In this document: positions 1 through 42,399 of the stretch, in pieces
Numbering within the stretch: position 1 is the stretch's first letter
Layout of the letters: every line of letters begins with the position of its first letter
NCBI GenBank assembly: GCA_025354605.1
Contig: JANXMN010000601.1
Location: 1 to 42,399, forward strand
Direction: 5' to 3'
Source of the DNA: Hymenobacter sp.
GTDB taxonomy: Bacteria > Bacteroidota > Bacteroidia > Cytophagales > Hymenobacteraceae
DNA length: 42,399 nt
Position numbers and translations under genes: made by a program
The notes under the pieces: generated by a model
The model's database searches: none
Told to the model about the DNA's origin: nothing
The model's input: only the letters and a program-made list of their open reading frames with translations

Positions 1-106
1 CCCAACCCAGCGAGCTACCTATGCCCTCATCCTAAAATCGCCGCGGTTCATATTCCATCCGACAGCGCTCTACCAGCGCGCAGGGCAGCCCGCGCATGGG
101 GGCCAC

Positions 107-784
107 CTACTGATTGTCCCAGCCGCCGGCTCCGCGCAGGGGCACGAACCGAAACGTATCGAATTCTTCGCGTACGAAAGCATCGGGGCCTTCACGGGTC
201 ACGCGCACCATGCGCTGGGTGCTGGCATCGCCCACGGGAATCACCAGCCGGCCGCCGATGCGCAGTTGGCGCAGCAAAGCCGGGGGCAGGCCGGGCGAAC
301 CGGCCGTTACCAGAATGCCGTCGTAGGGGGCGGCGGCTGGCCAGCCCAGCGAACCATCGCCGCAGTGCAGCTCGGCCCTGGTGGCCCCCAGCGCGGCTAA
401 ATGCTGACGGGAGCGGGCAAACAGCACCGGGTTATACTCCATGCTATACACGTCATCTGTCAGCTGCAGCAGTACGGCGCACTGGTAGCCCGAGCCAGTG
501 CCGATTTCGAGAATGCGGTGGCTGGGCTGGATTTTGAGCAACTGCGACTGGTACGCCACGGTGTAGGGCTGCGAAATGGTCTGGCCTTCGCCAATGGGGA
601 AGGCTTTTTCCTGGTAGGCATGGTTTTCAAAGGCCGGGTCGAAAAACAGGTGGCGCGGCACGGCGGCCATGGCCGCCAGCACTCGCTCATCGTGAATGCC
701 GCGCTGGCGCAACTCGCGGGCCAGGGCCCGGCGCTGGCCCTGATGTCGGTACGTATCGGGCAGGGGAGGCGTAAGCTGGTTCAT
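107..784 (-). CDS. pcm: Protein-L-isoaspartate O-methyltransferase
   Basis: SAM-binding motif ILEIGTGSGYQCAVL, plus ISQPYTVAYQSQLL and PYDGILVTAG typical of PCMT. Start placed at MNQLTPPLPD, downstream of the longest ORF start (829). Confidence 0.93.
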   Translation of the reverse strand: MNQLTPPLPDTYRHQGQRRALARELRQRGIHDERVLAAMAAVPRHLFFDPAFENHAYQEKAFPIGEGQTISQPYTVAYQSQLLKIQPSHRILEIGTGSGYQCAVLLQLTDDVYSMEYNPVLFARSRQHLAALGATRAELHCGDGSLGWPAAAPYDGILVTAGSPGLPPALLRQLRIGGRLVIPVGDASTQRMVRVTREGPDAFVREEFDTFRFVPLRGAGGWDNQ

Positions 785-853
785 GATACTGAGTGACGGC
801 GGCCGGAGCCGAATAGCGCGGGACCCCAAAAGCCGACTAGCAGTGGTAGTCCC

Positions 854-861
854 TACCTTTG
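854..861 (+). promoter_or_regulatory. Putative Bacteroidota -7 element (TAnnTTTG: TACCTTTG) upstream of the sugar transferase
   Basis: Exact TACCTTTG about 50 nt upstream of the CDS; no clear -33 box. Confidence 0.45.
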
Positions 862-913
862 CCCGGTGCCAGGCCTTTCCGCTGGCTGCGAAAATACTAC
901 CTAAACCGCCGCT

Positions 914-2335
914 TTGCAGCTAATCCGTCGTTTTCAATACATCAAGCTGGTCGCGGCCGATTATGGCGCGGCTCTCGTCGCGTGGATGTGCTTCTACCTG
1001 TTGCGCAAGCACCTGCTGAACGAACTGACGGGCTACCACTTCACCGAAGGCGCCTTATTTGACCTGACCGGCTCGGCCGTGGTCATTGCGGCTTTCTGGG
1101 CCGTGCTCTACACCTTAATAGGAGAGTACCGTGACATATTTCGTAAGTCGCGCCTGGCCGAGATTCTGAGTCTGGCCCGGGCTTCGCTGCTGGGTACGGT
1201 GGTTATTTTCTTCACCCTGCTGCTCGACGACCAGGGCGTGATGAACTACCGGGCTTACTATAAAACCTTCACAGCCTACCTGCTGCTGCACTTTTTTATC
1301 ACGGCTCTGCTCCGCACGCTGGCCGTAACCAGCATGCAGCGTCAGATTCGCAAGGGCCGCATCTACTTTCCAACTTTGCTGGTGGGAGCTAATGCCCTGG
1401 CCCTGCAAACCTTTCATGAGCTGGCCCGCACCAGCCGGCACTTGGGCCTGCGCCTGGTGGGCTTTGCCGCGGTAGGCGACACCGTCGACCCGGGCCTGGC
1501 GGACGAGCTGCCCGCAAAAGGCAGCTACCAGCGCCTGCCGGCCCTGGTGCGCGCCCTCAAAATCGAGCAGGTCGTGATTGCCATCGAGCCCAGCGAGCAC
1601 CGCCTCATTCAGGACATTCTCACCCTGCTCGACGGCAGCCCCACCCGCATTAGCATCCTGCCCGACCTCTACCAGATGCTGCTGGGCTCGGTGAAGGTGA
1701 ACCACCTGTTCGGCACGCCCCTCATCGAAATCAAGCAGGACCTGCTGCCGGTGTGGCAGGTGGTGCTCAAGCGAGTCATCGACGTGGTGGGGTCGGTGTT
1801 GTTCATGCTGCTGGCCTGGTGGGTATATGCCTTCACGGCTGTCATGGTGAAGCTTTCGTCGTCGGGGCCGGTGTTCTACCGGCAGGAGCGCATCGGGCGC
1901 AACGGCCATCCGTTCCGCATCATCAAGTTCCGCTCGATGTACGTCGACGCCGAGAAACAGGGCCCCGCCCTCAGCTCCGATAATGACCCACGCATCACAT
2001 CCTGGGGCCGTTTCATGCGCAAGGTGCGCCTCGACGAACTGCCGCAGTTCTGGAACGTGTTGCGGGGCGACATGAGCATTGTGGGGCCGCGCCCTGAACG
2101 GCAGTTTTTCATCGACCAGATTGTGCGGGTCGCGCCGCACTATCGCCACCTGCACCGCGTCCGGCCCGGCCTCACCTCCCTGGGCCAGGTGAAGTACGGC
2201 TACGCCGAAACCGTGGAGCAGATGGTAGAGCGGCTTAAATTCGATATTCTTTACATCGAAAACATGAGCATTGCCATGGATTTCCGGGTGCTGCTCTACA
2301 CCCTCAAAATTATTGTGGAAGGACGGGGGAAGTAG
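914..2335 (+). CDS. Undecaprenyl-phosphate glucose phosphotransferase / exopolysaccharide polyprenyl glycosylphosphotransferase
   Basis: N-terminal TM segments, CoA-binding-like middle domain, and C-terminal bacterial sugar transferase motifs KRVIDVVGS, GPVFYRQERIGRNGHPFRIIKFRSM, DELPQFWNVLRGDMSIVGPRPE. TTG start is uncertain. Confidence 0.92.
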   Translation: MQLIRRFQYIKLVAADYGAALVAWMCFYLLRKHLLNELTGYHFTEGALFDLTGSAVVIAAFWAVLYTLIGEYRDIFRKSRLAEILSLARASLLGTVVIFFTLLLDDQGVMNYRAYYKTFTAYLLLHFFITALLRTLAVTSMQRQIRKGRIYFPTLLVGANALALQTFHELARTSRHLGLRLVGFAAVGDTVDPGLADELPAKGSYQRLPALVRALKIEQVVIAIEPSEHRLIQDILTLLDGSPTRISILPDLYQMLLGSVKVNHLFGTPLIEIKQDLLPVWQVVLKRVIDVVGSVLFMLLAWWVYAFTAVMVKLSSSGPVFYRQERIGRNGHPFRIIKFRSMYVDAEKQGPALSSDNDPRITSWGRFMRKVRLDELPQFWNVLRGDMSIVGPRPERQFFIDQIVRVAPHYRHLHRVRPGLTSLGQVKYGYAETVEQMVERLKFDILYIENMSIAMDFRVLLYTLKIIVEGRGK

Positions 2336-2336
2336 G

Positions 2337-2433
2337 CGCTTTGCTTAATGAGGAACTGAGAATGAGGAATAAAGAATTCGAATAAGATTACAATTCTTCA
2401 TTCCTCATTCTCCATTCCTCATTAAGCGAAGCG
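2337..2433. repeat. Long imperfect inverted repeat (42-nt arms, 13-nt loop)
   Basis: Left arm CGCTTTGCTTAATGAGGAACTGAGAATGAGGAATAAAGAATT (2337-2378). Right arm (2392-2433) reverse complement is CGCTTCGCTTAATGAGGAATGGAGAATGAGGAATGAAGAATT; 38/42 match by eye. Confidence 0.85.
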
Positions 2434-2438
2434 TAAGG

Positions 2439-2446
2439 TACCTTTG
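2439..2446 (+). promoter_or_regulatory. Putative -7 element TACCTTTG upstream of mnmA
   Basis: Exact TAnnTTTG about 49 nt upstream of the MNTEGKGR start. Confidence 0.5.
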
Positions 2447-2494
2447 TAGTTGCCGGCCGGAACCATTCAAGCTCCGGGTGAATTGCAGCACCAC

Positions 2495-3655
2495 ATGAAT
2501 ACTGAAGGAAAAGGACGGGTACTCGTCGCCATGAGCGGCGGCATCGATTCGAGCGTGGCCGCCGTGCTGCTGCACGAGCAAGGCTACGAAGTGGTCGGGA
2601 TGACCATGAAAACCTGGGATTATGCCAGCGCCGGTGGCTCGAAAAAGGAAACCGGCTGCTGCTCACTCGATAGTATAAACGATGCCCGCAACATTGCCGT
2701 GCAACTGGGCTTTCCGCATTACATCATCGATATCCGCGACGAGTTCGGGGATTTTGTCATTGATAATTTCACCGACGAGTACCTGGCCGGACGCACGCCC
2801 AACCCCTGCGTACTCTGCAACACCCACATCAAGTGGGATGCCCTGCTGCGTCGGGCCGACCAGCTGGGCTGCGAGTTCATCGCCACCGGCCACTACGCCA
2901 ACATTCGCCGCGATGTAGACACCGGCCGCTATGTGGTAAGCAAGGGACTCGACGAGCACAAAGACCAAAGCTACGCCATCTGGGGCGTGAGCCAGGCCAG
3001 CCTGAGCCGGACGCTGTTCCCGCTGGGCGGCATGCGCAAAACCGAAATATATGACGAGGCCCGCCAGCGCGGTTTCACCGAGCTGGTGAACAAGCCCGAA
3101 AGCTACGAAATCTGCTTTATTCCCGACAACGACTATCGGAATTTCCTGCGCCGCCGCGTGCCGGGCCTGGAGGCACGCGTGGCCGGGGGTAACTTTATCA
3201 CCAAAACCGGCCGCGTTATCGGCAAGCACGAGGGCTACCCGTTCTATACTATCGGGCAGCGCAAGGGGCTGGGCGTGGCCCTGGGCTACCCGGCTTTCGT
3301 GCTTGAAATTCGCCCCGATACCAACGAGGTGGTGCTGGGCAACTACAACGAGCTGGCTAGTACGGCCACCGTGGTGGGCAAGCTCAACATGGGCAAGGAA
3401 GCCAGCCTGGCCGGCCGGGGCCTGGTGCCGGCCGTGGTGAAAGTGCGCTACAACCACGACGGCGCGCCCGCGTTTCTGGAAGAAGTCGACGGCAAAATCC
3501 GGGTCTACTTCGAGGAGCCCGTGCACGCCATCACCCCCGGGCAGGCGGCCGTGTTCTACGACGGGGCCGACGTGCTGGCCGGTGGCTGGATTGAGCGCCA
3601 CGTAATCGGCGAATTCCCCGTACCTTTTGCCGCCCCGGCAACGGCTGCTTACTAG
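2495..3655 (+). CDS. mnmA: tRNA-specific 2-thiouridylase MnmA
   Basis: PP-loop VLVAMSGGIDSSVAA, GMTMKTWD, NPCVLCNTHIKW, YEICFIPDNDYRNF, TIGQRKGLGVALG. Start moved to MNTEGK. Confidence 0.95.
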   Translation: MNTEGKGRVLVAMSGGIDSSVAAVLLHEQGYEVVGMTMKTWDYASAGGSKKETGCCSLDSINDARNIAVQLGFPHYIIDIRDEFGDFVIDNFTDEYLAGRTPNPCVLCNTHIKWDALLRRADQLGCEFIATGHYANIRRDVDTGRYVVSKGLDEHKDQSYAIWGVSQASLSRTLFPLGGMRKTEIYDEARQRGFTELVNKPESYEICFIPDNDYRNFLRRRVPGLEARVAGGNFITKTGRVIGKHEGYPFYTIGQRKGLGVALGYPAFVLEIRPDTNEVVLGNYNELASTATVVGKLNMGKEASLAGRGLVPAVVKVRYNHDGAPAFLEEVDGKIRVYFEEPVHAITPGQAAVFYDGADVLAGGWIERHVIGEFPVPFAAPATAAY

Positions 3656-3688
3656 GTTCGTTTCCCCGGGCATTGCATATTCCTTTCG

Positions 3689-4510
3689 ATGGCTATTTTA
3701 CTACCTCTCTCTGAATACTTTGCCGGACGTTGGCGTGCGCTGGGGCTGCCGGCCCTGCTGGCGGTGGGGCTGGCAGCCGGTAGCTGCCAAAACACCACCG
3801 AAGCCGTGCCCGATATGGGCCGCGACTATTATCCGGTGGCCGTGGGCAACTATTGGGTGTTTGCCGTGCGCGATACCATCTGGTCATCTGCCACGCAGGC
3901 CAACCCCCGCAGCATCCCGCGCGACAGCAGCTATCAGCTGCGCGAAACCATTACCGAAACCTTTACCGATGCAGCCGGCCAGTCGGCTTACCGGCTGGTG
4001 CGGGCCAAGCGAGCCAGCGCAACGGCTGCCTGGGTCAACGATAGCGTGTTCACGCTGAGCGTATTGCCCAGCGCGTTGGTGCTCAATCGCGGCAATACCC
4101 GCACCGTGGAACTGATTTTTCCGCCCAGGGAAGGCCGTACCTGGAATTTCAATGCTTTCAACAACAACTACAACGATACGCTGAAGGCAGAAACCCGCCA
4201 GTTTACGGTGGTTGGCAAGCCATTTATTACAGGGAGTGGAAATTCGACAATTCCGGCCGTGACGTATCCCGTCACCCTGACCACGGCCAATACCAACGCC
4301 GCTTCGGAAACCAGTCAGCTGCGGCGCGTAAGCTACCGGCAGGTTTATGCGCAAGGTATTGGCCCGGTGTTCCGGCGGCGGGTAAACTTCGCGTTTCTCA
4401 ATTATCCCGATACCAGTCAGCCGGGTTCGCCGCAGGTATTTCCGCCGGGTGCGTACACCAGCGGCTTCACCCGGCGCGAAACGCTCATCGACTACCACCT
4501 CGAAAAATAA
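3689..4510 (+). CDS. Hypothetical lipoprotein
   Basis: N-terminal hydrophobic segment ending LAAGSCQN (lipobox-like); no recognised domain. Confidence 0.75.
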   Translation: MAILLPLSEYFAGRWRALGLPALLAVGLAAGSCQNTTEAVPDMGRDYYPVAVGNYWVFAVRDTIWSSATQANPRSIPRDSSYQLRETITETFTDAAGQSAYRLVRAKRASATAAWVNDSVFTLSVLPSALVLNRGNTRTVELIFPPREGRTWNFNAFNNNYNDTLKAETRQFTVVGKPFITGSGNSTIPAVTYPVTLTTANTNAASETSQLRRVSYRQVYAQGIGPVFRRRVNFAFLNYPDTSQPGSPQVFPPGAYTSGFTRRETLIDYHLEK

Positions 4511-4536
4511 TTTCCCACCATCCCACTTTGTTGCGC

Positions 4537-6240
4537 ATGCTGCACCTGCGAATACTTACTCCTCGGCTGCTGGCTCCAGCGTTGGCCGGCCTGCTTTTTG
4601 GCTTGTCATCGGTTCCGGCTATTGCCCAATCAGCCACGCAGGGCACGGTGCGGCGTCATCTCATCTATTTCCGCGACAAAACCGGTACGCCGTTTTCGGT
4701 GTCGCAGCCGCAGGCGTTCCTGTCGGCCCGCTCCCTGGCCCGGCGCACGCGCCAAAGCATTCCGGTGCTGCCCCGCGACCTGCCAGTGAACCCCGCTTAC
4801 GTGGCGCAGGTACACGCTGTGGCCGGTGGCCCGCAGGTGGTTTATACTTCGCGTTGGTTTAATGCCGCCGTGGTTTCCTGCGATTCGGTTACGCTGGGGC
4901 GTATCACGGCATTGGGGCCGGTGCGCAGCGCCGTTACGCTCAACCGCAGCTTCAAGGCTGCCGCGCCGTATCCGGTAGAGCCCGCCGCAGCTACCACGGC
5001 CCAGCGCACCACGGCCACCCGCGCGCAATACGGCAAGGCTTACCGCCAGAACCTGCAGATTGGAGCCCTGGCTATGCACGATGCCGGCTACCGGGGTGAG
5101 GGCATGCAGATTGCCGTGTTCGATGCCGGCTTCCCGGGCGTGAACACCATCGGCGCGCTCCAGCCCATGTTCAATGAGCAGCGCCTGGCCGGCACCCGCA
5201 ACTTCGTGGATGGTGGAACCAGTGTATTCACCCGCAATAGCCACGGCACCAACTGCCTGTCAACGATGGCCGCTAACCAGAGCGGCTATTTCATTGGCAC
5301 GGCCCCTAAGGCGACGTATCATTTGTGCATCACTGAGGATGTGAACTCCGAGCACCCAATCGAAGAAGCCAACTGGCTGGCCGCCGCTGAGTATGCCGAC
5401 TCCTCGGGCGTCGACGTTATCAGCTCCTCATTGGGCTACACTGATTTCGATGCGCCTTCGCCGGCCTACACCTACGCTAACATGAATGGCCGTACCGCCA
5501 TCAGCTCACGGGCCGCTACCATTGCGGCCCGGGTGGGCATGGTGGTCGTGAATGCCGCCGGCAACGAAGGCACGAGCCCCTGGCACTTCATCTCGGCCCC
5601 GGCCGATGCTGATTCGATTATGTCGGTCGGAGCGGTCGACTCGCTGGGTAACCACGCTTCTTTCAGCTCCTACGGTCCCTCCGCGGATGGCCGCATCAAG
5701 CCCACCTTGTCGTCGATGGGGCTGGCCTCGGCCGTGATGAGCCCGAGTGGCTCCGTTTTCCGAGGCAACGGTACGTCTTACGCCTGCCCCATTCTGGCGG
5801 GTATGGTGGCGGGCTTCTGGCAGGCCAACCCCACGCTCACGGCCCAGCAGGTGATTGCGGCGCTGCGCAGCACCGCCAGCCAGGCCACGGCACCCGACAA
5901 CACCCTGGGCTACGGCATCCCCAGCTTCGTGCGCGCTTACAATGCCCTGCACCCCAACAACCCCCTGGCCGTGCGCCCCGACGTGGCCGACGAAATGCTG
6001 GCGCTGTACCCCAACCCAACGGCCGGCCTGCTCACGCTGGTGCTGCCCGCCGACCTGCGCGGCCGGGCCCTACGGGTGCTGGTGCGTGATGTGCGCGGCG
6101 CGGTGGTAGCCATCCAACAGCTTTCCGCTGCGGCCGGCCCCGAGGCGCAGCTGCGCCTGCCCACCCTGGCGCGGGGCCAGTACGTGTGCGAAGTAAGTAC
6201 CGGCGAGCAAACCCGCACCGTGCGTTTCGAGCAGCAATAA
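4537..6240 (+). CDS. S8 (subtilisin-like) serine peptidase with C-terminal T9SS sorting domain
   Basis: Catalytic blocks IAVFDAGFPG (Asp), NSHGTNCLSTM (His), VVNAAGNEG (Asn) and GNGTSYACPILAGM (Ser). C-terminal LYPNPTAGLLTLVLP...ARGQYVCEVSTGEQTRTVRFEQQ is T9SS type A-like. Signal peptide present. Confidence 0.92.
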   Translation: MLHLRILTPRLLAPALAGLLFGLSSVPAIAQSATQGTVRRHLIYFRDKTGTPFSVSQPQAFLSARSLARRTRQSIPVLPRDLPVNPAYVAQVHAVAGGPQVVYTSRWFNAAVVSCDSVTLGRITALGPVRSAVTLNRSFKAAAPYPVEPAAATTAQRTTATRAQYGKAYRQNLQIGALAMHDAGYRGEGMQIAVFDAGFPGVNTIGALQPMFNEQRLAGTRNFVDGGTSVFTRNSHGTNCLSTMAANQSGYFIGTAPKATYHLCITEDVNSEHPIEEANWLAAAEYADSSGVDVISSSLGYTDFDAPSPAYTYANMNGRTAISSRAATIAARVGMVVVNAAGNEGTSPWHFISAPADADSIMSVGAVDSLGNHASFSSYGPSADGRIKPTLSSMGLASAVMSPSGSVFRGNGTSYACPILAGMVAGFWQANPTLTAQQVIAALRSTASQATAPDNTLGYGIPSFVRAYNALHPNNPLAVRPDVADEMLALYPNPTAGLLTLVLPADLRGRALRVLVRDVRGAVVAIQQLSAAAGPEAQLRLPTLARGQYVCEVSTGEQTRTVRFEQQ

Positions 6241-6257
6241 ACAGAGTATCAGAACGT

Positions 6258-6289
6258 AAAAAGGGACGCCCGGCAGCGTCCCTTTTTTT
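6258..6289. terminator. Rho-independent terminator downstream of the S8 peptidase
   Basis: AAAAAGGGACGC-CCGGCA-GCGTCCCTTTTTTT. Confidence 0.9.
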
Positions 6290-6377
6290 GTTGTTTCTGA
6301 TTTGATATCTGCTTGTTTGAGAGAGGGATGTTTCGTAAATTTAAACCATCAATTCACCCACTTTTCTATCCGCGCAA

Positions 6378-6701
6378 ATGTTGCAGATGATGATTACCAA
6401 GCGCATTGGGCGCCGCTCGTTTCACTTCACCGTGCAGGGCAATAACTTCCACGAAACCGTGGCCGAGTACGACCGCCTGAGTTTCCCCGACGTGCCGACC
6501 TGCGGCCTGTGCGGCTCCGATAACCTCGACCTGACCAGCCGGGTGGCACAGGATAAATTCAAGTACACTTCGGTAAAATGCATCGACTGTCGCGGTGACC
6601 TTACCTTTGGCAAAACTCAGAAAGACGACCAGACGGTTTTCCTGCGCCGCCGCGACAACGGCGAGCTCGACTGGAAAGCGCTCGACAAAGCCGACAAATA
6701 A
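6378..6701 (+). CDS. Small conserved zinc-ribbon protein of unknown function
   Basis: Two CxxC pairs (CGLCGSDNL...KCIDCRGDLTFG) in a 107-aa ORF, followed by its own terminator. Confidence 0.75.
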   Translation: MLQMMITKRIGRRSFHFTVQGNNFHETVAEYDRLSFPDVPTCGLCGSDNLDLTSRVAQDKFKYTSVKCIDCRGDLTFGKTQKDDQTVFLRRRDNGELDWKALDKADK

Positions 6702-6737
6702 TCTTTGCGTGAATTATGCAGTTTACCGCCGGCCAGG

Positions 6738-6765
6738 ACGGCAGCTCCATCGGGGCTGCCGTTCT
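6738..6765 (+). terminator. Putative terminator after the zinc-ribbon gene
   Basis: ACGGCAGC-tccatcgg-GGCTGCCGTTCTTT hairpin. Confidence 0.65.
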
Positions 6766-6844
6766 TTGCATTCGTCGGAAGCGGTTGGCTGCGCGAATTA
6801 GTTTAAACGGCGCATTCCGGCCATTTACATCAAATCAGTGCTGC

Positions 6845-7438
6845 ATGTTTACCGGAATTATTGAGACCCTCGGCACCATCGTGGCCGTCGGGCAGGAGGG
6901 TACCAACCGTCACTTCACCGTGGCTTCGCCCTTCGCGGCCGAGCTCAAAATCGACCAGAGTGTGGCCCACGATGGCGTGTGCCTCACCGTAGTGGCCATC
7001 GATGCTGTGGCCGGGACGCACGTTGTAACCGCCATCGATGAAACCTTGCGCGTAACCAACTTGGGCCAGTGGCAACCCGGCCGGCTCGTAAATCTGGAGC
7101 GTTGTCTGGCCGCTGGCGGGCGCTTCGACGGCCATATTGTGCAGGGCCACGTCGATGCCACGGCCCGCTGCGTGAGTGTGCAGGACCAGAACGGCTCCTG
7201 GCTGTTCCGCTTTGAGCACGAAGCCGGCCCCGGCTTTTTGACGGTGGAAAAGGGCTCGATATGTGTGAATGGCACTAGCCTCACTTGTTTCGATAGTACC
7301 GACGACGGGTTCACCGTGGCCATTATCCCCTACACTTACGAGCATACCAGCTTCCAGCAGCTGAAAGCAGGTGAGGTGGTGAACCTGGAATTCGACATCG
7401 TGGGGAAGTACGTGGCCAAACTGCTGGGCCGGCAATAG
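6845..7438 (+). CDS. ribE: Riboflavin synthase (alpha chain)
   Basis: MFTGIIETLGTI start; internally duplicated lumazine-binding domain; GQWQPGRLVNLERCLAAGGRFDGHIVQGHVD, KGSICVNGTSLT. Confidence 0.95.
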   Translation: MFTGIIETLGTIVAVGQEGTNRHFTVASPFAAELKIDQSVAHDGVCLTVVAIDAVAGTHVVTAIDETLRVTNLGQWQPGRLVNLERCLAAGGRFDGHIVQGHVDATARCVSVQDQNGSWLFRFEHEAGPGFLTVEKGSICVNGTSLTCFDSTDDGFTVAIIPYTYEHTSFQQLKAGEVVNLEFDIVGKYVAKLLGRQ

Positions 7439-7460
7439 CGCGCCGTCCGGCCGCCGGGTA

Positions 7461-8042
7461 TCAGGCCCGGTGGTTGGCGTGCTGCTGCGGCCGCCAGTGC
7501 TGGAACAGCAGCGCCGCCAGCCAGCCGAGCAGCGTGCCTACTAAGGCACCGCCCAATACGTCGGTGGGGTAGTGGGCGCCCAGATACATTCGGCTGTAGG
7601 AAAGCAGCAGGGCCCAGGCCGCCACGCCCCATTTCAGCGGGCGAAAACGGGCTCGGGGTAGGACGAGGGCTAGAAAAACTGCCAGGGCCACCGAGTTGGC
7701 CGCGTGCGACGACAGAAAACCAAATTGCCCACCGCAGCCGTCGGGCAGGTGCAGCAAGCCTGCCAGGCGGGCATCGTGGCAGGGGCGGGGGCGGGCGAAA
7801 AAAGGTTTGAACAGCCGGCTGGTGATGCTATCGGCCAGTCCCACGGCCGCCAGCAGCAGGGGCAGCAGTACCCAGGCGTGCCGTCGGAACAGATAAATCA
7901 GCCAGCCCACCAGCACTGCATAGGCCGGAAACCACACGCTGCGGTTCGAAGCCAGGGTCATCAGCGCATCCAGCGCCGGGGTGTGGGCGCGGTTGACAGC
8001 CAGCAATGCGGCCCGGTCAAGGGCTTTGAGGCTATCAAGCAT
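7461..8042 (-). CDS. PAP2-family phosphatase, membrane-bound
   Basis: Multi-TM; KPFFARPRPC, GFLSSHAANSVALAVF, SYSRMYLGAHYPTDVLGG (the three PAP2 motifs). Confidence 0.92.
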   Translation of the reverse strand: MLDSLKALDRAALLAVNRAHTPALDALMTLASNRSVWFPAYAVLVGWLIYLFRRHAWVLLPLLLAAVGLADSITSRLFKPFFARPRPCHDARLAGLLHLPDGCGGQFGFLSSHAANSVALAVFLALVLPRARFRPLKWGVAAWALLLSYSRMYLGAHYPTDVLGGALVGTLLGWLAALLFQHWRPQQHANHRA

Positions 8043-8961
8043 GGGTCGTCCAGTCGACGCCCTTGCGCAGCCAGCCCAACGTGGTGGCCTCGGGCGAGCC
8101 GGGCGCGGGCGAGGCCGGGTTGTAGGCCCAGCCGGTGCGCGGGGGCAGGCTCATGAGGATGGATTCGGTGCGGCCGCCGGTTTCGAGGCCGAAGCGGGTG
8201 CCCCGGTCGAAGGCCAGGTTGAACTCGGCGTAGCGGGCGCGGCGCAGGCTCTGCCACGCTTCCTCGGCAGGGCCGAAGGGCAGGGCGTGGTTGGCAGCCA
8301 TCAGGCCGGTGTAGAAAGTGCCGAACAAACCGGCTACGTCGCGCATAAAGGCAAACAGCTCCTCGGCGCTGCCGTCGGGACCAATGGTAAGGCGGTCGTA
8401 GAAAATACCGCCGACGCCCCGAGTTTCCTGGCGGTGAGGCAGGTAGAAATAGTCGTCGGCCCAGCGCGTGAATTTGGGGTAGTAGGCCGGGTTGTGGCGG
8501 TCGCACACGGCGCGCAGGCGGGCGTGGAAGTCGCGGGCTTGGGCTTCGTCCACGTAAATTGGGGTCAGGTCGATGCCGCCGCCAAACCAGGCTTCGCCGT
8601 TGCCGGCCTCAAAATAGCGCACGTTCATGTGGATAATGGGCATGCGGGGGCTGCGCGGGTGCAGGACCACGCTCACGCCGGTGGCGTAGAAGTGCGGGTC
8701 AGGCATATGCAGTTGGCTGGCGGCGGCCTCACTCATCTCGCCCCACACGGCCGAGAAACCCACGCCGCCTTTTTCCAGGATGCGGCCGTGCTCGAGCACC
8801 CGCGAGCGGCCGCCGCCGCCGCCTTCTCGCTGCCAGGTATCGGTCAGAAAATGCGCGGGGCCGGCATCGGCGGTTTCGAGCTGCTGGCAGAGGCGCTGCT
8901 GAAAATCAGCCAGCCAGGCTTCGATTTCGGGGCGAATGGTGGGGGAGGAATCGGAAATCAC
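8035..8961 (-). CDS. hemF: Oxygen-dependent coproporphyrinogen III oxidase
   Basis: GGGGGRSRVLEHGRILEKGGVGFSAVWGEM, HMNVRYFEAGNGEAWFGGGIDLTPIYVDE, EFNLAFDRGTRFGLETGGRTESILMSLPP. GTG start at 8961 inferred; the longer ORF to 9234 crosses the promoter region. Confidence 0.93.
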   Translation of the reverse strand: MISDSSPTIRPEIEAWLADFQQRLCQQLETADAGPAHFLTDTWQREGGGGGRSRVLEHGRILEKGGVGFSAVWGEMSEAAASQLHMPDPHFYATGVSVVLHPRSPRMPIIHMNVRYFEAGNGEAWFGGGIDLTPIYVDEAQARDFHARLRAVCDRHNPAYYPKFTRWADDYFYLPHRQETRGVGGIFYDRLTIGPDGSAEELFAFMRDVAGLFGTFYTGLMAANHALPFGPAEEAWQSLRRARYAEFNLAFDRGTRFGLETGGRTESILMSLPPRTGWAYNPASPAPGSPEATTLGWLRKGVDWTTHA

Positions 8962-9071
8962 GGAGGGCGTTAATTGCAAAACGAGGGACGGGGCCAGGGC
9001 GAATAGAATTGGGCACCGGGCCGCCGCGCGGACCTTGATGAGGGGAGGGGAGCGGCTCTGCCAGCCCGGCC

Positions 9072-9079
9072 CAAAGATA
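9072..9079 (-). promoter_or_regulatory. Putative -7 element TATCTTTG for hemF
   Basis: TATCTTTG on the minus strand in the hemF/E1 intergenic region. Confidence 0.45.
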
Positions 9080-9097
9080 CGGGACCAAGCCGGGGTG

Positions 9098-9105
9098 TAC
9101 TTTTG
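9098..9105 (+). promoter_or_regulatory. Putative -7 element TACTTTTG for the E1 gene
   Basis: TACTTTTG 22 nt upstream of the ATG at 9128. Confidence 0.5.
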
Positions 9106-9127
9106 TGGTCCCACCCACTCAACCCCG

Positions 9128-11365
9128 ATGCCTGAATTTGCCACGCCCGCCGCGTCTGAAACTACTGCTGCTGCTTTCGATGTCTCGTCAACCCGGCTGG
9201 CCTCGGCCGCGGCGGCGGCAGCAGCCGCTTTCACGGCCCCGGTAGCGCCCGAAACCCGCGAAACCGGCCTGCCTCTGCTGAAAAAGGCCTACCTGCTGAT
9301 GAACACCGCCGCTGAAATGGCGGACCTCTACGAAGAGGAAAAAGCCGTGGCCGCCCGCTACGTGCACGCCACTGCCCGGGGCCACGAAGCCGTGCAGCTG
9401 GCGGCAGCCTTCCTGCTCACCGAAACCGATTACGCCGCGCCCTATTACCGCGACGATGCCCTGCTGCTGGGCCTGGGCCTGCGCCCCTACGAGCTCATGC
9501 TGCAGCTGCTGGCCAAGGCCGACGACCCCTTCAGTGGAGGCCGCACCTACTACGCGCACCCTTCGCTGCGGCGGGCGGGCATTCCGGTTATTCCCCACCA
9601 AAGCTCGGCCACCGGCATGCAGGCTATTCCAGCCACCGGGGCGGCCCACGCGCTGGCGTATTTCGAAAGCCAGGGCCTGCCCGTGCCCCGCAGCGAGGAA
9701 GCCCGGAAGCGCGCCGCAGCGCCCGGCGCTGCCGCCGGCAACGAGCCGTTGGCCCCTCTGGTGCTGTGCTCGATTGGCGACGGGGCCATGACGGAAGGCG
9801 AAGTAGCTGAGGCCCTGCAAATGGCCATTCTGCACCAGCTGCCCATTATTTACCTGGTGCAGGACAACGACTGGGGTATCTCGGCTACCGGCCGGGAGAT
9901 GCGGGCCATGAATGCCTACGAATTTGCCGCCGGCTTCCCCGGACTGCGTCGCCTGCAGGTCGACGGGGCCGATTTTGGCTCTTCGTACCAAAGGCTGCGC
10001 GAGGCGTTTGACCATGTGCGCGCCCGGCGCGGGCCGGCGCTGGTACACGCCAAATGCCCCCTGCTGGGCCACCACACCAGTGGCGTGCGCCGCGAGTGGT
10101 ACCGCTCCGACCTGGCTGCCCACCAGCAGCACGACCCACTGCCCCGCCTGCACCAGCAGTTGCTGGCCGCCGGCGTGGCCCCCGCCGAGCTGGAGGCGCT
10201 GCGCGCCCAGGCCCGCAGCACTGTGCGCGCCGACTGGACCGAGGCCCTGGCCGCGCCCAACCCCGACCCCGCCACCTTCGCCGACCACGAGTTTGCCCCG
10301 CCCGCCGTGCTGGCGGAAGCCGGCGAGCGCAGCCCCGCCGGGGCCGACAAAGCGCTGATGGTAGATGCCGCCCTGCACGCCGTGGACGACATTCTGCGCG
10401 AATTTTCCGAAGCCCTGTTCTATGGGCAGGACGTGGGCGGTGAGCTGGGCGGCGTGTTTCGAGAAGCCGCCTTGCTGGCCAAGAAGTACGGCGACCAGCG
10501 GGTATTCAACACGCCCATTCAGGAGGCCTACATCGTGGGCAGCACGGCGGGCATGGCGGCCGTGGGCGCGCGGCCCATCGTCGAAATCCAATTTGCCGAC
10601 TACATCTGGCCCGCGCTCAACCAACTGGTGGAGGAGCTGTCGAAATCCTGCTACCTGACCATGGGCAAATTCCCCATCCCGGCCCTGATTCGGGTGCCAA
10701 TCGGGGCTTACGGCGGGGGTGGTCCGTACCACTCCGGCTCTATCGAAAGCACGCTACTTACCATTCGCGGCATCAAGGTGGTGTACCCGAGCAATGCGGC
10801 TGACATGAAGGGGCTGATGCGGGCGGCGTTTCTCGACCCCAACCCGGTCATCATGCTCGAACACAAAGGCCTGTACTGGAGCAAGGTGCCCGGCACTGAG
10901 GAAGCCAAAACGATAGAGCCAGCCGCCGGCTACGTTATTCCGCTGGGCCAGGCGGCGGTGGCCCAGGCGGCCGATGCCGAGCAGCTGCGGTTGGGCAGCA
11001 CCGCCCTGGTGGTAACCTATGGCATGGGCGTGCACTGGGCCAAAGCCGCCAGCCGCGACTTCCCCGGCCAGGTTGAAATCCTCGACCTGCGCACCCTTAA
11101 CCCCCTCGATTTTGAGGCGGTGACTACGGCTACCCGCCGCCACGGTAAGGTGCTGGTGCTCACCGAAGAACCATTGCTCAATAGCTTTGCCGAAAGCCTG
11201 GCCGGCCGCATTCAGCGCCACTGCTTCGAGCGCCTCGATGCACCGGTGTTCACGCTGGGAGCCGCCAACCTGCCCGCCATTGCCCTGAATGTGGAGCTGG
11301 AGCGGCAAATGCTACCCAGCGCTGCCAAAGTAGCGGCTGCGCTGGGCGAGCTACTGGCTTATTAG
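9128..11365 (+). CDS. Fused 2-oxoacid dehydrogenase E1 alpha/beta subunit (thiamine-diphosphate dependent)
   Basis: E1-alpha half: YYRDDALLLGLG, GDGAMTEGEVAEALQMA, VQDNDWGISATG. E1-beta half: GQDVGGELGGVFREA, FNTPIQEAYIVGSTAGMAAVGARPIVEIQFADYIWPALNQLVEE, YGGGGPYHSGSIES. Confidence 0.95.
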   Translation: MPEFATPAASETTAAAFDVSSTRLASAAAAAAAAFTAPVAPETRETGLPLLKKAYLLMNTAAEMADLYEEEKAVAARYVHATARGHEAVQLAAAFLLTETDYAAPYYRDDALLLGLGLRPYELMLQLLAKADDPFSGGRTYYAHPSLRRAGIPVIPHQSSATGMQAIPATGAAHALAYFESQGLPVPRSEEARKRAAAPGAAAGNEPLAPLVLCSIGDGAMTEGEVAEALQMAILHQLPIIYLVQDNDWGISATGREMRAMNAYEFAAGFPGLRRLQVDGADFGSSYQRLREAFDHVRARRGPALVHAKCPLLGHHTSGVRREWYRSDLAAHQQHDPLPRLHQQLLAAGVAPAELEALRAQARSTVRADWTEALAAPNPDPATFADHEFAPPAVLAEAGERSPAGADKALMVDAALHAVDDILREFSEALFYGQDVGGELGGVFREAALLAKKYGDQRVFNTPIQEAYIVGSTAGMAAVGARPIVEIQFADYIWPALNQLVEELSKSCYLTMGKFPIPALIRVPIGAYGGGGPYHSGSIESTLLTIRGIKVVYPSNAADMKGLMRAAFLDPNPVIMLEHKGLYWSKVPGTEEAKTIEPAAGYVIPLGQAAVAQAADAEQLRLGSTALVVTYGMGVHWAKAASRDFPGQVEILDLRTLNPLDFEAVTTATRRHGKVLVLTEEPLLNSFAESLAGRIQRHCFERLDAPVFTLGAANLPAIALNVELERQMLPSAAKVAAALGELLAY

Positions 11366-11546
11366 GCAGTGGGTGAAGGGCTGAGTTCAGCACCACGCGG
11401 GGCCACGGTTCATTCGCCCGTTCACCCATTGCCGGAAGTAATTACAAAAACGGAGGGGTTCGTTTTGTAATCAGCCGTTCACCCATTGCCGGAAGTGATT
11501 ACAAAAACAGAGGGGCTTGTTTTATAATCACCTCTTCACCCATTAG
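11366..11546. repeat. 57-bp direct repeats (2 copies plus partial third) with internal hairpins and inverted ends, filling the convergent intergenic region
   Basis: Unit CCGTTCACCCATTGCCGGAAGTRATTACAAAAACRGAGGGG... at 11418-11474 and 11475-11531. Partial copy CTCTTCACCCATT at 11532-11544. Inverted partial copy CAGTGGGTGAAGGGCTGA at 11367-11384. Confidence 0.85.
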
Positions 11547-14206
11547 CTAGAAGGGGTAGCCGATGCCCAGGTTGAACGTGATGGGGTTGGCCGAGGAATC
11601 GAAATAGCGAAGGGCCCAGCGGTTGGCGACTGGGGCGTTGGGGTCATACACGCGGGTGGCCAGGTCGAGGCGCAGGATGAGGAAGGTGAAGTCGAACCGC
11701 ACCCCCAGGCCCGAGCCGACGGCAATTTGCCGGTAGAAGGTGTTGAACTGGAACTGCGCCCCCGGCCGGCGGTAGTTGCCCAGGGAATCTTTGCGCTCCT
11801 GCAGGCCCCACGAATTGCCGAAATCGGTGAAAACGGCCCCTTTAATGAAGCCATAAATCGGAAAGCGGTATTCCAGGCTGCCTTCCAACAGCAGCTCGCC
11901 GGGCTGCTCGGTGATGTAGTCGCGCGTGATGCCGCCGTCCAAGGTAGGCGTGTAGCCGCCGGGGCCGAGGCGGCGGGGTTTCCAGGCGCGCAGGCTGGTA
12001 GAACCGCCGGCAAAGAACGACTTGTCGTAGGGCACTATGTACTGCTCGTTCTTGGTATCGGTGTCGTAGCTTTTGCGCAGCGCGTGCACCAGGCCGCCGT
12101 TGGCCCGCCATACAAAATAGGTCTGAGGGGTAACTTTCGAGTAATGCCGGTAGTCGACGCTGATGCGCGCAAAGTCATAAACGTCCAGGTCGGTCTGTTT
12201 CTTCAACGCATCCTTATACAGGGGCCGCGTAATGCCGCCTATCTCAGCGAACAGGCGCAGGTATTGCGCATTGCGCGTTTGGTTGAAGTCGTTGGAATTG
12301 TAGAGCGATGTGAAGCTGAAGCTGGGCTCAATCTGCTTGCTGAACGAGCGGTACAGCGACGAGCCCTGCTGATAACGAAGGTAGTTTACTCGGTCCTGGA
12401 AGGCTTTGCTTTGATTAGGCGTGTTGACCAGCGTGACGATAAACGGGGAAAAAACATACTGGTGAAAAACCGAGCGCTGCCAGATATAATCGAAGGACAC
12501 CTCCAAGTTGGAACGCGTGTATTCGGGCCGGTCGACGAAGGTTTCGGACAGCTGAAAGCGGGTTTTGGGGTTATAGCGGGTGAGAAATTTGTTGGTGCGG
12601 AAGGGCACCAGAAACTGCGGCAGCACCAGCCCTACCGTTGCCCCCAACTGGCGGGTATACACCGAGATGTTGTTGCTGCTGCCATCTGGGTTGGCAATAA
12701 CCTGCAACTGGCCTTCAAAACCCGCCCGCAGGCCAATTTCGAGCACTTCGGCCCCGCCGAAAGGATTGCGCGATTTCAGCCGTAGGTTGGCAAATGGCCC
12801 AACCAGGTTGGCCACGTAGGTGCCGCCAAGCTCAGTGGTTTGCGAATATTTTGGCGAAGGGGAGGCGTTGATGACGGCAATGAGCTGGCCGGTGGTGGGA
12901 GTGCGTCCGGCGCTATCAGCGGCCACTGGGTCGGGTATTTTGCGGTAGCCCACGGTATTGAACCGGAACATATCAAGGTCCGAGAGCAGGCGCTGGGTTT
13001 GCACGGTCCGGTCGAGGTTGTAGAGCTGGCCGGGGCGCACCAGCACCTTGCGGGCCAGCAACTTGGTGCTGTAGAACTGCTCGTACGCCGCAAAGTGAAT
13101 GGAATCGGTGGTAACCGTATCGGTGCGCTGGCCCAGATTGGGGCGGGCGCGCAGGGCGCTGGTCGTACCCGCCCGGCGCAGGGTGTCGCCGGTGGCGCTT
13201 CGCAGGGTGCGACCCACCCCGGCATCCGTCACGAAGCGTACCTGACGGATAGTGTACACCCGGTGGCCCTGGCCGGGGGCGGGATTGGCAATGAAGGTGC
13301 GCAGGCGTACGGTGCCTTTATCGTAGCTCGTGTCGGCTTCGTAGCTGATGTATTGCTGGCGGAAGTCGAAATAGCCGGCGTTTTTCAGCGTGGTTTCGAG
13401 GCGCGTGCGCTCCAGCCCGATGGTGTCTTCGTTATAACGGGCGTTTTCGTGCAGCAAGCTCGCGCTGGCGTGCTGGCGTAGCACGGCCGCCACCCCCGAA
13501 TCGGCAATGCTCGGGGCCTGCAGGCGGTAGCGGAACATTTTGTTTTCGGTGATGTGATAGGTGACCGTGGCCCGGCGATAGCGCTTGGCGGCATCCAGCG
13601 AGTCGGTTTTGCCCGGGATGAGGCGGCCCATTTTCCCCAGCACGGTCATTACCGGGCCGTGCTGGTAGCGGGCAGTGTCGGTGGCTGTCACGCGGGCCCG
13701 GAAGAAGCCGTGACTGCGCAGGTAGATGGTCATCTGCTCCACCGTACGCTTCGTGAAAGCCGTGTCGTACACGACCGGGGCCTCACCCAGGCGCATGATG
13801 GCGTTGCCTTTGTCGAGGGCGAGCTGCTTGCGCTTGGTCTTGCGCTCGCGCTGGGTGATGAGCTTGCCCAGCTTGGCTGAGTCGGTGCCGGCGGCTTTCA
13901 TGCGCTCGGCGAAGGTGTTCTGGCTGTCGCGAAGCTTGTTCTTCAGCTTCACCGAATCGTAGAAATTATTACCCAGCTGATAGATGGCCAGCTTGGGAAT
14001 CGGAAACCGGTTGTTGGGCTTTTGCTGCACCAGCGTGGTCAGGGCGTCCTTGTTGGCCAGCTGCACGCCCGCAATGTTGACTTTGCTGAGCAGGCGCTGG
14101 CCGGGCTTGAGCAGGCGAAACGGCGAGCAGGCAGCCAATGCCAACAGCAGCAGCAATGGCCCCACCACACGGCTGCGCCGTAGCTTTGAGGAACAGGATA
14201 TCGACA
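11547..14206 (-). CDS. tamL: BamA/TamA-family outer membrane lipoprotein (TamL-like)
   Basis: Lipobox-like N-terminus VVGPLLLLLALAACSPFRLL, POTRA-like repeats, and C-terminal Omp85 barrel motifs (FFAGGSTSLRAWKPRRLGPG, GSLEYRFPIYGFIKGAVFTDFGN). Start uncertain; the ORF track extends to 14507. Confidence 0.85.
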
Positions 14207-14965
14207 ATGGTTTCAAAAGCACTGGGCAAATACGTGCACTCGCTGCACCAAAAAAAGTACCGGAATCGGCACGGCGCGTTTCTGGTGGAAGGGGGCAAGA
14301 GCGTGTTGGAGCTGCTAAGTTCCGACCTGGAAGCCGAACAGCTGCTGGCCACGCCCGAATTTGCCGCCCAATACCAGGCCCAGCTGCCGTCCCGGGTGCC
14401 CCTGACGCTAGCAACCGAGCAGGAGCTGACCCAGCTGGGCACCTTGGCCACCAACACCACCGCCCTGGCCATCGCCCGCCTGCCCGCGCCCGCCGACCTG
14501 CCCCCAACGCTGCCCACCACCGGATTGTTGCTGGCGCTGGATGAAGTGCGCGACCCTGGTAACCTGGGCACGCTGCTGCGCCTGGCCGACTGGTACGGCC
14601 TGCCCGGCGTGGTACTCAGCCCGGGCTGCGCCGATGCTTATGCCCCCAAAACCGTAGCCGCCAGCATGGGTGCTTTCGCCCGGGTGCAGGTGTGGGAGCG
14701 CGACCTGGCCGCCTGGCTGCCCACGCTGCCCACCGACGTGCCCATCTACGGAGCCGACCTGGCCGGCGACAACGTGCACGCCCTGCGCCTGCAACCCGCC
14801 GGAGTACTTGTAATGGGCAGCGAGTCGCACGGCCTCACGCCGGCCGTGACGGAGGCTCTCACACGCCGCCTGCACATTCCACGCGGGCCGGCCGGACGTG
14901 CCGAAAGCCTCAACGTGGCCATCTCAGCCGCCATTCTACTCGATAATTTCTTCCGGAATCAGTAG
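14207..14965 (+). CDS. TrmH/SpoU-family RNA 2'-O-methyltransferase
   Basis: LALDEVRDPGNLGTLLRLADWYG, GVLVMGSESHGLTPAV, IPRGPAGRAESLNVAISAAILL. Confidence 0.94.
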   Translation: MVSKALGKYVHSLHQKKYRNRHGAFLVEGGKSVLELLSSDLEAEQLLATPEFAAQYQAQLPSRVPLTLATEQELTQLGTLATNTTALAIARLPAPADLPPTLPTTGLLLALDEVRDPGNLGTLLRLADWYGLPGVVLSPGCADAYAPKTVAASMGAFARVQVWERDLAAWLPTLPTDVPIYGADLAGDNVHALRLQPAGVLVMGSESHGLTPAVTEALTRRLHIPRGPAGRAESLNVAISAAILLDNFFRNQ

Positions 14966-14984
14966 CCCGAAAGGCCTTAAAAAA

Positions 14985-15022
14985 CACGAGGCCCGGCATT
15001 GCTAAGCATGCTGGGCCTCGTG
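14985..15022. terminator. Bidirectional hairpin terminator between convergent genes
   Basis: CACGAGGCCCGGCATTGCTAAGCATGCTGGGCCTCGTG preceded by AAAAAA. Confidence 0.8.
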
Positions 15023-15047
15023 ATGTTCGGAGAGCTTGCGTACCGGC

Positions 15048-16184
15048 TTAGTTGGCCCCGAATATCCGTACCCCGAAGCTTACAGCTTGCATTTCGGGCC
15101 CGGCGCCGGCTTTGAAAAGCGGGTTTAGGTTGTACTTGCCGAAAAACTCCAGGTCGCGGTAGCCGATGGTAGCCTGGAGGCCGTAGAGTAGATTTTCCAT
15201 GTTATAGCTGCCGTCTTCCTTGTCTTTATAGGTGGTGCCTTCGTTGGTGTACTTCAGCTTGGTCCACGACTTGATGCGGTAGCCCACGAAGCCGCCGGCA
15301 CTCAGCACGAACGTGGAGCGGTAGTGCGAGTCGTGCAGCTGCAGGCGTAGCGACAGCGGCACGCAAATGGTGGAAGTTGACAGCTTGGATTTCTGAAGCT
15401 GGCGGCCGCTGGTTTCGTGCACCACGTCGGTGCGCCCGTTGGTGTTCACCCACTTGTTGTTGCCGCTGAGCATGAAGTTGTAGAAGGAGAATTCCGGGCC
15501 GACCGTGAGGTGCAAAGGGCTGTGCTTGCCGCCCAGGCGGGCATTCCAGTTCAGGCCGAGGTTGACGTAGCGGCTGCCTTCGGTGCGCAGGTCGAGGTTT
15601 TCTGCCTGCGGCCCTGGGCCGGCGGTGTAGTAGGGCTTCTGATTGGCGAAGGCGTTCAGGCCCAGGTCAAACACCAGATTATTTCTCGTGCGCGAACTTT
15701 CGAAGTTTTTGAGGCGCGAAGAGTCGCGGCTGAGCTGGCGGGCCTTGCGCTCGTCTTCAGATTTGCCCCCGATTTTCAACGTCAGCCCGGTGTTCTTCTG
15801 CATAAAAGCCTCCATTTTGCTCGTGCTCACGGTTCCGGCCGACGACTTGTGCGTGGTAATGCGAATCTGCTCGGGTAGCTGCTTGCCGGGTTGGTCTTTG
15901 TCGGGGTAAAACTCCATCGTGACCTGGTTGCTGGAAGCTGCTTTGGCCGCCGATTCAGCCTGGTTGATGTAAGTGGCCAGCCGCGAGGTAAGTGAGTCGA
16001 GCTGGTATTGCTTGAGCTGACGCAGCTGGGCGGCGTCGCGCACCATAAGGGTGATGACAGCCTGGTTGGGCAAGCGAATGACGATGGTGTCCTTCGGGGC
16101 GGTGGGCTGCGGGAGGCGGCTGGCCGCCGCGCCGTGGGCGAAGCCGGTCAGAAGCAGAAAAAAAGCGAGTTGCAAGCGTTTCAT
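15048..16184 (-). CDS. Outer-membrane beta-barrel protein, hypothetical
   Basis: Signal peptide MKRLQLAFFLLLTGFAHGAAA; C-terminal alternating strands (VNLGLNWNARLGGKHSPLHLTVGPEFSFYNFML...LEFFGKYNLNPLF...VSFGVRIFG). Confidence 0.75.
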   Translation of the reverse strand: MKRLQLAFFLLLTGFAHGAAASRLPQPTAPKDTIVIRLPNQAVITLMVRDAAQLRQLKQYQLDSLTSRLATYINQAESAAKAASSNQVTMEFYPDKDQPGKQLPEQIRITTHKSSAGTVSTSKMEAFMQKNTGLTLKIGGKSEDERKARQLSRDSSRLKNFESSRTRNNLVFDLGLNAFANQKPYYTAGPGPQAENLDLRTEGSRYVNLGLNWNARLGGKHSPLHLTVGPEFSFYNFMLSGNNKWVNTNGRTDVVHETSGRQLQKSKLSTSTICVPLSLRLQLHDSHYRSTFVLSAGGFVGYRIKSWTKLKYTNEGTTYKDKEDGSYNMENLLYGLQATIGYRDLEFFGKYNLNPLFKAGAGPEMQAVSFGVRIFGAN

Positions 16185-16198
16185 GACGGTTGAGATGA

Positions 16199-17269
16199 TT
16201 AAAGTTGAATGGAAGTGCTGACGCGCCGGTTGCCGATGCCGGCTTCCACGGTCAGGTTCTGGGGCAGGCCGGTTACTTCGGCCAGGCTCATGCGCTCGCC
16301 CCGCAGCACGTGGCTTACCTGGTGCAGCAGCCGCCCCCCGAGGCCCCGGCTCTGGCCCGCCTCGGCCGAGGCGGCCGCTACGGCCGTTCCTGGCGAGGGC
16401 CGCTGGAACGAAGCCCCGCTGCGGACATCCACCGAGATGATGGAACTGGCCGTGGTCGGAGCCGAAGCCGGCAACTCGGCATTGCCGGCAGCCGAGGCTG
16501 TTGCGAGAGTGGTGCTGGCTACCACCGGGGCCGGCTCGTCAGCCGAAACGGGGTGGGAGGGCAGTGGGAAGTTCGGAGCAGTAGTAGTGCGATGGGAATG
16601 AGCCAGCAGCGAAGCCGGAGCCGCCGCCGCGTCCGGCAGCCGCAAGGCCTGGCGCTGGGAACGAACGGGCAACTGCCCCGCCATTGTCCCGGCCTTCGAA
16701 GCGCTAGATGGGAACCGGACCGTCCGGGTTGCCTGGCGGCTAAAGTTTTTTGGTGATTGGTTAAGGCTGGCTTGAGCAGCTCCGGCCGTCAAGGCAGCTA
16801 CTGAAGCGGCCGACCCGGCAGCTGTTGAAGCACGAGCCGCGCGGGCGGCCATTGAGGCAGGCAGGGACGCTGGATGGCGGGCTGCTGGGGTAGGCTGAGT
16901 TGCCAGGTTTCCTTGCGAACGGGTGTTGCCAGGGAAGCCCAGCCTCAGGCCGGCTCCGCCAGCCAGCAGCAGCAGGGCCACGGCGGCGGCCATGGCGATG
17001 GGCCACCAGGTAGCGGCGCGGCGCTGGCGGGGGCGAAGGTGCTCATCTTCCAGCCGTTCCCACATCTCGCGGCGCGGGGGCGTAGCGTGGCCGGGCAGGC
17101 GCGTTAAGAACAGCTGGTCGACCTGTTCGGCAGCGGGCTCGGCGGGGCCGGCGACTGGGGCCGGGCCATCGGCGTGGGCTGCCAGGCGCGCCCACAGGTT
17201 GTCGCCGGGCGGGGTTTCGTGGCCGCCGAGCTGGCTGCGGAAAAGGTCGTCGAGGTCGTCGGAGTGCAT
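16199..17269 (-). CDS. Putative membrane-anchored anti-sigma-like protein
   Basis: Single TM segment (WWPIAMAAAVALLLLAGGAGL), cytoplasmic N-terminus with duplicated LFxxxLxGHxTPPxxxxWxRL motif, Ala/Ser-rich periplasmic part. Directly downstream of an ECF sigma factor. Confidence 0.65.
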   Translation of the reverse strand: MHSDDLDDLFRSQLGGHETPPGDNLWARLAAHADGPAPVAGPAEPAAEQVDQLFLTRLPGHATPPRREMWERLEDEHLRPRQRRAATWWPIAMAAAVALLLLAGGAGLRLGFPGNTRSQGNLATQPTPAARHPASLPASMAARAARASTAAGSAASVAALTAGAAQASLNQSPKNFSRQATRTVRFPSSASKAGTMAGQLPVRSQRQALRLPDAAAAPASLLAHSHRTTTAPNFPLPSHPVSADEPAPVVASTTLATASAAGNAELPASAPTTASSIISVDVRSGASFQRPSPGTAVAAASAEAGQSRGLGGRLLHQVSHVLRGERMSLAEVTGLPQNLTVEAGIGNRRVSTSIQL

Positions 17270-17272
17270 GGC

Positions 17273-17830
17273 TTAATTGGCCGAAATAGCGGTGAACTGA
17301 ATGCGCCGCTGCAACAGGGCGCGGGCTTTGCTGAGCTGCGATTTGCTGGTGCCCTCGCTGATGCCCAGCAAGTCGGCAATTTCCTGGTGGCTGTAGCCTT
17401 CCAGGGCGTAGAGGTTGAAGACGGTCCGGTAGCCGGCAGGCAGGGTGGCGAGCAGGCCCAGCAGGTCTTCGGCCTGCAGGGCCGAATCGGCCGTGGCGGC
17501 CGTTACGGCCAGGTTTTCGGGCTGCACGAATTCTTCGAACGATACCGTCGTCAGCTCGCGCTGGCGCAGCTGCATCAGGGCTTCGTTCACCATAATGCGG
17601 CGCACCCAGCCCTCGAAGCTGCCTTCGAAGCGGTAGGTGGGCAGGGCGCGGAACATCTTGGCAAAACCCAGCAGCAGCGCTTCTTCGGCATCTTCGCGTC
17701 GCTTTAGGTAGCGCCGGCACACGGTGAGCATCAGGCCGGCCAGTTGCTCGTAGAGCTGGCGCTGGGCCCGGTGCTCACCGCGCACGCAGGCGGCAATCAG
17801 CTCGTTTTCAGATAAAGTAAGAGTAGGCAA
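17273..17830 (-). CDS. ECF-type RNA polymerase sigma factor
   Basis: Region 2: YEQLAGLMLTVCRRYLKRREDAEEALLLGFAKMFRALPTYRFEGSFEGWVRRIMVNEAL. Region 4: LPAGYRTVFNLYALEGYSHQEIADLLGISEGTSKSQLSKARALLQ. Confidence 0.95.
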   Translation of the reverse strand: MPTLTLSENELIAACVRGEHRAQRQLYEQLAGLMLTVCRRYLKRREDAEEALLLGFAKMFRALPTYRFEGSFEGWVRRIMVNEALMQLRQRELTTVSFEEFVQPENLAVTAATADSALQAEDLLGLLATLPAGYRTVFNLYALEGYSHQEIADLLGISEGTSKSQLSKARALLQRRIQFTAISAN

Positions 17831-18141
17831 AGCGCAGAAAGATTGGTGAGTTGCCGCGGCAGATGCGCGCGCGCGGGCAAAGGTTGCCCACCAGAGAAAT
17901 TATCTTCAGTAATAAAATCCGACTTGGAGCCGGGTATGCAAATAGCAAGCGCAAAAACGGCCGCTTAATAATGGACGCTGTAAGAATCAGGCTTGCCATC
18001 TAGCACCAGCGGGTTGTCCTAAAACTACTCGGAAATGCCCTTGAACTCGAAACCATTCTGCCGCTCTCACTGCAGAAACCCGGATTCATCGCCTAACAGC
18101 CAGCATAGGGCGGGAGCAATAAGCGTCGGCCCGAAGCACAA

Positions 18142-18172
18142 CCGGGCGGACAGCAACCTGCTGCCCGCCCGG
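18142..18172 (-). terminator. Strong GC hairpin downstream of the CoA-binding gene (no T-tract)
   Basis: CCGGGCGGaCAGCAacCTGCTGcCCGCCCGG. Confidence 0.5.
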
Positions 18173-18197
18173 GGTGAGTACAGAATTGCTTTGCTGG

Positions 18198-18557
18198 CTA
18201 GTATTGACCGATTGACAGCAGTACGAGGGTGCAGGCTTCCTCCGTCTGGATACCGTTTTGCTGAGCGAGGAGCTCCAGTTCAGGGTTTTCGGTGCCAGGG
18301 TTAAACAGGATGCGCCGGGGCTTCAGGCCGAGAATATAATCGTACCACTCGGGCTGGTTTTTGGGGCCAACGTACAACGTCACGGTATCAATGCCCATTT
18401 CCTGCGGGCGGTCGGTATGAATGCTCATACCGGCTACCTGGCCCTGGCGGATGCCGACTGGCACTACATCGTGCCCATGCTGTTTCAGCATATGAGCGGC
18501 GCGGAACGAATAGCGGGCCGGATTATCGGAAGCCCCGAGAACAAGGGTCTTTTTCAT
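18198..18557 (-). CDS. CoA-binding domain protein (YccU-like)
   Basis: KKTLVLGASDNPARYSFRAAHMLKQHGHDVVPVG...RILFNPGTENPELELLAQQNGIQTEEACTLVLLS. Confidence 0.9.
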   Translation of the reverse strand: MKKTLVLGASDNPARYSFRAAHMLKQHGHDVVPVGIRQGQVAGMSIHTDRPQEMGIDTVTLYVGPKNQPEWYDYILGLKPRRILFNPGTENPELELLAQQNGIQTEEACTLVLLSIGQY

Positions 18558-18705
18558 ATTTCTATCGGTTGGCGAACAATTAAACGGGAAAAACCTTTTT
18601 CGGGTAAATGGGAGCTGGGGTTGTTATCCCTATCAATTCTTTTTCAGAAAGCGTCGATTCCAGTGAATTGACTGAGAAATAGTCGCGTTACTCTCGCTAA
18701 CAGCT

Positions 18706-20289
18706 CTAACGGGGATGGCCAACCGCCAGAGCCGTGGCAACTGCTTCGGCGCAGCGTTCCCCATCCATGGCGGCCGACACGATGCCACCCGCGTAGCCGG
18801 CTCCTTCTCCGCAGGGAAATAAGGCCCGCACCTCCGGATGCTGCAGCGTATCCTTGTCGCGCGGAATGCGAATCGGGGCCGAAGTCCGGCTTTCCACGCC
18901 GACAATCTGCGCCTCATTGGTTGCGAAGCCCGGAATCTTGCGTCCGAAGTCGCGGAAGCCCTGGCGCAGCCGCTCGGCCAGTACGGGGCCCAGCACCTCG
19001 TCCATGCGCACGGGCACCAGGCCGGGTTGGTAGGAGGTTTCGAGCAGGAAGGAAGAGGCTTTGTTTTTTAGAAAGTCGCCCAGCAGCTGAGCTGGGGCGC
19101 GCTGCGTGCCGCCCGCTGCCTGGCAGGCCAGCTGCTCCACCTGTTGCTGAAAGTGCAGGCCGGCCAGTACGCCGTGCCGAGCCAAGTCCATATCGGCCAG
19201 CTCCACAGCCGCAACGATGCCAGAATTGGCGAAGCGGGAATCGCGGCGGCTCGGGCTCATGCCGTTCACCACGACTTCGCCGGGAGCCGTGGCCGCCGGT
19301 ACGATAAAGCCCCCCGGGCACATGCAAAACGAAAAAACCCCTCGCTGCTGCCCATTCACCTCGGTTTGGTGCACCAGCGAGTAGGAGGCCGCCGGCAGCA
19401 GGCCGCGCTCGGTGCGCCGGTATTGGGCTTGGTCGATGAGGGCCTGCGGGTGCTCGACGCGCACGCCCAAAGCAAAGGGCTTGGCTTCGATGAGCACGCC
19501 GCGCCGGTGCAGCAGCTCATAAATATCGCGGGCCGAATGGCCGGTGGCCAGAATGGTGGCATCGGCCTCAATAGCTTCGCCAGCGGCCGTTATGACGCCG
19601 CGCAACTCGTTTTTCGCCAGGATGAAGTCCGTAATGCGTGTTTCGAAACGCACTTCTCCGCCGGCTTCTACGATGACTTCGCGCAGGGCCTGCACCACGG
19701 CAGGCAGTTTGTTGGTACCAATGTGGGGATGGGCATCGACGAGGATGTCGGGCGTAGCGCCGTGTTGCACCAGTCGGCGCAGCACCCGGCCCACGTCGCC
19801 GCGCTTGGTGGCGCGGGTGTAGAGCTTCCCGTCGGAGTAGGTGCCGGCTCCGCCTTCGCCAAAGCAGTAGTTGGAATCCGGGTCGACATGCTGCTCTTTA
19901 TTGATGGCGGCGAGGTCGCGCCGACGGGCTCGCACGTCGCGTCCGCGCTCCAGCACAATTGGTTTCAGCCCCAGTTCAATGCAACGCAACGCGGCAAACA
20001 AGCCCGCTGGCCCAGCGCCGACAATGAGAACGCGCCTTTTGCTACCATACACATTTGGATAAATAAACCAAGGCCCAAACAAATCGCTAGGAGGGCGGTG
20101 CAGATAGACATCTGCCCGGAGGCGGACCAGGGGCTGCCGGCCACGGGCATCAATTGAACGCCGTTTTAAGTGCACATAATCCGCTTCGCCGGGATTCTTA
20201 CCGGCCGCGCTGAGCAGCGCTTCGTAACGCGACAACTCATCAAATGCTAGCTCTGGAGTGAGCAGCGTTTCGATTTCAATTTTATCCAT
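18706..20289 (-). CDS. FAD-dependent dehydrogenase (NAD(P)/FAD-dependent oxidoreductase)
   Basis: VLIVGAGPAGLFAALRCIELGLKPIVLERG; EGGAGTYSDGKLYTR; FSFCMCPGGFIVPA; GEGAGYAGGIVSAAMDGERCAEAVA. Confidence 0.93.
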   Translation of the reverse strand: MDKIEIETLLTPELAFDELSRYEALLSAAGKNPGEADYVHLKRRSIDARGRQPLVRLRADVYLHRPPSDLFGPWFIYPNVYGSKRRVLIVGAGPAGLFAALRCIELGLKPIVLERGRDVRARRRDLAAINKEQHVDPDSNYCFGEGGAGTYSDGKLYTRATKRGDVGRVLRRLVQHGATPDILVDAHPHIGTNKLPAVVQALREVIVEAGGEVRFETRITDFILAKNELRGVITAAGEAIEADATILATGHSARDIYELLHRRGVLIEAKPFALGVRVEHPQALIDQAQYRRTERGLLPAASYSLVHQTEVNGQQRGVFSFCMCPGGFIVPAATAPGEVVVNGMSPSRRDSRFANSGIVAAVELADMDLARHGVLAGLHFQQQVEQLACQAAGGTQRAPAQLLGDFLKNKASSFLLETSYQPGLVPVRMDEVLGPVLAERLRQGFRDFGRKIPGFATNEAQIVGVESRTSAPIRIPRDKDTLQHPEVRALFPCGEGAGYAGGIVSAAMDGERCAEAVATALAVGHPR

Positions 20290-20344
20290 TTGTAAATATG
20301 AAAGGTATTTATCCTTTTGAGTATTTCTTGCTTAATTCGCTTCA

Positions 20345-20352
20345 CAAAGGTA
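20345..20352 (-). promoter_or_regulatory. Putative -7 element TACCTTTG for the FAD-dependent dehydrogenase
   Basis: CAAAGGTA on + equals TACCTTTG on -, 55 nt upstream of the start codon. Confidence 0.5.
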
Positions 20353-20421
20353 AGATTGGGTAGCCGGACGATACGCTAAAACCTAAGCGACAGCAGGACA
20401 GAAAGCTCGTTTCTTTGCTTG

Positions 20422-21741
20422 ATGACTTCAAGCTCTGCCTCAGCACCCATATCACGGCTTCGTTCCATAATTAGTGGCTCCATTGGCAACCTGGTGGAAT
20501 GGTACGACTGGTACGCCTACTCGGCTTTTGCCCTGTATTTTGCCCCGGTCTTCTTCCCTAAAGGCAACCCCACTGTTCAACTACTGAATACGGCCGCCAT
20601 TTTCGCCGTCGGCTTTCTGATGCGGCCGTTGGGAGCCTGGCTGCTGGGAGTCTACGCCGACCGGCACGGCCGCCGGGCCGCGCTGCTGCTCTCGGTACGG
20701 CTGATGGCGGGTGGCTCGCTGCTCATTGCTCTTACGCCCGGCTTCGCCACCATTGGGGTGTTTGCCCCGGGCCTGTTGCTGCTGGCGCGGCTTATTCAGG
20801 GATTAAGCGTAGGGGGCGAATACGGAACTTCGGCCACCTACCTGAGCGAAATGGCCGGCGCGAAGCACCGCGGCTTTTGGTCCAGCTTTCAGTACCTGAC
20901 CCTGATGGGCGGGCAACTAGTGGCGCTGCTGGTGCAGTTGAGCCTACAGCAGATATTGTCGGCCGGCCAGCTGGCCGGCTGGGGCTGGCGGATTCCGTTC
21001 GCTATCGGGGCCATTGCCGCGTTGGGCGCTTTGTACCTGCGAACCCACATGGGCGAAACGGCCGCTTTCGAAGCAAAAAAGGCAGCGACCGGGGCTGAGG
21101 CTGAGAGCGAAGGCGCGGTGCCGAGCAAAGGTCAGCTCCGAATGCTCATGCAGCATCCGCGCGCAGTGTTCACAGTGGTGGGCCTCACGCTGGGAGGTAC
21201 ATTGGCTTTTTACACCTTCACCACCTACGCGCAGAAGTTCCTGGTCAACACTTCGGGGTTCAGTAAGGAGCAGGCCACACTGATTTCGTTTGGGGTGATG
21301 GCCGTGGCACTCCTGTTTCAGCCATTGCTGGGAATGATTTCCGATAAGGTGGGCCGCCGCCCGGTGCTGCTGATGTTTGGCCTAGGCGCGACGCTGGGTA
21401 CGGTGCCGGTGCTGCGCCTGCTAGCCCAAACGCACGATGCCTGGGTGGCAGCCGGGCTGCTGGTGCTGGTGCTTTTTGTGGTGAGTGGCTACACCTCCAT
21501 CAGCGCAGTGGTGAAGGCCGAGCTGTTTCCGACTGAAATCCGGGCGCTGGGGGTGGGGTTGCCTTTTGCGCTTACTGTGGCCATATTTGGCGGCACAGCT
21601 GAGTTCGTGGCCCTGGCCGCCAAGGATGCCGGGGTGGAGGAGTGGTTTTACTGGTACGTAACGGCCTGCGCATTGCTGTCGCTGCTGGTGTACTGGCGCA
21701 TGGGCGAAACGCGGGGTGAGCAAGGACGCATGACTGAATAG
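20422..21741 (+). CDS. MFS transporter, metabolite:H+ symporter (alpha-ketoglutarate permease-like)
   Basis: GNLVEWYDWYAYSAFALYFAPVFFP, RPLGAWLLGVYADRHGRRAALLLSV, GLSVGGEYGTSATYLSEMA; about 12 TM. Confidence 0.92.
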   Translation: MTSSSASAPISRLRSIISGSIGNLVEWYDWYAYSAFALYFAPVFFPKGNPTVQLLNTAAIFAVGFLMRPLGAWLLGVYADRHGRRAALLLSVRLMAGGSLLIALTPGFATIGVFAPGLLLLARLIQGLSVGGEYGTSATYLSEMAGAKHRGFWSSFQYLTLMGGQLVALLVQLSLQQILSAGQLAGWGWRIPFAIGAIAALGALYLRTHMGETAAFEAKKAATGAEAESEGAVPSKGQLRMLMQHPRAVFTVVGLTLGGTLAFYTFTTYAQKFLVNTSGFSKEQATLISFGVMAVALLFQPLLGMISDKVGRRPVLLMFGLGATLGTVPVLRLLAQTHDAWVAAGLLVLVLFVVSGYTSISAVVKAELFPTEIRALGVGLPFALTVAIFGGTAEFVALAAKDAGVEEWFYWYVTACALLSLLVYWRMGETRGEQGRMTE

Positions 21742-21928
21742 CCGGGGGCCTACCAAAATCTCCCCAAGCGGAATATTCAGCCCGAAAAATTAAATCTTGA
21801 CAATGGGAGTATATTAATGTAAATTGATTTCTGCTGCAAGCTAAAAATCGGTTGAATATCCTTGCTTAAGAGTTTAGAGAAAGGAAGCTTCCGGTAGCAA
21901 CATTGATTTCACTTTAAGTCCTCAGGCC

Positions 21929-22135
21929 ATGAAACCGTACCCCCACTCGCCTTACGTGAGTACCGCCCGTTTGCTGTTCACCACCACGTTCATGTTGCTG
22001 GCAGGCGTAATTGCCTGGTGGGGTTGGACGCATGTGGCGCTGGGCGGGCTGGGCTTTGCCCTCATTGGTGCCATTATCGTAGTGATAGCAGCACCATTTA
22101 TTCTGGTCTGGTTTCGAAAAAACACGGCTTCCTAG
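21929..22135 (+). CDS. Small two-TM hypothetical membrane protein
   Basis: 68-aa ORF with two hydrophobic stretches and a basic tail; independent promoter-like upstream region. Confidence 0.5.
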   Translation: MKPYPHSPYVSTARLLFTTTFMLLAGVIAWWGWTHVALGGLGFALIGAIIVVIAAPFILVWFRKNTAS

Positions 22136-22166
22136 GCTCTATCAGGCTATACCGGCACGGTATCGC

Positions 22167-23159
22167 TTATACCTCGACGCCTTCCCCCAATACGTTTTCA
22201 ACCCAGCCTTTGCCCCAGTCTTCGAGCTCTTGAGCGCTCCAGATTTGTGGGTAGAAAATGCGGCGTTGAAACTTGGGGGGCAGATAGCTACGCCAGTTGG
22301 TACCGCCAGTGGCCGCCACATCTGTGGGGTTGCGCTGTAGGTAGCGCACCGCCGACTTGTAATGCATCAGGGGCCAATTCACGTTCACGCTCACATCGAG
22401 CTGGCGCAGGGCGCGCAACAGGCGAGGGTGCTGTTGGTCGGCGGCGGGCAGGCGCTGGACCACGGCCCACACGTTGCGGTCGCGGTATTCTTCGGCGTGG
22501 CGGCGCAGGTCGGTCGTGTACTTGCGCTCAAATTCAATCAGAGTGAGGGCTTTGGCGCCGCTGGCTTCGATGGTGGCCCCGGCCTTCCAGTAAATACAGC
22601 CCAGGAGCTGGTCATAGTCGTGGGCCGAAGCCTCGCCCAGGGCCTGACGTTTCACTTGGTCGGTCAGGTTTTCGAGGGCGGTGCTGGCAATTTCAATCAT
22701 GCGATACTGCACGCTCTGGAAGCCCGAGGCCGGCATCAGGGCCATGCGAAAATCGAGAAACTGCTGCTTGTCCATGCCGTCGACCATCACGTCGAACGAG
22801 TCGATGAGGTTTTCGAAATAGCGGTTGATGCGGCCTAGGCGCAGCACGATTTCGCCCAAAGTGGGCTCGGTCAGGCCGCCAATCTGCTCGTACTCGCAGA
22901 GGCAAAGCTTGAAGTAAAGCTCCGAAATCTGGTGGTACATGATGAAAATCCGCTCGTCGGGAATGTTGGTGAGCGGGCGCTGGATGGACAGCAGGGTGTC
23001 CAGCTCGATGTAATCCCAGTAATTAATATACTTGGCGTGGTACAGGCCTTCGAGGTAGGCGGCCAAGTCCTGGCCGTCGGGGGCGTAGCGGGCCTGCAGG
23101 CGTCGAAGCTGTTCGAATACGGCGGGGGAAAACTCGTCCGGGGTGGGAGCGGTGGACAT
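22167..23159 (-). CDS. kynA: Tryptophan 2,3-dioxygenase
   Basis: INYWDYIELDTLLSIQRPLTN, DERIFIMYHQISELYFKLCLCE, FRMALMPASGFQSVQYRMIEI, GTNWRSYLPPKFQRRIFYPQIW. Confidence 0.93.
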   Translation of the reverse strand: MSTAPTPDEFSPAVFEQLRRLQARYAPDGQDLAAYLEGLYHAKYINYWDYIELDTLLSIQRPLTNIPDERIFIMYHQISELYFKLCLCEYEQIGGLTEPTLGEIVLRLGRINRYFENLIDSFDVMVDGMDKQQFLDFRMALMPASGFQSVQYRMIEIASTALENLTDQVKRQALGEASAHDYDQLLGCIYWKAGATIEASGAKALTLIEFERKYTTDLRRHAEEYRDRNVWAVVQRLPAADQQHPRLLRALRQLDVSVNVNWPLMHYKSAVRYLQRNPTDVAATGGTNWRSYLPPKFQRRIFYPQIWSAQELEDWGKGWVENVLGEGVEV

Positions 23160-23379
23160 GTAGGGCGGGGGGAGAAGTGGCGAGAACGGCGGGGTGGGCC
23201 GGGGCAAATATCGTTAAAATGTGGGGCTGCCCATCCAGTCTCATTCCCGACAAGCAACCCCACCCGGTCAACGGGCTTCTTTCGTCGGCCGGGTGGGCCG
23301 GGCTCCGGAATGGGCAAGACGGGCGGGTTAGCAGGTATCCGCTACTTTTAGCCCCGCAAAGCCCTAGCTTGTGCACTTT

Positions 23380-24060
23380 ATGGCTGAAAAATCCAGCATC
23401 TTCGACATGATTGGTCCCGTAATGATTGGGCCGAGCTCTTCGCACACGGCCGGCGTCGTGCGCATTGCCCGCGCGGCCATTCGGGTGCTGGGGGCGTTGC
23501 CCACCGAGGCGGTGGTCACGTTCTACAACTCGTTTGCCCGCACCTACGAGGGCCACGGCTCCGACCGCGCCATAGTGGCCGGCCTGCTGGGCTACGCCCC
23601 CGACGACGTCCGCATCCGCACGGCTTTCGACCACGCGGCCGAAGCCGGCCTGCACTACACGTTTCAGAGCGTGGCCAATGCCTCGACCATGCACCCCAAC
23701 ACCATTAAGCTGAACTTGCATGATGCCGTGAGCGGCCGGCGGGTGGAGGTGATAGGGCAGAGCCGGGGCGGGGGCGTTATTCGAATCGTGGAAGTCGACG
23801 GCTTCCCGGCCGATTTTTCGGGCAACCTGCACACGGTCATCATCGATGCCGCCGACGTGCCGGGCTCCATTGCCTTCATCGCCTCCGTTATTGCGCACGA
23901 CCAGTGTAACATTGCGACCATGTTGGTGAGCCGCAAGGGCCGCAACGATGCTGCCCGGCAGTTTATCGAGATGGATAGCCCCATCAAGGAAATAACGCTG
24001 GCCTATCTGCGTCAGCTGAGCTGGGTGCACGGCATCATTTACATCCCGACCTTGGACTAG
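23380..24060 (+). CDS. sdaAB: L-serine dehydratase, iron-sulfur-dependent, beta subunit
   Basis: SSIFDMIGPVMIGPSSSHTAGVVRIARAA; C-terminal ACT domain. No alpha subunit in the window. Confidence 0.92.
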   Translation: MAEKSSIFDMIGPVMIGPSSSHTAGVVRIARAAIRVLGALPTEAVVTFYNSFARTYEGHGSDRAIVAGLLGYAPDDVRIRTAFDHAAEAGLHYTFQSVANASTMHPNTIKLNLHDAVSGRRVEVIGQSRGGGVIRIVEVDGFPADFSGNLHTVIIDAADVPGSIAFIASVIAHDQCNIATMLVSRKGRNDAARQFIEMDSPIKEITLAYLRQLSWVHGIIYIPTLD

Positions 24061-24098
24061 CCGCGTCGCGCGGCCCATTCTTGAAAACATCTCACCAC

Positions 24099-25661
24099 AT
24101 GAATTCTCGCAACAACTTTGCCCGGACGCTGCGACCGAGCGCCCTGGCCGGCCTCACGCTGGCCGCGCTGGGACTGGCCCCCGCTGCCCGCGCCCAGGCG
24201 CCAGCCCCAACGCCGGCTCCGAACCCGCCGGCCGCCCTGGACCCGCGCCCTGCCGCACCCGCGCCCACCGGCCCCTGGACGTTGCAGGCCGCCGTTGACT
24301 ACGCCGTGACGCACAACCTGACCGTGCGCGCCAACGAGCTGACGGCCCGCCAGCAGGAAGCCACTTACCGCCTGAGCCAGGCGGCCCTGCTGCCCACGGC
24401 GGGCTTTTCCGGTACGCAGAACTTCACCTTCGGCACCAATAAAGACCCGCTCACCAACCAGTTCCAGACGATTCGGTCGCGGGCCAACAACTTTACGCTA
24501 TCGGGGCAGGCCACGCTGTTTTCGGGCTTCCAGCTGCGCAACACCATCCGGCAGAATGTGTCGGAGGCCGAAGCCGCGCATTTCGATGTCGAAAAGTCGC
24601 GCAACGATTTGTCGCTGAACGTAGCCTCCTCGTTTCTGCAGCTGCTGCTGGCCCAGGAGCTTATCCGGGCCTCGGAGGCGCGCCTGAGCACGGTGCAGGC
24701 CCAGGTGGCGCGCAGCGAAAAGCTGCTGAAAGCCGGAGCCGTGGCCGAAGGCAACCTGCTCGACAGCCGCGCCCAGCTGGCCGGCGAAGAGCGCAGCCTG
24801 GTGACGGCTCAGAACCAAAAAGCCCTGGCCCAGCTGGCCCTGGTGCAGGAGCTGAACCTCGACCCGGCCACCGCCAGCCAGTTCGAGGTGACGGTGCCCA
24901 GTCTGCCCGCGCCCACCAGCTTGACGGCCACGGCCGACGTGGCCGACCCCAACGCTACCTTCGAGCTGGCCCGGCAGCGCCTGCCCGAAATCAAGGCTGC
25001 CGACCAGCGCGTGAACAGCGCCCGCCTGGGGCTGGAAGTAGCGCGGGGCGGCTACTACCCCCGCCTGCTGGTATCGGGTGGTATTCAGACCGGCTACTCC
25101 TCGGCCCGGCAGCAAGCCATCTACAACCTCGACAACCTCGTGGCCACGCCTATTTTTCAGGTTAATCCGGCCGTGCCCGGTGGCTATAGTCCCTCGCCCT
25201 ACGTGTCGCTGCAACCCACAGTGCAGACGCTGCCCTTTAACTTTTTTGACCAGTTGACCACCAACCGGGGCGAGTTCATCCAGCTCACGCTCAACATTCC
25301 CATTCTCAACGGGCTGCAAACCCGGGTAGGCGTGCAGCGCGCCCGGCTCAACATCGAGCAGGCCGGGCTGCGGGCCGAACAAACCCGCCTGCAGCTGCGC
25401 CAGAGTATTCAGCAGAGCTATGCCGACGCCCTGGCCGCGCAGCGCCGCTACGCCGCCAGCGCCCGCCAGGTCGAGGCCCTCAACTTGGCCTTCCGCAACG
25501 CGGAAATCCGCTTCAACAACGGCCTGCTCAACGGGACTGACTTCAACATTGCCCGCAACAACCTCACGGCCGCCGAGTCGGACATGATTCAGGCCAAATA
25601 CGAATTCTTTTTCCGCAGCAAGGTGCTCGATTTCTACCAGGGTAAGCCGCTAACTCTTTAA
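24099..25661 (+). CDS. TolC-family outer membrane efflux protein
   Basis: Signal peptide, Pro/Ala-rich linker, duplicated OEP helical repeats (LNVASSFLQLLLAQELIRASEARLSTVQAQVARSEKLLKAGAVAEGNLLDSRAQLAGEE). Confidence 0.93.
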   Translation: MNSRNNFARTLRPSALAGLTLAALGLAPAARAQAPAPTPAPNPPAALDPRPAAPAPTGPWTLQAAVDYAVTHNLTVRANELTARQQEATYRLSQAALLPTAGFSGTQNFTFGTNKDPLTNQFQTIRSRANNFTLSGQATLFSGFQLRNTIRQNVSEAEAAHFDVEKSRNDLSLNVASSFLQLLLAQELIRASEARLSTVQAQVARSEKLLKAGAVAEGNLLDSRAQLAGEERSLVTAQNQKALAQLALVQELNLDPATASQFEVTVPSLPAPTSLTATADVADPNATFELARQRLPEIKAADQRVNSARLGLEVARGGYYPRLLVSGGIQTGYSSARQQAIYNLDNLVATPIFQVNPAVPGGYSPSPYVSLQPTVQTLPFNFFDQLTTNRGEFIQLTLNIPILNGLQTRVGVQRARLNIEQAGLRAEQTRLQLRQSIQQSYADALAAQRRYAASARQVEALNLAFRNAEIRFNNGLLNGTDFNIARNNLTAAESDMIQAKYEFFFRSKVLDFYQGKPLTL

Positions 25662-25757
25662 TCATTTAACAATTAACATTTATCATTTAACATGTCAGCG
25701 TTTTCCGCATGAACTGGCAGGACGGCTGTTAAATGTTAATTGATAAATGTTAAATGA
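25662..25757. repeat. AT-rich imperfect inverted repeat built of TTAACA/TTATCA modules
   Basis: Left arm TCATTTAACAATTAACATTTATCATTTAACA (25662-25692). Right arm TGTTAAATGTTAATTGATAAATGTTAAATGA (25727-25757). Outer and inner modules pair; the central modules are permuted. Confidence 0.75.
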
Positions 25758-25763
25758 CCTCTT

Positions 25764-27176
25764 ATGAACAACAACCGATTACTGTATTCGCTGCTGGCTG
25801 CGGTCGTGCTGCTCATTGCGGGCTACTCGCTGGCCAAAAAGAAGGGTTGGGTGGGCAAGCCTACTGGCGTGGAAGTGCTGGTGGCCAAGGCCGGCCCGGC
25901 TACCATTGTCGAAAAAGTAAGCGCCTCGGGCAAGGTGCAGCCCGAAACCGAAGTTAAAATCTCGCCGGACGTGTCGGGCGAAATCATCGAGCTATACGTG
26001 CAGGAGGGCGATTCCGTGCGCAAGGGCCAGCTGTTGCTGCGCATCCGCCCCGATAACTACCAGGCCCAAGTGAACGTGCAGAATGCCCAGGTGGGTACCC
26101 AGCGCGCTAACGTGGCCCAGGCCCAGGCGCGCCTGCAGCAGCTCATGGCGTCGTCGCGGCAAACCGAGCTGAGCTATCGGCGCAATGCCTCGCTGTATAA
26201 GCAGAAGGTGATTTCGCAAGCCGACTACGAGGCCAGTCAGGCGGCCTACAATGCTTCACAGGAAGAATTGAACAGCGTGCGGCAGCAAATCAAGGCGGCC
26301 CAGAGCACCGTGGGCGCGGCCTCGGCCTCGCTGGAAGAAGCCCGCAAGAACCTCAACAAAACCACCATTTATGCTCCCGTGAGCGGCACCGTGAGCAAGC
26401 TGAACGTGAAACGCGGCGAGCGCGTGGTGGGCACCACCCAGATGGCGGGCACCGAAATCATGCGCATCGCGAATCTGCACAACATGGAGGTGCGCGTGAA
26501 CGTGAACGAGAACGACGTGAATAACGTGAGCATCGGCGACTCGGTGGAGGTGGATGTGGATGCGTACTCAACCCGCAAGCTGAAGTTTATCGGCCTCGTT
26601 ACCAACATTGCCAACACCGCCAAAGACGCCCTCACGGCTGAAGCCGTAACGGAGTTCGAGGTGCGCATCCGCCTGCTGCCCGAGAGCTACCAGCAGCTAA
26701 TGCGGAAGGTGCGGGGCAAAACCATCGTGCCGTTTCGTCCGGGAATGACGGCTTCGGTCGACATCATTACCGACCGCAAGCCCGGCGCGCTAAGCGTGCC
26801 CCTGGCCGCCGTAACTACCCGCTCCGATTCGGCCAATACCAAGGATGGCAGCGGCCCGGGCGGGGTGCGCGTTTCGACCCCGCGCGGCAATGGTACGGCT
26901 ACAGCCGTTGACCAGAGCAAAAAGGAAAAAGTGGAGATTCAGGAAGTTGTGTTCGTGGTGAAGGATGGCAAGGCCGTGCTGACGCCAGTGAAAACCGGCA
27001 TCAGCGACTTCCAGAATATCGAGATTCTGAGTGGCGTGCCAGCCGGCGCTACGGTGGTGAGCGGGCCGTTCCGGGCCGTGGCCAAATCCCTTAAGGATGG
27101 CTCCGTAGTTGAAATCAAAGACTTGAAGTCGCTCAACAAGGAGGCCCTGAAGGAAGACCCCGATGCCGGTAAATAA
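25764..27176 (+). CDS. Efflux periplasmic adaptor subunit (HlyD/MacA-like)
   Basis: Membrane anchor, then ASGKVQPETEVKISPDVSGEIIELYVQEGDSVRKGQLLLRI; coiled coil; APVSGTVSKLNVKRGERVVG. Confidence 0.92.
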   Translation: MNNNRLLYSLLAAVVLLIAGYSLAKKKGWVGKPTGVEVLVAKAGPATIVEKVSASGKVQPETEVKISPDVSGEIIELYVQEGDSVRKGQLLLRIRPDNYQAQVNVQNAQVGTQRANVAQAQARLQQLMASSRQTELSYRRNASLYKQKVISQADYEASQAAYNASQEELNSVRQQIKAAQSTVGAASASLEEARKNLNKTTIYAPVSGTVSKLNVKRGERVVGTTQMAGTEIMRIANLHNMEVRVNVNENDVNNVSIGDSVEVDVDAYSTRKLKFIGLVTNIANTAKDALTAEAVTEFEVRIRLLPESYQQLMRKVRGKTIVPFRPGMTASVDIITDRKPGALSVPLAAVTTRSDSANTKDGSGPGGVRVSTPRGNGTATAVDQSKKEKVEIQEVVFVVKDGKAVLTPVKTGISDFQNIEILSGVPAGATVVSGPFRAVAKSLKDGSVVEIKDLKSLNKEALKEDPDAGK

Positions 27177-27182
27177 TTAAAA

Positions 27183-27327
27183 CGTAACGCCAGACGGGAA
27201 AAAAAATATGTCATGCTGAGCACAGTGAAGCATCTTTATCGCCACAGTAATCCAATTATCATGGGTTAGTATTGCGTTAGAGATGCTTCACCGCGCTCAG
27301 CATGACGTACTGATTTATTGCGTTACG
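27183..27327. repeat. Intergenic inverted-repeat element with nested arms (GTCATGCTGAGC...GAAGCATCT type)
   Basis: Inner arms 27210-27235 GTCATGCTGAGCACAGTGAAGCATCT and 27281-27306 AGATGCTTCACCGCGCTCAGCATGAC (24/26). Outer arms CGTAACGC 27183-27190 and GCGTTACG 27320-27327. Confidence 0.85.
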
Positions 27328-27359
27328 CCTCCAATTCTACTCCCCAAAATCCCACCTAC

Positions 27360-28337
27360 TTGGAAAAAATTGCCATGCTCGGCGGCGGCTCCTGGGCCAC
27401 CGCTCTCACCAAAATTTTGTCGGAAAACGGCGCCCGCGTCGATTGGTGGCTGCGCTCGAAGGACGATGTGCAGCACCTGCTGCGTACCCGCCATAACCCC
27501 CGCTACCTCTCGGCCGTGCAGTTCGACCTGAGCCGCGTGTTCCCGACCACCAACCTCGAAGAAGCCGACTGGTTGGTGCTGGCCGTGCCCGCCGCCTTCG
27601 TGCAACCCGTACTTGACAAGCTCGACCGCGACTCGTTCAAGCACAAGCGCGTGGTTTCGGCCATCAAGGGCATGATTCCGAATAAAAACCAACTCGTGAC
27701 CGACTACGTGGCCGAGCGGTTTCGGCTGCCGCACACCCGCCTGGGCGTGATTGCCGGCCCCTGCCACGCCGAAGAAGTGGCCTTCGAAAAGCAGAGCTAC
27801 CTCACCATCGGTTCGCCCGACGTAGGCCTGGGCGAGGACTTCTCGGAGCTACTGCGTAATCGCTATGTGCGCGCCCATCCCGCTCAGGACCTCGACGGCA
27901 TTGAATACTGCGCTGTGATGAAAAACATCATTGCCCTCACCGGCGGCATTGCCCACGGCGTGGGCTACGGCGATAATTTCCTGGCCGTGCTTGTGAGCAA
28001 TGCGGTGCAGGAAATCCGCCGCTTCCTGCAAGCTATCAGTCCGCAGGCGCGCGACCTGTCGGCCTCAGCCTACCTCGGCGACCTGCTGGTGACGGCTTAC
28101 TCGCAGTTTTCGCGCAACCGCACCTTTGGCAGCATGGTGGGCCGGGGCTACTCGGTGAAGTCGGCACAGTTGGAAATGAACATGGTAGCCGAGGGCTACT
28201 ACGCGGTAAAGTCCATCCATGAGCTCAACAAAAAGCTCAAAGTGAACATGCCGATTACCGACGCGGCTTATAACATTCTGTACGAGCGAATTGCGCCAGC
28301 GGTGGAGATGGAGCTGCTGAAGGAAAAACTGCGGTGA
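27360..28337 (+). CDS. gpsA: NAD(P)H-dependent glycerol-3-phosphate dehydrogenase
   Basis: EKIAMLGGGSWATALTKI (Rossmann), KGMIPNKNQLVTDYV, GVIAGPCHAEEVAF, AVMKNIIALTGGIAHGVGYGDNFLAVLVSNAVQEI. TTG start inferred. Confidence 0.94.
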   Translation: MEKIAMLGGGSWATALTKILSENGARVDWWLRSKDDVQHLLRTRHNPRYLSAVQFDLSRVFPTTNLEEADWLVLAVPAAFVQPVLDKLDRDSFKHKRVVSAIKGMIPNKNQLVTDYVAERFRLPHTRLGVIAGPCHAEEVAFEKQSYLTIGSPDVGLGEDFSELLRNRYVRAHPAQDLDGIEYCAVMKNIIALTGGIAHGVGYGDNFLAVLVSNAVQEIRRFLQAISPQARDLSASAYLGDLLVTAYSQFSRNRTFGSMVGRGYSVKSAQLEMNMVAEGYYAVKSIHELNKKLKVNMPITDAAYNILYERIAPAVEMELLKEKLR

Positions 28338-28636
28338 GACTAGTAGTCGCGGTAGGGTTAGTGTCTGTAGCCATCGCAATTGCTGCTTTGGATAGTTACA
28401 TCAGTTTACATACCGGTCTGAATCCGATTATTGCTTTTGCGGCATTCTTTTTTTGGTTGGTAGTGTGCGGTTTTTGCCTTCGGTTGGCTTTGGCAGAGAA
28501 TAGTTGGAAGATGCTTGTGCTGCCGAGCGCGCTGCTGCTGCTGACGTGTCTGGTTTTTGCATACAGATTACAACAGCAAAGGCAGCAGTATGCGGAGAAG
28601 AATGGTTCACCGCGACGCTATTACAAATTGGACTAG
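28334..28636 (+). CDS. Small hypothetical membrane protein
   Basis: GTG start overlaps the gpsA stop (GTGA); three hydrophobic segments; lower GC than its neighbours. Confidence 0.5.
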   Translation: MRLVVAVGLVSVAIAIAALDSYISLHTGLNPIIAFAAFFFWLVVCGFCLRLALAENSWKMLVLPSALLLLTCLVFAYRLQQQRQQYAEKNGSPRRYYKLD

Positions 28637-28666
28637 AAATTAGCATTCAATGCGTTGTGCTTTAAT

Positions 28667-29539
28667 ATGAAAGTTGTCGGTTTTACCTTCGTTCGCAACG
28701 CCATCAAGTACGATTATCCTGTACTTGAAAGCATTAACTCGCTGCTGCCGCTGTGTGATGAAGTGGTGGTGGCGGTGGGCAACTCCGATGACGGCACGCT
28801 GGCACTGATTCAGGGTATCGGCTCGCCTAAAATCCGCATCGTCGAAACCGTATGGGACGACTCGTTGCGCGAGGGCGGCCGGGTGCTGGCCGTGGAAACC
28901 GACAAAGCCCTGGCCGCCGTACCTGCCGATGCCGACTGGGCCATTTATCTGCAGGCCGATGAGGTGCTGCACGAAGCCGACTACTCTGCTATCCGGGCCG
29001 GAATGGTGCGCTGGCAGGACGATAAAACGGTGGAAGGCCTGTTGCTAAAGTACCGCCACTTCTATGGCTCCTACGACTACGTGGGCGACTCCTACCGCTG
29101 GTACCGTCGCGAAATCCGCATTGTGCGGCCGGGCATCGGGGTGCGCTCGTACCGCGACGCTCAGGGTTTCCGCCGCACCGGCGACCGCAAGCTCCGGGTG
29201 AAGCTGCTCGATGCCACTGTGCACCACTACGGCTGGGTGAAGCCCCCGGCGGCCATGCAGCGCAAGCAGGAAACTTTCAACAAGCTCTGGCATTCCGACG
29301 ACTGGGTAGCCCAGCACGTGGCCCCGGCCCAGGAATTTGACTACAGCCAGGTCGACTCGCTGCAGCGGTTTGCCGGTACGCACCCGGCCGTGATGGTCCA
29401 GCGTCTGCAAACCCAAAGCTGGCAGTTCGACCACGACCTGAGCCGCAACCGCCACCGCTTCAAGGACCGGCTCAAGCAGGCCTTGGAGCGCATCACCGGC
29501 TACCGGCTGGGCGAATACCGCAATTACCGGCTGATTTAG
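28667..29539 (+). CDS. Glycosyltransferase family 2-like protein
   Basis: VGFTFVRNAIKYDYPVLESINSLLPLCDEVVVAVGNSDDGTLALIQ...YLQADEVLHEADY. Confidence 0.85.
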   Translation: MKVVGFTFVRNAIKYDYPVLESINSLLPLCDEVVVAVGNSDDGTLALIQGIGSPKIRIVETVWDDSLREGGRVLAVETDKALAAVPADADWAIYLQADEVLHEADYSAIRAGMVRWQDDKTVEGLLLKYRHFYGSYDYVGDSYRWYRREIRIVRPGIGVRSYRDAQGFRRTGDRKLRVKLLDATVHHYGWVKPPAAMQRKQETFNKLWHSDDWVAQHVAPAQEFDYSQVDSLQRFAGTHPAVMVQRLQTQSWQFDHDLSRNRHRFKDRLKQALERITGYRLGEYRNYRLI

Positions 29540-29559
29540 CAACTGTTTCACTCTTACTC

Positions 29560-29997
29560 ATGGAAACATCCGCCTGGCTTCCGCTGGCCCTATTGACGGC
29601 GCTGTGCCTGGCGGGCTACAACTTTTTCATCAAGCTGTCGGCCGATGAGCTGCCACCCGCGCTGGGGGCCGTGGTGCTGCAGGTGGTGGCCGCCGTGCTG
29701 GGCGCGCTGTGGCTGCTGAAGCTGCGCTGGCAGGGGCAGCCGTTGGGCTTTTCGGGCAAGGGCGTGGGACTGGCGGCCTTGGCTGGGCTGGGCGTGGGCC
29801 TGGCCGAAATCCTCACGTTCGTGCTGTTTCGGCGGGGGCTGCCGGCTTCGGTAGGCACGCCGGTTATCGTGGGGGGCTCGGTGCTGCTTTCGGCGCTGCT
29901 CGGGTGGGTGGTGTTGCGCGAAAGCCTCTCGCTGGCGCAGGCTGGTGGGCTGCTGCTGATTGTGGTGGGCATTGCCCTGCTGGCCCGTGGGCACTAG
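29560..29997 (+). CDS. EamA/DMT-family small transporter (half-size)
   Basis: About 145 aa, multi-TM; LLSALLGWVVLRESLSLAQAGGLLLIVVGIALLA. Confidence 0.85.
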   Translation: METSAWLPLALLTALCLAGYNFFIKLSADELPPALGAVVLQVVAAVLGALWLLKLRWQGQPLGFSGKGVGLAALAGLGVGLAEILTFVLFRRGLPASVGTPVIVGGSVLLSALLGWVVLRESLSLAQAGGLLLIVVGIALLARGH

Positions 29998-30000
29998 CCG

Positions 30001-31833
30001 CTAGTGGTACCAGCGCTGGCTGGCGAGGCCGTAGCCCATGGGCACGGTGTAGATATCAACCTCGGCGTTGTGAAAGGTTGGTGCAAACGGGAACTCAGGC
30101 TGGAAATACCCGCGTCGGTTTGGAAAAGCCACCACGTAACCATAAGTCACCCCGGGTAGCTGCCGGTAGTCGAATTGCCAGGGGCGTTGCCGCTGCTGGG
30201 TGTGGGCATAGAACCGAAAGAACAGGTCATGGGTCGGCTCGGGGATGAGAATGGGGGCGGCGGGCTGCCGGGCCAGCCACTCCAGGCCCGCCCGGTAAGC
30301 GCCGTTGGTAGCGCGGGCAGTTGGGTTCACGCGTACTACGCTGTAGGCCTGGTAAGCACCGTACAGGCCCACGCCGACGGTCAGCAGTCGCCAGGCCCCG
30401 GCAAACCGGACGCGGGGCCAGCGGCGCAGCGCCCATTTGAGCCCAAACCCGGCGAGGATAAATAAAAAAATGCCCTTGTATAGCAGCACTCGCTCGGGCG
30501 GGTACACCCGTTGGGCAGCAGCCAGCAAGTAGGGAAATGCCATAAACCACAGGCAGGGGCCGAATAGCCGGTCGAGCCGTTGCGCTTCCGGGGCGGGCGT
30601 TGCGCCAGTGCGGGCGGCGTGCCGGGCACGGGCCGCCAGCAGGAGCAGCGCCACCACCAGTACGCCGCCCAGGGTGCGCTGCCCGGCCAGAAAACCCTCC
30701 GAGTGCCAGCCGAAAGCGGGGAAGCCGCGTAGAAATTCGCCGAAAGGCAAGGCGGCCACGAAGCCATTGCCGGCCAGCTGACCCGGCCCTGAAACCAGCA
30801 TTAATGGCACGTAGAGCGAAGCTGCGGCCAGGGCCAGCAAGCCGCCGCCCGCTACTGTTGATGCCAGGGCCCGCCAAGCGCCGGCGCGGGTCTGCCGCAG
30901 CACCAGCCACGAGCCCGCTGAGGCCACTACGTAGGCAAAAGTCGGGATGGTATAAAGGCCCAAGGCACCCACCACGGCAAATACCAGCCAAGCCGCCCGC
31001 GTCCGCCCACTGGGGCGCAGAATTTCGAGCATGGCCAGAAACAGGGCTGCCGTGCTGGCAATCAATAGCCAGTAGCCGCGCCCCACGCCGGCATGATACC
31101 AGCTTAGCTGCAAGCCGCTGAAGAGCGCCACCGCCACCAGCGCCACCCGGAACCCCGCCAACCGCAGCAGCCCCAGAAACCAAACTGCCGTGGCCCCGGT
31201 ACTGATGAGCAATACTGGCAGCCGCATACTCCACCAGAAACCCGGGTTCACCTGATAAAACAGCCAGGCAATGGTATTGGAGAAAACGTGGTTGTTGGGC
31301 AGCGGGTAATAGGCACTGGTGGCCAACAGGCCTTTGCTAACAAACAGTTCGTACGACACGGCATCGTCGTACTCGGGGTTGGCTAGGCTGAAGTAGAGCC
31401 GGCCGAGCGTGAAGGCGGCCAGCACCCCGCCCGCCCAGCGGCGCTGAGTGGGCGGGGTGGCTTGCCAGTAATGTAGCAGTTCCAGCGTGGCGCTGCGCAG
31501 CTCGTGCCAGCAGCGCCGGGCTTCGAGCCGGCCAGTGGGGCGCAGCAAAATCAGCACGACAAATCCCGTCATCAGCGCTCCGCCAGCTACCAGGGCATGC
31601 TGCGCTTGTGCGTATTCGGCTGCCGTTACCAGGCGCGTCCGCCATTTGTAGAAGGGGAACAGGTTGTTTAGCGGCTGCACGGCCGTCCAGTCGGCGCTGG
31701 CCAGCACCAGCGCCGCCCAGCCCAGGCATCCCGCCAGCAGGCTGCCACTCAGCAAGGCCAGAAATGTCAGGCGGATGAAATTGCCGCAAGCGGATTCTGG
31801 GCGGTCCAATGTTGTGGATTTAAATGAAAGCAT
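30001..31833 (-). CDS. Multi-TM GT-C-like (ArnT/PMT-type) putative glycosyltransferase, copy 1
   Basis: NPEYDDAVSYELFVSKGLLATSAYYPLPNNHVFSNTIAWLFYQVNPGFWWSMRLPVLL; about 10+ TM. Start at MLSFKSTT inferred. Confidence 0.7.
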   Translation of the reverse strand: MLSFKSTTLDRPESACGNFIRLTFLALLSGSLLAGCLGWAALVLASADWTAVQPLNNLFPFYKWRTRLVTAAEYAQAQHALVAGGALMTGFVVLILLRPTGRLEARRCWHELRSATLELLHYWQATPPTQRRWAGGVLAAFTLGRLYFSLANPEYDDAVSYELFVSKGLLATSAYYPLPNNHVFSNTIAWLFYQVNPGFWWSMRLPVLLISTGATAVWFLGLLRLAGFRVALVAVALFSGLQLSWYHAGVGRGYWLLIASTAALFLAMLEILRPSGRTRAAWLVFAVVGALGLYTIPTFAYVVASAGSWLVLRQTRAGAWRALASTVAGGGLLALAAASLYVPLMLVSGPGQLAGNGFVAALPFGEFLRGFPAFGWHSEGFLAGQRTLGGVLVVALLLLAARARHAARTGATPAPEAQRLDRLFGPCLWFMAFPYLLAAAQRVYPPERVLLYKGIFLFILAGFGLKWALRRWPRVRFAGAWRLLTVGVGLYGAYQAYSVVRVNPTARATNGAYRAGLEWLARQPAAPILIPEPTHDLFFRFYAHTQQRQRPWQFDYRQLPGVTYGYVVAFPNRRGYFQPEFPFAPTFHNAEVDIYTVPMGYGLASQRWYH

Positions 31834-31918
31834 GGGCAGCCGGGGTACTGGAGCAAAGTTGGTGTTCCTCCTGTTATTCCAATTGCTGGCCTGTCTGTGC
31901 GGTTGATTTGCTAAACCG

Positions 31919-33778
31919 TCAGTTTGCCAAAAACCAATATTGCTCGGGTCGGGGAGTGGCTGGCGACGTCGTGTCCAATCGGTAGATAGCAACTTCGCTG
32001 TTGAGGAAGGCGGGCGCGAATGGTAGGCGAGGCTGAAAATAACCGCGCTGGTTGGGAAAGCACACCACGTACCGATATTCCGCCCCAGGCCCCGGCGCCG
32101 CATCGGGCTCCCAGCTCCAGGCCGGGTGCTCGCTGCGTAGGTACAGGCTAAGATAGATTTTATGCGTCGGTTCGGGCACCAGCGCGGGACCCGGGGGCTG
32201 CTTGCTCAGCCAGGCCGCGGCCGCCCGAAATTTGGCGTTGTTGCGGCGCGGCGCGCTGTTGTCGCGCGCGTGGCACTGCAATTGGTAGGCCAGCCACAAC
32301 CCCGCCACCAGCAGCATTCCCCGCTGACTCCATGTTTTCCAGCGGCCCCGGCCGTGGGTCAGCAACCATTCCGTGAGCAGCGCTACCAGCGCATAAAAAA
32401 AGAAAGCTTTGTAGAACAGCGTCCGGCCCGGGGCCTGCACCCGCTGCGCCAGCATCATCACGTAGGGAAAGGCAATGAACCAGAGCGTCAACCAGCCGGT
32501 CCGCTGCCAGGGCCGGCCTTCGGATGCCGGTAAGCCGCCTCGGCGCACTTGGTTTATCAGCACCATTGCGCCCGCCAACGTTACCACCACGAGCGTGGCG
32601 CCCAGGCGCATTTGCCCCGCAATGAAGCCTTCGGTTTCCCACCAGTAGGAGGGCAGCCCCCGCAGAATCTCGCCCAGCGGCCTTGGCGCCACAAACCCAT
32701 TGCCCGCCAGCTTTTGCAGGCCCGATACCAGCAGCAGGGGGGCATACGCGAGCCCGACTCCTAGCGCCACCAGGCCTAGCGCCCCCACTAACGACGTCAG
32801 GGCGCGCCAGTGGCGCTGCCGCAACCATTGCCAGCTCAGCCAGCTCGCGGCCGAGCCCAGCACCAGCGCGAAAGTGGGTACTGCCCAGATGCCGGCAATG
32901 CTGCCCAATACCCAGGCCAGCCACGCTCGTCGGGGACGGTCCGTGCTCTGGCTTAAGGAGAGTGTGGCGAAAAAAACCAGCGCGGCCCCTCCGGCCACCA
33001 GCCAGTAGCCGCGCCCCGTGGCGGCGTGATATAGGCCCAATTGGCTCAGGCTGGCCAGGGTGGTGGCCAGCAGCGCTGGCCGGGCCGAGAACTTTTCGCG
33101 CAGCCAGCCCAGGTACCACAGTCCGGTAGCTCCCGTGGCCACCAGCAGCACCGGCAGCCGGATAGTCCACCAAAAGCCGGGGCTGACCTGAAAAAACAGC
33201 CAAGCCAGCAGATTTTCTAGCACGTGGTTGTTGGGCAGGGGATAGTAAGCTGCCACCGCCAGCATGCCTTTGCTCACAAAAAGCGAGTACGAAGCCCCGT
33301 CATCATAGGGCGGGGTAATGGCCGGCAGGCTGAGCGTTAGGCGCAGCAGCGAGAGGGCGGCCAGGGTGATGATGGCCGCCCGGCGTTGCTCCGGCTGCAA
33401 TTCGGCCCAGGCAGCCCGGTAGCCAGCTGGCGGCTGGCGAAACTCTGCCCGTAAGGTCCTTAGCTCGTTTCGGCCGGCTGCTGAGCTCATCAGCAATAAT
33501 CCTCCCAGGCCCGCCAGTGCAGAAACGCCGGCCAGGGCCAGGCCCGCCGCTTGCAGCGTCGCACGGCTAACCGGCCTAACTTGCCAGTGATAAAATGGAA
33601 AAATCGAATTGAGCGCCGCCAGGTCTTGGGTGTAGGCTGAAAGCAGCACCGCCGCCGCGTAAGTGCCCAGCAGCGCGGTGATGCCCGCCCCGAGTAGCCA
33701 GAAGAAGCGAACAGTCGGCTGCGGGTGGCGGCTCGCCACAGCTGCCATGGGGCTGCCATCCGGGCCAGAACCCGCCAT
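31919..33778 (-). CDS. Multi-TM GT-C-like putative glycosyltransferase, copy 2 (paralog of the adjacent gene)
   Basis: TPPYDDGASYSLFVSKGMLAVAAYYPLPNNHVLENLLAWLFFQVSPGFWWTIRLPVLL; C-terminal YRYVVCFPNQRGYFQPRLPFAPAFLNSEVAIY parallels copy 1. Confidence 0.7.
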   Translation of the reverse strand: MAGSGPDGSPMAAVASRHPQPTVRFFWLLGAGITALLGTYAAAVLLSAYTQDLAALNSIFPFYHWQVRPVSRATLQAAGLALAGVSALAGLGGLLLMSSAAGRNELRTLRAEFRQPPAGYRAAWAELQPEQRRAAIITLAALSLLRLTLSLPAITPPYDDGASYSLFVSKGMLAVAAYYPLPNNHVLENLLAWLFFQVSPGFWWTIRLPVLLVATGATGLWYLGWLREKFSARPALLATTLASLSQLGLYHAATGRGYWLVAGGAALVFFATLSLSQSTDRPRRAWLAWVLGSIAGIWAVPTFALVLGSAASWLSWQWLRQRHWRALTSLVGALGLVALGVGLAYAPLLLVSGLQKLAGNGFVAPRPLGEILRGLPSYWWETEGFIAGQMRLGATLVVVTLAGAMVLINQVRRGGLPASEGRPWQRTGWLTLWFIAFPYVMMLAQRVQAPGRTLFYKAFFFYALVALLTEWLLTHGRGRWKTWSQRGMLLVAGLWLAYQLQCHARDNSAPRRNNAKFRAAAAWLSKQPPGPALVPEPTHKIYLSLYLRSEHPAWSWEPDAAPGPGAEYRYVVCFPNQRGYFQPRLPFAPAFLNSEVAIYRLDTTSPATPRPEQYWFLAN

Positions 33779-33786
33779 CCCGGCGC

Positions 33787-34374
33787 TCAGGACGAGGCAG
33801 GAGCCGGCAGGGCTCCCAGCTTTTCGAGCTCGGCCCACACGCGGTGAGTGGGCAGGCCCATCACGTTGAAGTAGGAGCCTTCGAGCCGGTCGATGGCGGC
33901 CATGCCCAGCCAGTCCTGCGCCCCATATGACCCGGCTTTGTCGTAGGGCTGGCAAGTATCGATGTAGTGGTCAATTTCGGCCACCCGAAGCGGGCGGAAA
34001 TGCACCGTCGTGCAGTCAGAAAAAACCACTTCCTGCCCATCACCGGCCCGCAGGCACACGCCCGTGTACACCTCGTGGCTACGGCCCTGCAGGCGGCCCA
34101 GCATGGCCTGGGCTTCGGCCCGGTCAGCGGGCTTGTTCAGCACGTCGTCGTCGAGGCACACGATGGTATCGGCAGTTAGCACTAGCTCGTCGGGGGCGAG
34201 GCCGGGTACGTAGGCGGCGGCTTTGCGAGCGGCGAGAAACTCGGCCACTTCGGCCCGGCGCAGGTGGGCCGGGAATTCTTCATCGACTTCCAGTAGCCGG
34301 ATGTCGAACGAAAGGCCCAGCGCGGCCAGCAGCTGGCGGCGGCGCGGAGAGTTGGAAGCCAGGATAAGTTTCAA
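33787..34374 (-). CDS. maf: Maf-family nucleotide pyrophosphatase
   Basis: LILASNSPRRRQLLAALGLSFDI, LTADTIVCLDDDVLNKP, GAQDWLGMAAIDRLEGSYFNVMGLPTHRVW. Confidence 0.95.
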   Translation of the reverse strand: MKLILASNSPRRRQLLAALGLSFDIRLLEVDEEFPAHLRRAEVAEFLAARKAAAYVPGLAPDELVLTADTIVCLDDDVLNKPADRAEAQAMLGRLQGRSHEVYTGVCLRAGDGQEVVFSDCTTVHFRPLRVAEIDHYIDTCQPYDKAGSYGAQDWLGMAAIDRLEGSYFNVMGLPTHRVWAELEKLGALPAPASS

Positions 34375-34383
34375 AGCAAAAAG

Positions 34384-35703
34384 CTAGTGCTGAAAGAATT
34401 CGAGCAATGAATTGCCAGCTTCCTCGTCGGCAATGCTGCTGAAGAGAAAGCCGCCAATGGTTTTGGGGTAGAAAAACGTCGATTTGGGCGGCATCACCGC
34501 GCCGGAGTGACAGACCGACTCTACCTCTGCCATGGTTACCTCGTTCACAATAAGCGCGGCTCGGGCCTCGCCGCGGTCCACCCGCTGCAGGCATTCCGAG
34601 AAGTTGCGCACGTAAGCTACGCCGGGCCAGGCGCGCTGCACGTCGGGACCTACCAGGCCCAATACTTTCTCCAGCACGAAGTAATGCAGCACCGTCAAAT
34701 CAAGGTTTTTGACGGCTTCGGTGGTGTCCCAGTCCAGCTGGGAATGCACCTCGGGGCGCAGCCGGATTTTATACGCCTGCTCATCCAGATACAGCCCAAA
34801 GGCCCACGGCTTGCCGGCAATAATTTCGGGTAGGTCGGTGACATCCTCGATGGCCCGAATCGTGAAATACGGCTCCAGTCGGCGCAGAAATTCGGTTTCG
34901 TCCAGCTCCCCGGGCAGCTCCAGCAGCAGGCGGTGGGTGGGTAGGATGCGCAGGTCATCGGCTGCCGAGTTGGTGAGGTACATGAGGTGGTAGTTCCAGG
35001 GCTCGTGGCCGGTGGCCGTGCCGTTGGCGGCCAGCGTTCGGGCCTGCCGGTAAGCCAGCGAGCCTTCGTAGCGGTGGTGGCCGTCGGCCAGAATCACCTG
35101 TCGTTGCGCCAGCACCTGCTGAAACCGTCGAATCACCGCCGCGTCCTGAATCACGGCCAACACATCCCGCGCGCCCTGGTAATCTTCGTCGGTTTCTAGC
35201 AGGGGCGTGGTCATTGCCTCGTCCAGGTAGCGCTCCAGCTCAAACTCGTCGTCGCGATACAGGCCGTGCGTGGCGCTCGACTGAAACTGCGTGCAGGCCA
35301 GCAATTCGGCCCGGTCGTTCACGGCCGCCGGCAGCGTGTTTTCGTGGCGCAACACCACTTCCTCACTCCAGTCGTAAGCCCGAATGTGGCACATGAAGCC
35401 CTTGCGGCAAAATTCACGGGCGCTACCCGGCAGCCGGAAATACTGGTAATAGGCATAGATACCCGGCAGCTCGTCCTGACGTAGCACGCCGCTGGCTTCC
35501 CATTCGCGCAGGAGGCGCAGTGCTTCGGCGGCCGGAGCCTCGCCGCGTGGAACCGACAAATGAATGGAGTTGAGTGGGTTGCGATAGAGAGCCTCGCGCT
35601 GCTTGACCGAAACCACATCGAATAGCGGCGAAACGTAGGCATCGATGTCGGTGCTTAGTGTCGGGTTGTAGCGCCAGCCGCGCAGGGGTTGAATTTCAGC
35701 CAC
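34384..35703 (-). CDS. DUF1015 domain-containing protein
   Basis: VAEIQPLRGWRYNP start (GTG), VILADGHHRYEGSLAYRQ, RVDRGEARAALIVNEVTMAEVESVCHSGAVMPPKSTFFYPK. Confidence 0.9.
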   Translation of the reverse strand: MAEIQPLRGWRYNPTLSTDIDAYVSPLFDVVSVKQREALYRNPLNSIHLSVPRGEAPAAEALRLLREWEASGVLRQDELPGIYAYYQYFRLPGSAREFCRKGFMCHIRAYDWSEEVVLRHENTLPAAVNDRAELLACTQFQSSATHGLYRDDEFELERYLDEAMTTPLLETDEDYQGARDVLAVIQDAAVIRRFQQVLAQRQVILADGHHRYEGSLAYRQARTLAANGTATGHEPWNYHLMYLTNSAADDLRILPTHRLLLELPGELDETEFLRRLEPYFTIRAIEDVTDLPEIIAGKPWAFGLYLDEQAYKIRLRPEVHSQLDWDTTEAVKNLDLTVLHYFVLEKVLGLVGPDVQRAWPGVAYVRNFSECLQRVDRGEARAALIVNEVTMAEVESVCHSGAVMPPKSTFFYPKTIGGFLFSSIADEEAGNSLLEFFQH

Positions 35704-35829
35704 GTATTCGAAAAAAGCAGTGAGTCGGGAAGCGGCAAAGTTCGCACAAGCCGCCTGATTAACCCACATTTTCAACTATTCACCATCAGGTCCGAAGGAA
35801 ATGTCCCGCAATCCCGCATATACGATGCC

Positions 35830-36480
35830 TTACGGGGCCAGCCGCTCAATCTTCCATTCCGTGCCCTGCTGGGTATATAAAATCCGGTCGTGTAAGCGGC
35901 TGGGTCGGCCCTGCCAAAGCTCAATTAGCTGCGGGCGCAACAGGTAGCCGCCCCAGTGCGGGGGCCGCGGCAACGGATTCTGGGTTTCGAATTCTTTGGC
36001 GGTGGCCACTTCGCGGGCTTCGAGTTCCTGGCGGCTGGCAATTTCCTGGCTTTGGGGCGAGGCCCAGGCCCCCAACTGACTGCTCCGCGGCCGGCTCTGG
36101 AAATAGGCCGTCGACATGGCCTCGGGGGCTTTTTCGATGCGGCCTTCCACCCGCACCTGCCGTTCCAGGCCGGGCCAGAAAAAGTTGAGCGCGGCTAAAG
36201 GGTGGGCGGCCAGTTCGTGGCCCTTGCGCGATTCATAATTGGTGTAGAAGAGAAAGCTCGCGTCGTCGGGCATGCCCTTTAGCAGTACTACCCGCGACGA
36301 AGGCTGGCCGGCAGCGCCCACCGTGCTCAGCGTCATGGCGGTGGGCTCTTCGAGCTGGGCGGCAATGGCTTCCTCCAGCCACTGCCGGAATTGCAGCATT
36401 GCGTTGGGCAGTACCTCGCCCCGGGAAAGGGTCCGTTGGGCGTAGGTTTTGCGTAAATCGGCCAGATTTGTATCGTTCAT
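35830..36480 (-). CDS. pdxH: Pyridoxamine 5'-phosphate oxidase
   Basis: [80 protein letters not shown]-terminal RLAP. Confidence 0.95.
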
Positions 36481-36726
36481 GGGTTTAAGGATAGGTATGG
36501 AAGCAGGAAAGCAAGCGCGACGAACTTGCCCGATGGAACATTTTCAGTTAGGCCGCAGTCTTTATTAACCATCAGTTATCATCTACTTGTTTCAGCGGCG
36601 AAAGGTACAGACACGCTTTTCGCACTACTGCCGAGCCTAACCGGTGTCCTAAACCGGACCACGGGGGCCAACTGACTTCGACAGTAAAATCGCCGGCAAG
36701 TATCCCCTCTTTTCGCCATTCAGCCT

Positions 36727-37281
36727 ATGCAATCCGGCACGCTCCTTATCTCCAAGCCCTTCCTCGGTGACCCCAACTTCGAGCGCAGCGTCGTGCTCAT
36801 TTGTCGCGATGAGTCCGCCCATGGCACTTTTGGACTGGTCCTGAATCGGCTCACCACCCTGACGCTGGGGGACGTGCTTGACCTGCCCGACCCGGTACCG
36901 GCGGTGCAGGAAATACCCCTTTACCTTGGCGGTCCGGTTGAGCAGAACACGCTGCATTACGTGCATCGGGTGGCCAGTCTGCCGGGTGCGAACTTCCTCG
37001 GGCAGGACGTTTACTGGGGCGGCGATTTCGAGCTGTTGCTTGAAATGCTGGTCAGCGGCACGGTTCCGGTAGCCGATGTCCGGCTTTTTGCGGGCTATTC
37101 CGGTTGGAGCGAGGGCCAGCTCGCCGCCGAAATGCGGGAGCAGACTTGGATTCGGCAGCCCGCAAGCGCCGGGAAAGTGTTTACTTTGGCATCTGATGCC
37201 TTTTGGCGGGATATTTTACGGGAAAAAGGAGGGCGTTTTAAAGTGCTCGCTAACTATCCCGTTGACCCCAGCCTGAATTAG
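36727..37281 (+). CDS. YqgE/AlgH family protein
   Basis: SGTLLISKPFLGDPNFERSVVLICRDESAHGTFGLVLNRL, LYLGGPVEQNTLHYVH, FAGYSGWSEGQLAAEM. Confidence 0.93.
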   Translation: MQSGTLLISKPFLGDPNFERSVVLICRDESAHGTFGLVLNRLTTLTLGDVLDLPDPVPAVQEIPLYLGGPVEQNTLHYVHRVASLPGANFLGQDVYWGGDFELLLEMLVSGTVPVADVRLFAGYSGWSEGQLAAEMREQTWIRQPASAGKVFTLASDAFWRDILREKGGRFKVLANYPVDPSLN

Positions 37282-37371
37282 GGCGACCTGCGGGCCGTCG
37301 AGTTTTTTGTTTCCACCCTTTTACGCGCGCTGCTCCGGCTCAATCTTCCGAGCTGGCTTTTCCGAAGAATT

Positions 37372-39873
37372 ATGGCTGCTGAAGAAAACCCCACTACTCC
37401 GCCCGCCGGCGGAAACGAGCTATCCGCTGAAGACCGGATGACCATTTTGCAACGCCGACTGGCCGAGATTGAAAACCGTGCGGCTGGTGCGCCCGCTGGC
37501 ACCCTGTCGCCGGAATCTGGTGCGCAGGTTGAGTTGCCTGCCCAGGGTACGCCCGAGTTGCCCGTTGGCCAGCCCGCCGGGGCCGGTACTGCCGAACCTT
37601 CCGGCGAAGCCGTCATCATCACCGACCTGGGGGTTGCTGCGCCGGATGCCGGCACACCCGAAGCTGCTGCTGCTGCCGAAACGGCTCAGCACGTGCCCGA
37701 TGCCGTAACCGTTGATGGCCACGACATATCGGCACCTCAGGCCCGCGCGCTGGCCCATTATGATGGCATTTCGGCTGAGCCCCCGTCCAATCCCGAAGCG
37801 CTGCCCGCCGCCGAGCATATTGCCAGTGCTACTCCGGCTCCCATTGCCGACCCTGAAGTACTGAGCGCCCCGGCTCCTGAAAACGCCGAATCCCCGGATG
37901 CGGAGTTGCCCGTGGCTGACCTGCCCAATGCTGAGGCCATCGAAGCGGCTCCCGAAGCAGTTGCCACCCTGTCAACTTCCTCCGAAACCCCGGTGGCGGA
38001 AGAAACGCCTGAAGTTTCCGCAAGTGGCTCCGAATCCGAAGCCGTTCCAGTCACTGAACAGGTTTCGGCTGAAGTACCTGCGGTCGTGTCGCCGACGGCT
38101 GATGAGGCGGCGGTCTTGCTTGATGCTCCGGATAAATCGATGCCCGATTTCGCGGGCCTCGACCTGCCGGCTCAAGCGGCTTACTTGGTGGGTTTGTTGC
38201 GTCGCCCCGATGCCAGCAAACACCGCAAGCAGATTCAGGACCTTACCCGCCAATACGAAGCCAACGTAGGTCAGGCCCGTACCGCCGCTCGCGAAAAGTT
38301 TGCCGCCGGCGGCGAAGGTGCCGAAGCCTTTGCATTCCAGCAGCCCGAAGGCCAGCAGGAACTCAATAAGGCTCAGCAGGAATACCGCGAAAGCCGTGTA
38401 AAAGATGCCAAGGCGGAAGATGCCAGCCGTGGCGATAACCTTACTAAAAAGAAAGCCCTGCTCGACCAGCTCCGCATCCTGGTGGAAGGTGCTGAAACCA
38501 AAGACAGCTCCGCCAAGCTGAAGGCTTTGCAGGCCGATTGGAAGTCCACCGGAGCCGTGCCGCAGACCGACAGCCAAAGCATCTGGGACACGTATCACGG
38601 CCTGCTCGATATTTATTACAGCAAGCAGGGCCAGTTCCTGCAGATGAAGGACCTTGACCGCCGGCGCAATCTGGAAGCCAAGGAAGCCCTCATCAAGCGG
38701 GCGGAAGCCCTCGGCAGCGCTTCCGGTATCAATAAAGCCCTCGACGAGCTCACCAAGCTGCACGAAGACTGGAAGAACATTGGCCCCGTGCCCAACGACC
38801 AGCGGGAGCCGCTGTGGCAGCGTTTCATTGCGGCTTCCGATGTCCTGCATCAGCGCCGTAAGGAGTTTGCCGACCAGCGCTCCGTTGTTGAAAAAGCCAA
38901 CCTCGTGGTGAAGCAGGCTCTGCTGGAGCGCGTGCTGCCCTTCGCCAGCTTCGAAACCGACCGCGTGAACCTATGGCGCTCGAAAACCGATGAGCTGCAG
39001 GAAATCAAGGTTGAATGGGAGGCCGCCGGCCTCGTGCCCCGCGCTCAGGCCGACGCCTTAAACAAACAGTATTGGGCTGCCTATAAGGCGTTTTTCAATC
39101 GTAAAAACGACTTTTTCAAAAGCCTCGACAATGAGAAATCAGCTAACGTAAAGGCAAAGCAGAATCTCATCGACCAGGCTGAGGAAGCGCAGAACAATGC
39201 CGACCATGACACCGCCCGTCAGGTTATCATTCGGGTGCAGAAGGAATGGAAGGATGTGGGCCGCGTGCCCGATAAGCTGGCCGACAAGCTTTGGCATCGT
39301 TTCCGCGCCGCCTGCGATGCCGTTTTCGAGCGTCCCAAGCAGGAGTTCCGCCAGCGCGAGGAAAAGGTGCAGCTGGCTTCGGCTGAGCAAACCTCCCACC
39401 TCGATGCCCTGGCCGAGCAAATAAATGCCCTGTCGGCCGATGCCCCTGGTTCGCTGGAAGGCTACCGTGCCGTGCTGGCCGATTGGTCGGCTGCCTTCGA
39501 CCCTTCCGAAGCCGAGCCCGCTCGTGGCACTGGCGATGCCAGCGAAGAACGTTTGCTGGCCCTGCTGGGCAAGTACCTCGACCAAGTGCCCGGCTTGGCC
39601 TACGCCGACCGCACCGAGCTGCTCTTCCAGACCGAAATTGCCCGCCTCAAGGCCCGTCCGCAGGCCCAGCAGCAGCTGACGCGCAAGGAAATGGCGCTCC
39701 GCAAGGAAATCAACGAGCTGGAAAACGACGCGTCGACGCTGCAAACCAATCTCGACTTCTTCGCCCGCTCGAAGAACGCCTCGCAGCTGCGTGAGGAGTA
39801 CGAAGGCCGGATTGCCGAAGGACAGAAACGCATCGACACGCTGAAAAAGCAGTTGCGCCTGATTCGTAGCTAA
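37372..39873 (+). CDS. DUF349 repeat protein with long acidic Ala/Pro/Glu-rich N-terminal region
   Basis: Four W(K/E)xxGxVP-type DUF349 repeats (DWKSTGAVP, DWKNIGPVP, EWEAAGLVP, EWKDVGRVP); roughly 250-aa low-complexity N-terminus. Confidence 0.9.
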   Translation: MAAEENPTTPPAGGNELSAEDRMTILQRRLAEIENRAAGAPAGTLSPESGAQVELPAQGTPELPVGQPAGAGTAEPSGEAVIITDLGVAAPDAGTPEAAAAAETAQHVPDAVTVDGHDISAPQARALAHYDGISAEPPSNPEALPAAEHIASATPAPIADPEVLSAPAPENAESPDAELPVADLPNAEAIEAAPEAVATLSTSSETPVAEETPEVSASGSESEAVPVTEQVSAEVPAVVSPTADEAAVLLDAPDKSMPDFAGLDLPAQAAYLVGLLRRPDASKHRKQIQDLTRQYEANVGQARTAAREKFAAGGEGAEAFAFQQPEGQQELNKAQQEYRESRVKDAKAEDASRGDNLTKKKALLDQLRILVEGAETKDSSAKLKALQADWKSTGAVPQTDSQSIWDTYHGLLDIYYSKQGQFLQMKDLDRRRNLEAKEALIKRAEALGSASGINKALDELTKLHEDWKNIGPVPNDQREPLWQRFIAASDVLHQRRKEFADQRSVVEKANLVVKQALLERVLPFASFETDRVNLWRSKTDELQEIKVEWEAAGLVPRAQADALNKQYWAAYKAFFNRKNDFFKSLDNEKSANVKAKQNLIDQAEEAQNNADHDTARQVIIRVQKEWKDVGRVPDKLADKLWHRFRAACDAVFERPKQEFRQREEKVQLASAEQTSHLDALAEQINALSADAPGSLEGYRAVLADWSAAFDPSEAEPARGTGDASEERLLALLGKYLDQVPGLAYADRTELLFQTEIARLKARPQAQQQLTRKEMALRKEINELENDASTLQTNLDFFARSKNASQLREEYEGRIAEGQKRIDTLKKQLRLIRS

Positions 39874-39888
39874 CGCTAACTACCACTG

Positions 39889-39925
39889 AAAAAGGCCCGT
39901 TGCTTCGGTAGCGGGTCTTTTTTTG
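39889..39925 (+). terminator. Rho-independent terminator after the DUF349 gene
   Basis: AAAAAGGCCCGTTGCTTCGGTAGCGGGTCTTTTTTT. Confidence 0.88.
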
Positions 39926-39968
39926 TGATTTAGGGTCAGGATACTACAAAAAACCTGGTCTTGGTTGT

Positions 39969-39976
39969 TACTTTTG
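39969..39976 (+). promoter_or_regulatory. Putative -7 element TACTTTTG for tRNA-Thr
   Basis: TAnnTTTG match 13 nt upstream of the tRNA 5' end. Confidence 0.5.
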
Positions 39977-39988
39977 CCTCACCAACCC

Positions 39989-40061
39989 GCCGCCTTAGCT
40001 CAGTTGGTAGAGCTTCTGACTTGTAATCAGAGGGTCGTTGGTTCGAGTCCGACAGGCGGCT
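39989..40061 (+). tRNA. tRNA-Thr (anticodon TGT)
   Basis: Cloverleaf: GCCGCCT/AGGCGGC acceptor, GCTCAGTTGGTAGAGC D-arm, TCTGA-CTTGTAA-TCAGA anticodon arm, GTCGTTGGTTCGAGTCCGAC (T-arm). CCA not encoded. Confidence 0.96.
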
Positions 40062-40081
40062 CATACTTCCATACCCGGAGC

Positions 40082-40130
40082 ACCCGGAAAACAGCTTCTC
40101 ACGTCGTGAAAGCAGTTTTCCGGGTTTTTT
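40082..40130 (+). terminator. Long hairpin plus T-tract downstream of tRNA-Thr
   Basis: ACCCGGAAAAC-a-GCTT-c-TCACG-t-CGTGA-AAGC-a-GTTTTCCGGGTTTTTT, almost fully paired. Confidence 0.85.
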
Positions 40131-40211
40131 GCGTCTAGGGGAATCGGTACTCCACGACGCGAAATCGGGGGTTTCCTACGCGAGGGACGCCCCCCATAAC
40201 GCCCCCCTTTT

Positions 40212-41522
40212 ATGGTTACCCAATTTGTGTTGCGAAGCGACAAGAAAGACAAGGACGGGAAGTGTCCCGTGCATCTGTTGGTTTATTTTGGTGGTGTTCG
40301 CCTGAAATGTGCCACCGGAGAAAAATGTAAGCCGGCGGACTGGAACGCAGACCGGCAGAAGTTCCGAGCCTCTTACCCGCTGCCGGATGAAGCAAACGAA
40401 CTGCTGGCACGGCTGGCCGCTGATACCCTGGCGTGGTGGCGCAAGCTGCGAGCGGCGGGCGAAGCGCCGACGCTGGCCGGCCTGCGGGAAGTGTTGCGTC
40501 CGAAGCCCGAGGCGGAAGTTGCGGCAATCAAACAAGAGTCCGTGACGGTGTGGTATGATGAGTACCGGAAGTCGATGGTGGCGCGGGGGTATGCCCGGGA
40601 AACGCTGCGGCACCATTTAGTTACTCGCAACTGGATGGTGGGCTTTGAGAAGTGGGCTGGGGTGCTGCTGGACCCAACGACGTACAACTTGGAGCTGCAC
40701 GACCGGTTGATGGTGTATTTGCGGGAGGAACGGAAGTTGGCGCTTAGCTCGGTGGCCACGGCTTTGAAAGACTTAAAGTCTTTTCTGAGGTGGCTGCGGG
40801 ATGAGCGGGGCGTGACGTTGGGGCTGGAAATCCGCAAAATATCCATCAAAGCGTTTGATGTGCCGAAGCTGTATCTGGCGGCCGACGACTTGCAGAAGCT
40901 GGAAATGGCCATGCTGCCGGCAAACCTGGTGCCGACGCGTGATATTTTCTTGTTCTGCTGCTATACTGGGCTGCGTTACTCGGACGTGTCGGGCCTGCAC
41001 CGGGGGCACCTGCATGAATGGAACGGGGGGAAGTTGCTGCGGCTGATGATGAGCAAGGCGCGGGCGGGGGTAAGCATCTACCTGACGACGGCGGCCCTAG
41101 CCATAATCGACAAGTACGCAGACCCGGAACGGCTCAAATTGTTGCCGGTGCATCCAAATCAGGTGATGAATAAATACCTGAAGCGGGTGAGCAAGCTGGC
41201 GGGGCTAACGGGGGCGGCCGACCTGGTGAGCACAGACAGCGGCAACCTAGTGCGGGCTGCGGTACCGAAGTGTGAGTTGGTGACGATGCACACGGCCCGG
41301 CACACGTTTGCGACGCAGAGCCTGCTGCGCGGGATGCCGGTGGAAGTGCTCCAGAAAATTCTGGGGCACAAGAAAATTCAGACCACGCTTATCTACGCGA
41401 AGATTATCGAGGACTTCCAGCACCAGACCATGCGCCGGATTTGGGACGGTCAATTGGAGGCAACGGACAGCGCCGGGGCTCGGTCTAGCCAGATTTGCGA
41501 AGTCGAGCCCGCGGTCGCGTGA
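40212..41522 (+). CDS. Tyrosine-type site-specific recombinase/integrase
   Basis: Bacteroidota-type Arm-DNA-binding N-terminus, SAM-like domain, catalytic CYTGLRYSDVSGL (R), HTARHTFATQSL (HxxR), LGHKKIQTTLIYAKI (GH...Y). Confidence 0.95.
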   Translation: MVTQFVLRSDKKDKDGKCPVHLLVYFGGVRLKCATGEKCKPADWNADRQKFRASYPLPDEANELLARLAADTLAWWRKLRAAGEAPTLAGLREVLRPKPEAEVAAIKQESVTVWYDEYRKSMVARGYARETLRHHLVTRNWMVGFEKWAGVLLDPTTYNLELHDRLMVYLREERKLALSSVATALKDLKSFLRWLRDERGVTLGLEIRKISIKAFDVPKLYLAADDLQKLEMAMLPANLVPTRDIFLFCCYTGLRYSDVSGLHRGHLHEWNGGKLLRLMMSKARAGVSIYLTTAALAIIDKYADPERLKLLPVHPNQVMNKYLKRVSKLAGLTGAADLVSTDSGNLVRAAVPKCELVTMHTARHTFATQSLLRGMPVEVLQKILGHKKIQTTLIYAKIIEDFQHQTMRRIWDGQLEATDSAGARSSQICEVEPAVA

Positions 41523-41875
41523 ACAAAACCTTGCACCAGCACCACCCGCCCTTTCAGTTTGGCGGGTGGCAGCTTGAGCTTGCTTACCAGCTCAGGCTTG
41601 ACGACTACAAGAAGGGGGCATTTGGGCCCGGTGCGGTCGAGGCTGAGCACGCAGAGGTTAGCTCGCTCGATGCGGAAGCCGACTACTGTAGCGCGGACGT
41701 GGACGTACTGGCCGTGGTGGGTTGCCGCCTCGGCAGCTGTCAGGTCTGGCGGTGTCGTGGAAGAGGTGAGGGCTACTAATGCCAGCAATAGAAAATAGCG
41801 GACACTTGCCGGCGGCTTCGTGCTGGCCGGCCGTGTTGCGGTACTGCAGCTATGCTTCATCCATGCTTTAGCCAT
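41450..41875 (-). CDS. Hypothetical exported protein, OB-fold-like
   Basis: Hydrophobic N-terminal segment (VRYFLLLALVALTSS), then HGQYVHVRATVVGFRIERANLCVLSL...LKGRVVLVQGFVHATAGSTSQIWLDRA. Overlaps the integrase 3' end tail-to-tail. Confidence 0.5.
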   Translation of the reverse strand: MAKAWMKHSCSTATRPASTKPPASVRYFLLLALVALTSSTTPPDLTAAEAATHHGQYVHVRATVVGFRIERANLCVLSLDRTGPKCPLLVVVKPELVSKLKLPPAKLKGRVVLVQGFVHATAGSTSQIWLDRAPALSVASN

Positions 41876-41937
41876 ACTCTAGCTACTGTGGGCTAACGCC
41901 GGCGTTACGTTCAGGGCAATGGGTCGAAATTGTGAGT

Positions 41938-42399
41938 TTACGTGTGTGAAGAGGGGGCTGCCATTGGAGGTGTACATGCGGCAAGAAAGCTTTTGCCAAG
42001 TGCTGTGAGCCACATCTCTTCCTTTTTAGCAATGCGTCGGATGAGGTTACCTTCATCATTAACATTAAACTCATCAGGTGGTAACTCGCACAGTTGCAGC
42101 CGCAGCAAATTGCTAGCAGTTACATCAAACACTTCTGACGTCATGCCAAATTGCTTGTAAAATGGGTCAAGTGTTATCTCAAAGCGGATTTGGTCGTCTA
42201 AGTATTTAGTGTACAAGTGCTCGATAATTTTGACTTCAGTAGGACCGAGTTGGCGAAGAATATCAACATACCCGACAGTCACGGCAACCTTTGCAGCTGG
42301 GTCTGCCGCGGTTGCCAGTAGAGCAGCCCACATTGCGATAAGGTCAGGCTCGGTTTCTAGTACTGCCGAGTTTAGCAAAGGGACCACTACTTTCATTTC
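41938..42399 (-). CDS. Abi-alpha/DUF4393-like protein (C-terminal part; truncated at the window edge)
   Basis: EPDLIAMWAALLATAADPAA...VGYVDILRQLGPTEVKIIEHLYTKY...LTALGKSFLAACTPP resembles the Abi-alpha/DUF4393 pattern from memory; no search run. Confidence 0.5.
   Translation of the reverse strand, partial: EMKVVVPLLNSAVLETEPDLIAMWAALLATAADPAAKVAVTVGYVDILRQLGPTEVKIIEHLYTKYLDDQIRFEITLDPFYKQFGMTSEVFDVTASNLLRLQLCELPPDEFNVNDEGNLIRRIAKKEEMWLTALGKSFLAACTPPMAAPSSHT

What the first reader, a model, noticed from the sequence alone, without database searches (positions are those of the whole stretch)
39989..42399. tRNA-Thr-anchored integrative element beginning at the right end of the window
An intact tyrosine recombinase begins about 150 bp after a tRNA-Thr gene. 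It is followed by genes with no housekeeping relationship and by a clear drop in GC near 41.9-42.4 kb. Integration into tRNA 3' ends is classic for integrative elements and genomic islands. The tRNA itself is intact, as expected when the element restores the 3' end. Any undescribed system here most likely lies just beyond 42399.
Basis: partly seen in the sequence, partly recalled or inferred. Interest (0 to 1): 0.72.

Follow-up and report, generated by a model that had tools for sequence, protein, structure and literature searches.

The report
tRNA-anchored mobile island, left end
The right end of this contig is the left edge of a mobile DNA island that inserts into a threonine-tRNA gene of Hymenobacter bacteria and carries anti-phage genes; its probable right edge was found on another contig, and it belongs to an apparently undescribed but otherwise conventional family of such islands.

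Summary
An intact tRNA-Thr(TGT) (39989-40062) is followed 149 bp later by an intact tyrosine recombinase (40212-41522), then a small gene and an abortive-infection gene (Abi-alpha, PF14337; 47% GC against 62%) that runs off the contig.

An 18-nt copy of the tRNA 3' end (TCCGACAGGCGGCTCATA) lies on contig C427 of the same assembly, between a CI/LexA-type repressor and DNA resembling the native right flank of this tRNA in a relative. C110 (PAP2-HD-gyrA) is the chromosome beyond. Relatives show empty sites, decayed remnants, and complete 32-58 kb elements at the same tRNA.

The elements share a layout: restored tRNA end plus replacement terminator, integrase, SNase/DUF6266, RecE-like exonuclease, M15 endolysin-like gene, variable defence cargo (restriction, SIR2, Septu-like, RNA repair), conserved right-end gene, repressor, attR. 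No capsid, terminase or relaxase family was seen. All 35 repressor loci found in named genomes are Hymenobacter; several are tandem arrays.

Best reading: a phage-derived, probably SOS-controlled, defence-carrying island that needs a helper to move between cells; a new lineage of a known kind. The interior of this copy is not assembled, and the C117-C427 link is inferred.

The parts
37372..39873 (+). DUF349 protein gene: chromosomal left flank of the site, conserved in relatives with and without the element
   Evidence: PF03993, 5 stretches; present beside tRNA-Thr in most relatives
39989..40062 (+). tRNA-Thr(TGT): integration target, intact because the element restores its 3' end
   Evidence: ARAGORN; Rfam RF00005 70.6 bits
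40048..40065 (+). attL core TCCGACAGGCGGCTCATA: identical to the candidate attR on contig C427
   Evidence: shorter core CCGACAGGAGGCTC in G034 and G016, 87-bp repeat with one difference in G030
40083..40130 (+). Intrinsic-terminator hairpin plus T-run brought by the element; replaces the native terminator of the tRNA
   Evidence: conserved in 19 element ends after tRNA-Thr(TGT), tRNA-Thr(CGT) and tRNA-Leu(TAA), compensatory changes at 5 pairs; empty sites carry different native hairpins
40131..40211 (+). Conserved spacer between terminator and integrase; candidate arm-type integrase-binding and promoter region
   Evidence: conserved up to the integrase start in own C550 (86% over 137 bp) and in most relatives; binding role is inference
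40212..41522 (+). Tyrosine recombinase (integrase), 436 aa, Arm-DNA-bind_5 plus Phage_integrase domains, catalytic residues complete
   Evidence: motif positions; 52-68% identical to integrases at the same tRNA in relatives
41450..41875 (-). Small conserved gene convergent with the integrase, overlapping its 3' end; hydrophobic, signal-peptide-like N-terminus, possible OB-type fold (low confidence)
   Evidence: no Pfam family; relatives directly after the integrase in own contigs C127 (63%) and C92 (39%); structure model too poor to use
41938..42399 (-). Abi-alpha (PF14337, formerly DUF4393) abortive-infection gene, cut at its 5' end by the contig end; first variable cargo gene; 47% GC
   Evidence: 69.5 bits against a cut-off of 29, profile positions 30-196 of 196; only copy in the assembly

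Best explanation
The window ends in the left boundary of an integrative element of a family so far seen only in Hymenobacter. Its tyrosine recombinase inserts the circular form into the 3' end of tRNA-Thr(TGT), restoring the tRNA end and adding the element's own terminator. Its right end, with a conserved gene of replication-protein-like appearance, a C5 DNA methyltransferase, an HTH gene, another small gene and a CI/LexA-type S24 repressor, lies on contig C427, followed by attR and the native flank. Shown: matching junction sequences, empty, decayed and filled sites in relatives, a shared gene layout and variable defence cargo. Inferred: C117 and C427 are the two ends of one element; the repressor (Ala-Gly site and Ser/Lys dyad kept) holds it silent until DNA damage; integrase then excises it; its own recombination and replication-like genes amplify it; and, as no capsid, terminase or conjugation genes were seen, a helper phage or other transducing agent carries it to new cells. 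Its benefit to the host is anti-phage cargo such as Abi-alpha.
For: 18-nt direct copy of the tRNA end on C427 after the repressor. C427 collinear with the right ends of elements in G016, G021, G030 and G034, and its first 68 bases from attR on 84% identical to the native flank in G029. C110 supplies PAP2-HD-gyrA, the flank of the empty sites. Patchy occupancy with different cargo. Shared core genes. Defence cargo. Repressor with AQAG, GDSM and VMLKR motifs in all five aligned. No virion or relaxase family in the lists shown.
Against: No contiguous sequence joins C117, C427 and C110; the assembly is a draft with 5.75% estimated contamination. The own genome holds several related elements, so pairing of ends rests on the att sequence and flank. 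Excision, SOS control and transfer are untested. Family lists show only the 25 commonest families per scan, so hidden or divergent virion genes are not excluded.
Confidence: 0.8

Rival explanations
1. Two or more related elements stand in tandem at this tRNA: the window holds the left end of one and C427 the right end of another, with an internal att between them.
For: Tandem arrays at the same tRNA-Thr occur in relatives: repressor, att, then at once a second integrase in L160, L174, L177, L179 and L189. The own genome has pieces of several elements.
Against: A third direct copy of the att core, which an internal junction would leave, is not in the assembly, although assembly breaks at repeats could hide it.
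Confidence: 0.25
2. A complete temperate prophage whose virion genes are too divergent to be recognised.
For: CI-like repressor (phrog_4), exonuclease VIII-like and endolysin-like genes, UmuD/UmuC-like genes; sizes of 32-58 kb.
Against: No head, packaging or tail family among those listed for G034/G021 and G030/G016; the replication-like protein has no relative in IMG/VR and the repressor only 27-34% ones; much of each element is defence cargo.
Confidence: 0.12
3. A decayed island: integrase and Abi-alpha are leftovers that no longer move.
For: The two closest relatives keep only a truncated or internally deleted integrase at this site (G029, G011).
Against: The window integrase is full length with all catalytic residues, and C427 has open repressor, HTH, methyltransferase and replication-like genes up to attR.
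Confidence: 0.15
4. An integrative conjugative or mobilizable element (CTnDOT/NBU1-like), moved by conjugation.
For: [quoted passage not shown]
Against: No relaxase, coupling protein or T4SS family in the Pfam lists of four complete relatives, although those lists are cut at 25 families.
Confidence: 0.06

Closest known systems
I55-family tmRNA-anchored genomic islands of Pseudomonas (PMC12595487)
   Same: Tyrosine integrase at one end, regulator gene at the other, direct repeats at an RNA gene 3' end, phage-defence cargo, no genes for autonomous transfer.
   Different: Here tRNA genes instead of tmRNA, Bacteroidota host, S24 CI/LexA-type repressor instead of AlpA, extra RecE-like, endolysin-like and UmuDC-like genes. 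Jumbo-phage transduction was shown there, nothing comparable here.
Phage satellites (P4-like, PICI, cfPICI, PICMI; reviewed in PMC11389934)
   Same: Phage-type integrase and repressor, no complete virion genes seen, tRNA-type sites, defence cargo.
   Different: No packaging or capsid-modifying gene recognised; larger (32-58 kb) than the classical satellites (size comparison from own knowledge); no helper known; membership not claimed.
Bacteroidetes tyrosine-recombinase elements CTnDOT and NBU1
   Same: Arm-binding tyrosine recombinase, insertion in a tRNA 3' end in the case of NBU1 (PMC8138268).
   Different: No conjugation or mobilization gene seen; the integrase subgroup was not determined here.
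Abi-alpha of Enterococcus faecalis V583 prophage 6 (PMC6356687)
   Same: Same Pfam family as the window's cargo gene, carried on an integrated element; there it causes premature lysis of infected cells.
   Different: Only the C-terminal 152 aa are present in the window; different phylum; activity untested.

Membership tests
tRNA-anchored integrative element / genomic island | Site-specific recombinase next to a tRNA gene | tested here: met
   tRNA-Thr 39989-40062 and integrase 40212-41522
tRNA-anchored integrative element / genomic island | Direct repeat of the tRNA 3' end at the far boundary | tested here: met
   18-nt copy on C427 after the repressor and before native-type flank; on a separate contig, so the linkage is inferred
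tRNA-anchored integrative element / genomic island | Empty site in relatives | tested here: met
   G019, G022, G024, G025
tRNA-anchored integrative element / genomic island | Excision as a circle | not testable with these tools
   needs PCR or reads
Temperate prophage | Head, packaging and tail genes | tested here: not met
   none among the families listed for four complete relatives; lists are cut at 25 families; interior of the window's own element is not assembled
Phage satellite | Packaging in the particles of a helper phage | not testable with these tools
   no helper known
Phage satellite | Genes or signals that redirect or remodel helper packaging | tested here: inconclusive
   none recognised; several core proteins have no family
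ICE / IME | Relaxase (and for ICE a T4SS) | tested here: not met
   not among Pfam families listed for four relatives; lists cut at 25 families
LexA/CI-type self-cleaving repressor | HTH plus S24 domain with Ala-Gly site and Ser/Lys dyad | tested here: met
   PF00717 in C427; motifs invariant in five family members; cleavage itself untested; the HTH part is read from the CI-like phrog_4 match
Abi-alpha (PF14337) | Pfam match above the curated cut-off | tested here: met
   69.5 bits against 29
Abi-alpha (PF14337) | Premature lysis on phage infection | not testable with these tools
   phenotype described for E. faecalis only

The most novel reading that the evidence does not exclude
The window element is one copy of an undescribed, genus-restricted family of phage-derived satellites: SOS-controlled islands of 32-58 kb that keep repressor, recombination, replication-like and lysis-like genes but no virion genes, stack in tandem at tRNA genes, and spread anti-phage systems among Hymenobacter through helper phages.
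Probability: 0.3. Interest if true: 0.6.

Novelty: new member of a known kind. Interest (0 to 1): 0.36.

Why it matters
It turns a contig-end guess into a defined element with both junctions, a replacement terminator, a regulator and a known integration site. It shows one family of islands repeatedly delivering defence genes to the same tRNA sites across Hymenobacter, for which the literature library searched held no description of such an element. How islands without transfer genes move between cells is an open question that this family would make testable in cultured strains.

Tried and rejected
C110 also carries an 18-nt identical copy, but inverted relative to the tRNA and beside the PAP2 gene, so it is not attR. 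C550 was considered as the distal junction and rejected: it is a separate element after tRNA-Leu. Contig-end overlaps did not extend the window. Contamination as the source of C110 was considered because of its lower GC, but G011 and G029 show the same GC dip around and beyond gyrA. Structure models of the small gene's product and of a DUF6266 protein were too poor to use, so no fold search was run. PDB sequence searches gave nothing, nor did the plasmid search for Abi-alpha. The first att motif regex for right ends fits only half of the loci (17 of 34). Literature searches found no Hymenobacter element of this kind in the held library.

Full report
What was checked first. The window is the whole of contig C117 of a 601-contig, 5.5 Mb draft assembly. 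tRNA-Thr(TGT) is at 39989-40062 and an intact 436-aa tyrosine recombinase starts at 40212, with R255, K282, H360, R363, H386 and Y395 (positions from the motifs). It is followed on the minus strand by a small gene (41450-41875) and by Abi-alpha (41938 to the contig end; PF14337, 69.5 bits). Abi-alpha has 47% GC against 61.7% for 1-39988.

The distal junction. That exact string occurs once. Complete elements of relatives show that the repeat is usually shorter: CCGACAGGAGGCTC in G034 and G016, but an 87-bp repeat with one difference in G030. Searching the own genome for the corresponding 15 nt gave exact copies on C117, C427 and C110. On C427, read in the tRNA's orientation, the order is a conserved replication-protein-like gene, a C5 DNA methyltransferase (PF00145), an HTH gene, another small gene, an S24 repressor (PF00717), then TCCGACAGGCGGCTCATA, identical to window 40048-40065 over 18 nt. 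The chance expectation for an 18-mer in 5.5 Mb on both strands is about 2 in 10,000 (own arithmetic), before counting the matching context. C427 is collinear with the right ends of the elements in G016, G021, G030 and G034 up to attR, and its 68 bases from attR onward are 84% identical to G029 just before its ASCH-PAP2-gyrA flank. C110 holds PAP2-HD-gyrA, the flank seen after the tRNA in the empty sites of G019, G022 and G024; G025 has HD-gyrA.

Occupancy in relatives. The DUF349-tRNA-Thr site is occupied by a related integrase in G004, G006, G016, G021, G030 and G034, decayed in G011 and G029, and free of it in G012, G014, G019, G020, G022, G024, G025 and others. This patchy pattern with different cargo each time is that of a mobile element. 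Related integrases also sit after tRNA-Thr(CGT) in G013 and after tRNA-Leu(TAA) in G003 and in own contig C550.

Anatomy of the family. Complete relatives share, from left to right: the restored tRNA 3' end; a hairpin with T-run; integrase; often SNase and DUF6266; a PDDEXK exonuclease (DUF3799, best phrog match exonuclease VIII); a YspA-type SLOG protein; an M15/endolysin-like protein; variable cargo; a conserved gene of replication-protein-like appearance (no Pfam family; the name is inference); HTH genes; a CI-like S24 repressor; attR. Cargo includes type I and IIG restriction systems, PtuA-like ATPases, SIR2, TIR, DUF4062 and an RNA-repair set. The hairpin is conserved in 19 element ends after three kinds of tRNA gene, with compensatory changes at five pairs. 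Empty sites have their own, different hairpins just after the tRNA, so the element replaces both the tRNA 3' end and its terminator. Half of the repressor loci carry a TTACCGAG-like motif about 35 bp before the att core (17 of 34, against 0.02 expected per locus).

The window's own genes. The small gene at 41450-41875 is found at the same place in two other own elements (C127 63%, C92 39%), so it is not a spurious ORF. Abi-alpha is the first variable gene. Its family was shown in Enterococcus faecalis prophage 6 to cause premature lysis of infected cells (PMC6356687). It occurs in 10 of 61 sampled genomes of the genus.

Distribution. A search of one genome per species with the repressor alignment gave 35 loci, all Hymenobacter. 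IMG/VR gave only 27-34% matches for the repressor and none for the replication-like protein. Phage records gave at best 33% for the repressor and 27% for the integrase. In L160, L174, L177, L179 and L189 a second integrase follows attR directly, so elements stack in tandem. The own assembly holds pieces of several further elements.

How it probably works. Shown: junction sequences, integrase, repressor with Ala-Gly site and Ser/Lys dyad, variable cargo, tandem stacking. Inferred: SOS-triggered loss of repression, integrase-driven excision, self-directed replication, and transfer by a helper, since no virion or conjugation families appeared among those listed for the scanned relatives. The closest described case is the I55 family of Pseudomonas, with the same plan and with jumbo-phage transduction shown (PMC12595487).

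Limits. The interior of this copy is missing, and C117 and C427 are joined by sequence logic rather than by contiguous DNA. Scans of whole element sets list only the 25 commonest families, so absence of virion genes is strongest for G034 and G021 by Pfam (25 of 27 families seen) and weaker elsewhere. Gene calls in relatives were made by a simple longest-ORF script. Linking contigs from a draft with 5.75% estimated contamination carries some risk, although GC and synteny agree with close relatives.

Verdict. The thing is a new lineage of a known kind of element, of moderate interest.

Noticed in passing
L101 (own contig C110) 14292-14309: AGTCCGACAGGCGGCTCA, 18 nt identical to the tRNA-Thr 3' end, lies directly after the PAP2 gene but inverted relative to the tRNA; absent from the same place in relatives. 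Possibly a trace of an earlier insertion or inversion.
   Followed up: partly
L062 (own contig C451) 3560-3752: tRNA-Thr(CGT) followed by the same element-type terminator and spacer (78% identical to the window) but without an integrase: a probable remnant of an element.
   Followed up: partly
L061 (own contig C550) 8549-10056: A second element of the family after tRNA-Leu(TAA); its integrase (60% identical) departs from the family before the catalytic tyrosine and may be broken.
   Followed up: partly
L151 (own C92) and L150 (own C306): The two contigs overlap by 27 bp and together form a large part of another own element: integrase, small gene, SNase, exonuclease, SLOG, endolysin-like gene in family order.
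   Followed up: partly
L159 (Hymenobacter artigasi) 5439-8900: Right-end genes 81-95% identical to those of C427, but ending at a different att sequence: the same right-end module is used at another site.
   Followed up: no
L066 (G030) 1855-9365 and L069/L070 (G016): An RNA-repair cluster (PNKP ligase, Hen1, RlaP) is 92-97% identical between two species while other cargo differs, suggesting recent exchange of that module.
   Followed up: no
L078 and L077 (G021 element): A dense run of defence genes in one element: SIR2-like, large ATPases, Eco57I-type restriction enzyme, DUF4062, HNH plus ATPase (Septu-like), PDDEXK.
   Followed up: partly
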